Shown in pieces: positions 1-38,895 of a stretch of DNA of 38,895 nucleotides. The DNA is from an uncultured Oscillospiraceae bacterium (GTDB lineage Bacteria; Bacillota; Clostridia; Oscillospirales; Oscillospiraceae). Where the stretch lies: contig CANQNS010000016.1 of the NCBI GenBank assembly GCA_947625285.1, positions 1 through 38,895 on the forward strand, given 5' to 3'. The notes under the pieces were generated by a model. It worked only from the letters and a program-made list of their open reading frames with translations. It was not told where the DNA came from and searched no databases. Position 1 is the first letter of the stretch. The number at the start of each line of letters is the position of its first letter. A program made the translations under genes and the position numbers.

Positions 1-202
1 GATGGTGGTGTTTCTTGCAAGCCCAAACAGGTGAGCAGAACATATTATGTGGGCTCCCAGCTGAGCTATACCCCCATATTCTTCCAATTCTGGTAGATTT
101 TAGGGGAGGCTTGTCTTTTGTTGTCCGATGGTGGTGTTTCTTGCACGCCCAAACAGGTGAGCGGAACATATTATGCGCTCTCCCAGCTGAGCTATACCCC
201 CA
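1..202 (-). repeat. Two tandem tRNA-Ala 5'-half repeats (126-bp period)
   Basis: Positions 1-76 and 127-202 align without gaps at an offset of 126. On the minus strand each copy begins GGGGGTATAGCTCAG, the 5' acceptor strand and D-arm of a tRNA-Ala. The sequence after the D-arm has no pairing anticodon arm, no T-arm and no matching 3' acceptor strand. The remaining ~50 bases of each copy are also conserved between copies. These are therefore tRNA remnants or tRNA-like RNAs, not functional tRNAs. More copies may lie beyond base 1. Confidence 0.7.
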
Positions 203-219
203 CGCTCGGAACGGAAAAC

Positions 220-248
220 ATGATACCATATCCGTTCCGGGTTGTCAA
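220..248 (-). promoter_or_regulatory. sigmaA-type promoter of tRNA-like unit
   Basis: On the minus strand a perfect TTGACA (243-248) and TATCAT (220-225) are separated by 17 bases. Transcription would start near 213, about 12 bases before the 5' end of the tRNA-Ala-like sequence at 201, which is normal tRNA gene spacing. A 9-bp inverted repeat (207-215 with 231-239) overlaps the -10 box and start region. Confidence 0.7.
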
Positions 249-288
249 TGTTTTTCTTGCCGTGGGCGGCGAATTTCCTCCCCCGGCG

Positions 289-1002
289 TCACTTCGCCTT
301 GCCCAGATAGGCCTCCTTGATCTTCTCGTCGGCCAGCAGCTCCGCGCCGGTGCCGGTCATGGTGATGCGGCCGGTCTCCAGCACATAGGCGGTGTGGGCC
401 ACCTGCAGGGCCATGTTGGCGTTCTGCTCGATCAGCAAAATGGTGACGCCCTGCCGGTTGATCTCCTGGATGATGTCAAAGATACCCTTCACCACCAGGG
501 GCGCGAGGCCCAGACTGGGTTCGTCCATCATCATCAGCCGGGGCTTAGCCATCAGGGCCCGGCCCACGGCCAGCATCTGCTGCTCGCCGCCGGACAGGGT
601 GCCGCCTAGCTGCCACTCCCGTTCTTTCAGCCGGGGGAACAGGTCGTACACCAGTTTGTAGTCGGCGGAGAGGTCGTCCTTGCGCAGATACGCGCCCATG
701 CGCAGATTCTCCTTCACCGTCATGTCCGGGAAGATGCGCCGGCCCTCCGGGGCCATGGTGATGCCCTTTTTCACGATGGAGGTGGGGTCCAGGCCGGTGA
801 TGTCCTCCCCGGCGAAGGTGACGGAGCCGCTGCGGGCTTTCACCAGGCCGGAGATGGTCCGCAGGGTGGTGGACTTGCCCGCGCCGTTGGCCCCGATCAG
901 GGTGACGATCTGGCCCTCCTCCACGGTCAGGTCGATGCCTTTGACGGCCTCGATGCCGCCGTAGTTGACCTTCAGGTCCTGTATCTTCAGAAGCTCGCTC
1001 AT
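289..1002 (-). CDS. livF: Branched-chain amino-acid ABC transporter ATP-binding protein LivF
   Basis: This 237-residue cytoplasmic ATPase powers uptake of Leu/Ile/Val-type amino acids. Visible motifs are the Walker A GANGAGKST near residue 37, the signature LSGGEQQ near 136, and the Walker B MMMDEPSLGLAP near 157. The length is typical of LivF, the shorter of the two Liv ATPases. It is the last gene of the liv operon, and its start overlaps the livG stop by four bases, so translation is coupled. No clean terminator follows. The next minus-strand landmark is the promoter of the tRNA-like unit at 220-248. The exact amino-acid preference cannot be read from the ATPase. Confidence 0.95.
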   Translation of the reverse strand: MSELLKIQDLKVNYGGIEAVKGIDLTVEEGQIVTLIGANGAGKSTTLRTISGLVKARSGSVTFAGEDITGLDPTSIVKKGITMAPEGRRIFPDMTVKENLRMGAYLRKDDLSADYKLVYDLFPRLKEREWQLGGTLSGGEQQMLAVGRALMAKPRLMMMDEPSLGLAPLVVKGIFDIIQEINRQGVTILLIEQNANMALQVAHTAYVLETGRITMTGTGAELLADEKIKEAYLGKAK

Positions 1003-1850
1003 TCCTCGCTCACCCCCAGATAGGCGTCGATGACCCGCTGGTCGTTCTGGATCGCCTGAGGCACGCCCCGGGCGATCTCGCTGCCGAAGTCGATGACGTA
1101 GATGTAGTCGGAGATCTGCATCACCAGGTCCATGTGATGCTCGATCAGGAAGATAGTCAGGTCGTATTCCTGGCGGATCTGCTGGATGAACGCCGCCAGC
1201 TCCGCCGTCTCCTGTGGGTTCATGCCCGCCGCCGGTTCGTCCAGCAGCAGCAGCTTGGGGCTGGTGGCAAGGGCCCGGGCGATCTCCAGCCGCCGCTGCA
1301 GGCCGTAGGGCAGGCTGGTAGCCAGCTCGTCCCGGTACTGCAACAGGTCCTGCTCCGCCAGCAGCGCCTCCGTCTCCTCCCGCATCCGCTTTTCCTCCCT
1401 GGCGTTGGTGCGGAAAGTGGCGGAAAACACGTTCTGGTCCGCCCGCATATGCTTGGCGGTCAGCACGTTGTCGAACACGGTCATGCTCTTCCAGAGCCGG
1501 ATGTTCTGGAACGTCCTGGCGATGCCCAGCTCCGTGATCTTGTCCGGGGAGGGCTTTATCACGGGATCGTGGGCGTATTTGTCCGCAAATTCGCCCTGGT
1601 ACTGCTTTTTCATCTTCCCGTGGGGGAAGTTGCGGACCATGGGCAGACCGCAGAACTCCACCAGGCCGTTGGTGGGCTCATACACGCCGGTGATGCAGTT
1701 GAAGGCGGTGGTCTTGCCCGCGCCGTTGGGGCCGATGAGGGCGATGATCTGGCCCTCCGGCACGTCCAGGGACAGGTTGTTCACGGCCATGACGCCGCCG
1801 AACTGCATGGTGATGTTCTCCACGTGGAGGACCGGTTTTTTCTCGCTCAT
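999..1850 (-). CDS. livG: Branched-chain amino-acid ABC transporter ATP-binding protein LivG
   Basis: This 283-residue ATPase is the partner of LivF. It has Walker A GPNGAGKTT near residue 40 and Walker B LLLLDEPAAGMNP near 200. It carries the extra segment between Walker A and the signature (around residues 70-100) that is common in LivG and makes it longer than LivF. The ATG is preceded by AAGGAGG, and the stop of livM overlaps it as ATGA. LivF and LivG together energise the LivH/LivM channel at the inner face of the membrane. Confidence 0.95.
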   Translation of the reverse strand: MSEKKPVLHVENITMQFGGVMAVNNLSLDVPEGQIIALIGPNGAGKTTAFNCITGVYEPTNGLVEFCGLPMVRNFPHGKMKKQYQGEFADKYAHDPVIKPSPDKITELGIARTFQNIRLWKSMTVFDNVLTAKHMRADQNVFSATFRTNAREEKRMREETEALLAEQDLLQYRDELATSLPYGLQRRLEIARALATSPKLLLLDEPAAGMNPQETAELAAFIQQIRQEYDLTIFLIEHHMDLVMQISDYIYVIDFGSEIARGVPQAIQNDQRVIDAYLGVSEE

Positions 1851-3028
1851 GCCTGACCGCCTCCTTCCGCGCCGCTGGCGGCTTTTTTCTTATGCCTGCG
1901 CAAAAGTCCCGCGAAGGACAGCTCCCTGTCGCCCATGATGCCCCGGGAGAAGAACAGCACGATCACCATGATCAGCACGGAGAACACGACCTTCCGGAAG
2001 CCGTCCCGGAAGAAGGGGACGGACAGGCCGAAGAAGCTGCCGCTGTCCAAAAACCGCAGCCACCACTCGTTGCAGGCGATGTACAAAAACGACGCGATGC
2101 AGCTGCCCGACACGGAGCCGATGCCCCCGATGACTACGATCAGCAGTATCTCGTATGTCATGGCGGACTTGAAGGCGGAGGCCTGGATGGTGGTCTGGTA
2201 CATGGCAAGCAGCGCGCCGCCCACCCCGGCGAAGAAACTGGAGATGACGAAGGAGAGCATCTTGTGCTTGAAAAGGCTGATGCCCATGGCCTCGGCGGCC
2301 ACCTCGTCGTCCCGGACCGCCTTGAAGGCCCGGCCGTAGGAGCTGTGGATCAGCAGCACGATGAGCGCGATGCAGATCATGGAGATAAAGAACGGGAACG
2401 CGGTAGCCAGTTTGATATCCCCGATCTTGATGGCGGAAAAGTTGGTGTACTTACGCAGCATATTGGAGCCGTTGGTGACGGGACCCAGGCCGTTCCACTG
2501 GAAGATGGCCCGGATGATCTCCGCGAAGCCCAGGGTGGCGATAGCCAGATAGTCGCTCTTCAGCCGCAGCACGGGGATGCCGATGAGGGCGGCGAAGGCG
2601 GCGGCCACCAGGCCGGCGATGATGATGCACACGACAGCCCCCAGGAAGTTGCCGGCGTTCTCGCCCAGCGCCTTGCCCAACGCCTCCGGGATGGAGAAGC
2701 CGACCGCTCCGCCGTCAAAGTACTGATACACGGCGGCGTGCTGGTCCGCCGGGATGGAGAAGATGGCGTAGGTGTACGCCCCCACCAGCAGAAAGCCCGC
2801 CTGGCCCAAGGAAAACAGTCCCGTGAAGCCGTTCAAAAGGTTCATGCTCACGCAGATCAGCGAATAGATGGCGCCCTTTTTCAGCACCGGGATCAGCATC
2901 AGCGTGAAGGAGTTGGCGGGCAGCACGTTATCCAGCAGGATGAGGAATATGTACAGCGCGGCGATAAGGCACGCCGCTATGGCCGTGCCGGCCTTCTGGG
3001 CCGGGTCTTTTTTCAGTGTCTTTTCCAT
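1847..3028 (-). CDS. livM: Branched-chain amino-acid ABC permease LivM
   Basis: This is an integral membrane permease of 393 residues with about ten hydrophobic segments. It has the conserved loop GFTGLFSLGQAGF typical of LivM (substrate entry side) and the EAMGISLFKHKMLSFVISSFFAGVGGAL region. An in-frame ATG exists five codons upstream (3043) overlapping the livH stop, but GAGGAGG sits eight bases before the ATG at 3028, so that start was chosen. The C-terminal 25 residues are basic and cytoplasmic. It pairs with LivH to form the translocation channel. Confidence 0.92.
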   Translation of the reverse strand: MEKTLKKDPAQKAGTAIAACLIAALYIFLILLDNVLPANSFTLMLIPVLKKGAIYSLICVSMNLLNGFTGLFSLGQAGFLLVGAYTYAIFSIPADQHAAVYQYFDGGAVGFSIPEALGKALGENAGNFLGAVVCIIIAGLVAAAFAALIGIPVLRLKSDYLAIATLGFAEIIRAIFQWNGLGPVTNGSNMLRKYTNFSAIKIGDIKLATAFPFFISMICIALIVLLIHSSYGRAFKAVRDDEVAAEAMGISLFKHKMLSFVISSFFAGVGGALLAMYQTTIQASAFKSAMTYEILLIVVIGGIGSVSGSCIASFLYIACNEWWLRFLDSGSFFGLSVPFFRDGFRKVVFSVLIMVIVLFFSRGIMGDRELSFAGLLRRHKKKAASGAEGGGQA

Positions 3029-3039
3029 TTCGGCCCTCC

Positions 3040-3933
3040 TCATACCTTGTCCGTGGCCTTCTCGCCAAAGATGCCGGTGGGCTTGACGAGGAGGATGATG
3101 ATGAGCAGGACGAACGTGAAGGCGTCGGAAAAGACGGTCCAGTTGGAGCCAAGGCCCTTGATGATGTTCTCACAGATGCCGATGATAAACGCACCGATGA
3201 CCGCGCCGGGGATGGAGCCGATGCCTCCGAACACCGCCGCCACGAAGGCCTTCAGGCCGGGCATGGCGCCGGAGGTGGGGACGACGGAGGGGTAGTTGGT
3301 GAAGTACAGCAGCGAACCCACCGCCGCCAAAAAGCAGCCGATGACGAAGGTCATGGAGATGACGGAGTTGATCTTGATGCCCATGAGCTGGCTGGTCTCA
3401 AAATCCCTGGACACGGCCCGCATGGCCATGCCGATCTTGGTCTTTTGGATGAACAGCACCAGCGCGAACACCAACGCCACCGTCAGCACCGGCGTCACCA
3501 GCGTGACGATCTTGGTGGTGGCCCCGCCGATGGTGACGGAGTCGGACAGCCAGGGGATGGCGGGATAGATCTGGGCCAGGCCGCCGGTGAAGTACAGCGC
3601 GCAGTTTTGCAGCAGGTAGCTGACGCCGATGGCGGAGATCATGACCGACATCCTGGGCGCGGAGCGCAGGGGCTTATAGGCCACCCGCTCGATGGTGAAG
3701 CCCAGAGCCACCGTGACGGCGACCACCAGAGGGATGGACAGATACATGGGCATGGCGGTGGTGAGATACACCATCAGCAGCCCCGCTACCATGAACACAT
3801 CGCCGTGGGCGAAGTTGATGAGCCGCAGGATGCCGTACACCATGGTGTAGCCGATGGCGATCAGGGCGTACTGCCCGCCCACGGAGATGCCTGAGAGCAG
3901 ATAGGGCAGTTTTGCCTGGATGAAAGCAGACAT
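3040..3933 (-). CDS. livH: Branched-chain amino-acid ABC permease LivH
   Basis: This 297-residue membrane permease has the family landmarks GGQYALIAIGYTMVYGILRLINFAHGD near the N-terminus and AFVAAVFGGIGSIPGAVIGAF in the C-terminal third, with about eight to nine membrane segments. The open frame extends 19 codons upstream, but a GGAGG site lies just before the ATG at 3933, and the protein from there (MSAFIQAKL) has the usual N-terminus. It is separated from livJ by 169 bases containing a terminator-like hairpin, which would let the binding protein be made in excess over the permeases. Confidence 0.93.
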   Translation of the reverse strand: MSAFIQAKLPYLLSGISVGGQYALIAIGYTMVYGILRLINFAHGDVFMVAGLLMVYLTTAMPMYLSIPLVVAVTVALGFTIERVAYKPLRSAPRMSVMISAIGVSYLLQNCALYFTGGLAQIYPAIPWLSDSVTIGGATTKIVTLVTPVLTVALVFALVLFIQKTKIGMAMRAVSRDFETSQLMGIKINSVISMTFVIGCFLAAVGSLLYFTNYPSVVPTSGAMPGLKAFVAAVFGGIGSIPGAVIGAFIIGICENIIKGLGSNWTVFSDAFTFVLLIIILLVKPTGIFGEKATDKV

Positions 3934-3966
3934 AGAGGAGATCCTCCATTCGACAAAAGAATATCG

Positions 3967-4017
3967 AGAGCGCACAGACCCGTCTCCCAAGACGCGGGGG
4001 GCGCGTCTATGCGCTCT
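3967..4017. repeat. Nested hairpins in livJ-livH gap
   Basis: Outer arms AGAGCGCA (3967-3974) and TGCGCTCT (4010-4017) enclose an inner 7-bp hairpin (3990-3996 with 4002-4008, loop of five G). There is no T-tract. It could be an RNA-stability or processing structure between the binding-protein cistron and the permease cistrons. Confidence 0.5.
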
Positions 4018-4043
4018 TGGCCTGGACCGAAAACCCTTGGCAA

Positions 4044-4067
4044 GCGGGAGCGCCGAAGCGCTCCCGC
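4044..4067 (-). terminator. Attenuating terminator after livJ
   Basis: A perfect 10-bp GC-rich stem (4044-4053 with 4058-4067) closes, on the minus strand, with a UUCG tetraloop. The following sequence has only a short run of T (GGGTTTTC), so it probably terminates partly and protects the livJ mRNA 3' end. This fits the usual excess of binding protein over permease. Confidence 0.6.
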
Positions 4068-4102
4068 CGCCAAAAGGTCAGTTGATATGCTTCAGCAGAG
4101 GC

Positions 4103-5275
4103 TCACTCCGCCTCGGTCTCCGCGACGGTCTGGGCCGCAACGAAGTCCCAAACGCCGGTCTCGGTGTTGGCCTGCTTGATGAAGGCGCTGTCACGGATGG
4201 CGTCGCCGATCTCATCAAAGGCGATGGCGCCGGACACGCCGGTATAGGTGACGCCGGGCAGAGCCGCCATCACGTCGGCGGGATCGGCGGAGCCGGCGGC
4301 CTTGATGGCCTCCAGAGCGGTGTAGTAGGCGTCATAGCCCATGACGGACACGGCCGCGATCATGTCGTTGCCGCCGTTGTTAGCCAGAGCGGTGGAGTCG
4401 CTGTTCAGATACTCCTTGAAGCCCTCCTCGAACTCGGGGTCGCCGCCCTCGGCGTAGAAGGTGGTGCAGTACACTTCCAGATCGGTGCCCTGAACGGCCT
4501 CCATGACCACGTTGGAGTCCCAGGTGTCGGGTGCGGTGATGGGCACGTCGATGCCCTGGGCGTTGGCCTGCTCAACGATGAGCTGGGCATAGATGATGGA
4601 GCAGGGGGCGAAAATGACCTCGGCACCGAAGTTCTTGGCGTTGGTCAGGTAGGAGGTGAAGTCCGTGTTGCCCTCGGGGAAGGACTCGGCGGTGACCTCC
4701 ATGCCCAGAGCCTCGGCGGCCTGGGTGTAGTAGTTGATCAGGCCCTGGTCATAGTCGTTGCCCAACTGGCCCAGGCAGTAGGCCTTGGTAGCGCCCAGCT
4801 CGTCGTGGGCGAAGTTGGCCTGAACGGTGCCCTGGAAGGGGTCCAGGAAGCAGATGCGGAAGTAGTGGTCGTTGCCCTCGGTGACCTGGGGGTTGGTGCA
4901 GGTGACGCCGATCACGGGGATGCCCGCGTCGCCAAAGGTGTCGGAGCCGGCAATAGCCACGGCGGAGCCGTAAGTACCCAGCACCACGGAGGAGCCGGCG
5001 GCCACCAACTGGGTGGCGGCGGAAACGGCCTTGTCGGTGGAGGACTCGTTGTCCGCCACGACCAGCTTCACGTCATAGGTCGTGCCGTCCACTTCCACGG
5101 TGGGGGTCACGGAGTTGGCGTACTGGATGCCCAGGGTCTCCTGCTTGCCGCCGGCGCCGTTGTCGCCGGACAGGGGCTCGAACACGCCGATGACGATCTC
5201 ATCCGCAGCGAAAGCCGGGACCGCCAGAGCCATGACCATCATCACGGCCAGCGCGACTGCAAGGATCTTCTTCAT
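4103..5275 (-). CDS. livJ: Branched-chain amino-acid ABC transporter substrate-binding protein LivJ
   Basis: This extracytoplasmic binding protein has 390 residues. The signal peptide is MKKILAVALAVMMVMALA followed by VPAFA and a predicted cut before ADE. The mature part starts IVIGVFEPLSGDNGAGGKQ, the Leu/Ile/Val-binding type I periplasmic fold, with the conserved VIGVTCTNPQVTEGNDHYFR region. The ATG at 5275 is preceded by GGGAGG, and upstream in-frame ATGs lack this. There is no lipobox cysteine, although Gram-positive binding proteins are usually lipoproteins. As the first gene after the promoter it sets the operon's ligand, which could be a branched-chain or another hydrophobic amino acid. 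Confidence 0.93.
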   Translation of the reverse strand: MKKILAVALAVMMVMALAVPAFAADEIVIGVFEPLSGDNGAGGKQETLGIQYANSVTPTVEVDGTTYDVKLVVADNESSTDKAVSAATQLVAAGSSVVLGTYGSAVAIAGSDTFGDAGIPVIGVTCTNPQVTEGNDHYFRICFLDPFQGTVQANFAHDELGATKAYCLGQLGNDYDQGLINYYTQAAEALGMEVTAESFPEGNTDFTSYLTNAKNFGAEVIFAPCSIIYAQLIVEQANAQGIDVPITAPDTWDSNVVMEAVQGTDLEVYCTTFYAEGGDPEFEEGFKEYLNSDSTALANNGGNDMIAAVSVMGYDAYYTALEAIKAAGSADPADVMAALPGVTYTGVSGAIAFDEIGDAIRDSAFIKQANTETGVWDFVAAQTVAETEAE

Positions 5276-5350
5276 TTTGATGTTTCCTCCCATTTTGTTC
5301 TTGTGCTTCGGTTTGTCCTTGACATATGGACAAATGTTCGCGTGCAAGAT

Positions 5351-5379
5351 ATTCTACCATGGCATGGTCCATAATGCAA
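5351..5379 (-). promoter_or_regulatory. liv operon promoter with internal dyad
   Basis: Minus strand: -35 TTGCAT (5374-5379), 17-base spacer, -10 TAGAAT (5351-5356). The spacer holds the inverted repeat ACCATG-g-CATGGT (5356-5368), placed where a bound repressor would block polymerase. The MarR gene just upstream is a candidate regulator (inference). Confidence 0.7.
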
Positions 5380-5436
5380 GAGCGGGAATGACAGTTTTTG
5401 CGCTCTTTTTCCCTGTCGTATTAGGCAAGCAGCACA

Positions 5437-5474
5437 ACAAATAAATAAAGCGTCCCGTCCGGGCGGACAGAACG
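5437..5474 (-). terminator. Terminator of marR-type gene
   Basis: On the minus strand a 10-bp stem (5451-5460 with 5465-5474, two G-T pairs) is followed by a T-rich tail (complement of 5437-5450). It lies directly after the MarR stop and isolates that gene from the liv promoter. Confidence 0.6.
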
Positions 5475-5505
5475 CCTGTATTTGTTGACGCGGCGCGGAG
5501 AGCAG

Positions 5506-5928
5506 TCAGGCCATGAGGTCATTCAGCTCGCCCAGCATCCGCTCCAGCAGGGACAGCTCCTGGGGCGTGTAATTTTCCTTCAGCCGCTCCACGCTCTCGG
5601 CCAGGAAGGGGTAGTCCGTATTATAATAGGAGAAGAACCGCTCTCCCACGGAGACCCGGCACTCCCGCCGGTCCGCGTCGGAGACGGAGCGGACGGCGTA
5701 GCCCTTGGAGACCAGGTTGTTGATCTTATAGGTGGCGTTGGGCTGGGAGATGCCCAGGGTCTCGGCAAAGGAGCTGACGGTGGGGTCGCCCAGCAGATAG
5801 ATCACATCCGCGGCGTAGGCCTCGGTGGCGCTCAGGGACCCGTCCCGTTCCTTGACCCGGCTGAACAGGTCCCGGTAATGCTTCAGCCGGAGCGTTTCAT
5901 AGAGGGATTTGATGATCTGATACAGCAT
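5506..5928 (-). CDS. MarR-family transcriptional regulator
   Basis: This 140-residue protein has a winged helix at residues ~40-100. The recognition region is VSSFAETLGISQPNATYKINNLVSKGYAVR, followed by the wing SVSDADRRECRVSV (the DxR motif of MarR proteins) and a C-terminal dimerisation helix LSLLERMLGELNDLM. It has its own promoter and terminator. It lies 230 bp upstream of livJ and points toward it, so it may control the liv operon or itself. No ligand can be inferred. Confidence 0.85.
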   Translation of the reverse strand: MLYQIIKSLYETLRLKHYRDLFSRVKERDGSLSATEAYAADVIYLLGDPTVSSFAETLGISQPNATYKINNLVSKGYAVRSVSDADRRECRVSVGERFFSYYNTDYPFLAESVERLKENYTPQELSLLERMLGELNDLMA

Positions 5929-5958
5929 GGCTCGGCCTCTCTCCCATGGAATGACATC

Positions 5959-5987
5959 AGTTTATCCCAATCGCCCGCGGTTGTCAA
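5959..5987 (-). promoter_or_regulatory. Promoter of MarR-type gene
   Basis: Minus strand: -35 TTGACA (5982-5987), spacer of 17 bases, -10 TAAACT (5959-5964). The start codon is about 30 bases downstream of the -10 box. Confidence 0.6.
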
Positions 5988-6028
5988 TCGCCGCCGGCGG
6001 GAAAAGGGGTGCCAGGCGGGACAGGATG

Positions 6029-6037
6029 TGATATGAT
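6029..6037 (+). promoter_or_regulatory. Extended -10 promoter for small ORF
   Basis: TG-a-TATGAT is an extended -10 element 59 bases before the small ORF at 6096. No good -35 box is seen at 17 bases. A second -10-like TAGAAT follows closely. Confidence 0.4.
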
Positions 6038-6095
6038 AGGCATAGAATAGACTGCCCAAAGGATAAAAAAGATAAAGACAAGGAGAGGATAGAAA

Positions 6096-6347
6096 ATGGT
6101 AGAACTGCGACTGTCTGTCAGCGACGTGGACTTTGAAGCGGTGATCCAGGCCCTGGCCGGGCAGTTGGCGGGGCCGGCACTGATGGCGGCCCGGGCCATG
6201 CCGGACGAGGCCAAGGAGGAGATGGCGGTCAGGTATCTGAACGCCAACGCCGCCCAGATGGAGCGGTGGCTGGAGAACGCCCTGGCCGCCAAGGGCCTGC
6301 GTATGAAGATCTCCGGCGCGAGGGCCGCCGTCGTGGGGCAGAAATAA
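6096..6347 (+). CDS. Small hypothetical protein, helical
   Basis: This 83-residue protein is not recognised. AAGGAGAGG lies a few bases before the ATG, so it is likely translated. The sequence is acidic in its first half and predicted mostly helical, with an alanine-rich middle (residues ~20-55) and a basic C-terminus. There is no signal peptide, cysteine pair or membrane span. It is the only plus-strand gene between the MarR gene and lysC and shares a bidirectional terminator with lysC. Confidence 0.6.
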   Translation: MVELRLSVSDVDFEAVIQALAGQLAGPALMAARAMPDEAKEEMAVRYLNANAAQMERWLENALAAKGLRMKISGARAAVVGQK

Positions 6348-6353
6348 CGCCGG

Positions 6354-6388
6354 AAAAAGTCAGAGCCGGGGCCTGAACGGTCCCGGCT
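6354..6388. terminator. Bidirectional terminator between small ORF and lysC
   Basis: A 10-bp stem (6364-6373 with 6379-6388, loop of five) is followed by TTTAG on the plus strand and by CTGACTTTTTCC on the minus strand. It ends both the small ORF and the lysC operon. Confidence 0.7.
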
Positions 6389-6404
6389 TTAGACTGCGCC
6401 GCGC

Positions 6405-7616
6405 TCAGGCGGTCTCGAAGAACCGCCGGTGGATGGCCTTCACGGCCCGGTCCGCGCTGGCGGCGTCGATGACGCAGGATATCTTGATCTCGCTGGTGTT
6501 GATCATCTGGATGTTGATATGCTCGTCGTGGAAGGCCTCGAACACCTCCGCGGCGATGGAGGAGGAGCTCATCATGCCCGCGCCCACCACGCTGATCTTG
6601 GCGATATCGGTGTCCACGGATACGTGGTCGAAGCCGATGGCGGCCTTTTGGGCCGTGAGGGCGTCGGCCGCCCGTCCGGCCTGGTCCCGGGCCACCACGA
6701 AGCTGATGTCGTTGGCGTCGTCCCGGCCGCTGGCCTGGATGATCATATCCACATCGACCCCCGCCCGGGCCAGCTCATGGAGCAGCCGGAAAGCGATGCC
6801 GGGCCGGTCCGCCGCCTTTGCGACGGTGAGCCGGGCTACGTTCTCGTCCTTGGCGATGCCGGTGATCTTCATCTCTTCCATGGTCCTTGTGACCTCCTTC
6901 ACCTTCGTTCCGGGCGCTCTCACCAGGGAGGAGAGCACCTCCAGTTCCACGCCGTACCGCTTTGCCATCTGCACGGAGCGGTTCATGAGCACCTGCGCGC
7001 CCATGCTGGCAAGCTCCAGCATCTCGTCGTATGTGATCTCCTCCAGCTTTCTCGCGCCGGGCACCTTCCGGGGGTCGGCGGTGTACACGCCCTGCACGTC
7101 GGTGAATATCTGGCACCGGTCCGCGTGGAGCGCGGCGGCCAGAGCCACGGCGGTGGTGTCGCTGCCGCCCCGGCCCAGGGTGGTGTAGTCGTCGAACCGG
7201 TCCACGCCCTGGAACCCGGCCACCAGCACGATGCGCTTTTTATCCAGCTCCCGCCGGAGCCGCTCCGTATCCACCCGCCGGATGCGGGCCGCGCCGTGAT
7301 CGGCGTTGGTGCGGATGCCCGCCTGCCAGCCGGTAAGGGACACCGCCGGCAGGCCCATGCTCTCCAGGCACAGGGCCATCAGGGCGATGGACTGCTGCTC
7401 CCCGGTGGCAAGGAGCATATCCAGCTCCCGCCGAGAGGGGGCGGCGTTCAGCTCCGCCGCTTTTTCCAGCAGCTCGTCGGTGGTGTCCCCCTGGGCGGAA
7501 AGCACCACCACCATATCATGGCCAAAGGAGTAATTCTCCGCGATGATGCCCGCCACGTTGCGGACGCGTCCGGCGTCGGCCACGGAGGAGCCGCCGAATT
7601 TCTGTACGATCAGCAT
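6405..7616 (-). CDS. lysC: Aspartate kinase
   Basis: Aspartate kinase phosphorylates L-aspartate, the first step toward lysine, methionine and threonine. The 403 residues contain the kinase motif KFGGSS at residues 6-11, SAQGDTTDELL near 40-50, GRGGSDTTAVALAAAL near 153, and two C-terminal ACT repeats (about 255-330 and 335-400) that normally give lysine or threonine feedback. The length matches the single-chain class seen in B. subtilis LysC/DapG relatives. AAGGAG precedes the ATG. It is the last gene of the operon with hom and the ACT-domain gene. Confidence 0.93.
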   Translation of the reverse strand: MLIVQKFGGSSVADAGRVRNVAGIIAENYSFGHDMVVVLSAQGDTTDELLEKAAELNAAPSRRELDMLLATGEQQSIALMALCLESMGLPAVSLTGWQAGIRTNADHGAARIRRVDTERLRRELDKKRIVLVAGFQGVDRFDDYTTLGRGGSDTTAVALAAALHADRCQIFTDVQGVYTADPRKVPGARKLEEITYDEMLELASMGAQVLMNRSVQMAKRYGVELEVLSSLVRAPGTKVKEVTRTMEEMKITGIAKDENVARLTVAKAADRPGIAFRLLHELARAGVDVDMIIQASGRDDANDISFVVARDQAGRAADALTAQKAAIGFDHVSVDTDIAKISVVGAGMMSSSSIAAEVFEAFHDEHINIQMINTSEIKISCVIDAASADRAVKAIHRRFFETA

Positions 7617-7667
7617 ATGGAACCTGTCTCCTTATAATCACTTTGGGCTGCGCCCATGCGCACCATT

Positions 7668-8864
7668 CTATGCCAGCACCCGCCAGGCGGCCCGGCCTCC
7701 CAGAGTGACGAGGCGGTTTTGCAGCTCCCGCCGGTCCATGGGGCCGGTGATGAAGCCGCACTCCATGGTGGAGCCGTATACGGGCCTGGCGCCGGGGAAC
7801 ACGCTGGCGACCTCCTGGGGCTGGGCGTCGGCCCGCACATACCAGGGGGAGACCAGCTCCGCTTCCGGCGCCAGCCGGCCGCCGGGCCGGCCCAGATCCG
7901 GGATCATGGGCTCGCCACGGTGCCGCACCGCGTCAGCGATGTCCGCCGCCACCGCGCTGGCGGTGGGATAGCGGCCGGCCCCCGCGCCGCAGAAGGTAAC
8001 GTCCCCCACCGCGCTGCCCCGGACGGTGCAGGCGTTCATCACCCCGCCGATGGAGGCCAGGGTGTGTTCCAGGGGGATCAGATGGGGCTGGACGAAGGCC
8101 CGGCACCCGCCCGGGGTCCGCATGGCCCGGCCCAGCAGCTTTATGGCGTAGCCCAGGGCCCGGGCCAGCTCCAGGTCCGCCGGGGTCAGGGACGTGATGC
8201 CCGTGGTGGGGATCAGGGCCGGGTCCATGTTGTAGCCAAAGGCCAGATCCGCCAGGATGGCGGTCTTGCGGCAGGCGTCGATGCCATCCACGTCCGCAGT
8301 GGGGTCCGCCTCGGCGTAGCCCAGGGCCTGGGCCTCCGCCAGCACGTCGGCAAGCTCCCGGCCCTGGGCGTCCATGGCGGTGAGGATATAATTCGTGGTG
8401 CCGTTCAAAATGCCGTACACCTCGTCGAGCCGGTTGGCGGCCAGACAGCGGACCATGGGCCGCAGCAGGGGGATGCCCCCGCCTACGCTGCCCTCAAAGA
8501 GATAGCTGACGGCGTGCTCCCGGGCCAGAGCGGCCAGCTCCATGCCGTGGGCGGCCACCAGCTCCTTGTTGCTGGAGACGACGCTCTTACCGGCCAGGAT
8601 GGCCCGCCGGGAGTACGAATAAGCCGGCTCCACGCCGCCGATGACCTCCGCCACCACGGCCACGTCCGGGTCGTTTTCGATAACGGAGAAGTCCTTCACC
8701 AGCTTGTCCGCCCAGGGGCTGTCCGGCAGATCCCGCCGGACCAGGATGTAGCCCAGCTCCAGTTCTTCGCCGGCGGCGGCGGAGAGCCGGTCGCGCTGGT
8801 CGTCCATGACCTCCGCCAGACCGCCGCCCACGGTGCCGAAGCCCAGGATCGCGTATTTCGCCAT
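7668..8864 (-). CDS. hom: Homoserine dehydrogenase
   Basis: This enzyme reduces aspartate semialdehyde to homoserine with NAD(P)H for threonine and methionine synthesis. The 398-residue protein has the nucleotide-binding GFGTVGGG at residues 8-15, the catalytic segment LNGTTNYILTAM near 155, GYAEADPTADVDGIDACRK near 190 (substrate lysine and acidic residues) and GAGAGRYPTASAV near 308. The C-terminal ~80 residues are shorter and more divergent than a standard ACT domain. A separate ACT-domain protein is encoded 12 bases upstream and may supply the regulatory function (inference). Confidence 0.93.
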   Translation of the reverse strand: MAKYAILGFGTVGGGLAEVMDDQRDRLSAAAGEELELGYILVRRDLPDSPWADKLVKDFSVIENDPDVAVVAEVIGGVEPAYSYSRRAILAGKSVVSSNKELVAAHGMELAALAREHAVSYLFEGSVGGGIPLLRPMVRCLAANRLDEVYGILNGTTNYILTAMDAQGRELADVLAEAQALGYAEADPTADVDGIDACRKTAILADLAFGYNMDPALIPTTGITSLTPADLELARALGYAIKLLGRAMRTPGGCRAFVQPHLIPLEHTLASIGGVMNACTVRGSAVGDVTFCGAGAGRYPTASAVAADIADAVRHRGEPMIPDLGRPGGRLAPEAELVSPWYVRADAQPQEVASVFPGARPVYGSTMECGFITGPMDRRELQNRLVTLGGRAAWRVLA

Positions 8865-8876
8865 GCCCGGTGCGCC

Positions 8877-9323
8877 TCAGCCCGCGGCCACGGCCGCCTT
8901 GATGACGCCGTCCAGACCGTCCAGCCGGTCCAAAAGGTCCTCGGCGGTGGTGTCCAGCGCGGTCATGTCCGCCGTGATGGTGACGGGGGCCGCCCCGTTG
9001 GTGGGGATGCCCTGGTTGATGGTCAGGATGTTGGCGCCGGTGGAGGCGAACACCCCCAGCACCTCGCTGAGATTGCCCGTCTGGTGGCGGAGCATGATCT
9101 GGTACGTGACGATGCGGCCGCCGGCCACGTTCTGGAAGGGCATGACGGCGTTTTTATATTTGTAATAGGCGGAGCGGGAGATGCCCACCCGCTCGGCGGC
9201 CTCGGCCACCGTCTGGGCCAGGCCCGTGTCCAGAAGCTCCTGGGCCTGGGTCACCCGGATGAACACTTCCGGCAGGGCGTTGCCCTCCACCAGATAAAAC
9301 TGTCCCCGTCCGTTGTTCGGCAT
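8877..9323 (-). CDS. ACT-domain protein, PheB/UPF0735 type
   Basis: This 148-residue protein has an N-terminal helix-turn-helix-like part (residues ~20-55, TVAEAAERVGISRSAYYKYKN) and a C-terminal ACT domain (~70-145, QTGNLSEVLGVFASTGANILTINQ) that binds amino acids. Relatives annotated PheB are often encoded with hom in Firmicutes. Despite the name, a direct role in phenylalanine synthesis is not established by the sequence. AAAGGAGG lies nine bases before the ATG at 9323. It is the first gene of an operon with hom and lysC and is probably an amino-acid sensor for that pathway. Confidence 0.85.
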   Translation of the reverse strand: MPNNGRGQFYLVEGNALPEVFIRVTQAQELLDTGLAQTVAEAAERVGISRSAYYKYKNAVMPFQNVAGGRIVTYQIMLRHQTGNLSEVLGVFASTGANILTINQGIPTNGAAPVTITADMTALDTTAEDLLDRLDGLDGVIKAAVAAG

Positions 9324-9364
9324 GATATGTCCTCCTTTTGGGGTCATTTGTACGCACAGCGTGA

Positions 9365-9393
9365 ATCTTACCATGTTTGGGCCGAAGATGCAA
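9365..9393 (-). promoter_or_regulatory. Promoter of the ACT protein-hom-lysC operon
   Basis: Minus strand: -35 TTGCAT (9388-9393), spacer of 17 bases, -10 TAAGAT (9365-9370). It lies directly after the hsp20 terminator and about 40 bases before the first start codon. Confidence 0.7.
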
Positions 9394-9410
9394 GGCCGGA
9401 CGCTTTGATT

Positions 9411-9444
9411 CGTTAAAAACCCCCGGCTCCGGAGAGCCGGGGGT
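9411..9444 (-). terminator. Intrinsic terminator of hsp20
   Basis: On the minus strand a perfect 10-bp stem (9419-9428 with 9435-9444, six-base loop) runs straight into TTTTTAA. It is a textbook intrinsic terminator, 27 bases after the hsp20 stop. Confidence 0.9.
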
Positions 9445-9470
9445 CTTGCGGATTGTGGCATTTGCCGATG

Positions 9471-9884
9471 TCACTGGATCTGGATCTGGTGCTGTTCGGG
9501 GACCACCTCGGGCAGCTTGGGCAGGGTGAGGGTCAGCACGCCGTTGGTGTACTGGGCGGTGATGGCGGCGGCGTCCACGCCGGAGACCTCGAAGCGGCGC
9601 TCCACAGTGGCGTTGGTGCGCTCCCGGCGGATATAGCCCTTGTCGGACGTCTCCTCCTGGCCGTTGTGCTGGGCCTTGACGGTGAGCACGCCTTCCTTCA
9701 CGTTGACGGCGATCTCGCTCTTGTCATAGCCGGGCAGCTCCGTCTCGATGGTGAAGTCCTGGTCGGTCTCCCGGATGTCCGTGGCGGCGGCGTGGGCCAC
9801 CGTGCCGAAGAATTCCTGGAACGGGTCCCAGATCTTGCTGGGAGCATAGGACCGGCTGCTGGCGAATGGGATCATATCAAACAT
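9471..9884 (-). CDS. hsp20: Small heat-shock protein Hsp20/alpha-crystallin
   Basis: This ATP-independent holdase of 137 residues keeps unfolding proteins soluble. The N-terminal arm (1-35, WDPFQEFFG) is followed by the alpha-crystallin beta-sandwich (about 36-128) with ETELPGYDKSEIAVNVKEGVLTVKA and the hallmark TNGVLTLTLPK (A-x-x-x-n-GVL-type motif). The C-terminal tail lacks a clear I-x-I motif but ends IQIQ. GGAGG lies nine bases before the ATG. It is monocistronic, with CIRCE in the leader and a strong terminator, so HrcA very likely represses it until heat stress. Confidence 0.93.
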   Translation of the reverse strand: MFDMIPFASSRSYAPSKIWDPFQEFFGTVAHAAATDIRETDQDFTIETELPGYDKSEIAVNVKEGVLTVKAQHNGQEETSDKGYIRRERTNATVERRFEVSGVDAAAITAQYTNGVLTLTLPKLPEVVPEQHQIQIQ

Positions 9885-9924
9885 TGTAGTGAACCTCCAT
9901 ATCTTTTTGATTTGTCTGCATCAT

Positions 9925-9970
9925 ACACATAATTTGTGAACAAATTTATGTGTATTCTGTGAACAGATTG
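9925..9970 (-). promoter_or_regulatory. Twin dyads in hsp20 leader
   Basis: Two inverted repeats share the core TGTGAACA with centres at 9938/9939 and 9961/9962, 23 bp apart. The first extends into a nearly perfect 29-base palindrome (9925-9953). In the transcript they lie between CIRCE and the start codon, so they could be operators for a second regulator or RNA hairpins. Confidence 0.5.
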
Positions 9971-9976
9971 TAAATA

Positions 9977-10003
9977 TTAGCACTCGTAAAAAGAGAGTGC
10001 CAA
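9977..10003 (-). promoter_or_regulatory. CIRCE operator (HrcA site)
   Basis: TTAGCACTC, nine bases, GAGTGCCAA is the CIRCE inverted repeat with one mismatch from TTAGCACTC-N9-GAGTGCTAA. It starts about 16 bases after the predicted transcription start of hsp20. Only hsp20 in this window is downstream of it. Confidence 0.95.
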
Positions 10004-10025
10004 CTCCCTGTCTGCCACTGTGTTT

Positions 10026-10031
10026 ATTATA
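10026..10031 (-). promoter_or_regulatory. -10 box of hsp20
   Basis: On the minus strand a perfect TATAAT lies about 23 bases before CIRCE. No good -35 hexamer is found at 16-18 bases upstream (ACGCCC at 17), so the assignment rests on the -10 box and its position. Confidence 0.5.
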
Positions 10032-10052
10032 TCCCCCCGGCGGCGAAGGGCG

Positions 10053-10081
10053 TTGTAAAAAGCCGGGGCGTATGTTAAAAT
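10053..10081 (+). promoter_or_regulatory. Promoter of nucleotidyltransferase gene
   Basis: Plus strand: -35 TTGTAA (10053-10058), spacer of 17 bases, -10 TAAAAT (10076-10081), 32 bases before the start codon. It is divergent from and adjacent to the hsp20 promoter. Confidence 0.65.
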
Positions 10082-10113
10082 AAGGAAAACCGAAGCGACG
10101 GGAGGAAGAGCGC

Positions 10114-11025
10114 ATGAAGCCGATGCTTGTTATCATGGCGGCCGGGATGGGCAGCCGGTTCGGCGGCCTGAAGCAGATGACCCCGGTGGACGGGGCCGGA
10201 CAGGTGATCCTGGACTACTCCGTCTATGACGCGCTGCAGGCGGGCTTTGAGAAGGTCGTCTGCGTGATAAAAAAGGAGATCGAGGCGGATTTCCGCCAGG
10301 CCGTCGGTGACCGGATCGGGAAAAGGTGCGACCTGCGCTACGCCTTTCAGGACCTGCGGGACCTGCCGGCGGGCCGCACGGCGCCCCCGGAGCGGGTCAA
10401 GCCCTGGGGCACGGGCCACGCGGTCTACGCGGCCCGGGACCTGATCGACCGGCCCTTTGCGGTGATCAACGCGGACGACTTCTATGGCCGGGGGGCGTTC
10501 ATGGCCCTGGCGCGGTTCCTGGCGGAGAATGCCGACGAGCACACCCACGCGCTGGTGACATACGACCTGAAAAACACCTTGACGGAAAACGGCACGGTGG
10601 CCCGGGGGGTCTGCACGGCGGACGCGGCCGGGTACCTGACAACGGTGACGGAGCTGACGGCCATCCAGGGCCCGCCGGAGAGCCCCTCCTACACCCTGGA
10701 CGGAGGCGCCAGTTGGACGCCTCTGGCCCCGGACACGCCGGTGAGCCTGAACACCTGGGGCTTCCACCAGGGCTTTTTGAACGCCATTGGGAGAGAGCTG
10801 GAGCGGTTCATGGCGGAGGATATGCCGAAAAACCCCGCCAAGGCGGAGTTTTTCCTGCCCAGTGTGGTGAACGCCTGCCTGGCGGCGGGCACGGACCGGG
10901 TGAAGGTGGTGCCCACGGACGAGGTCTGGCACGGCGTCACCTACCGGGACGACCTGCCGGCCCTGCAGCAAGCCCTGGGGGCCATGCGCTCTGCGGGCCG
11001 ATACCCGGAGCGGCTCTGGGCATAA
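10114..11025 (+). CDS. Sugar-phosphate nucleotidyltransferase family protein
   Basis: This 303-residue protein has the NTP-transferase fold. The N-terminal nucleotide-binding loop is MAAGMGSRFGGLKQ (residues 8-21), followed by a metal-binding segment AVINADDFYGRGAF near 120. The family includes GalU/RmlA enzymes that join NTP and a sugar 1-phosphate, but the substrate cannot be read from sequence. The middle (PWGTGHAVYAARDLI) is as in uridylyltransferases, and the C-terminal half (LNTWGFHQGFL, EVWHGVTYRDDLP) is characteristic of a Firmicutes subgroup. GGGAGG precedes the ATG. It is a single gene with its own promoter and terminator. Confidence 0.85.
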   Translation: MKPMLVIMAAGMGSRFGGLKQMTPVDGAGQVILDYSVYDALQAGFEKVVCVIKKEIEADFRQAVGDRIGKRCDLRYAFQDLRDLPAGRTAPPERVKPWGTGHAVYAARDLIDRPFAVINADDFYGRGAFMALARFLAENADEHTHALVTYDLKNTLTENGTVARGVCTADAAGYLTTVTELTAIQGPPESPSYTLDGGASWTPLAPDTPVSLNTWGFHQGFLNAIGRELERFMAEDMPKNPAKAEFFLPSVVNACLAAGTDRVKVVPTDEVWHGVTYRDDLPALQQALGAMRSAGRYPERLWA

Positions 11026-11038
11026 AAGAGAAAAAGCT

Positions 11039-11079
11039 CCCGCCCCGGAGGACTGTCCGGGGCGGGTCTTTTATTTTTT
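11039..11079. terminator. Bidirectional intrinsic terminator
   Basis: A perfect 11-bp stem (11039-11049 with 11056-11066) is followed on the plus strand by TCTTTTATTTTTTC and on the minus strand by AGCTTTTTCTCTTTT. It ends both the nucleotidyltransferase gene and the convergent XRE regulator gene. Confidence 0.93.
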
Positions 11080-12054
11080 CGTCCGTTTCCGCTCGGACCA
11101 GGCCTCCAGGCCCACGGCCAGTGCGGCGAACAGCACCCCCGCCACGGGCCAGACCAGCCAGGTCCGATCCCAGTCGTTGGTGAGAAAGCTCCAAAGCAGG
11201 TATCCGGCGGTGACTACACACCAGTAGATGGCCGCCACGTTTCGGATCAGGGCGGTTTTCTTCTCCGGGGCGTAGTCCCCCTCCTGCAGCAGCATTTGGT
11301 ACGCGCCCCAGGGAATGGACGCGCTGACGATGAGATACGCCCCCGCCGCCACGATGGCCGGCAGCAGACCGATGCCGCAGGAGAGCAAAAACTCGTGCTC
11401 CGGGGCCGCCTGGCACACCAGCAGGGGCACCGCCGACGCCACGCAAAGGCACACCCCTGCCGTCATGCGCCGGCCGTGGGTCTCCCGGTCCCGGTCCATG
11501 GCCTCCCGGGCCAGCGCCTCCACACCGGGCCCGGCGGAAAACACCTCTTTCTCAAGGTATTCGTATTTGTCCAGCCGCCCGCTCCAGGTCACGAACAGGG
11601 CCACCGCCGGCACCACGAAGGCAAAAAGCACCGCCAGGCCCGCCGCCACGGCGATCTGCTCCCGGACGGGGCGGACCGCGGACAGCCCGCCCAGCAGGAT
11701 CAGGCATATGGGGGACAGGATGCACAGGGCCACCGCCAGGGCGGTGGGCTTTGCGCCGGCCCTTTTCAGCGCGAGAAATTCCCGGGCTTCCTCCAGTCCC
11801 ACCTGCCGTGGAGCGGGCTCCGCCGGCGGCATGACCGCCGGGGCGTCCGGCAGGATCATCTCGTCTTTGATAAGGCTGTCGCAGCTGACGGAGAAGATCT
11901 CGCTGAGCCGCAGCAGCTTTTCAAGCTCCGGGGCCGCCAGGCCGCCCTCCCACTTGCTAACGGACTGGCGGCTCACGTCCAGCCGCTCCGCCAGCTCGTC
12001 CTGGCTCCAGCCCTGCTGTTTTCGCAGCGCCGTTATTTTTTCGCCCAAAGTCAT
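11071..12054 (-). CDS. XRE regulator with multi-pass membrane domain
   Basis: This 327-residue protein begins with a Cro/C1-type helix-turn-helix (residues 6-60, WSQDELAERLDVSRQSVSKWE). A linker follows, and then about six hydrophobic segments (around 103-122, 133-155, 200-215, 223-245, 270-290 and 296-315), so the DNA-binding domain sits in the cytoplasm on a membrane anchor. GGAGG lies ten bases before the ATG. It is a paralogue of the regulator at 12167-13180 in the helix-turn-helix but unrelated after it. Its promoter region holds a dyad also found before the paralogue, which suggests auto- or cross-regulation. The signal sensed is unknown. Confidence 0.85.
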   Translation of the reverse strand: MTLGEKITALRKQQGWSQDELAERLDVSRQSVSKWEGGLAAPELEKLLRLSEIFSVSCDSLIKDEMILPDAPAVMPPAEPAPRQVGLEEAREFLALKRAGAKPTALAVALCILSPICLILLGGLSAVRPVREQIAVAAGLAVLFAFVVPAVALFVTWSGRLDKYEYLEKEVFSAGPGVEALAREAMDRDRETHGRRMTAGVCLCVASAVPLLVCQAAPEHEFLLSCGIGLLPAIVAAGAYLIVSASIPWGAYQMLLQEGDYAPEKKTALIRNVAAIYWCVVTAGYLLWSFLTNDWDRTWLVWPVAGVLFAALAVGLEAWSERKRTKK

Positions 12055-12086
12055 AAAATGAACGCCTCCTTATGCTTTATGCAGCC

Positions 12087-12115
12087 AGAATACCGTAAAT
12101 TTTGGTTGCAGGCAA
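12087..12115 (-). promoter_or_regulatory. Promoter of first XRE-membrane gene
   Basis: Minus strand: -35 TTGCCT (12110-12115), spacer of 17 bases, -10 TATTCT (12087-12092). Confidence 0.55.
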
Positions 12116-12135
12116 GAAAGAGGCGTTATAAATTT

Positions 12136-12153
12136 GTCAACCTGCGGTTGCGG
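12136..12153 (-). promoter_or_regulatory. Shared operator-like dyad, copy 1
   Basis: CAACC-tgc-GGTTG (12138-12150) lies about 20 bases upstream of the -35 box. The flanks TGT on the left and CGG on the right match copy 2 (TGTCAAC...GTTGC-G), so the site is conserved outside its palindromic core. Confidence 0.6.
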
Positions 12154-12166
12154 CGAGGGAAAAACG

Positions 12167-13180
12167 CTATTCGTGGCGGTCCTCGTCGTGGTGTTCGCCG
12201 GCGTGATGCTCCGTCCAGATGGCGTCCCCATGGGCGGGGCGGCTCTCCATATACAGCAGCTCGCCCACGCCGAGGGCGTCACAGTTGTCGAAGTCCCGGA
12301 CCGTCCGCACGTCGATATCGCCCTCCCCGGCGTAATTGCGCAGCACGCCGTGGAAATGCCCGCTTGTCAGGCTCTCTCCGTTGGAGTAGAGCACGTCGGT
12401 GAAGGTGCGGATGGGCTCGCCGTCCAGATACCATTGACAGTGGTCCTCGTCATACTCGCAGGTGACGCCATAGGGCGCGTACTCCGCCGCCATGGCCTCC
12501 AGCTCCGCCGGGTCGACGCCGCCCGCCGTCATGGCGTCGCCCTCAAAGGCGTACACCGTCATGGGGCTCTCCGCCGCGTCCGGGCCGCTCACAGCCTCCT
12601 CCGTGACCGGCTCCTCCGCCGTACCGTCAGCCGGCAAAGGCGGGGGCGTGGGGCTGGGATCCACAAGGGGAATGGGGGTGCTCCGGGCGATCTGCGCCTG
12701 CTCAGCCGACAGCGGCGGAGGCGTGGAGCTGGGGAGGGGAATGGGGGTGCTTATGGCGATCTGTTCCGGCTCGCCTTGGCCGGAGAAAGCCCAGACCGCC
12801 GCCCCTATCACGGCGGCAGCGACGGCGACGGCCGCCAGCGCCCAAAGCCGCTTTTTATGCCGGGATTTCTCCGGCGTCGCCGCCGGCGGTAACGCTTCCG
12901 GCTCCGGGCTTTGCTCCGGGTCCGGGGCGGGCGGCGTCTCGGGCGGGGAAGGCGGCGTGCCGCCGGTCTGTTCGGGACCGGGGGCGTTGTCTTTTAATAG
13001 ATAGTCGGTGGTGACGGCAAAAAGCTCGCTCATTTTGATGATCTTGTCCAGCTCCGGCACCGCCTGGGCCATCTCCCACTTGGAAACGGACTGGCGGCTC
13101 ACGTCCAGCCGGTCCGCCAGGTCGATCTGGCTCCAGCCCTGCTTTTTCCGCAGCTCGATGATCTTATCGGCCAAAGGCAT
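12167..13180 (-). CDS. XRE regulator with single TM and external domain
   Basis: This 337-residue protein has a Cro/C1 helix-turn-helix (residues 6-60, WSQIDLADRLDVSRQSVSKWE), a proline-rich linker (66-105) and one membrane span (about 112-132). Two consecutive Ser/Thr/Pro repeats (each containing STPIPL and PPPL) then lead to a C-terminal external domain of roughly 150 residues that I do not recognise. The frame stays open 24 codons upstream, but AAAGGAGG precedes the ATG at 13180. The arrangement suggests a one-component regulator that senses outside the membrane. The dyad at 13282-13294 lies upstream of its promoter. Confidence 0.85.
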   Translation of the reverse strand: MPLADKIIELRKKQGWSQIDLADRLDVSRQSVSKWEMAQAVPELDKIIKMSELFAVTTDYLLKDNAPGPEQTGGTPPSPPETPPAPDPEQSPEPEALPPAATPEKSRHKKRLWALAAVAVAAAVIGAAVWAFSGQGEPEQIAISTPIPLPSSTPPPLSAEQAQIARSTPIPLVDPSPTPPPLPADGTAEEPVTEEAVSGPDAAESPMTVYAFEGDAMTAGGVDPAELEAMAAEYAPYGVTCEYDEDHCQWYLDGEPIRTFTDVLYSNGESLTSGHFHGVLRNYAGEGDIDVRTVRDFDNCDALGVGELLYMESRPAHGDAIWTEHHAGEHHDEDRHE

Positions 13181-13230
13181 AAAAACGCCTCCTTTTCTGT
13201 TTGGTATGGGGGGTGGTCCACCTTGGCCCC

Positions 13231-13259
13231 AGTATACCTTGCACGGCGGCATTTCTCAA
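13231..13259 (-). promoter_or_regulatory. Promoter of second XRE-membrane gene
   Basis: Minus strand: -35 TTGAGA (13254-13259), spacer of 17 bases, -10 TATACT (13231-13236). Confidence 0.6.
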
Positions 13260-13279
13260 CCAATCCGGCTGGGAAATCT

Positions 13280-13297
13280 GTCAACTGACAGTTGCAG
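13280..13297 (-). promoter_or_regulatory. Shared operator-like dyad, copy 2
   Basis: CAACT-gac-AGTTG (13282-13294) lies about 22 bases upstream of the -35 box. It matches copy 1 at TGTCAAC and GTTGC, and the differing core positions keep the palindrome. A second overlapping palindrome CTGTCA-ac-TGACAG is also visible. Confidence 0.6.
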
Positions 13298-13328
13298 GGC
13301 CCGGTTTTCCTGGGAAAACCGGGCCCTG
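13295..13328. terminator. Hairpin after upp
   Basis: A 15-bp perfect stem (13295-13309 with 13314-13328, four-base loop) lies just after the upp stop. It lacks a T-tract on either side apart from the T4 inside the stem, so it may act as a weak terminator or a 3'-end stabiliser. It directly abuts the operator-like dyad. Confidence 0.5.
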
Positions 13329-13341
13329 TGCATTCAAACGA

Positions 13342-13971
13342 TTATTTTGTTCCGAAGATGCGGTCGCCGGCGTCGCCCAGGCCGGGGACGATGTAGCCGT
13401 GCTCGTTCAGATGGTCGTCCAGAGCCGCCACATAGATGTCCACGTCCGGGTGGGCGTCCTGGACCGCCTTCACGCCCTCGGGGGCGGCGATGATGTCCAT
13501 GAGCTTGATGTGCTTGACGCCAACCTCCTTCAAGAAGGCGATGGCCGCCACCGCGCTGCCGCCGGTAGCCAGCATGGGGTCCACCACGATCACGTCCCGC
13601 TCCGCGATGTCGGGGGGCATTTTGAAGTAGTACTTCACCGGCTCCAGGGTCTCCGGGTCCCGGAACAGGCCGATGTGCCCCACCTTCACGTTGGGCATCA
13701 TGTCCACCATGCCGTCCACCATGCCCAGGCCGGCCCGGAGGATGGGCACCACCGCCAGCTTCTTGCCGGCGACCCGCATACAGCGGGCCTCGCCCACGGG
13801 GGTCATGACCGTGACGGGCTCCAGAGGCAGGTCCCGGGTGGCCTCGAAGCACATCAGCTTGGCGATCTCGCTGATCAGCTCCCGGAACTGCTTGACGCCG
13901 GTGTCCTTGTCCCGGAGGATGGACAGCTTGTGCTGGATGAGGGGGTGGTCGAAAACCATGACGTTGCTCAT
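13342..13971 (-). CDS. upp: Uracil phosphoribosyltransferase
   Basis: This pyrimidine salvage enzyme converts uracil and PRPP to UMP. The 209 residues match the family length. The N-terminal [13 protein letters not shown] is the tetramer and allosteric region, [13 protein letters not shown] (near 75) binds the ring, and [16 protein letters not shown] (near 127-142) is the PRPP loop. The C-terminal [17 protein letters not shown] binds uracil. AAAGGAG precedes the ATG. It follows tsaB on the same strand after the structured element at 14015-14179. Confidence 0.95.
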
Positions 13972-14014
13972 ATCAGATTCTCCTTTGCAGTAAAGATGTT
14001 GGATATAAGGAACA

Positions 14015-14179
14015 AGCCTCGCAGAGTTCGGCTCCGCAGAGCCGAATAGAGTGGGATCATTTTTTCCGGGGACATGCGCCTCGGAAAAAATTCTTATCGG
14101 CCTGCAAACGTGCGAGCGCAGCGAGTGCGCTGCGGCAGGCCGCAGCCCTCTCGATGAAAAGGCTATGCCTTTTCATCGA
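14015..14179 (-). repeat. Structured intergenic element, copy 1
   Basis: This is a 165-bp element with four helices. Helix A is 14027-14034 with 14039-14046 (8 bp). Helix B is 14059-14068 with 14082-14091 (10 bp, 13-base loop gggacatgcgcct). Helix C is 14098-14105 with 14135-14142, with an inner 6-bp hairpin (14115-14120 with 14126-14131). Helix D is 14151-14163 with 14167-14179 (13 bp). Loops and linkers match copy 2 at 16727-16894, while helix arms differ in paired fashion. On the minus strand helix D overlaps the tsaB stop codon. It may be a structured RNA or a mobile palindromic repeat. Confidence 0.75.
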
Positions 14180-14861
14180 TGCGGGAAAGTCGTTCCCTTT
14201 CGGCCTGGCTGAGCCGCAGATAGGCCGGCAGCAGCTCGTCCGCGCTGACCGGCTTTTTGTCCATGGCGGCCAGGGCCACGCCACGGGCGTTTTGCACCCG
14301 CAGAGGTTCCGGGGCGATGAACACGGTCACCTGCTCCCGGTCCAGCGCGCCGTAGCACAGCTCCGCCCCGTCGCCCAGCAATATCCAGGGCTCCTGGCGG
14401 GCCACCAGCTCGCTCTCCAGCTCCCGGATGGAGATGGCCCGGTCCTCGGTCAGCCGCACGGGTCTGCCCCCGTCCACGGTGAACAGGGCGTTATAGACCT
14501 GTCCCCGCCGGGCGTCCATGCAGCAGCACAGCATCTGCCCGTCCAGCACCGGCCCGCCGCAGGCCATGGCCTCCAGGGTGGACACCCCCACGGCCGGTAT
14601 CTGCAGGGCCCAGCACAGGCCCTTGGCCTCCGCCAGACCGATCCGCAGCCCCGTGAAGGAGCCGGGCCCCCGGCTCACCGCCACCCGGTCCAGGTCCCGG
14701 ACGGTCCGGCCCAGGTTTTTCAGCATATCCTCCGCCATGGGCAGCAGGGTGCGGCTGTGGGTCAGGCCGGCGTTCTGGATGGAGAACGCCAGCATCCTGT
14801 CGTCCTCAAATACCGCCGCGGAGGCGGCCTTGGCGGAGCTCTCCAAAGCCAGGGTCAGCAT
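14163..14861 (-). CDS. tsaB: tRNA threonylcarbamoyladenosine synthesis protein TsaB
   Basis: TsaB is the non-catalytic partner of TsaD in the complex that makes t6A37 on ANN-decoding tRNAs. This 232-residue protein has the ASKHA N-terminus [17 protein letters not shown], the conserved [13 protein letters not shown] near residue 35, and [19 protein letters not shown] near 64-82. It lies in the order tsaD, tsaE, tsaB, with its start inside the end of tsaE (overlap of 7 bases). The last codons and TAG stop form one arm and the loop of a perfect hairpin, part of the structured element. Confidence 0.93.
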
Positions 14862-15283
14862 AGGTCCGGCCCTCCTTCCATGGTTATCTCTCTGGTATCA
14901 TCGCCGGTCTTTTCAAAGCGGACGGCGATCTCGTCCCCCTCGAAGGCGCCGGGCACGTTCTCGCTCCACTCCACGGCGCACACGCCGCCCCGGGCCAGAT
15001 AGTCCTCCCAGCCGATGTCGAACAGCTCCTCCGCGCCGGCCAGCCGGTACATGTCGAAATGGAACAGGGACCGGGGGCTGCCCTCATACTCGTTGACGAT
15101 GGTGAAGGTGGGACTGGTGACGGCGGCGTCCAGGCCCATGCCCCGGGCCATGCCCCGGACGAAGGCGGTCTTGCCGCAGCCCAGGTCCCCGTAAAGGGCC
15201 ACCACCGACCCGCCGGGCAGGTCCTTTGCAAACCGGGCCCCCAGGGCCTCCGTCTCCGATTCGGAATGTGTGGTATATGTCAT
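14855..15283 (-). CDS. tsaE: tRNA threonylcarbamoyladenosine synthesis ATPase TsaE
   Basis: This 142-residue P-loop ATPase is required for t6A synthesis and is thought to reset the TsaB-TsaD complex. Walker A is GDLGCGKTAF near residues 32-41. The conserved PTFTIVNEY is near 59 and the FHFDMYRL motif near 73, followed by VCAVEWSEN (Walker B-like W and E). Length and motif order are as in YjeE/TsaE. It starts one base after the tsaD stop and overlaps tsaB. Confidence 0.94.
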   Translation of the reverse strand: MTYTTHSESETEALGARFAKDLPGGSVVALYGDLGCGKTAFVRGMARGMGLDAAVTSPTFTIVNEYEGSPRSLFHFDMYRLAGAEELFDIGWEDYLARGGVCAVEWSENVPGAFEGDEIAVRFEKTGDDTREITMEGGPDLC

Positions 15284-15284
15284 C

Positions 15285-16289
15285 TCAAAGCTCCATGGTG
15301 GCGTAGGCGTTCAAATCGGGCCCGGCGGTGTGGCCCGCCAGATATTCATAATACCCCTGTGCGCCGATCATGGCGGCGTTGTCCCCGCAAAGGCGCAGAG
15401 GCGGCACGAAAAGGGTCCGGCCGGCCTTCCGGCAGGCGGCCTCAAAATCGGCCCGGATGCGGGAATTTGCGGCCACGCCCCCCGCCACGGCGATGTTTTT
15501 ATAACCCAGGGCCTCCGCCGCCCGCATGGTCCGGCCCACCAGGGTCTCGCTGACCGCCCGGCACAAACTGGCGGCCAGGCCGGCCTTATCCAGCTCCGCC
15601 CCGGTCTGCTCCGCGTGGTGGACGATGTTCACCACCGCGGTCTTCAGGCCGGAAAAGCTCATGTCGTAAGGATCGTCCCCGTGGACCGCCGGCCGGGGCA
15701 GGTCGTAGGCCCGGTCGTCGCCCTGCCTGCCGAGGTCATCGATGGGCTTGCCGCCGGGATAGCCCAGACCCATGACCCTGGCGGATTTGTCGAAGCACTC
15801 CCCCGCCGCGTCGTCCCGGGTCCGGCCCAGGACGGACATATCGGTGTAGCCCCGCACGTCCGCCAGCAGGGTGTTGCCCCCGGAGATGGCAAGGCACAGA
15901 AACGGCGGCTCCAGCTCCGGATAGGCCAGATAGTTGGCGGCGATGTGGCCCCGGATATGGTGGACCGGGATCAGGGGCACGCCCAGGGCCAGGGCCGCGC
16001 TCTTGGCGAAGTTCACCCCCACCAGCACCGCGCCGATGAGTCCCGGCGCGTAGGTGCAGGCCACCGCGTCGATATCGGCGCGGGTCCTGCCCGCGGTCCG
16101 CAAGGCCCGGTCCGCCAGCAGGGTCACCACCTCCAGGTGGCTGCGGGCCGCGATCTCCGGCACCACCCCGCCGTAAAGCTGGTGCAGGGCCACCTGGGAG
16201 AATATCTCGTCGGCCAGGACCTTCCGGCCGTTCTCCACCAGGGCCACGGCGGTCTCGTCGCAGGAGGATTCAACGGATAAGATCAGCAT
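15285..16289 (-). CDS. tsaD: tRNA N6-threonylcarbamoyltransferase TsaD
   Basis: TsaD transfers the threonylcarbamoyl group to A37 of tRNA. The 334-residue protein has MLILSVESSCDETAVAL at the N-terminus, VPEIAARSHLEVV near 45, and the metal-binding HHIRGHIAA (two histidines, H-x3-H) near 109. VAGGVAANSRIR is near 268, and the C-terminal GDNAAMIGAQGYYEY carries the metal aspartate. An upstream GTG (16295) overlaps the rimI stop as GTGA and could also be used. The ATG gives the usual family N-terminus. Confidence 0.94.
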   Translation of the reverse strand: MLILSVESSCDETAVALVENGRKVLADEIFSQVALHQLYGGVVPEIAARSHLEVVTLLADRALRTAGRTRADIDAVACTYAPGLIGAVLVGVNFAKSAALALGVPLIPVHHIRGHIAANYLAYPELEPPFLCLAISGGNTLLADVRGYTDMSVLGRTRDDAAGECFDKSARVMGLGYPGGKPIDDLGRQGDDRAYDLPRPAVHGDDPYDMSFSGLKTAVVNIVHHAEQTGAELDKAGLAASLCRAVSETLVGRTMRAAEALGYKNIAVAGGVAANSRIRADFEAACRKAGRTLFVPPLRLCGDNAAMIGAQGYYEYLAGHTAGPDLNAYATMEL

Positions 16290-16291
16290 GG

Positions 16292-16717
16292 TCACAATAC
16301 CGCCGTCATGATGATGGCGTCCTCTCTCGGTCTTTCGTAGTAATTGGTCCGGCGTCCGGCCGGGGCGAAGCCGTGCTTATCGTACAGGGCGATGGCCGCC
16401 CGGTTGGAGGCGCGCACCTCCAGGGTGATGAAGGCGAGGCCCTCCGCCCGGCCCCGGCGGAACGTCTCCGCCAGGAGGGCGTCCGCCGCGCCCTGCCGCC
16501 GGCGGTCCGGGACCACGGCGATGCTGTCCAGGCTGCCCTGGTCCAGCACGCTGTCCAGAGCGGCGTAGCCCAGAAAGGCATGGTCATCCGCCTCCGCCAC
16601 CAGCAGCTTGTTCAGCCGCCGGCGGATGAGATTCTCCGGCCAGGGGTCGGAGAAGCAGGCCTGCTCCAAAGCCGTGATGGCGGGGATATCGTTCGCTGTC
16701 GCGTCGCGGATCAACAT
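16292..16717 (-). CDS. rimI: Ribosomal protein S18-alanine N-acetyltransferase RimI
   Basis: This 141-residue GNAT acetyltransferase has an acceptor part with RDATANDIPAITALEQACFSDPW and the acetyl-CoA loop VVPDRRRQGAADALL near 74. It also has the RimI-type signatures LEVRASNRAAIALYDKHGFAPAGRRTNYYE near 103-132. RimI acetylates the N-terminal alanine of ribosomal protein S18 in enteric bacteria and is commonly linked to tsa genes. A GTG three codons upstream is possible, but GCGAGG is better spaced for the ATG at 16717. That GCGAGG lies in the conserved end of the structured element. Confidence 0.9.
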   Translation of the reverse strand: MLIRDATANDIPAITALEQACFSDPWPENLIRRRLNKLLVAEADDHAFLGYAALDSVLDQGSLDSIAVVPDRRRQGAADALLAETFRRGRAEGLAFITLEVRASNRAAIALYDKHGFAPAGRRTNYYERPREDAIIMTAVL

Positions 16718-16726
16718 TGTTTCCAC

Positions 16727-16894
16727 AGCCTCGCAGAGTTCGCGCCTGGAGGCGCGAATAAATTTGGATATGATTTCCGGGGATATGCGCCTCGGAAATC
16801 ATTCTTTGCGGCTCACGAAGTGTACGAGCGAAGCGAGCGCGCGTATGTGAGCCGAAGCCTTCTCGATGGAAAGGAACTTGTTCCTTTCCATCGA
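16727..16894 (-). repeat. Structured intergenic element, copy 2
   Basis: This is a 168-bp homologue of the element at 14015-14179. Helix A is 16739-16746 with 16751-16758. Helix B is 16770-16779 with 16793-16802 (13-base loop gggatatgcgcct). Helix C is 16809-16816 with 16847-16854. Helix D is 16863-16876 with 16881-16894. Every helix is perfect although the arm sequences differ from copy 1. It lies directly between the polA stop and the rimI start, and its conserved GAACTCTGCGAGGCT end places GCGAGG in front of rimI. Confidence 0.75.
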
Positions 16895-16895
16895 C

Positions 16896-19463
16896 CTAGT
16901 GCGCGTCCGCCCAGCTCTGGCCGACGCCGGCGTCGGCAATGAGCGGGACGGGATAGGAGACCGTGTTTTCCATCTCTTCCTTCAAAATGGCGGCGGCTCT
17001 GTCCCCCAGGGCGGCGGGACACTCCACGATCAGCTCGTCGTGGACCTGCAGCAGCAGCTTTGCCTCCGGCAGCTCCTTCGCCAGCCGGCGATGGACCCGG
17101 ATCATAGCCAGCTTGATGATGTCCGCCGCGGTGCCCTGGATGGGCATATTGCGGGCCACCCGCTCCCCGAAGGAGCGCAGGTTATAGTTGCTGGCGTGCA
17201 GCTCCGGCAGCGCCCGCCGCCGGCCGAACAGGGTGGAGACATAGCCCAGCTCCTTCGCCCGGGCGATGGTGGTGTCCATGTATTGGCGCACGCCGCTGTA
17301 CTTGGCGAGATAGGCGTCGATATACGCCTTGGCCTCCGCCTGGCTCACGCCCACGTCCTGGGCCAGAGAGAAAGCGGAGATGCCGTACACGATGCCGAAA
17401 TTCACGGCCTTGGCCCGGCCGCGCAGCTCGTGGGTCACCTGATCCAAGGGCAGGCCAAAGACCTGGCTGGCGGTGACGGTGTGGAAGTCCTCCCCGGACA
17501 AAAACGCATCCCGCATGGCGGCGTCGCCGGAGATATGGGCCAGCAGCCGCAGCTCGATCTGGCTGTAGTCCGCGTCCACCAGCACGTTGCCGGGCCCGGC
17601 CACGAACATGCGCCGGATGCCCGCGCCCAGCTTGCGACGGACGGGGATATTCTGCAGATTGGGGTCCCGGGAGGAAAGCCGCCCGGTGTCCGTGACGGTC
17701 ATCTGGAAGGTGGTGTGGATGCGTCCGTCGGGACCGATGGCCTTTTGCAGACCGTCGGTATAGGTGCTCTTGAGCTTCGTCAGCTCCCGGTATTCCAGCA
17801 CCAGCCCCACGATGGGGTGCTTGTCCCGGAGCCGGTCCAGGGTGTCGGCGTTGGTGCTCCAGCCCCGGTGGTTTTTCTTGCCCGCCGGCAGGCGCAGCCA
17901 CTCGAACAGCACCTCGCCCAGCTGCTTGGGGGAGTTGATGTTGAACTGCCCTCCTGCCAGGGTCCATATCTGTTGCTGCAACGCCGCGATGCCCTCGCTC
18001 AGCTCCCGGCCGAAGTCGTACAGGGCCTTCCGATCCACCAAAAAGCCGGACCGCTCCATCTCCGCCAGCACCGGGCACAGGGGCAGCTCGATGTCGTAAT
18101 AGAGCTCGCGCATCCCCAGTGCGTCCAGCTTTTCCGGCAGGACGCCGTATAAGGCCCACACCGCCTCGGCTCCGTCCGGGACCGAGGACCGATCCAGATA
18201 CCGGGCGCACAGCCGGGGAAGGCTGTAGTCAGAGGCGATGGCGTCCAGCAGATACCCGGCCAGAGCCGTGTCAAAGATGAACCCCTCCGCCGGCAGCCCC
18301 TCCGCCAGCAGCAGGCCCATCAGGTCCTTCACGTTATGGCCCAGCTTGGGCTTGTCCGGGGAGAACACCGCCCGCAGAAGGGCGTTGTAATCCTCGCCCC
18401 CGTCGGCCCAGGTCACGTCATAGACCGCCTTGCCGTCGCACAGGCTCAGCCCGTCCAGACCGCCCTCCGCCGCCAGCACGGCCACCCGGTCCGCAGCCTT
18501 GACCGCCCCCAGCGCGGCGGCGATGTCGCCGGCGATATGGGGCAGGGCGGGAGCTGCGGCCGCCGGAGCGTCCTCCCCCGGCGTCAGGCCCCAGCGCTCG
18601 ATGAACCGGCCGAAGCCCAGCCGGCGGCAGATGTCGTACAGCCCGGCCGTGGGATGCAGGGACCAGATATTCTCCTCCGGCGCGAAGTCGATGGGCGCGT
18701 CCCGGCGGATGGTGGCAAGGGCGTAGGAGAGCCGTGCGCTTTCGACGCCCTCGGCCAGTTTTTTCCTCTGGCCCGCCTTGACGGCGGGGTCGTCTATATT
18801 CTCGTACACCCCCTCCAGGGTGGCGAACCGGTGCAGCAGATCCAGGGCGGATTTTTCACCGATGCCCGGCACGCCGGGGATGTTGTCGGAGCTGTCCCCC
18901 ATCAGGGCCTTCAGATCCACCATCCCGGCGGGCTCCAGGCCGTATTCCTCCCGGAACCGGGCGGGGTCGTATTCGATGGTCTCCGTCTGACCCATGCGGG
19001 TCTTGATGTGGATGACGTGGGTAGCGTCGGTGATGAGCTGGAAAGAGTCCTTGTCGCCGGTGACAAGCCGGCAGTTCCAGCCGGAGGCCTCGCACGCGGC
19101 GGCCATGGTGCCCAGCAGGTCGTCCGCCTCCCAGCCCGCCAGCTCGTACCGGCGGATGCCCATGGCGTCCAGCAGCTCTTTCAAAATGGGTATCTGGGTC
19201 TGCAGCTCCTCCGGCATGGGCCTGCGGGTGGCCTTGTAGGCGTCGCTCATCTGGTGGCGGAAGGTGGGCGCGTGGACGTCGAAGGTCACGCACACCGCGT
19301 CCGGGGCGTCCAGCTCCAGCAGCCGCTGGAGGATGGCGATGAAGCCATAGATCCCGTTGGTGGGCGTGCCGTCCGGGGCGTTGAGCATACGGATGCCGAA
19401 AAACGCCCGGTTGACGATGGAGTTGCCGTCCAGTATCATGATCTTTTTTGCCGCTTCGCCCAT
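16896..19463 (-). CDS. polA: DNA polymerase I
   Basis: PolA handles Okazaki-fragment maturation and repair synthesis. The 855-residue protein has an N-terminal 5'-3' exonuclease (residues ~5-290, ILDGNSIVNRAFFG, AGWEADDLLG, TGDKDSFQL). The middle proofreading-like domain lacks the catalytic D-x-E (VAVLAAEGGLDG), as in many Firmicutes. The polymerase domain has motif A VLVDADYSQIELRLLAHIS, motif B RGRAKAVNFGIVYGISAF and motif C QVHDELIVE. The open frame extends 11 codons upstream, but an AAAGG site favours the ATG at 19463. A -10-like TATGAT lies at 19502-19507 on the minus strand. It heads the run of genes toward rimI and tsaD. Confidence 0.95.
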   Translation of the reverse strand: MGEAAKKIMILDGNSIVNRAFFGIRMLNAPDGTPTNGIYGFIAILQRLLELDAPDAVCVTFDVHAPTFRHQMSDAYKATRRPMPEELQTQIPILKELLDAMGIRRYELAGWEADDLLGTMAAACEASGWNCRLVTGDKDSFQLITDATHVIHIKTRMGQTETIEYDPARFREEYGLEPAGMVDLKALMGDSSDNIPGVPGIGEKSALDLLHRFATLEGVYENIDDPAVKAGQRKKLAEGVESARLSYALATIRRDAPIDFAPEENIWSLHPTAGLYDICRRLGFGRFIERWGLTPGEDAPAAAAPALPHIAGDIAAALGAVKAADRVAVLAAEGGLDGLSLCDGKAVYDVTWADGGEDYNALLRAVFSPDKPKLGHNVKDLMGLLLAEGLPAEGFIFDTALAGYLLDAIASDYSLPRLCARYLDRSSVPDGAEAVWALYGVLPEKLDALGMRELYYDIELPLCPVLAEMERSGFLVDRKALYDFGRELSEGIAALQQQIWTLAGGQFNINSPKQLGEVLFEWLRLPAGKKNHRGWSTNADTLDRLRDKHPIVGLVLEYRELTKLKSTYTDGLQKAIGPDGRIHTTFQMTVTDTGRLSSRDPNLQNIPVRRKLGAGIRRMFVAGPGNVLVDADYSQIELRLLAHISGDAAMRDAFLSGEDFHTVTASQVFGLPLDQVTHELRGRAKAVNFGIVYGISAFSLAQDVGVSQAEAKAYIDAYLAKYSGVRQYMDTTIARAKELGYVSTLFGRRRALPELHASNYNLRSFGERVARNMPIQGTAADIIKLAMIRVHRRLAKELPEAKLLLQVHDELIVECPAALGDRAAAILKEEMENTVSYPVPLIADAGVGQSWADAH

Positions 19464-19563
19464 GCTGCCGCACCTTTCCGATCTGCTGTCTGCCATTTTA
19501 CATCATACCATGCTTTTGGGAAAAAAGAAACGGGAAAAGCAAAAATCCTCCCGGGCCGGCCCA

Positions 19564-19593
19564 TAAAAAAGCCGCCCCGGAGCCCGGCGCGGC
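19564..19593 (-). terminator. Intrinsic terminator of GH25 gene
   Basis: On the minus strand a GC-rich hairpin (19571-19593, nine pairs with one mismatch, three-base loop) is followed by TTTTTTA. It ends the lysozyme-like gene before the polA promoter. Confidence 0.8.
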
Positions 19594-19622
19594 AAAGGAC
19601 TGCGTTCAGCGCGGCATGAGGA

Positions 19623-20582
19623 TCACCCCACCGCGCCGCCGTCAGGCGTGACGGCAGCCGGCGTGACGGTCACGGCGGGCGCGGCACCGCCGCCTCCGCC
19701 GTCGGAGCGCACATACATGGCGTCCATATCCACCTCCACGCTGATGCCCGGCACGGTGGCGGTGTAGGTGTACTGCCAGAAGTCGTGGTCATAGTAGAAG
19801 ATGGGCTTAGTGCCCGGATCGCCCATCCACAGGCTGACGCCCTGCAGCTCGTTGAGCTGGTAGGTGTAGTAGGCCAGCTTCAGATAGGAATACATCCCCG
19901 GCTGATAGCCCATGGCCTGCACCAGCCGGCAAAATTCCACACAGCAGGCGGTGACGGTCTCCCCGTCCACGTCGGCGGTGCGGGACCCCTCATAGGGCAT
20001 GGGTTCCCAGTCGAAAAACACCGGCAGGGTCACGTTGTAATCTTCGATCAGGTGCAGGGTGAACACGGCCTCCTCGGCGGCCTCCACGATGTTCAATGCC
20101 TGGGAGAAGAAGTACACGCCCACGTCCAGCCCCGCCGCCAGCGCGCCCTCGATGTTCTCCCGGAAGCGGGAGTCCTCGTTGACGTTGGCGGGGTCGGAAT
20201 AGGACCGCCAGCCGCAGCGGATCATGGCGAAATCGACGCCGTAGTCCGCCACCGCCTGCCAGTCGATCTGCTGCTGGTGGTCGGACACGTCCACGCCCCG
20301 GCGCAGGGTCAGGCCCTCGCCGGCATAGGAGGGCATCTGATCCACCACGTTGAACTGGGTGGGGATGAAGTTGAACGGGGCCAGGTCCGGGGCCTCCGGC
20401 ACCCACCACATCTCGCCGCCGATTCCGCTGGGCACCTGGATCTCTCCCTCGTGGGGGTCCACGGTGGGCGTGGGCACGGGGGTGAAGGTGGGACTCACCT
20501 GGGGCGTGTCGTGGGAGCAGCCGGAAAGAAGCAGCGCCAGGACCAGCGCGGCCGCGAAAAAGGTCAAAAATCGTTTTTTCAT
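19623..20582 (-). CDS. GH25-family muramidase lipoprotein
   Basis: This predicted cell-surface peptidoglycan hydrolase has 319 residues. The N-terminus MKKRFLTFFAAALVLALLLSGCSH is a lipoprotein signal with lipobox LSGC. A Pro/Thr-rich spacer (26-45) follows. The GH25 lysozyme domain (about 95-290) begins GVDVSDHQQQIDW and contains MIRCGWR, GVYFFSQALN, PVFFDWEP (catalytic D and E) and EVDMDAMY at its end. The C-terminal tail is Gly/Ala/Pro-rich. It is monocistronic with promoter and terminator and divergent from prfB. It is probably a housekeeping wall-remodelling enzyme rather than a phage lysin. Confidence 0.88.
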   Translation of the reverse strand: MKKRFLTFFAAALVLALLLSGCSHDTPQVSPTFTPVPTPTVDPHEGEIQVPSGIGGEMWWVPEAPDLAPFNFIPTQFNVVDQMPSYAGEGLTLRRGVDVSDHQQQIDWQAVADYGVDFAMIRCGWRSYSDPANVNEDSRFRENIEGALAAGLDVGVYFFSQALNIVEAAEEAVFTLHLIEDYNVTLPVFFDWEPMPYEGSRTADVDGETVTACCVEFCRLVQAMGYQPGMYSYLKLAYYTYQLNELQGVSLWMGDPGTKPIFYYDHDFWQYTYTATVPGISVEVDMDAMYVRSDGGGGGAAPAVTVTPAAVTPDGGAVG

Positions 20583-20591
20583 AGCACCTTA

Positions 20592-20620
20592 ACCATACCA
20601 CAATCCCGCCCGATTTGCAA
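20592..20620 (-). promoter_or_regulatory. Promoter of GH25 lipoprotein gene
   Basis: Minus strand: -35 TTGCAA (20615-20620), spacer of 17 bases, -10 TATGGT (20592-20597). The start codon is only ten bases after the -10 box, so the mRNA leader is very short or absent. Confidence 0.55.
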
Positions 20621-20635
20621 ATCCCCGGAAAGACC

Positions 20636-20664
20636 TTGATTTTCCGGCGGTTTCAAGGTATGAT
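20636..20664 (+). promoter_or_regulatory. Promoter of prfB
   Basis: Plus strand: -35 TTGATT (20636-20641), spacer of 17 bases, -10 TATGAT (20659-20664). The leader contains a perfect 8-bp hairpin (20683-20690 with 20699-20706) immediately before the GGGAGAGGA ribosome site. Confidence 0.65.
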
Positions 20665-20727
20665 TTGAGCAGTGACTATGTGCCGCGCCGCAGCGCGACG
20701 GCGCGGGAGAGGAATGGATAACATTTA

Positions 20728-21837
20728 ATGGCTATGCTGGAATTTGAAGAATACAAGAGCAAGCTGAACGCCTGCAAGCCGGAGCTGGACCATCTGGCCG
20801 AGGCCATGCGTCTGGAGGACGCGAAGCTGGAGATCGAAAAGCTCCAGGCCGAGGCGGAGGAGCCGGGCTACTGGTCCGACCTGGAGCGGAGCCAGAAGGG
20901 CCAGCAGCGGCTGAAGTCCCTGCAGAATAAGTGCGACAAATACCGGAAGCTGTCCGCCGGGTGGGACGATATGTTCACCATGTGCGAGATGGCCCTGGAG
21001 GAGAACGACGAGAGCCTTCTGCCGGAGCTGGCGGAGAGCTATGAGAAGTTTGCCGCAGAGCTGGAGCAGACGCGGCTTTCCACCCTGCTCACCGGGGAGT
21101 ATGACGCCAACAACGCCATCGTCACCTTCCACGCCGGCGCAGGCGGCACTGAGGCCCAGGACTGGGCCCAGATGCTCTATCGGATGTACACCATGTGGGC
21201 CGACCGGCACGGGTACAAATACACCCTCATGGACTGGCAGGACGGGGACCAGGCGGGCATCAAGTCCGCCACCATCAAGATCGAGGGGGACAATGCTTAC
21301 GGCTTTTTGAAGAGCGAGCACGGGGTGCACCGGCTGGTGCGGATCAGTCCCTTTGACGCCTCCGGCCGCCGCCAGACCAGCTTCGCCGCCGTGGAGGTCA
21401 TGCCGGAGATCGGTGACGCGGGGGAGATCGAGCTGCGGGACGAGGATATCAAGATGGACGTGTACCGCTCTTCTGGCGCCGGGGGCCAGAAGGTCAACAA
21501 GACCAGCTCCGCCGTGCGCCTGACCCACATCCCCACGGGCATCGTGGTGTCCAGCCAGGTGGAGCGGAGCCATTTCCAGAATCTGGAGAACTGCAAGGAG
21601 ATGCTCCGGGCCAAGCTGGCGGAGATCAAGGAGCGGGAGCACCTGGAGAAGATCGAGGACATCAAGGGCGTGCAGATGAAGATCGAGTGGGGCAGCCAGA
21701 TCCGCAGCTATGTGTTCATGCCCTACACCTTGGCGAAGGACACCCGCACCGGCTATGAGAACAGCAACATCCAGGCGGTGATGGACGGGGACCTGGACGG
21801 GTTCATCAACGCGTTTCTGGCAATGAAGGCGGGCTGA
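20728..21837 (+). CDS. prfB: Peptide chain release factor 2
   Basis: RF2 terminates translation at UGA and UAA. The 369-residue protein has the stop-recognition tripeptide SPF (RISPFDASGRRQTSF near 208) and the peptidyl-hydrolysis GGQ loop (RSSGAGGQKVNKTSSAVRL near 245). Most bacterial prfB genes carry an in-frame TGA near codon 26 and a +1 frameshift for autoregulation. Here the corresponding place reads continuously (MRLEDAKLEIEKLQ), so a single frame encodes the whole protein. The ribosome site GGGAGAGGA is further than usual from the ATG, and a four-codon ORF (MDNI) overlaps the start as TAATG. Confidence 0.95.
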   Translation: MAMLEFEEYKSKLNACKPELDHLAEAMRLEDAKLEIEKLQAEAEEPGYWSDLERSQKGQQRLKSLQNKCDKYRKLSAGWDDMFTMCEMALEENDESLLPELAESYEKFAAELEQTRLSTLLTGEYDANNAIVTFHAGAGGTEAQDWAQMLYRMYTMWADRHGYKYTLMDWQDGDQAGIKSATIKIEGDNAYGFLKSEHGVHRLVRISPFDASGRRQTSFAAVEVMPEIGDAGEIELRDEDIKMDVYRSSGAGGQKVNKTSSAVRLTHIPTGIVVSSQVERSHFQNLENCKEMLRAKLAEIKEREHLEKIEDIKGVQMKIEWGSQIRSYVFMPYTLAKDTRTGYENSNIQAVMDGDLDGFINAFLAMKAG

Positions 21838-21844
21838 AAATAGC

Positions 21845-21873
21845 TTGATTTCCGGCGGGCGTCCATGTATAAT
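21845..21873 (+). promoter_or_regulatory. Promoter of tRNA-Leu
   Basis: Plus strand: -35 TTGATT (21845-21850), spacer of 17 bases, perfect -10 TATAAT (21868-21873), 11 bases before the tRNA 5' end. Confidence 0.8.
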
Positions 21874-21884
21874 GATGTAGCCGA

Positions 21885-21971
21885 GCCGGTGTGATGGAAT
21901 TGGCAGACGTACCGGACTCAAAATCCGGCGGTGGCGACACCGTGCGGGTTCGACCCCCGCCACCGGCACCA
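21885..21971 (+). tRNA. tRNA-Leu(CAA)
   Basis: This is an 87-base class II tRNA with encoded CCA. The acceptor stem is GCCGGTG (21885-21891) with CACCGGC (21961-21967), then discriminator A and CCA. The anticodon stem CCGGA/TCCGG encloses the loop CTCAAAA, giving anticodon CAA for the UUG codon. The long variable arm (around GGTGGCGACACC) and the T-loop GTTCGAC are normal. Lower-GC accessory DNA follows. Confidence 0.96.
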
Positions 21972-22046
21972 AACCAACATAATCCGAACCCAAGACCTGT
22001 GGGACCGTATCCCGTAGGCGATGGGTTCGGATTTGTGTTTTGGTTT
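21971..22046 (+). terminator. Long hairpin after tRNA-Leu
   Basis: A 12-bp perfect stem (21981-21992 with 22022-22033) is extended by an outer 7-bp stem (21971-21977 with 22040-22046) across a small bulge. The 29-base apical part can form a short GGGA/TCCC hairpin. The T-rich 3' side fits a terminator or processing signal for the tRNA transcript. Confidence 0.6.
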
Positions 22047-22057
22047 GAACCGTATGA

Positions 22058-22198
22058 GGCCATGCATTGACTTCGCGTTCCACGGCGGTGCAGTCGATGG
22101 CGATCATGCGCCGTGTCTGCGTATCGCAGCTCCACGCAACCCGTGTCCATGATGGACTCACAGGGGATCAGCTTTTTATCTTTCGGCACCCCTTTCAT
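22058..22198 (-). pseudogene. DUF6061-like gene remnant, frameshifted and truncated
   Basis: On the minus strand the start MKGVPKDKKLIPCESIMDTG reads on as CVELRYAD, and then the sense continues in the next frame as RRMIAIDCTAVEREVNAW. Joined, these resemble the small DUF6061 proteins common in mobile elements of gut Clostridia, which continue for another ~30 residues that are missing here. A frameshift near 22104-22110 and a lost 3' end are the simplest reading. The family assignment is from memory of its sequence pattern. Confidence 0.4.
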
Positions 22199-22355
22199 CT
22201 TCTTCCATAGTCTCGATGCACACGTCTTCTGCCTCCAAAAGCGCATCCTGAATGACCATCCGACCTGCGGCATTTTCCGGCGTGTCCGGCAGCACGTCCA
22301 GCGCATGTGATGCCGCCGCGCAAAGGATGTGATAGGCCCGCTTGTAGTCCGTCAT
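22176..22355 (-). CDS. Small hypothetical protein of accessory islet
   Basis: This 59-residue acidic, mostly helical protein is not assigned to a function. GGGAGG lies before the ATG at 22355, better than the ATG five codons upstream. The pattern YHILCAAASHALD...AEDVCIE resembles small ORFs often found in prophages and conjugative elements of gut Firmicutes (from memory, not searched). It has a strong promoter with an internal palindrome, and its end overlaps the start of the broken downstream gene. Confidence 0.55.
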   Translation of the reverse strand: MTDYKRAYHILCAAASHALDVLPDTPENAAGRMVIQDALLEAEDVCIETMEEDERGAER

Positions 22356-22389
22356 TTTCTCGCCTCCCATGCACTAACCCTTTTGAGTT

Positions 22390-22419
22390 ATTTTAACCCA
22401 AAAGGGTTAAACTTGTCAA
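22390..22419 (-). promoter_or_regulatory. Promoter with palindromic operator
   Basis: Minus strand: -35 TTGACA (22414-22419), spacer of 18 bases, -10 TAAAAT (22390-22395). A perfect palindrome TTTAACCC-aaaa-GGGTTAAA (22392-22411) fills the space between the boxes, and a degenerate half-site AACCC follows at 22377-22381. It is a likely repressor site. The small XRE gene at 22651 is a candidate repressor. Confidence 0.65.
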
Positions 22420-22437
22420 CAGGAATTGGCTATCCTC

Positions 22438-22629
22438 ATAATGATCATCGCAAGGCGAAAACAAATGTTTTCGCTGCCAAACGACGCGTTTGGCAGCAAA
22501 TGATCCAAGGATCATTTGCGCGATGCTCACTGTAATGAATATCTGGCAAAACAGCCGCGCTGTTTTGCTTCAGCCGCAAAGCGGCTCGGTGAAACGCCTT
22601 GCGGCGTTTCACCAGCAGATAATCATTAT
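22438..22629 (+). repeat. Cluster of six hairpins closed by an outer stem
   Basis: Outer arms ATAATGAT (22438-22445) and ATCATTAT (22622-22629) enclose six perfect hairpins: 22455-22474 (9 bp), 22475-22495 (9 bp), 22496-22519 (11 bp), 22546-22568 (10 bp), 22572-22586 (6 bp) and 22588-22613 (11 bp). Their loops have two to four bases, and the first three stems are directly adjacent. The stems are unrelated in sequence. It lies between two divergent small genes and contains no evident ORF. Confidence 0.75.
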
Positions 22630-22650
22630 AGGTGAAATGAGGTGGCAAAA

Positions 22651-22893
22651 ATGAACGTGGGAGAAGCGGTAGCGGAGCGGATACTGGAGCTGTGCCGGGA
22701 GCGAAACATTTCAGTTAATCGGCTGTGCACGCTCAGCGGCGTCACGCAGTCCACGGTGAACAACATCGTCAGCCTCCGCAACAACAGCGCGACGGTCGCC
22801 ACAGTGAAAAAGCTGTGCGACGGTCTGGATATTGACATTTCCGAGTTCTTTGCCTCCCCGCTCTTTGAAAATTTGGAGCAGGAGATAAAATAA
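22651..22893 (+). CDS. Small XRE-family helix-turn-helix regulator
   Basis: This 80-residue stand-alone Cro/C1 domain has the helix-turn-helix at about residues 20-60 (NISVNRLCTLSGVTQSTVNNIVSLRNNSATVATVKKLCDGLDIDISEF), the form seen in prophage and mobile-element regulators. GAGGTGG lies just before the ATG at 22651, and a GTG three codons earlier is less likely. It lies immediately after the six-hairpin cluster and upstream of an unknown 101-residue gene. It may regulate the divergent promoter at 22390-22419. Confidence 0.8.
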   Translation: MNVGEAVAERILELCRERNISVNRLCTLSGVTQSTVNNIVSLRNNSATVATVKKLCDGLDIDISEFFASPLFENLEQEIK

Positions 22894-22913
22894 GCCTTAC
22901 GGAAGGATCATAA

Positions 22914-23219
22914 ATGGACAATATCAGTGCGCTGATCGAGGCGCTGAAGGCAAAGAAAGTTTTGACAGAGCTGGAGTCCGATATCTTGGAAACTGCCAAA
23001 GAACTTACACAGCATCCGTTTAACCGGCCGTCTGCCATGCTGCGAATGGGATTGAACTATACTAAATATTTTGACATTTTTGTTGCGATCGGCTCCAGCG
23101 GCGGAAGAACGGCACAGCCTAGTTATACCCTCAGCGATCAGGACATACATGATAACTTAAAGCAACAGCTGCTCATGCTTGCCGCGAAAGAATGGGATGA
23201 ACAGCAAAAGAACCAATGA
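22914..23219 (+). CDS. Hypothetical protein of accessory islet
   Basis: This 101-residue protein is not recognised. GGAAGG precedes the ATG, and it starts 20 bases after the XRE gene, so the two probably share a transcript. It is predicted mainly helical, with charged N- and C-terminal thirds (KQQLLMLAAKEWDEQQKNQ) and a Gly/Ser-rich middle. There is no signal peptide or membrane span. Base composition is lower in GC than the neighbouring housekeeping genes, which fits acquired DNA. Confidence 0.55.
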   Translation: MDNISALIEALKAKKVLTELESDILETAKELTQHPFNRPSAMLRMGLNYTKYFDIFVAIGSSGGRTAQPSYTLSDQDIHDNLKQQLLMLAAKEWDEQQKNQ

Positions 23220-23416
23220 ACAACTCACATTGCTGTCCTAAAAAATAAAAGAATGATCTTATGAGAACTCTTCTACTTAAACTTAAACGTGTTTTCCAAA
23301 TAGCACCGCGTGGGAAAAGATAGTACCGCTAGAAAAGAATGAACGCAACGATTTCTGCTGGACAATATCTTGTAAGTGAGAGGAAAAACTAGTTTACTTG
23401 CCTAATTTCAAATCAT
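23220..23416. other. AT-rich non-coding stretch
   Basis: This is the right end of the tRNA-Leu islet. It holds no ORF with a ribosome site and no strong hairpin. GC content rises sharply again at the hairpin at 23418, which probably marks the return to core chromosome. Confidence 0.4.
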
Positions 23417-23417
23417 C

Positions 23418-23445
23418 GCGGCGGCAGTCACTCGACTGCCGCCGC
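23418..23445 (-). terminator. Hairpin after uvrB-membrane protein operon
   Basis: A perfect 12-bp GC-rich stem (23418-23429 with 23434-23445) follows the membrane-protein gene by about 45 bases on the minus strand. The tail GATGATTTGAAATT is only moderately T-rich. Confidence 0.6.
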
Positions 23446-23490
23446 TGGCGTTATTTACCCCTTGGTGTCTTGGAGGTGTCTTTGCCGAAG

Positions 23491-24327
23491 CTATTGCTCG
23501 GATGTTTTTTCCTGTTCATCTTCCAGCACCTGGGGGATGAAGCGGCGGGCAAAGTGCCCCTTGCCCCGGCCGACCAGGTAGAAATAGCCGATAAAGGAGA
23601 ACACCGTCGCGCCGATGAAGTTTACGAACAGGTCCTTCATGGTGTCCCGGATGCCCACGTCCAGATACCCGCCCAGGCCCAGGGGTATCTGCCGGTCTCC
23701 GGCAACGACGATCACATCCTGGATGTTGCGGATGACCACGGGCGTGTTGCCGCCGGTGGGGTCCAGGGCCACGGTGGATATGGTGTTCAAAACGGTGTCC
23801 TTTTGCATGTCCTTGAGCAGCAGCGTGTCGGCGGCACACTCAAAAAACTCCCAGAGCACCCCGATAGTCATGGAGAAGCAGAAGGCCACCAGCGCCAAAA
23901 ACACCGGCGACAGGGACAGGGAGAACCGCTCGTTGCGGTTCAGCATATCCACCAGGGAAAACCCGACCGCCGCGCAGAGGAAGCCGTTGAGGGTGTGCAT
24001 GACCGTGTCCCAGCCGGGGAACGTAGTGTAGTAGGAGCGTATCTCACCAAGGATCTCCGCCGAGAAGATGAAAAGCAGAATAATGATCTCCATGGTGTCG
24101 GGGAAGTCGATGCGCAGCCGATGTTCGACGATGGCCGGCAGCAGAAACAGCGCCAGCGTCAGCGCGCACAGGAACACATTTTCATAGTCGCCGTTGATAA
24201 ACTGCCGGATCATGGTGAGGATGACCAGCGCCCGCAGCACGAAATAGACCGCGGCCACGGCGGGCTTGCGGCTGACGGTCTCCTTCAGCGTTTTCATCCT
24301 GGGTGCGGGTTTTCTTTTCATGATCAT
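23491..24327 (-). CDS. Integral membrane protein of unknown function
   Basis: This 278-residue protein has six predicted membrane spans (about 22-42, 48-68, 78-95, 109-128, 139-158 and 240-260). A conserved-looking [23 protein letters not shown] and a GVLWEFFE acidic motif lie in the membrane part. A hydrophilic stretch (165-230) separates spans five and six. The layout recalls the YjdF/DUF2238 group, but I am not certain. The ATG overlaps the uvrB stop as ATGA, so it is translationally coupled to uvrB, although no repair function is implied. Confidence 0.75.
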
Positions 24328-26297
24328 TTCTCGCCTCGAAGCTGGATGAGCCGGTCCCGGAGGACGGCGGCATACTCGAATTCCAGCATCTGCGCGGCCT
24401 TGCGCATCTGCTTTTCCACTTTCTCGATCTCCGCTTTCCGCTCGGCGGCGGTCATCTTCACCCCCGCCTCGTTGGGCACGTTGACCTCGTCCCCGGCGGA
24501 CAGGTCCACCAGGTCCCGGACGCTCTTGATGATGGTCTGGGGCACGATGCCGTGGGCCTGGTTGAAGGCCTGCTGCTTGGCCCGGCGGCGTTCGGTCTCC
24601 GCGATGGCGGCGGCCATGGAGGGGGTCACCGTGTCCGCGTACATGATCACCAGGCCCTCCGCGTTCCGGGCAGCCCGGCCGGTGGTCTGGATCAGGCTGG
24701 TCTCGGACCGGAGGAAGCCCTCCTTGTCCGCGTCCAGAATGGCTACCAGCGACACCTCCGGCAGATCCAGGCCCTCCCGCAGCAAGTTGATGCCCACCAG
24801 CACGTCGAACCGGCCCAGCCGCATATCCCGGATGATCTCCATCCGCTCCATGGCGGAGATGTTGTGGTGCAGGTACCGGCAGCGGATGCCCGCGTCGGTG
24901 AGGTAGGCGGTCAAATCCTCCGCCATGCGGACGGTCAGGGTAGTGACCAGTGTCCGCTGGTTTTTCGCCACACGGGCATTGATCTCCCCGATCAGGTCAT
25001 CGATCTGGCCCTCCACGGGCCGGACCTCTATGGCCGGGTCCAGCAGCCCCGTGGGCCGGATCACCTGCTCGGCCACCTGCCCGGCCCGGCTGCGCTCATA
25101 TTCCCCCGGGGTGGCGGACACATAGACGGCCTGGTGGATGCGCTGGTTGAACTCGTCGAACTTCAGCGGCCGGTTATCAAAGGCAGACGGCAGACGGAAG
25201 CCGTATTCCACCAGCGTCTCTTTCCGGCTCCGATCCCCCCGGTACATGGCCCGGACTTGGGGCAGGGTCACGTGGCTCTCGTCCACGAAAAGGACAAAAT
25301 CCCTGGGGAAGTAGTCCAGCAGTGTCATGGGTGCGCTGCCGGGGGCCCGGCCGGAGATGATACGGGAATAATTCTCGATGCCGGAGCAGTAGCCCAGCTC
25401 CTGCATCATCTCGATGTCGTAGCGGGTCCGCTGGGCGATGCGCTGGGCCTCCAGGAGCTTGCCGTTCTGCTCAAACCAGGCCACCCGCTCGTCCAGTTCC
25501 TTGCGGATCTCCACGATGGCCTGCTCCATCTTCTCCTTGGTGGTGACATAGTGGTTGGCGGGCCAGATGGGGATATTTGTCAGCCGACGGATAGGCGCGC
25601 CGGTGACTACGTTGATCTCGCTGATGCGGTCGATCTCGTCACCGAAAAACTCCACCCGCAGGGCGGTGTCCTTCCAATAGGCGGGCCAGATCTCCACCGT
25701 ATCTCCCCGGACCCGGAATTTGTTGCGCTCGAAAGCGATGTCGTTGCGCTCATAGCGGATGTTTACCAGCTTGCGAAGCAGTTGGTCGATGGGCAGCTCC
25801 AGCCCCACCCGCAGGGACACCATCATGGCGGCGAAGTCGTCCGGCTCGCCCAGGCCGTAGATGCAAGAGACGGAGCTTACCACGATCACGTCCCGCCGCT
25901 CCAAAAGCGACGCGGTGGCGGAGAGCCGCAGCCGGTCTATCTCGTCGTTGATGGAGGCGTCCTTTTCGATGAAGGTGTCCGTGTGGGGGATATAGGCCTC
26001 TGGCTGATAGTAATCGTAGTAGCTGACGAAGTATTCCACGGCGTTTTCCGGGAAAAACTCCCGAAACTCGGCGCAAAGCTGGGCGGCCAGGGTCTTGTTG
26101 TGGGCCAGCACCAGGGTGGGCCGCTGGACCTTTTCGATGACCTTCGCCATGGTATAGGTCTTGCCGGAGCCGGTGACCCCCAGCAGGACCTGCTCCTCTA
26201 TGCCGTTTTCGATGCCGGCCGCCAACGCCTCGATGGCCTCCGGCTGGTCGCCGGCGGGCTCGTAGGGCGAGACGACTTTAAAGGGCTTGCTGTCCAT
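24324..26297 (-). CDS. uvrB: Excinuclease ABC subunit B
   Basis: UvrB is the damage-verifying helicase of nucleotide excision repair. The 657-residue protein has Walker [11 protein letters not shown] (residue ~39), the beta-hairpin region [12 protein letters not shown] near 93, DExx-type [10 protein letters not shown] near 335 and helicase motif [11 protein letters not shown] near 540. The C-terminal UVR domain ([26 protein letters not shown]), which contacts UvrC, is also present. AAGGAGG precedes the ATG. uvrA and uvrC are not in the window. Confidence 0.96.
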
Positions 26298-26327
26298 AGG
26301 CGGCCTCCTTGCGCTTGCTGAAAGAAT

Positions 26328-26355
26328 ATTATATCATACTTTTGTGAAAGTACAA
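26328..26355 (-). promoter_or_regulatory. uvrB promoter
   Basis: Minus strand: -35 TTGTAC (26350-26355), spacer of 16 bases, extended -10 TG-a-TATAAT (26328-26333). TACTTT-tgtg-AAAGTA (26337-26352) is an inverted repeat between the boxes and a possible operator. It does not match the usual Gram-positive LexA motif. Confidence 0.65.
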
Positions 26356-26423
26356 GCAAACTGCAATGTTCTAACGGGGTGTCGGAGCCCCCTAGGGGAG
26401 CGGCCTTGGCAGTAATGGTTTGA

Positions 26424-26508
26424 GAGCCAGGACCGGAAGTGTCTCTCGACCCGCATGATGAGAAGCGAAGCGGAACTGTGCGGGCGAGAGATACTTTCGG
26501 ACTGGCTC
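26424..26508 (+). repeat. Foldback element A, copy 1
   Basis: This 85-bp hairpin has a left arm at 26424-26455 and a right arm at 26479-26508 that pair over about 28 positions, with a 23-base loop. It is nearly identical to 26682-26766 and, inverted, to 29423-29507. Confidence 0.8.
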
Positions 26509-26541
26509 CGACACCCAGTTAGACGCTCTATTTGGGTATCG

Positions 26542-26626
26542 GGACCAGCCCGACAGCATTTCCGCACGCTCGCGGCTCGCTGACGCGCCCGAAATCGCGT
26601 GGCGGAAACGCTGCCGGTTCTGGTCC
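26542..26626 (+). repeat. Foldback element B, copy 1
   Basis: This 85-bp hairpin has arms at 26542-26565 and 26602-26626 and a 36-base loop. It is homologous to element A in overall plan (CCAG-x-ACCGG core, TTTGAG-type and GTCGG-type ends) but has different arm sequence. The inverted copy is at 29307-29389. Confidence 0.75.
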
Positions 26627-26681
26627 TCGGCCCTTTACTGCGCCGCTCTTAAGGGGCGCGGTCTTGGCAGTAACGGTTTGA

Positions 26682-26766
26682 GAGCCAGGACCGGAAGTGT
26701 CTCTCGACCCGCATGATGTGAAGCGCAGCGAAACCGTGCGGGCGAGAGATACTTTCGGACTGGCTC
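26682..26766 (+). repeat. Foldback element A, copy 2
   Basis: This copy lies exactly 258 bases downstream of copy 1, with the same 85-bp length and a few substitutions, mainly in the loop (AAGCGCAGCG instead of AAGCGAAGCG). Confidence 0.8.
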
Positions 26767-26790
26767 CGACACCCCGTTAGAACGGTTCCA

Positions 26791-26816
26791 GGCGGAAACG
26801 CTGCCGGTTCTGGTCC
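26791..26816 (+). repeat. Foldback element B, truncated copy
   Basis: Only the right arm of element B is present (GCGGAAACGCTGCCGG and following). The left arm and loop are replaced by the end of the terminal inverted repeat. It indicates a deletion or recombination at about 26784. Confidence 0.7.
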
Positions 26817-26887
26817 TCAGCCCATCGGTGCGCCGCTCTTAACCGCGGGCATTGTCACGTTTTGGGCGCGGGGGTTGTCTATCAAGG

Positions 26888-26899
26888 CGAGAGCTCTCG
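26888..26899 (+). promoter_or_regulatory. Palindrome before ECF sigma start
   Basis: CGAGAGCTCTCG is a perfect 12-bp palindrome immediately before the AAAGGAGG ribosome site of the sigma factor gene. It could be an operator or a small mRNA hairpin. No convincing sigmaA promoter was found. A weak TTGTCA with TTGTCT at 17 bases lies at 26851-26879. Confidence 0.4.
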
Positions 26900-26913
26900 A
26901 AAAGGAGGCAGAC

Positions 26914-27477
26914 ATGACCGAGGCACTGACAGAAAAGACCGCCCTGGACCGGATGCGTCAGGGGGACGAGGCGGGGCTGGCCTGGTTCATCCGGCGGTAC
27001 ACAGCCTATGTGTCCGCCATCGTGTGGAACCTGGCGGGCCACGCCATGACGGCCCAGGACGCGGAGGAGATCACGGCGGACGTATTTTTGACCCTCTGGC
27101 GGTACTGCGAAAACCCCACGGCGGACAAGGCCAAGGGATATCTGGGGGCTATCGCCCGGACAAGGACGCTGAACTGGCTGAAGCGGGCGGGGCTTACCCA
27201 GGCCCTGGAGTACGACGAGCTGACCCTGACGGCGGACAGCCCGGAGCGGGCCGTGCTGGAGCGGGAGGCGAAACAGGCCCTCCGCCGGGCCGTGGAGGCC
27301 ATGGGCCCAACCGACCGGGAGATATTCATCCGCCACTATTATTATGGCGAGAGCAGCGCGGCCGTCGCGAACGCGCTGGGCCTGACCGCCGCCAATGTGC
27401 GCAAGCGGCTGGAACGGGGCCGGGAGGCCCTGCGGCAGCGGCTTGAGAAAGGAGAGATCACCCATGACGAGCATTAA
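26914..27477 (+). CDS. ECF-type RNA polymerase sigma factor
   Basis: This 187-residue alternative sigma factor has region 2 at about residues 20-90 (YTAYVSAIVWNLAGHAMTAQDAEEITADVFLTLWRY, with the -10 recognition helix). Region 4 (about 118-178) contains AMGPTDREIFIRHYYYGESSAAVANALGLTAANVRKRLERGREALRQRL for -35 binding. Regions 1 and 3 are absent, as expected. AAAGGAGG precedes the ATG at 26914. Its last 14 bases overlap the start of the membrane protein gene, a coupled sigma/anti-sigma layout. The pair sits between inverted foldback arrays. Confidence 0.92.
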   Translation: MTEALTEKTALDRMRQGDEAGLAWFIRRYTAYVSAIVWNLAGHAMTAQDAEEITADVFLTLWRYCENPTADKAKGYLGAIARTRTLNWLKRAGLTQALEYDELTLTADSPERAVLEREAKQALRRAVEAMGPTDREIFIRHYYYGESSAAVANALGLTAANVRKRLERGREALRQRLEKGEITHDEH

Positions 27478-29269
27478 TATATCCGACCTGATGGATGGCC
27501 TGGGGGACGAGACCCTGACCCTGACGGACCCGGGCGTGACAAGCCCGGAGCGGGTGCTGGCCCTGGTCCGGGAGCGGAGCGGACAGACGCCCGCCGTCTC
27601 GGCCCGGCACAAAAAGGCGAAAAGAACACGCAAGCTGGGCCGCGCCCTGCTGATCGCGGCGGCGTTGACCGCGCTGCTGAGCGTGACGGCCTACGCGGTA
27701 TACGAGCTGGTAATCGACCAGTACGTCATCGACCAGCCGGCCCCCTACGAGGTCATTCAGCAAGACCCGGCCTCCACGGAGGAGGCGGCGGAGCAGGTCT
27801 CCCCCCGCAGCCGCATCTCCCTGGTGGGCTATCAGGGCACGCCGGAGTACAAGGCCTTCACCGAATGGGAGGCCTGGCAGACGGACAACCCGGTGGACTG
27901 GGCCGCCATGGGCGAGGACGACAGCTACACCGAGGTGGACCTGAGCCACCAGCTTTACGGGTGCAGTTTGCAGGAGCAGGCGGACGCCCTGGACGCCATC
28001 ATGGAAAAGTACGGCCTGACGCCGCACACCACTATGGCGGGCTATGACAAGACCGAAACGCTGTACGACGCCCTGGGCACGGAGAGCTTCTACACCGACG
28101 CGGTGGCGGGTGTCTCCAACGGGTACATCTACAACGACGGCACCTTCAAGGACGAGGGCCGGCGGGTGGTCCTGTCCGACGGCCGGGCGGTGGACATGAC
28201 GGTGTTCGTCAGCGCAAAGGGCTCCTTCTCCACCATCTCCGGCACTATCGATCTGAGCCAGGGCTACGACGAGTGGAGCTATGCCACCGCCAGCGGCGTG
28301 ACCGTGGACCTGATCCTGACGGCCAATGAGGCGGAGATCCTGGCGGAGACCGACGGGGCCTATATCGACGTGAGCCTGACGGCGGGCAGCGCGCCCAGCT
28401 ATGACCCCGATACGGACCCGCAGCTCACGGAGCAGGAGAAGCAAGCGTATATGAACGCCCTCTCTCAGATACCCGATATGGGATATACGGAAGAGGAGTT
28501 GGAGGAACAGTGGGAGGAGTATCGCCAGCAGCATATCCAGCGGCAGCAGGCGTTCCTGCCCCCCGCCGTCACCAAGGCGGAGGTGGAGTCCATCGCGGAC
28601 TGTATCGGCTTTGACGTGCTGGCGGAGCGGTTCGACGGCACGGACCACCCGGAGACCGAAGAAAAGGTGACGGCCCTGCGCCAGCAGATGCTGGCCGAGA
28701 CCGAGACCGCCCGGGTGGAGGCGGAACAGGACGAGGCAGACATACAGGAGACCACCCGGACCGTGCTGGACGAACTTGGCTCCTACACCGCCGACATGCC
28801 GGAGGGCTACGCCAACGTGTTCACCGTGGGCCACCGGCAGCAGGACCACGGCATGGTCTGGACGGAGCTGGACGATTACGATCAGGTGAGCCAGGTCTGG
28901 TTCAACCAGGACACCATGGCCAGCATAAACCTGGAATACTACCGGTTTTATGCAGACGAAGGCCGGACCCAGTCCGTGACGGAGAGCGCCTTCCATGACG
29001 CGGTGGCGTACTACGTGGGCAAGGACTATCCCCTGACGGAGATCAACGGCTGCGAGGGCTTCGTGGTGGCGGCCAACGGCCTGTCTGCCCGTGCTGTGTG
29101 GTATGATGCCCAGCGGGACCTGCTGTTCTGGATGGAGAGCTACATGGAGGGCTCCGGCGTTGGTCTGGACGCGGACGGGATGTTGAACATTGCCGCGTCC
29201 GTGACGGAGGGGACCCCGGTGGAAACGGAAACGCCCGCCGATAACGTCCTGCCCACCCCGGCGCCGTGA
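27464..29269 (+). CDS. Membrane-anchored anti-sigma-like protein with large external region
   Basis: This 601-residue protein is encoded in an overlapping cistron after the ECF sigma factor. A cytoplasmic N-terminus of about 55 residues (SINISDLMDGLGDETL) is short enough to be a sigma-binding segment. One membrane span follows (about 60-80, LLIAAALTALLSVTAYAVYELV), and then roughly 520 external residues I do not recognise. These include an acidic coiled-coil-prone part (about 335-440) and a Thr/Pro-rich C-terminus. GAAAGGAG precedes the ATG. By position and topology it probably holds the sigma factor inactive until an external signal. No zinc-binding anti-sigma motif is visible. Confidence 0.7.
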   Translation: MTSINISDLMDGLGDETLTLTDPGVTSPERVLALVRERSGQTPAVSARHKKAKRTRKLGRALLIAAALTALLSVTAYAVYELVIDQYVIDQPAPYEVIQQDPASTEEAAEQVSPRSRISLVGYQGTPEYKAFTEWEAWQTDNPVDWAAMGEDDSYTEVDLSHQLYGCSLQEQADALDAIMEKYGLTPHTTMAGYDKTETLYDALGTESFYTDAVAGVSNGYIYNDGTFKDEGRRVVLSDGRAVDMTVFVSAKGSFSTISGTIDLSQGYDEWSYATASGVTVDLILTANEAEILAETDGAYIDVSLTAGSAPSYDPDTDPQLTEQEKQAYMNALSQIPDMGYTEEELEEQWEEYRQQHIQRQQAFLPPAVTKAEVESIADCIGFDVLAERFDGTDHPETEEKVTALRQQMLAETETARVEAEQDEADIQETTRTVLDELGSYTADMPEGYANVFTVGHRQQDHGMVWTELDDYDQVSQVWFNQDTMASINLEYYRFYADEGRTQSVTESAFHDAVAYYVGKDYPLTEINGCEGFVVAANGLSARAVWYDAQRDLLFWMESYMEGSGVGLDADGMLNIAASVTEGTPVETETPADNVLPTPAP

Positions 29270-29306
29270 GAGCCGGTCACTGAGCGCGACGCAGTAGAAG
29301 TTTGAA

Positions 29307-29389
29307 GACCAGAACCGGCAGCGTTTCCGCCACGCGATTTCGGGCGCGAAGCGAGCCGCGAGCGGGCGGAAATGCTGTCGGGCTGGTCC
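29307..29389 (-). repeat. Foldback element B, inverted copy
   Basis: This is the reverse-complement copy of element B, with arms at 29307-29330 and 29366-29389. It lies 37 bases after the stop of the anti-sigma-like gene. Confidence 0.8.
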
Positions 29390-29422
29390 CGACACCAAGA
29401 TAGAGCGGCTAACCGGGTGTCG

Positions 29423-29507
29423 GAGCCAGGCCGAAAGTATCTCTCGCCCGCACAGTTTCGCTTCGCTTCTCATCATGCGGGTCGAGAGACACTTCCGGTC
29501 CTGGCTC
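29423..29507 (-). repeat. Foldback element A, inverted copy
   Basis: This is the reverse-complement copy of element A, 85 bp, preceded by GGGTGTCGGAGCC as in the left array. With 29307-29389 it forms the right-hand array in orientation opposite to the left-hand array at 26424-26816. Confidence 0.8.
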
Positions 29508-29570
29508 TCAAACTTTTAATGCGCCGCTACCCTGGGTTCCGATACCCAAATAAAACGGCAAAGGCGCGGT

Positions 29571-30005
29571 TTACACCGCGCCTTTTTCTATATCCTCTTC
29601 ATCCAAAAGCACTATGCCGTTTTCTTTGAGCAGCCGGGCCGTGACGCCCATGCCGGGGACCACTGTGCCCGTAAAGGAGCCGTCATAGACGGCGTGGACC
29701 CCGCAGGAGGGGCTCCGGGCCTTCAATACGGCGTGTGTCACGCCATGATTTTGGCAGAAGGCCAGGGCCTTTTCCGCCCCGGCGCGAAACTCCGCCGTCA
29801 CATCGTCCCCCGCTTTGCTGTAGACCCGCTCCCCCCGTATCTCGCTGGGCAGCCGGGGGGCCGGCAGGCCGGAGGCCCGTTCCGGGCAGAAGACCACATA
29901 GTCCTTGTCCGACAAAAAGGCCCGGACGGCGGCGTTGTCGTTGTTGCCGCCGTTATATTTGCAGTTGTGCCCCAAAAGGCACCCGCTGACAAGATACCGG
30001 CTCAT
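29571..30005 (-). CDS. DUF523 family protein
   Basis: This 144-residue protein has the features of DUF523: SRYLVSGCLLGHNCKYNGGNN at the N-terminus, a second cysteine region VFCPERASGLPAPRLPSEIRG, and LKARSPSCGV near residue 96. Conserved cysteines suggest metal or cluster binding, but the function is not established. The ATG at 30005 overlaps the stop of the upstream gene as ATGA. An ATG four codons earlier is possible. It is the last gene of the two-gene unit. Confidence 0.88.
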   Translation of the reverse strand: MSRYLVSGCLLGHNCKYNGGNNDNAAVRAFLSDKDYVVFCPERASGLPAPRLPSEIRGERVYSKAGDDVTAEFRAGAEKALAFCQNHGVTHAVLKARSPSCGVHAVYDGSFTGTVVPGMGVTARLLKENGIVLLDEEDIEKGAV

Positions 30006-31006
30006 TCGTAGTTGCAAAGCAGGAACAGGGGCTTGATGAGGACCACCTCATCATACTCCTCCTGCTCCACCTGGACGGAGGAATTGAGGGCCTTCAAGTC
30101 CTTTTTCATGACCTCAAAGGCCTCGCTCACGGACTGGGCCCGGCCCTCCCGGATCACCCGGATCATCCGTTCCAGCACCACGGGATGGGCGTACTGGCTG
30201 GGCACGGGGAAGTCCGGGCCGATGGCCTCCGCCATGGCGGCCTTTGCGGCTTCCCACTCCCCATCGATGGCCTTGCGGTTATTTCGGGCCGTGGGCAGCA
30301 CGTGGGCCCCGGAGAAGAAGAACACGGCGGCCAGACCCAGCAGCGTCCAGTAGATGCCGGTCCGGTCGTGGCTCACCAGGGTATATACTCCGTAGGCGGC
30401 GGACAAAATGCCCGCCAGCACGATAGCCAGAGCCACCCACTTATAGGTGGGGTTGGCCTGATCGTTGCGCCGCTTGTTCTTGGCGGCCCGGGCCAGCCGG
30501 TTGGACCGGGCCGGGTCGTTGGTGAGCGTGGCCTTGGCCTTTTCCAGCTCGTCCCAGGCGGCCTGGGCCTCCGGGGTCAGTTCCTTTAGGAACCGGGCGG
30601 CCTCCCGCTCGGCCTTGGCCTTCAGCTTCCGCTCCGCCTCCACGCTGTGCAGGGGGACCTCCGGCCGGATGCGGGAGAAACGCTCCAGGAACATATCCAC
30701 GTCGTCCTCGCGCTTGAAGTTGCACTGCTTCACCTTGCCGTTGTCGTACTCCACCACCAGGTAGGGGATGGAGGCGAAGATGCCCCGGCCGGTGAAGCCG
30801 CCCTTGCTCATGGCTACCCGCTTGAAGATGCGCTTGACCGACTTGATGGGCAGATAGTACCGCCGCTCGATATAGAAGCTGTTCAGATAGATGGCCTCCT
30901 TGCCGATGCCGCAGGGGCCGAACCGCTGGCAGGTCTTTTTTTCCTCGTTGGCGACCTGCTGGGGGATGGAGACCTTGCCCAGCTGTTTGGGCTTGATGAT
31001 TACCAT
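30002..31006 (-). CDS. Two-TM membrane protein of unknown function
   Basis: This 334-residue protein is not recognised. The N-terminal ~120 residues (AIYLNSFYIERRYYLPIKSVKRIFKRVAMSK) look like a small beta-rich, PH-like domain. A charged helical stretch (about 125-185) follows, then two membrane spans (about 190-212 and 218-236), and a cytoplasmic C-terminal ~95 residues. GGGAGG precedes the ATG at 31006, which is preferred over an ATG 12 codons upstream. It is followed directly by the DUF523 gene. Confidence 0.65.
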   Translation of the reverse strand: MVIIKPKQLGKVSIPQQVANEEKKTCQRFGPCGIGKEAIYLNSFYIERRYYLPIKSVKRIFKRVAMSKGGFTGRGIFASIPYLVVEYDNGKVKQCNFKREDDVDMFLERFSRIRPEVPLHSVEAERKLKAKAEREAARFLKELTPEAQAAWDELEKAKATLTNDPARSNRLARAAKNKRRNDQANPTYKWVALAIVLAGILSAAYGVYTLVSHDRTGIYWTLLGLAAVFFFSGAHVLPTARNNRKAIDGEWEAAKAAMAEAIGPDFPVPSQYAHPVVLERMIRVIREGRAQSVSEAFEVMKKDLKALNSSVQVEQEEYDEVVLIKPLFLLCNYE

Positions 31007-31072
31007 GGTTGAGATCCTCCCTTCATACGGATCGCTGGCCAAAGGATGGGTTCGGCCAGGGATCGGTATGAA

Positions 31073-31101
31073 ATGGCGGAGGAGCGACGCCCCTCCGCCA
31101 T
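31073..31101 (-). terminator. Terminator after cstA
   Basis: A 13-bp stem with one G-T pair on the minus strand (31073-31085 with 31089-31101, three-base loop) is followed by TTTCATACC. It lies 17 bases after the cstA stop and may allow read-through into the next gene. Confidence 0.65.
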
Positions 31102-31117
31102 CCGATATGTTGCCGGA

Positions 31118-32584
31118 TTACTTCGCGACAGCGGCCTTCTTGGCCTTGCTGGCGGCATACATGAAGATGCCGAAGAACACCACGGCAGCCACGATGCCCA
31201 CGGGGTAGGCGATCTTGGTGCTGAGGCCCAGGCACTCGGAGCCGGCGCAGAAGTAGGTGATGGACACCGCGCTCATGAAGGTAGCGGGGACGGCGGTGAT
31301 CCAGTAGTTCTTCTTCTCTTTGACCAGGAACATGGACGCGGCCCACAGAACGATCATAGCCAGAGTCTGGTTGGTCCAGGAGAAGTAACGCCAGATGACC
31401 TGATAGCTGAACCAGCCCAGGCTGTTGCCGATGCCCAGGATGGCGCCGACGCCCAGCACGGGGATGCACAGGTACAGACGGTTGAGCATCTTGCCCTGGT
31501 CGATGTGGAACCAGTCAGCGATCACCAGACGGGCGGAACGGAAGGCCGTATCGCCGGAGGTGATGGGGCAGGCCACGACGCCCAGCATAGCCAGCGCGAT
31601 GCCGATGCCGCCCATGGTCTTGGAGCAGACGTCGTACACGGCGGCGGGCTGGCCGGCGGCGATGACTTCGTTCAGGCCGGTGGACAGGCCATCGGTCAGC
31701 TCATACAGGGAGCAGCCAGCGGCGGCCCAGACCAGAGCGATAACGCCCTCGGCGACCATCGCGCCGTAGAACACGAAGTGGCCCTGATGCTCGTTCTTCA
31801 TGCAGCGAGCCATCAGCGGGCTCTGGGTGGCGTGGAAGCCGGAAATGGCGCCGCAGGCCACGGTGATGAACATGAACGACCACACGGGGGTGCCGGCGGG
31901 ATGCCGGTTGGTGAAGTTGTTCCAGATCTCGGGGATCTGATAGCCGTGCGCGAAGATGCCCACAGCCACGCCAACGGCCATGATGATCAGGCAGATGCCG
32001 AACACGGGGTAGATCTTGCCGATGATCTTGTCGATGGACAGGAAGGTGGCGATGAAGTAGTAGACCAGGATGAGGATCAGCCAGAACATGGTGTTGGCTA
32101 CCAGGCCGCTGCCGCCGTTCTCGGTGATCAGCTTGACCAGGATGCCGGCGGGGCCAACGGCGAACACGGTACCGACCATGATCAGCAGCACCACGTTGAA
32201 CACGCGCATGACGTTCTTCATGACGTTGCCCAGGTAGATGCCGGTGACCTCGGAGATGGAGGCGCCGCCGTTACGCTCGCTCATCATGCCGGAGAAGTAG
32301 TCATGCACAGCGCCGGCGAAGATGGTGCCGAAGGTGATCCACAGGAACACGATGGGTCCCCAAAGAGCGCCCTGCAGGGCACCGAAGATGGGGCCCAGGC
32401 CCGCGATGTTCAGCAACTGGATCATAAACAGCCGCCACTGGGGCAGAACTACGTAGTCCACGCCGTCGTTGATCTTCACGGCCGGGGTCTCCCGGTCGTC
32501 AGGGGCAAAGGTGTTCTCAACGACTTTGCCGTAGACAAAGTAGCCGCCGACCAGAATCACGAGACAGAGAATAAAACTGATCAT
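31118..32584 (-). CDS. cstA: Carbon starvation protein CstA family transporter
   Basis: This polytopic membrane protein has 488 residues and about 14-16 hydrophobic segments. CstA family hallmarks are LNIAGLGPIFGALQGALWGP near residue 58, FGTIFAGAVHDYFSGMMSERNGG near 84, and VACPITSGDTAFRSARL near 340. CstA proteins take up peptides or pyruvate. The 488-residue form is shorter than E. coli CstA (about 700) and belongs to the short Gram-positive type. GAGGAGG precedes the ATG. It has its own strong promoter. Confidence 0.92.
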   Translation of the reverse strand: MISFILCLVILVGGYFVYGKVVENTFAPDDRETPAVKINDGVDYVVLPQWRLFMIQLLNIAGLGPIFGALQGALWGPIVFLWITFGTIFAGAVHDYFSGMMSERNGGASISEVTGIYLGNVMKNVMRVFNVVLLIMVGTVFAVGPAGILVKLITENGGSGLVANTMFWLILILVYYFIATFLSIDKIIGKIYPVFGICLIIMAVGVAVGIFAHGYQIPEIWNNFTNRHPAGTPVWSFMFITVACGAISGFHATQSPLMARCMKNEHQGHFVFYGAMVAEGVIALVWAAAGCSLYELTDGLSTGLNEVIAAGQPAAVYDVCSKTMGGIGIALAMLGVVACPITSGDTAFRSARLVIADWFHIDQGKMLNRLYLCIPVLGVGAILGIGNSLGWFSYQVIWRYFSWTNQTLAMIVLWAASMFLVKEKKNYWITAVPATFMSAVSITYFCAGSECLGLSTKIAYPVGIVAAVVFFGIFMYAASKAKKAAVAK

Positions 32585-32650
32585 TTCTGTAATTCCTCCT
32601 CATAAAAATGGTCGAAGTTTTTTAGCCGCTCTCGCGGCCATTCTGCCGTT

Positions 32651-32679
32651 ATTATAACGCTGGAAAAAACCGTTGTCCA
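32651..32679 (-). promoter_or_regulatory. cstA promoter
   Basis: Minus strand: -35 TGGACA (32674-32679), spacer of 17 bases, perfect -10 TATAAT (32651-32656). A 7-bp inverted repeat AAAACCG...CGGTTTT surrounds the -35 box and may be an operator. The leader contains a GCCGC-gaga-GCGGC hairpin. Confidence 0.75.
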
Positions 32680-32753
32680 GCGGTTTTCGGGCGCTTATGT
32701 AACAAAAATTTAATATTTGATTTGTGAAAAGTGACAACAAAATAGAAGGGATA

Positions 32754-32780
32754 TTGGCGTTTTCCAACAATAAACGCCAA
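32754..32780 (-). terminator. Terminator after MATE gene
   Basis: On the minus strand a 9-bp stem TTGGCGTTT/AAACGCCAA with a nine-base loop (32754-32780) is followed by TATCCCTTCTATTTTG. It separates the MATE gene from the cstA promoter. Confidence 0.65.
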
Positions 32781-32810
32781 ATCCCGCCCGCTACGCCATG
32801 GGCCGGCCCG

Positions 32811-34178
32811 CTACGCGGCGGCGGGGGGCGCGTGGGTCTTCCACCGGCCGGACAGGTAGTAGGGGCACATGACCAGGAAAAAGGCGTACCCGGCCAGGGC
32901 CCCGCCCAGCCAGTAGCCCATCACGCCCATATGAAAGACCTGGGCCAGCAGCACGCACAGGCCGATGCGCATGACTACCCCGTCCAGGATGCCCAGCGCG
33001 AAGTTCATCACGGGAAAGCCCATGCCGTTGCAAAGGGCCGTGCTGGGGCCCCGGGTGGCGTAGCCGAAGAAGTTCAGCGCCGCGATCAGGGCGTACTGGC
33101 GGCTCATAGCCAGCACGGCCGGGTCGTCGTCGAACAGGGCGAACACCCGCTCCGGCCACAGGAGCATCACCGCAGACAGCGCGGCGGCGAAGGCCGCCCC
33201 CACCGCCAGGGCGGTATACAGGGCCCTGCTCACCCGGTCGAACTTCCGGGCGGCGAAGTTCTGGCCCACCATGGTGGCCCCGGACTGGCTCATGGCCAGG
33301 CAGATGATGCTGGCGACGGTGGACAGCTTGGCCCCCACGCTGTTGACGGCGGAGACCGTGACGCCGAAGGCGTTGATGCGGCTGGACACGAAAAGCTGGG
33401 ACACGCTGATGGCGCAGCTCTGGATGCTCATGGGCACCCCCAGCTTCAAGAGCTTTTTCAGGTCGTCCGGGTCGGGCCGGAGGTATTTGACGTGGAACTC
33501 GAACCCCAGCCGGTCCCGCCGCCGCCAGAGATAGGCCACGCACAGCACGAAACTGACTCCCTGGGCGATGACCGTAGCCAGAGCCGCGCCAAAGGGCCCC
33601 ATCCCCGCCGACACGAAAAGAAGATCCAGCGCCACATTCAGCGCGGAGGCGATGGCGATGAAGATCATTGGCCGTTTGGACTCCCCCATGCCCCGGAGCA
33701 CCGCTGCCACCAGCACGTAGCCCACCAGGAAGAAAAGCCCCGCTGTGCAGCAGACCGTGTACTGCTTACAGTAGCGCAGGGCCTCCTCCGGCACGTTCAG
33801 CCACCGCATAGTCAGGTCCGCGCAGGCCAGCCCCGCCGCCGTGATAGCCAGGCTCAGCCCCAGGATGAACGTGAACATCGCCCCCACGATCCGGGACACG
33901 CCCTGCCGGTCGTTCAGGCCGATATACTGGCTGATGAGCACCTGGCCGGCGTTGCAAAAGCCCATGCACACGAAGGTGTACAGGTGGATCAGGTCCGCGC
34001 CCACGCCCACGGCGGAGAGCCCCGCCGGGCCCACGAACTGTCCCACCACCACCATGTCCGCCAGGTTGTAGGCGGTCTGCAGCAGGTTTGACAGCATAAA
34101 GGGCCAGGCGAAGCTCAGAAGCTGCCGGCTCACCGGGCCGGCGGTATAGTCTTTGATAAGGCTTTTATCGTCTGCCAT
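32811..34178 (-). CDS. MATE family efflux transporter
   Basis: This 455-residue transporter has twelve predicted membrane spans in two similar halves, the MATE/MatE fold (LLSFAWPFMLSNLLQTAYNLADMVVVGQFVG in the first half; SIICLAMSQSGATMVGQNFAARKFDRVSRAL in the second). Family members export drugs or metabolites in exchange for Na+ or H+. The substrate cannot be inferred. The start at 34178 (MADDKSL) was chosen over an ATG 14 codons upstream by family N-terminus, though the ribosome site is weak. It is separated from noc by a hairpin-rich gap. Confidence 0.9.
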   Translation of the reverse strand: MADDKSLIKDYTAGPVSRQLLSFAWPFMLSNLLQTAYNLADMVVVGQFVGPAGLSAVGVGADLIHLYTFVCMGFCNAGQVLISQYIGLNDRQGVSRIVGAMFTFILGLSLAITAAGLACADLTMRWLNVPEEALRYCKQYTVCCTAGLFFLVGYVLVAAVLRGMGESKRPMIFIAIASALNVALDLLFVSAGMGPFGAALATVIAQGVSFVLCVAYLWRRRDRLGFEFHVKYLRPDPDDLKKLLKLGVPMSIQSCAISVSQLFVSSRINAFGVTVSAVNSVGAKLSTVASIICLAMSQSGATMVGQNFAARKFDRVSRALYTALAVGAAFAAALSAVMLLWPERVFALFDDDPAVLAMSRQYALIAALNFFGYATRGPSTALCNGMGFPVMNFALGILDGVVMRIGLCVLLAQVFHMGVMGYWLGGALAGYAFFLVMCPYYLSGRWKTHAPPAAA

Positions 34179-34260
34179 GCGTTCTCTCTCTTTATCCCAT
34201 TTTTCTATATTGTGCCCCAAAAGGAGGCGGTCCTACAGCGAAGCCCGGTCAGGGCGAGCC

Positions 34261-34371
34261 GCGCGGCGTTCCCGCGCGTCAAATCCAAAAGTCTTTCAAA
34301 GGCTTTTGGATTATGCCGGCGGGATTCACTCCCGCCGAGCAGATTCAATCTCAGGCGGTCTTACCGCCTGA
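34261..34371 (-). repeat. Four-hairpin island after noc-like gene
   Basis: The hairpins lie at 34261-34277 (GCGCGG/CCGCGC), 34282-34312 (AATCCAAAAG/CTTTTGGATT with further inner pairing), 34317-34337 (CGGCGGG/CCCGCCG) and 34351-34371 (TCAGGCGGT/ACCGCCTGA). The last has the TAA stop of the ParB gene in its loop. The layout is like the tsaB end, but the sequence is different. Confidence 0.65.
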
Positions 34372-35170
34372 TGCGGATGGTGACGACCATCTCCCGGTCG
34401 GTCTGCTCCCGCTCCAGACCCACGTCCACGCCGCCCTGGCGCATCACGTCCACGCTGCGCTGGAGGGTGTTGAGAAAGACCCGCACATCCTTCAGCACCA
34501 GCCGGGCCCGTCCGGGCGCGGCCTTTCCGCCGCCGGTCCCGGCCCGGGCCAGCAGGCCGTCTATGTAGCTGTCGGTGGCGGCCACGGACAGCTGCCGGGC
34601 GATGATCTCATCCAGGGCCCGGCGGCGCAGATCGTCGTCCGGCAGGCGGAGCAACGCCCGGCCGTGCCGCTCGGAGAGCTCCGCCGCCCGGAGCTTGTCC
34701 AGCACATCGTCGGGCAGCTTCAAAAGCCGCAGTTTGTTGGCGATGGCGGACTGGCTCTTGCCCAGCCGCCGGGCGCACTCCTCCTGGCTGAAGCCAAACA
34801 GGTCGATGAGCCGGGCCAGACCACGGGCCTGCTCGATGAAGTCCAGGTCCTCCCGCTGGAGATTCTCCACCAACGCCACGGCCCCGGACGCGGGCGCGTC
34901 CAGCTCCATGACGAGACAGGGCACCCGCTCCAGCCCCGCCAGCCGGGCCGCCCGCAGCCGCCGTTCCCCCGCCACCAGCTGGTACCGCCCGTCGGCCCGG
35001 CGCACCGCCAGGGGACTCAGCACCCCGTACTGCCGGATGCTGTCCGCCAGGGCCTCCAGCGCGGCGCCGTCAAAGATCTGCCGGGGCTGGTAGGGGTTGG
35101 GGACGATCTCCTCCACCGGGATCATCACCACGCCCTCCTCCGTCCGGCGGCGCACTTTCAGTATCGGCAT
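34361..35170 (-). CDS. noc: ParB/Spo0J family protein, Noc-like
   Basis: This 269-residue DNA-binding partition-type protein has the N-terminal CTPase region (VEEIVPNPYQPRQIF, QLVAGERRLRAARLAG, VALVENLQREDL), a central helix-turn-helix (FSQEECARRLGKSQSAIANKLRLLKLP) and a C-terminal dimerisation part. SERHGRALLRLPD and DEIIARQLSVAATDSYI resemble Noc of Bacillus, the nucleoid-occlusion paralogue of Spo0J. No parA or second parB is in the window, so Spo0J itself remains possible. GAGGAGG precedes the ATG. Confidence 0.8.
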   Translation of the reverse strand: MPILKVRRRTEEGVVMIPVEEIVPNPYQPRQIFDGAALEALADSIRQYGVLSPLAVRRADGRYQLVAGERRLRAARLAGLERVPCLVMELDAPASGAVALVENLQREDLDFIEQARGLARLIDLFGFSQEECARRLGKSQSAIANKLRLLKLPDDVLDKLRAAELSERHGRALLRLPDDDLRRRALDEIIARQLSVAATDSYIDGLLARAGTGGGKAAPGRARLVLKDVRVFLNTLQRSVDVMRQGGVDVGLEREQTDREMVVTIRIRR

Positions 35171-35200
35171 GGAATATACCCGCCTCCTCGCGCATAGGTT

Positions 35201-35215
35201 GGGTATATCATACCC
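35201..35215 (-). promoter_or_regulatory. Palindrome upstream of noc-like gene
   Basis: GGGTAT-atc-ATACCC is a perfect dyad over the probable -10 box (TATGAT) of the gene. GGGTATA-type half-sites recur at 35174-35181, 35250-35257 and 35274-35281, which suggests a regulator with several sites. Confidence 0.4.
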
Positions 35216-35248
35216 CGGCCCGGACGCAAAAAGGCGGGAAAATGGGCG

Positions 35249-36112
35249 TTATACCCCCGTCCCGTCAAAGGGCGGGGTATATTCGCTCTCTGCGCTGGAT
35301 AGCTCCTGGGTGTAGCCCTCCAAAAGCCCCAGCGCGGCCATGTAGTCGCAGGCACGCGCATATTCCGCTTCTGTCAGCCGCCGGTCCGGCCCGCCCAGGC
35401 CGTTGGGGGTGTACTGGCCCATGAGGGACACCAGCACGTCCCCCGGCTTGAAGGTATCCGCGATCCAATCCAGCACGGAAAAGGTGTTGTCCAGCTCTCC
35501 CGGCAGCACCAGGTGCCGGATCATCACGCCCCGGACCAGCATCCCGTCCCCGTCCAGCCGGTAGGGCCCGGTCTGGCGGAACATCTCCAAAATGGCGGCC
35601 CGGGCCGCGGCGGGGTAGTCCGCCGCCCCGGACAGCCGCTCCGCCAGGGCGGTGTCCATATACTTCATGTCCGGCAGATAGACCTGTACCTTTCCCTCCA
35701 ATGCCCCCAGCGCGGGGACGGCCTCGTACCCCCCGGAATTCCACACCACCGGGACGCCGGGGGGCGGGTCCAGGGCCTTGATGATGGCCGGGAGAAAGTG
35801 GGACCCGGTCACTAAATTTATATTGTGCGCTCCCTGCTCCTCCAGCTCCCGGAATATCTCCCGGAGCCGGTCCACGGACACGGTCTTGCCCCTGCCGCCT
35901 CCGCTGATGGCGTGGTTCTGGCAGAATACGCACCGGAGGCCGCACCCGGCGAAGAACACCGCGCCGCTGCCCCGCGTGCCGCTGACGCAGGGCTCCTCCC
36001 AGAAGTGGAGGGCCGCCCGGGCCACCACCGGCTCCCATCCCACGCCGCAAAAGCCGGGATGGGCCGCATCCCGGCTCACGCCGCATTTTCTCGGGCAGAT
36101 GGAACAGAGCAT
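35249..36112 (-). CDS. Radical SAM protein, PflA-like
   Basis: This 287-residue protein has the radical SAM cluster motif C-x3-C-x2-C in GCGLRCVFCQN (residues ~57-66), preceded by a four-Cys-type N-terminus CSICPRKCGV...GFCGVG that may hold a second cluster. NINLVTGSHFLP and VVWNSGGYE are typical of the stand-alone pyruvate-formate-lyase-activase-like group. These relatives activate or modify unknown targets. No glycyl radical enzyme gene lies nearby, so the target is not known. GTGAGGATATC precedes the ATG. Confidence 0.85.
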   Translation of the reverse strand: MLCSICPRKCGVSRDAAHPGFCGVGWEPVVARAALHFWEEPCVSGTRGSGAVFFAGCGLRCVFCQNHAISGGGRGKTVSVDRLREIFRELEEQGAHNINLVTGSHFLPAIIKALDPPPGVPVVWNSGGYEAVPALGALEGKVQVYLPDMKYMDTALAERLSGAADYPAAARAAILEMFRQTGPYRLDGDGMLVRGVMIRHLVLPGELDNTFSVLDWIADTFKPGDVLVSLMGQYTPNGLGGPDRRLTEAEYARACDYMAALGLLEGYTQELSSAESEYTPPFDGTGV

Positions 36113-36128
36113 GATATCCTCACATTTT

Positions 36129-36617
36129 TCAGAGAATGTACCGTCGCCAGAGCCACATCATGACCAGCGACACCGCCGCGCCCAGCAGCCCGGACCCTGC
36201 GGCCAGCAGGGCCTTCTGATAGGGGCGTTTGCCCGCCTCCCGAGCCTTTTCGATCTCGGTGAGGGTCTTGCCCTCGGTGAAGGCCACGATCTCTTTGTAG
36301 GTCTGGATGTCGAATTTTTTCTTCCACCGCTCCACCCGGAAGGACCAGGCGAAGGCCGCGACGGCCAGGACCGACCAGGCCGCCAGACCCCACCACCGCC
36401 ACAGCAGCGCCAGCGGTACGCATGTCACGATCATGGCCGCGAACAACGCTGTGAAAATACTGCTGTCCCGCCGGAAAGCCGCCATCTCCTGCTCGTCGAT
36501 GTGTCTTTTCATCTCCGCGATGTCTCCTTTGACAAGATCGTCAAGGGATGCGGAAAACACCTCCGCCAGCAGCAGAAGACTCTTTATATCCGGGCAGGTC
36601 CTGCCCGTTTCCCTTAG
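36129..36617 (-). pseudogene. XRE/membrane regulator truncated by mobile element
   Basis: The open frame from 36560 starts inside a protein. Reading back, the same frame continues as ETGRTCPDIKSLLLLAEVFSASLDDLVKGD, which is the second half of a Cro/C1 helix-turn-helix domain, until a TAA at 36618-36620. The expected first half (about 35 residues ending in KW) is missing. The remaining part has three hydrophobic spans and a basic loop RVERWKKKFD, as in membrane-tethered XRE regulators. The break lies at GGGAAACGGG, next to the serine recombinase gene, so the element probably inserted in the gene. Confidence 0.8.
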
Positions 36618-36648
36618 TTAAAGATATTGTTGGGTATCTCAAGATGTG

Positions 36649-38271
36649 TCATTCGATTTTGCCGATAAAGCGGTAGAAGATTTCCACTTCCTGTTCCCGG
36701 CTTCCGTCCTCACTTTTGACCGCTTCATGGACAAGGATTTTTTCAATCAGCGTATTCAGAAGTTCAGCCGTCAATTCTGTGGGATTGACATACTGTTTCA
36801 TCAGACCTATCCACTTTTCAGCGTCAACCGCTGTCTGGGCGGCGGTCTCCATCGCTTCGTGAAGCCGTTCAATTTTTACGTCCAATTCTCGCTGTTCGCC
36901 CTGATACTTTTCGGACAGCATATTGAAATTGTATTCTGTAATGCGTCCGGCAGACCAGTCCTCATACATTTTTGCAAACAGGGTGTCTACTTCTGCTTTG
37001 CGCTTTTCCGCCTTTTTCAGTTCGGCTGTCTGCCGCTTCCTTGCAGTATTGCGTTCCTTGTCGCTGGCGTTAAGTAGCCGTTTCAGAAGTTTGTCCCCAT
37101 CCTGCTGTGCCAGCACAGACCAGTATTGCAGACGGGAAAGGACATAGGCGTAAAGCACATCATAGCGGATATAGTGCATGGAACACTGGTGCAATCCTTG
37201 CCCGTACTTGCTACAATGGTAGTGGGCATAGGGATTTTTGTTCTGGCTGTTCATACCATAGGCCAGCGACCAGCCGCAGTCCGCACATTTTACCAGCCCG
37301 GAAAATATCTGTGTTGTGCCGTTCTTCTGCCGTCTGCGCCTGTTGCAAATCTGCTCCTGTACTTGACGGAACACATCTTCGGAAATAATCGCTTCGTGGG
37401 TGTTCTCCACACGATACCATTCCTCTTTTGGCTTGCGTACTTTCTTCTTGTTTTTGAATGAAATGTTGGTCTGCTTATTGTGGACGCTGTGTCCGATATA
37501 GGTTTCCTCTTTCAGAATACTTTTCACCTGCGCTATCGTCCACGCATAGGCTTTTTCCTCCGGCGCTCCGGCATAGATATTTGCGAAAGTGCCGTATCTC
37601 TGGAAATTCAGCCAGCCGGGAGTAGGTACTTTTTCTTCGACCAAAATCCGTGTAATGCTGGCGGCTCCCCGGCCATGAACGGCAAGGTCAAAAATCTTTT
37701 CGATAATCCACCTTGTTTCCGGGTCAATCAGAAGATGGCCTTTCTTATCTGGGTCTTTGACATAGCCAAGCGGAGCATAGGCTCCATAGTGTGCGCCATT
37801 TGCGAACCGTGTCCGCATGGCCGCCTTTACCTTTTTGCTGGTCTGGCGGGCGTGCATTTCATTCAGAATGTTGAGGAATGGGGCAAGCTCATTCTCTCCG
37901 TTGATGGTGTCCACATTGTCATTGACAGCGATATAGCGGACGCCTTTGCTGGGAAAGTAGATTTCCGTGTACTGGCCGGTCAGAATGTAGTTTCTGCCTA
38001 AGCGGGATAAATCCTTCGTAACAACGCAGTTGATTTTCCCGTCCTCAATGTCATCAATCATTCTCTGAAAATCCGGCCTGTCAAAGTTCGTTCCAGACCA
38101 TCCATCGTCGATATATTCATCTATGACATTCAGGCCATGCTCGGCGGCATATTGCCGGAGCATCATGCGTTGTGTCTGAATACTCCCGCTTTCTCCTTGC
38201 AGTTCATCGTCCCGGCTCAATCTCATATAAAGCGCCGTGTTGTAAATCGTAGTATTGTAAGGTTGTTTCAC
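36649..38271 (-). CDS. Large serine recombinase
   Basis: This 540-residue site-specific recombinase is of the TndX/TnpX type. The N-terminal catalytic domain has ALYMRLSRDDELQGESGSIQTQ, with the nucleophilic Ser in RLSRDD, and VVTKDLSRLGRNYILTG. The recombinase domain is at about 160-280 (APLGYVKDP, TRILVEEKVPTP). A zinc ribbon follows (VKCADCGW ... YHCSKYGQGLHQC), then a coiled-coil C-terminal part (about 400-480). The GTG start at 38271 has AGAAGGAGG nine bases before it. It probably excises and integrates this element at the XRE gene. Confidence 0.93.
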   Translation of the reverse strand: MKQPYNTTIYNTALYMRLSRDDELQGESGSIQTQRMMLRQYAAEHGLNVIDEYIDDGWSGTNFDRPDFQRMIDDIEDGKINCVVTKDLSRLGRNYILTGQYTEIYFPSKGVRYIAVNDNVDTINGENELAPFLNILNEMHARQTSKKVKAAMRTRFANGAHYGAYAPLGYVKDPDKKGHLLIDPETRWIIEKIFDLAVHGRGAASITRILVEEKVPTPGWLNFQRYGTFANIYAGAPEEKAYAWTIAQVKSILKEETYIGHSVHNKQTNISFKNKKKVRKPKEEWYRVENTHEAIISEDVFRQVQEQICNRRRRQKNGTTQIFSGLVKCADCGWSLAYGMNSQNKNPYAHYHCSKYGQGLHQCSMHYIRYDVLYAYVLSRLQYWSVLAQQDGDKLLKRLLNASDKERNTARKRQTAELKKAEKRKAEVDTLFAKMYEDWSAGRITEYNFNMLSEKYQGEQRELDVKIERLHEAMETAAQTAVDAEKWIGLMKQYVNPTELTAELLNTLIEKILVHEAVKSEDGSREQEVEIFYRFIGKIE

Positions 38272-38299
38272 CGTAAAAATCCTCCTTCTAAAGAAACAA

Positions 38300-38349
38300 C
38301 CCACGCTTACAATACTTTTGCTCTATGGCAATTATATCATAAGCGTGGG
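38300..38349 (-). promoter_or_regulatory. Inverted repeat flanking recombinase promoter
   Basis: CCCACGCTTA (38300-38309) and TAAGCGTGGG (38340-38349) are perfect 10-bp arms 30 bases apart that surround the -10 box and start site. They are a likely operator pair or a leader hairpin. Confidence 0.55.
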
Positions 38350-38360
38350 CGTGTTATCAA
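38331..38360 (-). promoter_or_regulatory. Promoter of serine recombinase
   Basis: Minus strand: -35 TTGATA (38355-38360), spacer of 18 bases, extended -10 TG-a-TATAAT (38331-38336). Confidence 0.7.
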
Positions 38361-38370
38361 TGATGGGCTA

Positions 38371-38565
38371 TCAGGTTGAAGCGGCTTTTTCTGCGGTATG
38401 CCGCACCACATCTACAATCAGATCACCGAGGGGCTTCCCGCCTGCGGCGAAGTGTTCGGAGATTTTTATACGGTTGTTCCCACATACAAAATACTGCGTG
38501 CCGTTCTCTGCTTGTATAACCTGCCCTGTTCGGGGTGTAAAAATATCGCTTTCACTTTTTGCCAT
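38371..38565 (-). CDS. Small mobile-element protein of unknown function
   Basis: This 64-residue protein has GGAGG before the ATG at 38565. SDIFTPRTGQVIQAENGTQYFVCGNNRIKISEHFA is well structured and looks beta-rich, with one cysteine. Similar short ORFs accompany serine recombinases in Clostridia elements (from memory). No function is known to me. An upstream ATG 14 codons earlier lacks a ribosome site. Confidence 0.6.
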   Translation of the reverse strand: MAKSESDIFTPRTGQVIQAENGTQYFVCGNNRIKISEHFAAGGKPLGDLIVDVVRHTAEKAAST

Positions 38566-38637
38566 CCAGTGTCCTCCATATTCAGTTTTCAAGGTACAAT
38601 GCCGCACAGAGGCGGCGAAAATTTCTGCTTATATCTA

Positions 38638-38895
38638 TCACCTTTCCTTTACCGTGTGCCGCTGCTGACGTTTCAGTTCCGCCAGTATATCCGGCGGGAT
38701 ACGGTCAACCAGCCGCTGTAAATTGTCCAGTTCGCTTTTCAGCTTTGCCCGTTCCATCGTATCTTTCATCTTTCCTTTTTCGCTGGCCTTTGCCCTTGCT
38801 TCCAACTTCTCATTCTCCGCCAGCAGGTCATTGATTGTGACCTTGTACTTTTTCAACTGCCCGGAGAAATTCTCCATCTGCGGGAACCACTTTTT
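38638..38895 (-). CDS. C-terminal part of Mob/Pre-type relaxase (partial)
   Basis: The frame is open to the window edge (KKWFPQMENF at the cut), so the ATG at 38877 is internal. The visible 85 residues are a charged coiled coil (KKYKVTINDLLAENEKLEARAKASEK) ending NLQRLVDRIPPDILAELKRQQ. This matches the tail of plasmid recombination/mobilisation (MobV, Pre) relaxases found in mobilisable transposons. The catalytic N-terminus is outside the window, so the family call is tentative. Confidence 0.6.
   Translation of the reverse strand, partial: KKWFPQMENFSGQLKKYKVTINDLLAENEKLEARAKASEKGKMKDTMERAKLKSELDNLQRLVDRIPPDILAELKRQQRHTVKER

What the first reader, a model, noticed from the sequence alone, without database searches (positions are those of the whole stretch)
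14015..16894. Two-copy structured intergenic element with compensatory changes in all four helices
Copies at 14015-14179 and 16727-16894 share loops and linkers (agcctcgcagagttcg; the 13-base loop gggaYatgcgcct; tctcgatg) but differ in the arms of four hairpins. Helix A CGGCTC/GAGCCG becomes CGCGCC/GGCGCG. Helix B changes TT to GA with AA to TC opposite. Helix C CCTGC/GCAGG becomes CTCAC/GTGAG. Helix D is rebuilt over 13-14 bp. Constant loops with covarying stems are the signature of selection on structure, in RNA or in single-stranded DNA. Both copies lie 3' of a minus-strand gene end and 5' of the next gene. I do not recognise it as a named RNA family.
Basis: partly seen in the sequence, partly recalled or inferred. 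Interest (0 to 1): 0.85.

Follow-up and report, generated by a model that had tools for sequence, protein, structure and literature searches.

The report
Transposon-like hairpin repeat of gut bacteria
The two structured spacers are copies of a small protein-free hairpin element repeated through many gut bacteria of one order; in relatives it often carries the ends of an IS1182-type jumping gene and lies between two copies of a gene's transcription-stop hairpin, which hints at an unusual way of inserting into DNA.

Summary
Both copies (14015-14179, 16727-16894) have four hairpins, constant loops and compensated stems. They belong to a large family: 21 model matches in this genome, present in 34 of 35 genomes of the genus and 49 of 345 of the order. 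Over 95 copies, 20 of 22 base pairs of helices A and B change on both sides. No Rfam family matches.

It is a dispersed element. Of 104 unique copies not known to be from the window's genus, 38 lie between direct repeats of 12 nt or more (window's genus 0 of 44; control 5 of 882). These repeats look like the site's own intrinsic terminator; 22 of 38 contain a strict hairpin. Many outer ends read CAGnnTGTCrAAAAA, as do those of one complete IS1182-family insertion sequence, itself between two copies of a hairpin. I read the element as an IS1182-type MITE whose insertion duplicates the hairpin, probably by attack at the base of a cruciform.

The window's copies are a derived lineage: no such ends, no duplication, no IS1182 gene found in the genome. 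There D faces a gene's 3' end in 38 of 38 classified copies, and the other end carries a Shine-Dalgarno-like GAGG. Stems are almost purely Watson-Crick, hinting at DNA-level pairing. Why the A-B-C core is conserved is unknown.

The parts
14015..14179 (+). copy 1 of the element (A-B-C-D), between the tsaB-like gene and upp (both on the minus strand)
14015..14025 (+). constant A end AGCCTCGCAGA; on the gene strand it reads TCTGCGAGGCT with a Shine-Dalgarno-like GAGG
14026..14047 (+). helix A of copy 1 (9 bp, loop CGCA)
14059..14091 (+). helix B of copy 1 (13 bp, loop ACATGCG)
14098..14142 (+). helix C of copy 1 (outer stem CGGCCTGC/GCAGGCCG, variable apical part)
14151..14179 (+). helix D of copy 1 (13 bp perfect, loop TAT); the tsaB-like reading frame ends inside it (stop 14163-14165)
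16727..16894 (+). copy 2 of the element, between polA (stop 16896-16898) and a GNAT acetyltransferase gene (both on the minus strand)
16738..16759 (+). helix A of copy 2 (loop TGGA)
16770..16802 (+). helix B of copy 2 (loop ATATGCG)
16809..16854 (+). helix C of copy 2 (outer stem CGGCTCAC/GTGAGCCG)
16863..16894 (+). helix D of copy 2 (15 bp perfect), one base away from the polA stop codon
13342..13971 (-). uracil phosphoribosyltransferase (upp), A side of copy 1
   Evidence: PF14681
14163..14861 (-). TsaB-like protein (PF00814; the name TsaB is by position, recalled), D side of copy 1
16292..16726 (-). GNAT acetyltransferase (RimI-like by position, recalled), A side of copy 2
16896..19496 (-). 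DNA polymerase I (polA), D side of copy 2

Best explanation
The two copies are members of an old family of non-coding, four-hairpin mobile elements of Oscillospirales. In relatives the element behaves as a miniature transposon (MITE) of IS1182-family insertion sequences. It often ends in CAGnnTGTCrAAAAA inverted repeats, has a hairpin just inside the right repeat (D, like the IS1182 right end), and in about a third of copies examined still sits between two copies of a locus-specific, terminator-like hairpin. Likely mechanism: IS1182 transposase supplied in trans joins the element's ends to the two 5' feet of a terminator extruded as a cruciform, and gap repair then copies the whole hairpin on both sides. 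In the window's genus the element is a derived, probably older lineage without these ends and without duplications, lodged between a stop codon and the next gene, with D at the stop codon and the A end carrying GAGG next to the following start in some cases. SHOWN: structure and covariation, distribution, flanking hairpin duplications, ends shared with IS1182 copies, orientation bias. INFERRED: the cruciform step, trans-mobilisation, replacement of the lost ribosome-binding site, and any role of the conserved A-B-C core.
For: Covariation. Copy number and spread. Flanking direct repeats of 12 nt or more: 9 of 38 copies from genomes of other genera, 29 of 66 from named contigs whose genus I did not check, 0 of 44 from the window's genus; 18 nt or more: 8, 22 and 0; mismatched controls 5 and 1 of 882. 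Palindrome scan of held loci in set gap ranges: 42 duplicated hairpins, 37 around the element's core motif, 31 of these direct; part of those loci had been fetched by the end pattern itself. Of 31 distinct CAGnsTGTCrAAAAA sites, 18 have a perfect hairpin of 7 bp or more ending 0-5 nt upstream, control 45 of 2000. A complete IS1182 element (L354, NF033551 E 3e-115) has the same ends and a duplicated hairpin; an IS1182 gene piece in the window's genus (L311) and an IS1182 remnant (L350) have the same end next to a hairpin. Presence, remnant and empty states at the orthologous polA-rimI junction. Orientation: window's genus 38 of 38 classified with the D-side gene facing the element; codirectional 18 to 0 there, 42 to 14 elsewhere, p 2e-4.
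Against: In the window's genus 0 of 44 copies have flanking repeats of 12 nt or more and 1 of 44 has TGTCrA within 75 nt of the A end, so IS1182 ancestry of the window's copies is by homology only. Two thirds of the other copies also lack a detectable duplication; of the 38 with one, 19 have TGTCr on the left and 28 YGACA on the right by a loose test. No PF05598 or PF13751 match in G000, nor in G379, G175, G147, G014 and G066, which carry copies. Only one complete IS1182 copy with the hairpin duplication was seen; its two hairpins have inverted loops and no clear T-tract. A MITE needs only its ends, so the order-wide conservation of the A-B-C core is not explained. Insertion versus loss at polA-rimI is not polarised by the tree. 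Movement was not observed.
Confidence: 0.64

Rival explanations
1. A functional structured RNA (3'-UTR or intercistronic regulator, or a small RNA) kept by selection on RNA folding, dispersed early and now mostly vertical.
For: Loops and linkers conserved across genera with covarying stems. In the window's genus the element is next to a gene end and in one orientation in 38 of 38 classified copies, and carries GAGG spaced before an ATG in 7 of 18 codirectional copies against 0 of 20 convergent ones (orthologues among them). A strand-specific R-U wobble in helix B (G-U 53, A-U 25 of 93 cells). At polA-rimI, G000 and G010 elements are 96% identical while the flanking genes are 85-89% (other pairs of elements there 70-91%, rimI 71-81%).
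Against: At variable positions G-U is nearly as rare as A-C: 24 v 18, 11 v 4, 5 v 2, against about 4400 Watson-Crick pairs; tRNA acceptor stems in held loci gave 5 G-U and 0 A-C of 84 (small). Empty and remnant sites exist. Hairpin duplications in relatives point to insertion. Outside the genus GAGG-ATG spacing is not enriched (5 of 42 codirectional copies with any start, 2 of them ATG). No Rfam match.
Confidence: 0.2
2. The compensated stems arise without selection on structure: mutations in one arm are copied to the other by template switching at hairpins during replication, in an otherwise ordinary repeat.
For: Almost purely Watson-Crick stems with G-U near A-C; partial tandem copies broken at hairpin loops (C32 and G012 arrays); recalled literature on quasipalindrome correction.
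Against: Does not explain loops and linkers conserved between genera, or the fixed R-U wobble.
Confidence: 0.1
3. A REP/BIME-type element moved by a RAYT (Y1) transposase.
For: Palindromic, extragenic, near stop codons; Y1_Tnp is present in 13 of 34 related genomes searched.
Against: No Y1_Tnp in G000, G010 or G014, which have 21, 21 and 24 model matches; terminator duplication is not a feature of REPs as recalled.
Confidence: 0.02

Closest known systems
IS1182-family insertion sequences, in particular IS1272/TnSha1 (PMC5678879 outline and passages, PMC4923244 passages seen)
   Same: Hairpins and terminators as targets without sequence specificity; transposase family (NF033551 hit of the relative); the cruciform model in PMC5678879 foresees whole-stem-loop duplication as 'pathway b'.
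   Different: IS1272 deletes or replaces the stem-loop and makes no duplication; here the hairpin is duplicated. This element encodes no protein and has a conserved structured core.
BOX elements (with RUP and SPRITE) of Streptococcus pneumoniae (PMC3049150 and PMC10969869, passages seen)
   Same: Modular, structured, non-coding dispersed repeats near gene ends, inserting into one another.
   Different: Ends and sequence were not compared here; in the passages BOX is described for S. pneumoniae and kin, this family spans an order; the passages seen mention no terminator duplication.
REP/BIME and other bacterial MITEs (review PMC10969869, passages seen; PMC3733652 listing only)
   Same: Small palindromic extragenic repeats with stable secondary structure.
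   Different: No RAYT found in the window genome; duplication of whole hairpins in relatives; covarying multi-helix core.

Membership tests
MITE of IS1182-family insertion sequences | terminal inverted repeats shared with an IS1182 element | tested here: met
   Relatives only: CAGnnTGTCrAAAAA on elements and on IS1182 copies L354, L311, L350.
MITE of IS1182-family insertion sequences | these ends present in the window copies themselves | tested here: not met
   no CAG..TGTCrA at 14015 or 16727; genus 1 of 44 with TGTCrA near the A end
MITE of IS1182-family insertion sequences | palindromic or terminator target, with a footprint | tested here: met
   Relatives: 38 of 104 with repeats of 12 nt or more, 22 of the 38 with a strict hairpin; 37 of 42 duplicated hairpins enclose the core. 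Window's genus: not met, 0 of 44.
MITE of IS1182-family insertion sequences | moves by IS1182 transposase in trans | not testable with these tools
   needs a transposition assay
REP/RAYT | RAYT (Y1) transposase in the genome | tested here: not met
   0 matches in G000 (97% complete draft)
known Rfam RNA family | score above a family's gathering threshold | tested here: not met
   gathering; only a tRNA in the window, nothing in 18 loci; E-value mode; one unrelated match of 14.7 bits against a cut-off of 100, none
structured RNA | G-U pairs clearly in excess of A-C at covarying positions | tested here: inconclusive
   40 G-U v 24 A-C in all; stems were found by Watson-Crick scoring
structured RNA | discrete transcript | not testable with these tools
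   no RNA-seq
BOX element | boxA/boxB/boxC sequence homology | not tested
   passages of PMC3049150 only

The most novel reading that the evidence does not exclude
The A-B-C core is a new class of conserved structured nucleic acid, RNA or single-stranded DNA, carried by transposon ends through a whole bacterial order. Its stems are freely rewritten as long as they pair, while loops and linkers stay fixed, so the core itself is recognised by something. The same family reveals a transposition outcome that I saw only as a drawn hypothesis (PMC5678879): duplication of a whole terminator hairpin by attack at the foot of a cruciform. In the window's genus the element was tamed into an intercistronic module that brings its own ribosome-binding site.
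Probability: 0.35. Interest if true: 0.86.

Novelty: new variant of a known kind. Interest (0 to 1): 0.72.

Why it matters
Elements that duplicate a complete terminator leave a readable footprint of structure-dependent transposition, so the cruciform model proposed for IS1272 becomes testable from genomes and in E. coli. The family also offers many copies per genome to separate two causes of covariation, selection on folding and DNA-level palindrome repair. It affects annotation: hairpin-rich spacers in gut bacteria can look like unknown regulatory RNAs but be transposon-borne. In operons such as polA-rimI it may alter coupling and translation of housekeeping genes.

Tried and rejected
REP/RAYT: disfavoured, no Y1 transposase in G000, G010 or G014, though 13 of 34 genomes searched have one. 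Named RNA family: rejected. IS1182 was first set aside because PF05598 was missing in 7 of 11 genomes; PF13751 (matches in 6 of 14) and the ends of its hits brought it back. L340 as an autonomous element: rejected, no transposase recognised among its reading frames (by eye); the 8-kb stretch L347 fetched for it was not analysed. Scan of held loci for autonomous elements by duplicated palindromes: the first scan gave only pairs of A hairpins at long distance, a later one L312/L354. Strict pattern search found the element in 14 of 60 genomes, all in the genus; the model searches showed that this undercounts. A tree of 30 rimI proteins did not settle gain versus loss at polA-rimI; 5 of 35 genus genomes were not in it and 6 of its 30 loci lack polA synteny (judged by eye). 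Gene context rests on a home-made ORF caller: 131 of 158 unique copies classified, 27 left out, 6 of them of the genus. One search left out 10 of 167 copies with short flanks. Literature: ten searches (two returned nothing) listed no paper whose title or shown abstract describes this family; subscription papers and ISfinder were not searchable.
Full report
What is there. The two copies are as described and fold into four successive hairpins. Copy 2 lies between polA and a GNAT acetyltransferase gene, copy 1 between a tsaB-like gene and upp, in a run of minus-strand genes. BLAST with copy 1 gives 22 matches in the genome, the query and its own palindrome among them; a covariance model of arms A and B (R1) gives 21. 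By eye there are shortened copies that keep both ends (L017, L025, L014), a truncated one (L019), and copies at contig ends interrupted by foreign DNA.

Structure. MAFFT alignment A1 of 41 copies, made without a structure: 98.2% of cells paired, 12 of 22 pairs changed on both sides, score 0.390 against 0.142 shuffled. A2, 95 matches in the window and 80 named loci, aligned to the model and therefore leaning to it: 20 of 22 pairs changed on both sides, 441 cells, score 0.602 against 0.174. C and D regions also hold many different, well-paired stems, but were not tested on an alignment. In the window's genus stem types recur in different combinations, so module exchange between copies probably adds to point changes.

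Spread. 34 of 35 genomes of the genus; 49 of 345 of the order, in 25 of 163 genera; 6 of 391 of the class, where the three hits outside the order are single and weak. The last two searches scored few candidates per genome under stricter filters, so they are lower bounds. That Oscillospirales is the right order name is my knowledge; NCBI files Pseudoflavonifractor under Eubacteriales.

DNA or RNA. Leaving out two wobble positions, A and B show 24 G-U and 18 A-C cells against 1757 Watson-Crick. D-region stems show 11 and 4 against 1702, some of them flanking terminators; C-region stems 5 and 2 against 946. Twelve tRNA acceptor stems gave 5 G-U and 0 A-C of 84. This points to pairing kept at the DNA level, but the stems were found by Watson-Crick scoring and the tRNA control is small. 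The R-U wobble in helix B is strand-specific and speaks the other way.

Mobility in relatives. Among 148 unique copies with adequate flanks, direct repeats of 12 nt or more flank 9 of 38 from genomes of other genera, 29 of 66 from named contigs of unchecked genus, and 0 of 44 from the window's genus; 18 nt or more: 8, 22 and 0. Mismatched controls give 5 and 1 of 882. Of the 38 repeats, 22 contain an exact inverted repeat of 6 bp or more; they are A-richer before the left copy and T-richer after the right one than on the inner sides (0.44 and 0.40 against 0.24 and 0.26), as expected if the hairpin of an intrinsic terminator, without its tracts, was duplicated (examples). A scan for duplicated palindromes in the gap ranges 100-350 and 1200-2000 found 42: 33 direct, 4 inverted, 2 ambiguous, 3 with different loops; 37 enclose the core motif, 1 encloses the IS, 4 neither. 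Part of those loci had been fetched by the end pattern. The pattern CAGnsTGTCrAAAAA occurs 52 times in six genomes; of 31 distinct sites in the fetched loci, 18 have a perfect hairpin of at least 7 bp ending 0-5 nt upstream, control 45 of 2000; one of the other 13 (L320) looks like a chance match inside a gene.

The mobiliser. PF05598 matched 4 of 11 genomes, PF13751 6 of 14. In G060 a complete IS (L354) encodes a 484-aa protein hitting NF033551 transpos_IS1182 at 3e-115, above its cut-off. It starts CAGACTGTCGAAAAAC, ends in a hairpin followed by TTCGACAGTCTG, and lies between two copies of a hairpin that follows a gene end; the loops are inverted and there is no clear T-tract. A partial IS1182 gene at a contig end in G017, of the window's genus (L311), and an IS1182 remnant in G220 (L350) have the same end beside a hairpin. 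Other IS1182-type hits (L348, L351/L314) do not show these ends, and at L349 the pattern belongs to a separate minimal element. G000 has no hit, nor do G379, G175, G147, G014 and G066, which carry element copies.

The window's genus. At the polA-rimI junction (judged by eye on 30 loci), full elements occur in G000, G010, G005, G013 and G011; G009 and G012 have an element with a second element inside; G014, G007 and G025 have remnants; 12 species have none (two of them less surely), G029, sister of G025, among them; G032 and G033 have another repeat; 6 lack synteny. The tree does not decide gains from losses. In 38 of 38 classified copies of the genus (6 unclassified) the gene on the D side ends towards the element, 18 codirectional and 20 convergent; among other classified copies 42 codirectional one way against 14 the other, 36 convergent, 1 divergent (p). 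The A end carries GAGG on the gene strand; an ATG of a long frame follows at 5-11 nt in 7 of 18 codirectional genus copies and 0 of 20 convergent ones, orthologues not merged; outside the genus this is not enriched. I infer that insertion between tightly packed genes is tolerated in the orientation that supplies a ribosome-binding site.

Known kinds. IS1272 and TnSha1 (IS1182 family) insert at hairpins and terminators, delete the stem-loop and make no duplication (PMC4923244, passages; PMC5678879, outline and passages). The latter drew whole-stem-loop duplication as a possible pathway. The family described here looks like that pathway. BOX elements are the nearest analogue in design (PMC3049150, passages); the MITE review PMC10969869 was seen in passages.

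Limits. No movement, transcript or empty terminator site was observed; the link of the window's copies to IS1182 is by homology of the core only; the function of the core is open.

Noticed in passing
L013 (= L006), L036, L073, L080, L094, L098, L133, L139; also L115, L230, L305: A second structured element (GGGGyCCCC - hairpin - GGGGAGAGGAGGA - variable stem - CCGACGA or GACGACGA) lies inside this element in several copies, apparently replacing a few bases of a hairpin region; in L115, L230 and L305 the printed stretch shows no trace of the first element. L013, L036, L073 and L080 were scanned against Rfam without a match.
   Followed up: partly
L020, L027, L046 (all at contig ends): Copies cut by foreign DNA with AAGTGCAACAGGG ends (IS30-like, recalled, not tested) near the same point of the linker between A and B.
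   Followed up: no
L102, L105 (polA-rimI of G032, G033): A different hairpin repeat (CTCCCTCTGACGAGGGAGGTGGC...GGAGGGAGAGA) sits at the same junction; its core was not found in the window.
   Followed up: no
L341/L345 (G230): Three tandem 36-bp units, each a CAGCCTGTCGAAAAA end plus a terminator-like hairpin; perhaps minimal forms of the element.
   Followed up: no
L028 (G000 C32), L077/L236 (G012 C14): Tandem partial copies that break near the loop of helix A or B and restart at the A end, suggesting template switching at hairpins.
   Followed up: no
L319, L323, L325, L330, L338, L346: Variant elements with A arm GCCCTCGGCAGAGTTTTGCCGCC or similar and the same outer ends.
   Followed up: no
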